From Ignavibacteriota bacterium (GTDB lineage: Bacteria; Bacteroidota; Ignavibacteria; Tepidaquicellales; Tepidaquicellaceae): a stretch of 5,594 nt of DNA. The notes beneath the pieces were generated by a model that was not told where the DNA came from, did no database searches, and was given only the letters and a program-made list of their open reading frames with translations. The stretch is taken from contig PNBM01000083.1 in NCBI GenBank assembly GCA_003135995.1, positions 9,077 through 14,670 on the forward strand, in the 5' to 3' direction. Made by a program: the position numbers and the translations under genes. Positions 1 to 5,594 of this stretch are shown in pieces (position 1 is the first letter of the stretch; each line of letters starts with the position of its first letter).

Positions 1-1153
1 ATTTGTTGGTATCGTTTATACAGGTTTTTTCAAATTCTTTTTCTTTCCCATTGTTTTTAACCTTCCCATAAATACAAATTGAACAATTATTTTTTTCACA
101 CATTCTGGGAACAAAATCAAATGTTATGTCAAATTGTTCTGGATACCCTTTTTCTTTTTCTATCTCTTCTTTAACATAAATTTCCCTTAGTAGTCTATTA
201 AATGGCTTTTTATTATCATTTGCCCAGTCTATACCTTTTAAAATGCAATCTCTGAAAATAGAATTATTATTCCATACATCTCCTGGAAGTTCTAACTCTG
301 CTAAATTTATATCTTTAGAATTAAAACCATTTTTTTTTAAAAATGGAATAAATGATTTATTATAATTAGGAAACTTTAGTAAATCTCTTAAAGCACACCA
401 AGCGCGTTTCTGTTCGTAAATTTCTTTTTTCTTGAATTTCTTAAATGAATTAAGAAATTTATTTGAATTATCAAGTAATTGTATATCGATATTTATTTCT
501 TCATCTAAATTATTCTTTAAATTATCAAAATTGTCAATATCCTTATATTTTATTTGCTCTATATCTTTGTATGTAAGAATATATAATCCAAAGAGTAATA
601 ATTTTATTTTATTTTCATGATTTTCTGTTAAATTTATAATTCTCTCAATATATTTATAAAAGCTGAAATCGAATTTCTCTAAAATTAGAAAAGTCCTTAA
701 AATAGCTTGATAGTCTGATGGAAAAAATCTTGAAGCAAAATATGGTTCCATTTTTGACTCAAATCCAAAATTTATTAATTTTACGTTTCCATTTGTTTTG
801 GTGTGAGAAATAAAAATGTATTTATTTTTATCTTCTTCTATCTTAATCAATTTGAATTCATCTTTGTATTCATATTCATCCCTTTTTGTCATATGAGTAT
901 CTTTACATTTTGGCTTTAAATATCCTATTTCTTTATAAGTAATGATATTATCTACTAATTCAGAAAAAATGAATCCTCCTACATCCCAAATTCTTTTAAC
1001 ATTCATTTGGCGATCAGTTATGTAACTAATCCAGTGTGTTAATATTTTCGATTCAAAATTTAAATCTTTATAGAAATTTATTATATCTTCATCACCAAAT
1101 GACCCCCATCTTGCTTCATCAAAAAACGAAGAGATTTTAAATATCTTTTCCAT
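1..1153 (-). CDS. Unrecognised large protein with Cys cluster, partial (C-terminus beyond left edge)
   Basis: An open frame of 384 codons runs from the ATG at 1153 to the left edge without a stop, so the C-terminus is missing. The start lies 7 nt after the stop of the WYL regulator gene, with no Shine-Dalgarno, so the two are probably one transcript. I do not recognise the family. It looks soluble, without signal peptide or membrane segments. Visible landmarks are ARWGSFGDED near residues 14-23, RFFPSDYQAILRT at 142-154, KRAWCALRDLLK at 249-260, ELPGDVWNNN at 288-297, and a cysteine group C352-x4-C357-x2-C360 with a further Cys at 378, which could bind zinc or an iron-sulfur cluster. The order 'LPxDVW' then CxxxxCxxC loosely recalls helix-hairpin-helix DNA glycosylases with a C-terminal Fe-S cluster, but no convincing hairpin motif is seen; this is speculation. 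Reading-frame confidence is high, function is unknown. Confidence 0.85.
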   Translation of the reverse strand, partial: MEKIFKISSFFDEARWGSFGDEDIINFYKDLNFESKILTHWISYITDRQMNVKRIWDVGGFIFSELVDNIITYKEIGYLKPKCKDTHMTKRDEYEYKDEFKLIKIEEDKNKYIFISHTKTNGNVKLINFGFESKMEPYFASRFFPSDYQAILRTFLILEKFDFSFYKYIERIINLTENHENKIKLLLFGLYILTYKDIEQIKYKDIDNFDNLKNNLDEEINIDIQLLDNSNKFLNSFKKFKKKEIYEQKRAWCALRDLLKFPNYNKSFIPFLKKNGFNSKDINLAELELPGDVWNNNSIFRDCILKGIDWANDNKKPFNRLLREIYVKEEIEKEKGYPEQFDITFDFVPRMCEKNNCSICIYGKVKNNGKEKEFEKTCINDTNK

Positions 1154-1160
1154 TTTTGTG

Positions 1161-2150
1161 CTATTTATAATTTAATAATGATTCATTCAATTCATTATAG
1201 ATTATTTCCCTCAACTCCTTCGGCTCAATTACTTTGCAATCTTTTCCCATTGCAAGCACCCACATAAATACTTCAGTCAGGTTATTTACTCTGAATTCAA
1301 GTAATATTGAACCATCATTAAGTTCTGTTATTTTTTGAGATTTTATCCATTGCCTTTCCTTGATGTACCTTACAGATTCATTCATTATTTTAAGTTTGAC
1401 ATCATAAATCTCCTTGCTTTCAAAAATACCAAAGCTGTCTTTGAAATAATTCTCTATACTGAAATCATCAGGTATATCAAAATATCTATTGGTAAGTTTT
1501 ATTTCCTGTATTCTGCTAACGGCAAAAACCTTTACCTGTTTAGCTTTATGGCAATATCCTATTATATACCAGTCACCCTGATGGTTTTTTAAGTGATATA
1601 TATCAATCTCCCTGTCAGATATCTCTCCGCTATGTCCAGTAAAGTATTTGACCCATATTCTTCTGCTTTCCCTAACGGCGGTTGTAATTTTATCCATGGT
1701 AATTTCATTAACGCTTCTTACGGGACCAATCTGGAAACTTATTATACGGTCAAGGTCTTTTGCATCAATGGAAATCTTTTCATCGAACAGGTAAGAAAGT
1801 TTTTCATAAAATTTCTTAAAATATTTTGAATATGGGCTGTTTTTGTACTGCTCAAGAACTTTTTCCGTAACAGCCAGGGCGAGTAAATCACTTGAATCGA
1901 TTTTAATGGGGTTTAACCTGTATTTATCATCTGAATAGTAAAATCCTTTTCTAAGCTTATCAAATTCAATCGGGGCATCATACTCGAACTTCATAAAATC
2001 AATGTCGCGTTGGATAGTCTTGGTAGATACTTCAAGCTTGTTTGCCAATCTTTCTTTATTAGGGAAGCGTTTTTCTCCTATTTCCCGGTCAATTATGTTG
2101 AGTCTTTTGAGTAAAATTTTATTTACTGATAATTTTTGTGATTTGTTCAT
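1161..2150 (-). CDS. HTH-WYL domain transcriptional regulator (YafY-like)
   Basis: DNA-binding transcription factor of 329 residues, the usual length for the family. The N-terminal winged helix-turn-helix of the HTH_11/DeoR-like type spans about residues 8-78, with the recognition helix in VSTKTIQRDIDFMK (41-54). The WYL domain covers roughly 150-230: the name-giving motif appears as DWYIIGY (193-199) and the conserved ligand-pocket arginine is R213 in FAVSRIQEI. A C-terminal WCX-like segment follows (about 248-329). In this family the WYL domain senses ligands such as nucleotides or single-stranded DNA and the HTH binds inverted repeats. The gene is divergent from the agmatine-deiminase-like gene across a 110-bp spacer containing a GGGACA-N5-TGTCC inverted repeat, its most likely operator. 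It is followed by the unknown gene reaching the left edge. No Shine-Dalgarno precedes the ATG at 2150. Confidence 0.95.
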   Translation of the reverse strand: MNKSQKLSVNKILLKRLNIIDREIGEKRFPNKERLANKLEVSTKTIQRDIDFMKFEYDAPIEFDKLRKGFYYSDDKYRLNPIKIDSSDLLALAVTEKVLEQYKNSPYSKYFKKFYEKLSYLFDEKISIDAKDLDRIISFQIGPVRSVNEITMDKITTAVRESRRIWVKYFTGHSGEISDREIDIYHLKNHQGDWYIIGYCHKAKQVKVFAVSRIQEIKLTNRYFDIPDDFSIENYFKDSFGIFESKEIYDVKLKIMNESVRYIKERQWIKSQKITELNDGSILLEFRVNNLTEVFMWVLAMGKDCKVIEPKELREIIYNELNESLLNYK

Positions 2151-2175
2151 CTACACTGTATTTATAATAATATAG

Positions 2176-2206
2176 CAAAAATTACACGCAATATAAACGG
2201 AACAAA
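2176..2206 (-). promoter_or_regulatory. Possible Bacteroidota-type promoter of the WYL regulator
   Basis: Read on the minus strand, TTTG (2206-2203) is followed after 18 nt by TAATTTTTG (2184-2176), one base longer than the TAnnTTTG -7 box. The Bacteroidota consensus is TTTG about 19-21 nt before TAnnTTTG, so this is an imperfect match. It would start transcription roughly 15-20 nt before the ATG at 2150. The -33 element directly abuts the inverted repeat at 2207-2222, so a protein bound there could autoregulate the WYL gene. Confidence 0.35.
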
Positions 2207-2222
2207 GGGACAGTATATGTCC
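2207..2222. promoter_or_regulatory. Inverted-repeat operator, copy 1 (GGGACA-N5-TGTCC)
   Basis: GGGACA (2207-2212), spacer GTATA, TGTCC (2218-2222): perfect 5-bp arms GGACA/TGTCC around 5 bp, in the spacer between the divergent WYL regulator and agmatine-deiminase-like genes. The same element recurs at 4033-4048 at the same distance (12 nt) from a TAnnTTTG box. The neighbouring WYL regulator is the obvious candidate to bind it. The position, where the rightward promoter's -33 box would lie, fits an activator site but does not exclude repression. Confidence 0.7.
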
Positions 2223-2234
2223 TCCTTGCCTGAT

Positions 2235-2242
2235 TAGTTTTG
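2235..2242 (+). promoter_or_regulatory. -7 box TAGTTTTG of the agmatine-deiminase-like operon
   Basis: Exact match to the Bacteroidota -7 consensus TAnnTTTG, placed 18 nt before the ATG at 2261, implying a leader of only about a dozen bases. No TTTG -33 box is seen 19-21 nt upstream; that place is taken by the inverted repeat 2207-2222, so the promoter is probably weak without an activator. Confidence 0.55.
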
Positions 2243-2260
2243 TATTAAAAATGTAAAAGA

Positions 2261-3220
2261 ATGGAAAAAGATAAGAATCTGGTTTTGGTTTATCCCTATG
2301 GGATATGGAGAAATTTCTATATCGCTTTTTATGATGTATTTATCAGAGATTATCTCTTTAAATATCTCGAAAATGTAAAAATAACTTTTATAGTTAAAGA
2401 TAAAATCGGCAAGCTATTGATTGAGGAAAAATTCAAGTGCTTTGATTTTAACGTATACGTCATACAGGAAACCCTGGATATATGGATTAGAGACTGGGCG
2501 CCGATTGTTTGTAACAATATTATAGTCAAAGCAAAATTCAGCCCTAAATATCTAAAAAGGGCATATAAATACCAGTCTGTTCCTTTAGATACTGCTGGTA
2601 AAAAGATAGCAGATAAACTAAATCTTAAATATAGTGAAATTTCTATAGTGCTTGACGGAGGGAATTTCGTTCATAATGGGCATGGGGTCTGCATAATAAC
2701 TAACAGGGTAATTACTGAAAACGAAAATTTGTCCATTGGAGAGATTGAGAAAATTCTTAAAGAATCATATAATCTTAACAAAGTTGTCTTTGTTCCTGTT
2801 GAACCCGGTGATGAAACTGGACATATAGATGGAATGGTAAGATTTACAGACGAAAAAACTCTGTTTATTGCGGATTATCCCGATGAATACGAAAAAGGAA
2901 AAGTTTTCATGGATAATGTTGAAATTTTACTTAGAGAAAAACTTGGTCCTGATTATAAAATAATCAGGCTTCTGAATGAAGTACCGGTAGACCTACATAA
3001 GGCATTATCTTTCCCAAGCGCAGTAGGGAATCATACTAATTTTCTCCAAATAGGTAATAAAATATTCATGCCGGATTTTAAACTTAAAACAGATGAACAG
3101 GCGTACATGTCGCTTAAGAATAATTTAGAAAACCATGAAATTATCAGAGTAAACTGTAGAGAATTATATAGTATAGCCAGTGACGGAGGTGTTTTAAACT
3201 GCATATCCTGGCAATATTAA
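2261..3220 (+). CDS. Agmatine deiminase family protein (peptidyl-arginine deiminase, Porphyromonas type)
   Basis: Predicted cytoplasmic guanidine-modifying hydrolase of 319 residues. Family motifs appear in order: WIRDWAP (75-81), LDGGN (131-135), GDETGHID (183-190) with the catalytic His188 and acidic D184 and D190, NHTNFLQIGNKIFMPDF (257-273), and the C-terminal nucleophile Cys314 in GGVLNCISW. Known members turn agmatine into N-carbamoylputrescine or deiminate arginine residues. This protein differs from canonical agmatine deiminases: it lacks the usual N-terminal MPAEW-type segment, is shorter than the typical 340-370 residues, and has Asn instead of His just before the nucleophile (NC for HC). 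The substrate may therefore not be agmatine. The start at 2261 has no Shine-Dalgarno but fits the promoter at 2235. The next gene starts 7 nt after the stop, suggesting an operon. Confidence 0.88.
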   Translation: MEKDKNLVLVYPYGIWRNFYIAFYDVFIRDYLFKYLENVKITFIVKDKIGKLLIEEKFKCFDFNVYVIQETLDIWIRDWAPIVCNNIIVKAKFSPKYLKRAYKYQSVPLDTAGKKIADKLNLKYSEISIVLDGGNFVHNGHGVCIITNRVITENENLSIGEIEKILKESYNLNKVVFVPVEPGDETGHIDGMVRFTDEKTLFIADYPDEYEKGKVFMDNVEILLREKLGPDYKIIRLLNEVPVDLHKALSFPSAVGNHTNFLQIGNKIFMPDFKLKTDEQAYMSLKNNLENHEIIRVNCRELYSIASDGGVLNCISWQY

Positions 3221-3227
3221 AAAAATT

Positions 3228-4013
3228 ATGGAAAATAAAATTATTAAAGAATTTCCGTTAGAACAGTTAAATACTGTTCTGGGCGGAATTAAGCAAAACA
3301 CTTTTTACTATTTCTTTTTCCAATTATACGAAAATGAAAAAGTGAATTCGATTAATGAAATTATTACCGGCATTAGGGGCATAGAAACAGATACAGTAAA
3401 ATCTGCTGAGACCTTTTATAAAAACTTTTTTATGAGTTTTGATGAGTTAACACGAAAAGAAAACATACTGTTGATAAACCTTAATGACGAAATTTCAAAG
3501 GTCATAGAATATTTTAAAAACAAACCGGAGGTTGATATTAATTATCTATACGACAAATACGATATATATGACTTTATGAATCTGCTGAATTCAACACCTG
3601 TATCAGATGAACTTAATTATAAAATAAATAAGAATGCTGAAAAACAAGGAAGCATTATATTGTTCCAATTCGCAAATGAAGAAAAAGAAATAATAGAAGA
3701 ATTATTTTTTCCAGACATTCCGATGACTTATAAAAAAATAAACATTGATTGTTTTGCGGGCGGGTATTTATTTGATTTTATCACGGAAAAAACAAAAGAC
3801 GGCATTAAGCATGAATACAGTTATCTCTTTTTCATAAAAGACAAAGAAAATATATCTGGCAAGATTGAAAATGAAGAAATATGTTTATTAAAAACATTAA
3901 CATTTGATATTAATGATTATAAAAAAAACCTGGAATACTTTAAAAAAGGCGTTAATACAACATATACTTTTCATAAGAAATTCAACATAAAGACTTTCAT
4001 AATTTCAGACTGA
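3228..4013 (+). CDS. Unrecognised soluble protein co-transcribed with the deiminase-like gene
   Basis: A 261-residue frame starting 7 nt after the deiminase-like stop, so the two very likely share one transcript and may act together. I do not recognise a family. It is lysine- and glutamate-rich, without signal peptide or membrane helix. The N-terminal part (1-135) looks mostly helical, with an aromatic run FYYFFFQLY at 26-34. The C-terminal part (about 140-260) has alternating hydrophobic strands such as SIILFQF (142-148) and YSYLFFI (197-203). A double glycine follows a short leader-like helix (LEQLNTVLGG, 11-20), probably by chance. Only two cysteines are seen (175 and 219) and no obvious catalytic motif. 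Base composition resembles the preceding gene. It ends 19 nt before the second inverted repeat. Confidence 0.85.
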   Translation: MENKIIKEFPLEQLNTVLGGIKQNTFYYFFFQLYENEKVNSINEIITGIRGIETDTVKSAETFYKNFFMSFDELTRKENILLINLNDEISKVIEYFKNKPEVDINYLYDKYDIYDFMNLLNSTPVSDELNYKINKNAEKQGSIILFQFANEEKEIIEELFFPDIPMTYKKINIDCFAGGYLFDFITEKTKDGIKHEYSYLFFIKDKENISGKIENEEICLLKTLTFDINDYKKNLEYFKKGVNTTYTFHKKFNIKTFIISD

Positions 4014-4032
4014 GCGCATCCCTTAAACTACA

Positions 4033-4048
4033 GGGACATTATTTGTCC
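4033..4048. promoter_or_regulatory. Inverted-repeat operator, copy 2 (GGGACA-N5-TGTCC)
   Basis: GGGACA (4033-4038), spacer TTATT, TGTCC (4044-4048). The arms are identical to the copy at 2207-2222, as is the 12-nt gap to the following TAnnTTTG box. Arms and box are conserved while the spacer has diverged, the pattern expected of a binding site plus promoter. It lies in front of the broken small membrane-protein gene, placing that gene in the same presumed WYL regulon. Confidence 0.7.
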
Positions 4049-4060
4049 TCTTGCTTTGAA

Positions 4061-4068
4061 TAATTTTG
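4061..4068 (+). promoter_or_regulatory. -7 box TAATTTTG in front of the broken membrane-protein gene
   Basis: Exact TAnnTTTG match, differing from the copy at 2235 in one base. It ends 6 nt before the ATG at 4075, so the transcript would be leaderless or nearly so if that start is right. As in copy 1, no TTTG -33 box lies 19-21 nt upstream and the inverted repeat occupies that place. Confidence 0.5.
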
Positions 4069-4074
4069 TAGTAT

Positions 4075-4359
4075 ATGATTAACAAAACTAAAATATGGTA
4101 TGTCTTTCTTTTAGCAGTTCTTTTTTCCTTTGAAGAACCCTTCTGATGCTTATCGCTCATATACTCAATTAACCCATGACTTTTTTATAATCATGCCGGT
4201 ATTTATAATACTATAAGTAAAATATGTTTTATTTCTGCGGTCGTACTTTATGTATGTAATATAGCAGATGCGATATCACCAAATAAAGAAAAGATATATG
4301 TAAATCTAAATGATGGTGTGATAACTTTATCTGTTTTTTATACTTTTAACTACAAATAA
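4075..4359 (+). pseudogene. Broken small membrane-protein gene, resembling the C-terminal part of DUF5683 proteins
   Basis: Three consecutive pieces read as one protein only if frames are switched twice. Piece one (ATG 4075, frame 1) starts MINKTKIWYVFLLAVLF, a signal or membrane segment, and stops at TGA 4144. Piece two (frame 2 from 4139) reads PSDAYRSYTQLTHDFF. Piece three (frame 1 from about 4186 to TAA 4357-4359) reads YNHAGIYNTISKIC, then a membrane helix ending VLYVCNIADAI, and a tail ending SVFYTFNYK. Removing one C from the CCC at 4138-4140 and adding one T to the six-T run at 4181-4186 restores a continuous frame of about 94 residues. The 'YxxNIxDA' helix followed by a strand-rich end resembles DUF5683 membrane proteins of Bacteroidota, but the usual N-terminal membrane core is missing. 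It may be a decayed gene, or intact with two sequencing errors. It follows operator copy 2 directly. Confidence 0.6.
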
Positions 4360-4473
4360 ATAAGAACAAACTTCAAATATATAATATAATTATTACGTCA
4401 GAATTTAAATATTGTGAGGTTAAAAATATATTTGTATTTTTAAATTATTACTAAACTAAAATTCTTAATATTT
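4360..4473. other. AT-rich intergenic gap
   Basis: About 110 bp, almost entirely A and T, between the broken membrane-protein gene and the glycosylase gene. I see no hairpin terminator, no RNA gene and no copy of the GGGACA-N5-TGTCC element. The only recognisable signal is a TAnnTTTG box at 4427-4434, listed separately. Confidence 0.6.
4427..4434 (+). promoter_or_regulatory. Possible -7 box TATATTTG of the glycosylase operon
   Basis: Match to TAnnTTTG, 39 nt before the ATG at 4474. No good TTTG -33 box is found at the usual distance, and in such AT-rich DNA a chance match is likely. Unlike the promoters at 2235 and 4061 it has no inverted repeat upstream, so this unit may be controlled differently, or be read through from 4061. 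Confidence 0.3.
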
Positions 4474-5145
4474 ATGATCAATTATAATTCGGACAAACTA
4501 AAACATTTATTATATGAAAAAGAAAATTTGAATTATTCAATAAAAGGATATAATGAAGCGATATTAAAAGCAGAACAGATTTGTGAAGCTTTTTTAGGAT
4601 GCACACTAAGAATAAGAAAAGAAAAATTCATCATATCTATGCTTGAAATATATTATGGAAGTATTGAGGATAAAGCTCATGATTGGTACAGAACACATTA
4701 TATATATAAAAATTCTAAATATAAAGAACATACAGAAAAACAACTTGAAAAGGGAATAAAGTTATATTTGAGTACATTGAAAGATGACGATACATACCAA
4801 AGAATGGATTTTGTTATAGGAAACGAAGGTGTTGCAGTAAGCTTATTGTTGAGGCGAATTCACAATATGGATTTCAGTAAAATGTGTAATAATAATAGTA
4901 AGGGCGAACCCCACAATATTTTAAAAAAAATGGGAATAAAAAATAGTGATCATGGAAAACCAATTCAATTTTTAGATGAAGATAATAATGATTACAAGTC
5001 TATTGTTATTATTGATACACATCGTGATATATATAATAAATTTAATCTAATTACGAAGACAAAAAAAAGAATTAATGTAAAAACAGAATTCGAAGAAAAG
5101 AATTCCCTCAATTGGAATTTTTCAGCTGAACGTGAAAAAAATTAA
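4474..5145 (+). CDS. Divergent alkyladenine/3-methyladenine DNA glycosylase (Mpg/AAG fold)
   Basis: Predicted monofunctional DNA glycosylase of the Mpg/AAG family, which cuts damaged purines from DNA. At 223 residues it is of normal family length. Residues AEQICEAFLGCTLRIR (33-48) match the 'A..LLGk.L.r' start of the fold. LEIYYGSIEDKAHDWYR (57-73) aligns with 'ETEAYLGpeD.AAH': E58 falls on the catalytic Glu (human E125), Y60 on Y127 and H69 on H136, with identical 11-residue Glu-His spacing. VIGNEGVAVSLLLRR (114-128) matches 'VtGpeGvpeaVLIRA'. HNILKKMGIKNSDHG (147-161) matches 'GkLtqALGI...nG', and KKRINV (197-202) with WNF (213-215) matches the closing 'pRIGI...pWRF'. The pocket Asn (human N169) aligns with D112, and the usual YVYxxYG strand is replaced by a polar stretch, so substrate range may differ. 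The ADP-ribosylglycohydrolase starts 9 nt downstream. No Shine-Dalgarno precedes the ATG. Confidence 0.72.
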   Translation: MINYNSDKLKHLLYEKENLNYSIKGYNEAILKAEQICEAFLGCTLRIRKEKFIISMLEIYYGSIEDKAHDWYRTHYIYKNSKYKEHTEKQLEKGIKLYLSTLKDDDTYQRMDFVIGNEGVAVSLLLRRIHNMDFSKMCNNNSKGEPHNILKKMGIKNSDHGKPIQFLDEDNNDYKSIVIIDTHRDIYNKFNLITKTKKRINVKTEFEEKNSLNWNFSAEREKN

Positions 5146-5154
5146 AGAAGAATA

Positions 5155-5594
5155 ATGTATATCGGACGAAACTATTTCAAGGATATTTTATTCAGTGTTT
5201 CTATAGGAGATGCGCTTGGAGTTCCGCTGGAATTTACGGACAGGAAAACTCTTAAAAAAAATCCAGTAACTGAAATGACAGGTTATGGAACTTACAATCA
5301 GCCATCCGGGACATGGTCGGATGACAGTTCTTTGACTTTTTGTCTGGCGGAATCGTTAACTAAGGGATTTAACTTGAGTGATATTGCAAATAATTTTATA
5401 AAGTGGCGCCGTGAAAATTATTGGACTGCAAGGGGAGAAGTATTTGATATTGGATTTACTACGCAGAAGGCAATAAACAGACTGGAAGAAGGTACAATAC
5501 ATCAGATTGCAGGTGATGATGGCGAAGATTCAAACGGAAACGGCTCGCTGATGAGAATTTTACCGTTGCTATTTTACATAAAAGACAAGACAAT
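5155..5594 (+). CDS. ADP-ribosylglycohydrolase family protein, N-terminal part
   Basis: First 146 residues of a DraG/ARH-type hydrolase, cut by the right edge. The family removes ADP-ribose from proteins, nucleic acids or small molecules using two magnesium ions. Visible motifs: SIGDALGVPLEF (16-27), the hallmark N-terminal helix; GTWSDDSSLTF (52-62), whose Ser/Asp-Asp group binds metal; FDIGFTT (97-103); and NGNGSLMR (127-134), the substrate-binding loop. The C-terminal Asp pair that completes the metal site, expected near residues 230-280, lies outside the window. The ATG at 5155 sits 9 nt after the glycosylase stop, with a weak AGAAG ribosome-binding site at 5146-5150, so the two genes are probably one operon. 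The substrate cannot be told from the sequence. Confidence 0.93.
   Translation, partial: MYIGRNYFKDILFSVSIGDALGVPLEFTDRKTLKKNPVTEMTGYGTYNQPSGTWSDDSSLTFCLAESLTKGFNLSDIANNFIKWRRENYWTARGEVFDIGFTTQKAINRLEEGTIHQIAGDDGEDSNGNGSLMRILPLLFYIKDKT

Follow-up and report, generated by a model that had tools for sequence, protein, structure and literature searches.

A recurring palindrome at one fixed distance from a promoter box: predicted DriD-like operator-promoter modules of a WYL regulator in Bacteroidota

WYL regulators are very common, and to our knowledge few of them have a known operator. We found that two short blocks in the window (the whole 5,594-nucleotide stretch analysed here) are probably operator-promoter modules of the WYL regulator encoded beside the first of them, with predicted binding of a WYL dimer and DriD-like activation of transcription. 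The palindrome arms, their fixed spacing, and their linkage to one clade of WYL proteins recurred in several families. The features of the window were as follows.

2 to 1153, minus strand: uncharacterised protein.
1161 to 2150, minus strand: WYL regulator of 329 aa, built from a winged HTH, a helical linker, and the WYL and WCX domains.
2190 to 2195, minus strand: TATATT, 12 nt from palindrome 1, predicted to serve the WYL gene as its -10 element, which would make the regulator autoregulated.
2208 to 2222, strandless: palindrome 1, GGACA-N5-TGTCC, where a WYL dimer is predicted to bind, with the WYL and PAD_porph genes running away from it on either side.
2235 to 2242, plus strand: -7 box TAGTTTTG, 12 nt past palindrome 1.
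2261 to 3220, plus strand: PAD_porph/agmatine-deiminase-like protein, first gene past module 1.
3228 to 4013, plus strand: uncharacterised protein of 261 aa.
4034 to 4048, strandless: palindrome 2, GGACA-N5-TGTCC.
4061 to 4068, plus strand: -7 box TAATTTTG, 12 nt past palindrome 2.
4075 to 4146, plus strand: short open frame of 23 aa, directly past module 2.
4474 to 5145: uncharacterised protein of 223 aa.
From 5155: ADP-ribosylglycohydrolase, start only.

The first-pass annotation had described a duplicated module, and we confirmed it: the blocks at 2207-2242 and 4033-4068 were the same at 27 of 36 positions and had in common the GGGACA/TGTCC arms, the spacer length of 5 nt, the gap length of 12 nt, and TAnnTTTG. 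The first copy did adjoin the WYL gene as described, palindrome 1 being 57 bp from its start codon. TAnnTTTG is the consensus -7 box of Bacteroidota primary promoters, and both modules fit it, the promoter position being assigned by sequence alone. Box TAGTTTTG reads into the PAD_porph gene, which starts approximately 18 nt downstream. Palindrome 1 also allowed a second reading toward the WYL gene, GGACA-N5-TGTCC-N12-TATATT (window 2222 down to 2190; C373:11266-11298, minus strand), and module 1 looks bidirectional, with the WYL gene on one side and the PAD_porph operon on the other. Module 2 faces a small gene that has apparently decayed; in a reading of the three frames, the coding sequence past 4146, to about 4360, was apparently frame-broken. 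The PAD_porph protein scored below the NCBIfam agmatine deiminase cut-offs, and a homologue of the 261 aa protein in another genome of the family (G003, 36% identical) lay directly after a module there. Remains of a Mutator-type transposase gene (Transposase_mut) were seen on the same contig as the window, at L012:3597-4529, and Rfam gave no match for the window or for the loci L038 and L040.

GGGACA-N5-TGTCC occurred in exactly two places in the window, and allowing up to 2 mismatches gave four rows (both palindromes on both strands) versus 0.35 expected from dinucleotide shuffles. The Markov expectation for the full pattern was 3e-7 per window and 2.5e-4 per genome; since the pattern was drawn from the window's own copies, this figure is post hoc and the weight rests on other genomes. 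The window's own genome is an incomplete assembly (383 contigs, 4.23 Mb; the window is C373:9077-14670), in which the palindrome alone was not enriched, with 3 places versus 5 for a reversed control pattern. One palindrome, on C62, fell within a coding frame resembling nuoG, and we discounted it as a chance occurrence. The exact combination of palindrome and -7 box was found only at the two window places. With up to 3 mismatches there were 8 rows, one of them palindrome 1 read from the opposite strand, versus 12 control rows; matches with 3 mismatches, being at control level, were rejected as support. Another of the 8 rows, a third and weaker copy of the module with 2 mismatches, was located 1 kb upstream of the window (C373:8059-8094, minus strand). 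It ended 15 nt ahead of an ATG in a gene cluster, consisting of an AAA protein and then a second PAD_porph frame, which is interrupted by an assembly gap.

We searched 29 genomes of the window's own family, all of them for the palindrome, the module, and PF13280. Perfect palindromes numbered 32, and the reversed control pattern was commoner. Since the palindrome alone was not over-represented, copy number is no argument, and only location and spacing count. PF13280 gave 35 rows in 23 of the 29 genomes. The clade of the window's WYL protein was defined as the 13 rows with at least 52 bits, the other 22 being weaker. A perfect palindrome was located within 150 bp of 9 of the 13 clade genes. The other four (G012, G013, G017:C29, and G018:C218) had variant palindromes within approximately 2.5 kb, namely TGACATTATTTGTCA twice, TGACATTATATGTCC, and AGGCACTATATGTCC; in every case an exact TAnnTTTG box stood 11 or 12 nt away. 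By coordinates, none of the 22 other WYL rows in the same family genomes had a perfect palindrome within 4 kb; one of them, G019:C90, was 4.9 kb from a palindrome. Eight loci with distant WYL genes (L066-L073, from 8 of the 22 weaker rows) served as a negative control and showed no site. Two side observations concern the clade genes themselves. The G010 WYL gene, one of the nine, was split in two frames (L035:8809-9780), and its adjoining module was intact; the subclade with variant palindromes comprised three TGACA forms and one GGCA form (L041:5899-7852, L042:2059-3954, L060:4609-6516, and L061:514-2397).

The exact module, with TAnnTTTG at 11-12 nt, was present at 11 sites in 7 of the 29 family genomes, and all 7 fell among the 11 genomes with clade WYL genes (Fisher 2e-4). 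Nine of the 11 sites were within approximately 2.1 kb of a WYL gene. The other two were on separate contigs, one of them preceding a 75% identical paralogue of the gene behind a mismatched module near the same genome's WYL locus. In G028 the palindrome was upstream of WYL without a good box. The other family of the order had the exact module in none of 15 genomes, and a scan of the class found it in 8 of 391, seven of which belong to the window's family. For the eighth, G347, a scan of 7 of the 12 frames listed in 12 kb revealed no WYL domain.

The distance from palindrome to box was examined at 11 family loci. Among 16 palindromes read on both strands, exact TAnnTTTG boxes 0-60 nt downstream occurred five times at 11 nt and six times at 12 nt, and at no other position in that range. 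Three of these loci (L032, L034, and L035) had been picked by the motif itself. The other eight, with 13 palindromes, contributed five boxes at 11 nt and three at 12 nt, the rest of the 0-40 nt range being empty; scanning them from -60 to +59 added a single TAnnTTTG at -57 and none overlapping the palindrome. Duplicate palindrome contexts were counted once in the tallies of these eight loci and of the phylum loci below. Five palindromes without WYL linkage had no exact box. The family box search covered 16 + 5 of the 32 palindromes. At family loci the looser TAnnnT also fell within the palindrome, at offset -8, for 5 of 26 directions, and some family copies may have a box that overlaps the palindrome.

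We further surveyed 395 genomes of the phylum with an alignment of 12 clade WYL proteins as query (E 1e-45), which returned 61 matches in 48 genomes. Apart from the window's own locus, we studied the 29 with the best scores, a choice based on the WYL protein and never on the DNA motif; 25 belonged to family f37, two to f35, and two to f50. A palindrome with at most one mismatch was located within 300 bp of the WYL gene in 19 of the 29 and was absent from that range in 10. In total, 11 perfect and 11 one-mismatch palindromes lay within 300 bp, versus mononucleotide shuffle means of 0.01 and 0.45. TAnnnT followed at exactly 12 nt in one direction for 14 of 14 perfect palindromes (binomial 7e-22, ignoring relatedness) and for 21 of the 24 palindromes obtained when one mismatch was allowed, and no other offset from -60 to +59 exceeded 4 of 28 directions. 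TAnnTTTG itself was absent within 40 nt of the palindromes at these loci, those of f35, f37, and f50 carrying TAnnnT in its place, which indicated that the core box differs among lineages while the distance is constant. In Fibrella rubiginis (L056:6735-11714), a WYL gene between cas1e and cas3e had a perfect GGACA-N5-TGTCC on each side; its product was 27% identical in the best segment, and by eye neither palindrome had TAnnTTTG at 11-12 nt.

Across the phylum genomes, GGACA-N5-TGTCC-N12-TAnnnT was present in 25 of 48 WYL-positive versus 14 of 347 WYL-negative genomes (Fisher 8e-17), although many loci come from close relatives and the survey counts are not independent. Inside f37, counted by eye, the module was present in 21 of 27 WYL-positive versus 6 of 59 WYL-negative genomes (9e-10). 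Since the link held within this one family, family history alone does not explain it. Outside f37 the link was weaker (4 of 21 versus 8 of 288, 0.006), and more distant WYL proteins perhaps use other sites. The 29 WYL-positive genomes with studied loci contained 45 module sites versus one for the reversed control; the loci of 30 of these 45 sites were examined, and the exact module was absent from 7 of the 29 genomes. The motif was therefore found where an operator of these proteins was expected, beside 9 of 13 family clade genes and 19 of 29 phylum loci, and instead of being scattered at random the module was rare elsewhere in the family, class, and phylum scans. The proposal that it is the operator of the WYL protein, a prediction from sequence, is supported by the clade linkage and the fixed spacing. 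The first-pass annotation had also spoken of a local regulon. Single genomes of other families contained as many as 6 module matches, and the extent of the regulon is probably more than local.

These surveys bear on two other explanations. A recent duplication of one promoter, or a chance likeness, with no wider meaning would agree with the 27/36 identity of the two blocks, but it is barely conceivable, because protein-selected loci of other genera and families carry these arms at this spacing while their spacer and gap bases differ. It is also highly improbable that the palindrome serves some different regulator, or an alternative sigma factor, that merely has WYL genes among its frequent targets. 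The WYL gene was first downstream of many modules, and the 14 WYL-negative genomes with a module would fit such a scheme. Six of those 14 belong to f37 and may carry a diverged WYL gene under the threshold. However, in surveys that looked for WYL as the only regulator gene, module presence followed the WYL gene over 395 genomes and within one family too, the modules of G017, G018, G024, and G025 pointed away from WYL and yet adjoined it, and the palindrome variants matched the WYL subclade (TGACA..TGTCA in G012 and G013).

The window's WYL protein matched Pfam WYL (1.7e-18) and WCX (1.4e-17), with HTH_11 below cut-off. Pfam and the structural model together placed winged HTH, helical linker, WYL, and WCX in one chain, as in DriD-type activators. 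The AlphaFold2 model, built from 12 sequences, was weak overall (pLDDT 72, pTM 0.40). Its best Foldseek match was the DriD-DNA complex 8tp8 (E 2.8e-18 over 327 alignment columns; TM 0.59, rmsd 13, approximately 20% identity), followed by PafBC (7.3e-15) and then by CapW and BrxR (2.3e-10 and weaker). A single-protein sequence search of the PDB placed PafBC at the top (2e-13) and DriD chains next. A DriD-like fold is thus predicted for this protein. Based on the fixed distance from site to box and on the first place of DriD among the fold matches, we read the module as a DriD-like activator site.

If the TA of the box is numbered -12/-11, following the convention in the available part of PMC12340889, the 12-nt gap would place the half-sites at -39 to -35 and -29 to -25, with the N5 spacer over -34 to -30 and a half-site on each side of -35. 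The two winged HTH domains would sit to either side of sigma region 4 and retain RNA polymerase, possibly at a promoter without its own -33 element. A poor or missing -35 element is a trait of DriD-type activation; TTG at N18-21, the position of the -33 element, was found in 0 of 9 modules versus 3 of 18 ordinary TAnnTTTG promoters, a small sample. A WYL dimer on the palindrome, 12 bp upstream of the -7/-10 box, would in this way activate transcription as DriD does in Caulobacter. We infer that the WYL protein binds the palindrome, that it activates instead of represses, and that single-stranded DNA or a nucleotide is sensed at the WYL domain.

The palindrome could instead be the operator of this WYL protein acting as a repressor of the BrxR/CapW/sll7009 type, which would block sigma at -35 until it is released by a phage- or damage-derived ligand. 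Several studied WYL regulators linked to defence do repress, namely CapW, BrxR, and sll7009 (PMC9122588 and PMC9122601 for CapW and BrxR, in their available parts), the targets found here are defence-like, and a protein bound across -35 could keep RNA polymerase off the promoter. We consider repression unlikely nonetheless. CapW and BrxR sites, as described in the accessible text of those papers, overlap or follow the -10, whereas the only conserved box here was downstream of the palindrome at one fixed distance; a repressor does not need such exact spacing; and the modelled fold was nearer to DriD than to CapW or BrxR.

Returning to the activator reading, we examined the genes downstream of the modules. 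In the window's own family an AAA ATPase was found behind modules, and the one copy scanned matched PADLOC IetA (E 1.2e-14). Four AAA copies in three genomes, all PF00004, each had a module in front, with distances from box to start of -2 (first possible start), 14, 15, and 49 nt; two of the four modules (that of G000 and one in G019) had a single arm mismatch plus a single box mismatch. The other family genes behind modules encoded PAD_porph, an uncharacterised family of 259-261 aa, and DUF6847, and genes for GmrSD_N and ADP-ribosylglycohydrolase were located farther along the same islands. At the four variant-palindrome loci, a metallophosphatase (calcineurin-like phosphoesterase) followed in 4 of 4 and a DUF932-like protein in 4 of 4, the latter passing the Pfam cut-off in three and missing it in L042. 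As a separate observation, L033:1340-3666 and L012:5948-8043 each contained a two-gene operon in which a PAD_porph deiminase-like protein accompanies an AAA ATPase with a homologue that scans as IetA; the two may form a defence pair that has gone unrecognised.

Across the rest of the phylum, the first gene behind the module was often WYL itself. A Cas3c-type gene came next in five f37 loci, picked by eye from 25, and two further scanned neighbours (L082 in f37 and L083 in f50) were not Cas3c-type. In G515, a Cas3e-type gene began approximately 220 nt from the module. Response regulators and Sel1-like repeat proteins were also seen behind modules, by eye only. In G017, G018, G024, and G025, the module was 3' of WYL and faced the end of a class II ribonucleotide reductase gene (called by Pfam for G018 and by likeness for G017, G024, and G025), with no long frame between. 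The stretch behind this 3' module, of approximately 235-350 nt (L037:9164-9452, L038:1245-1590, L040:10010-10259, and L039:8099-8460), ran toward the convergent ribonucleotide reductase gene and contained a purine-rich run resembling a ribosome site and a GC-rich hairpin with a T run; in two genomes it had an ATG followed immediately by TGA. It is a candidate small RNA or gene remnant.

DriD-type activators belong to the DNA-damage response and are switched on by single-stranded DNA in the WYL domain; the targets of the modules seen here were mostly defence-like or uncharacterised instead of classical repair genes. It is conceivable, though we hold it with some doubt, that the DriD-like WYL activator turns defence on: single-stranded DNA or a nucleotide from phage attack or damage would bring the WYL dimer to its -35-centred palindrome and induce CRISPR-Cas (cas3), IetA-like AAA/arginine-deiminase genes, and further defence operons independently of LexA, in an ancient system, recognisable from sequence, that is spread across the Bacteroidota-Chlorobi phylum. 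Any genome of the phylum can be scanned for the motif together with its promoter geometry, and the geometry would predict activation from the sequence of a promoter. CRISPR-Cas and uncharacterised defence-like islands would thereby be linked under one kind of regulator, and the AAA plus arginine-deiminase-like and DUF932 plus metallophosphatase operons become candidates for phage defence.

Compared to known systems, the window's protein resembles PafBC as a WYL/WCX activator. PafBC is a heterodimer that uses one -26 or -24 motif with RNA polymerase (PMC11804915, in its available part), whereas the site here is a symmetric palindrome; the window's 15-kb contig contained one WYL gene and no paired pafB/pafC arrangement. 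SiwR of Mycobacterium smegmatis (PMC10693628) is comparable in being a WYL homodimer that activates and in having an imperfect palindrome, of 19 bp, next to its gene, but that palindrome spans -35 to -10 and its targets are other (dinB-like). CapW and BrxR are similar in being WYL regulators of defence operons with inverted-repeat sites and differ in that both are repressors and in their weaker fold match; according to the available parts of the reports, CapW sites overlap the -10 (PMC9122588) and BrxR sites are downstream of a -10 (PMC9122601). WYL genes at CRISPR-Cas loci were described by Makarova et al. 2014 (PMC4012209), similar to the cas3 genes behind several WYL genes here; in the available text of that work a regulatory role was predicted, no operator was named, and the word 'promoter' was absent from the main text. 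The motif was not reported in the open-access titles or abstract beginnings searched, whose coverage is limited, so it has possibly been published.

The closest likeness was to DriD, the WYL activator of Caulobacter crescentus. According to PMC12340889, its pseudo-palindromic sites cover the -35 position and keep a constant distance to the -10, which the putative WYL site here resembles when compared by position instead of by site letters; in both cases there is also a divergent promoter beside the regulator gene. In the driD promoter, activation by DriD concerns the divergent operon and leaves out driD itself (PMC12340889), whereas many modules here face the WYL gene, and the DriD targets didA, bapE, recJ, and dnaG are replaced here by cas3, AAA/PAD_porph operons, and the WYL gene. 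Together with the shared build of winged HTH, linker, WYL, and WCX and the best fold match, DriD is the known regulator that the window's WYL protein is predicted to resemble.
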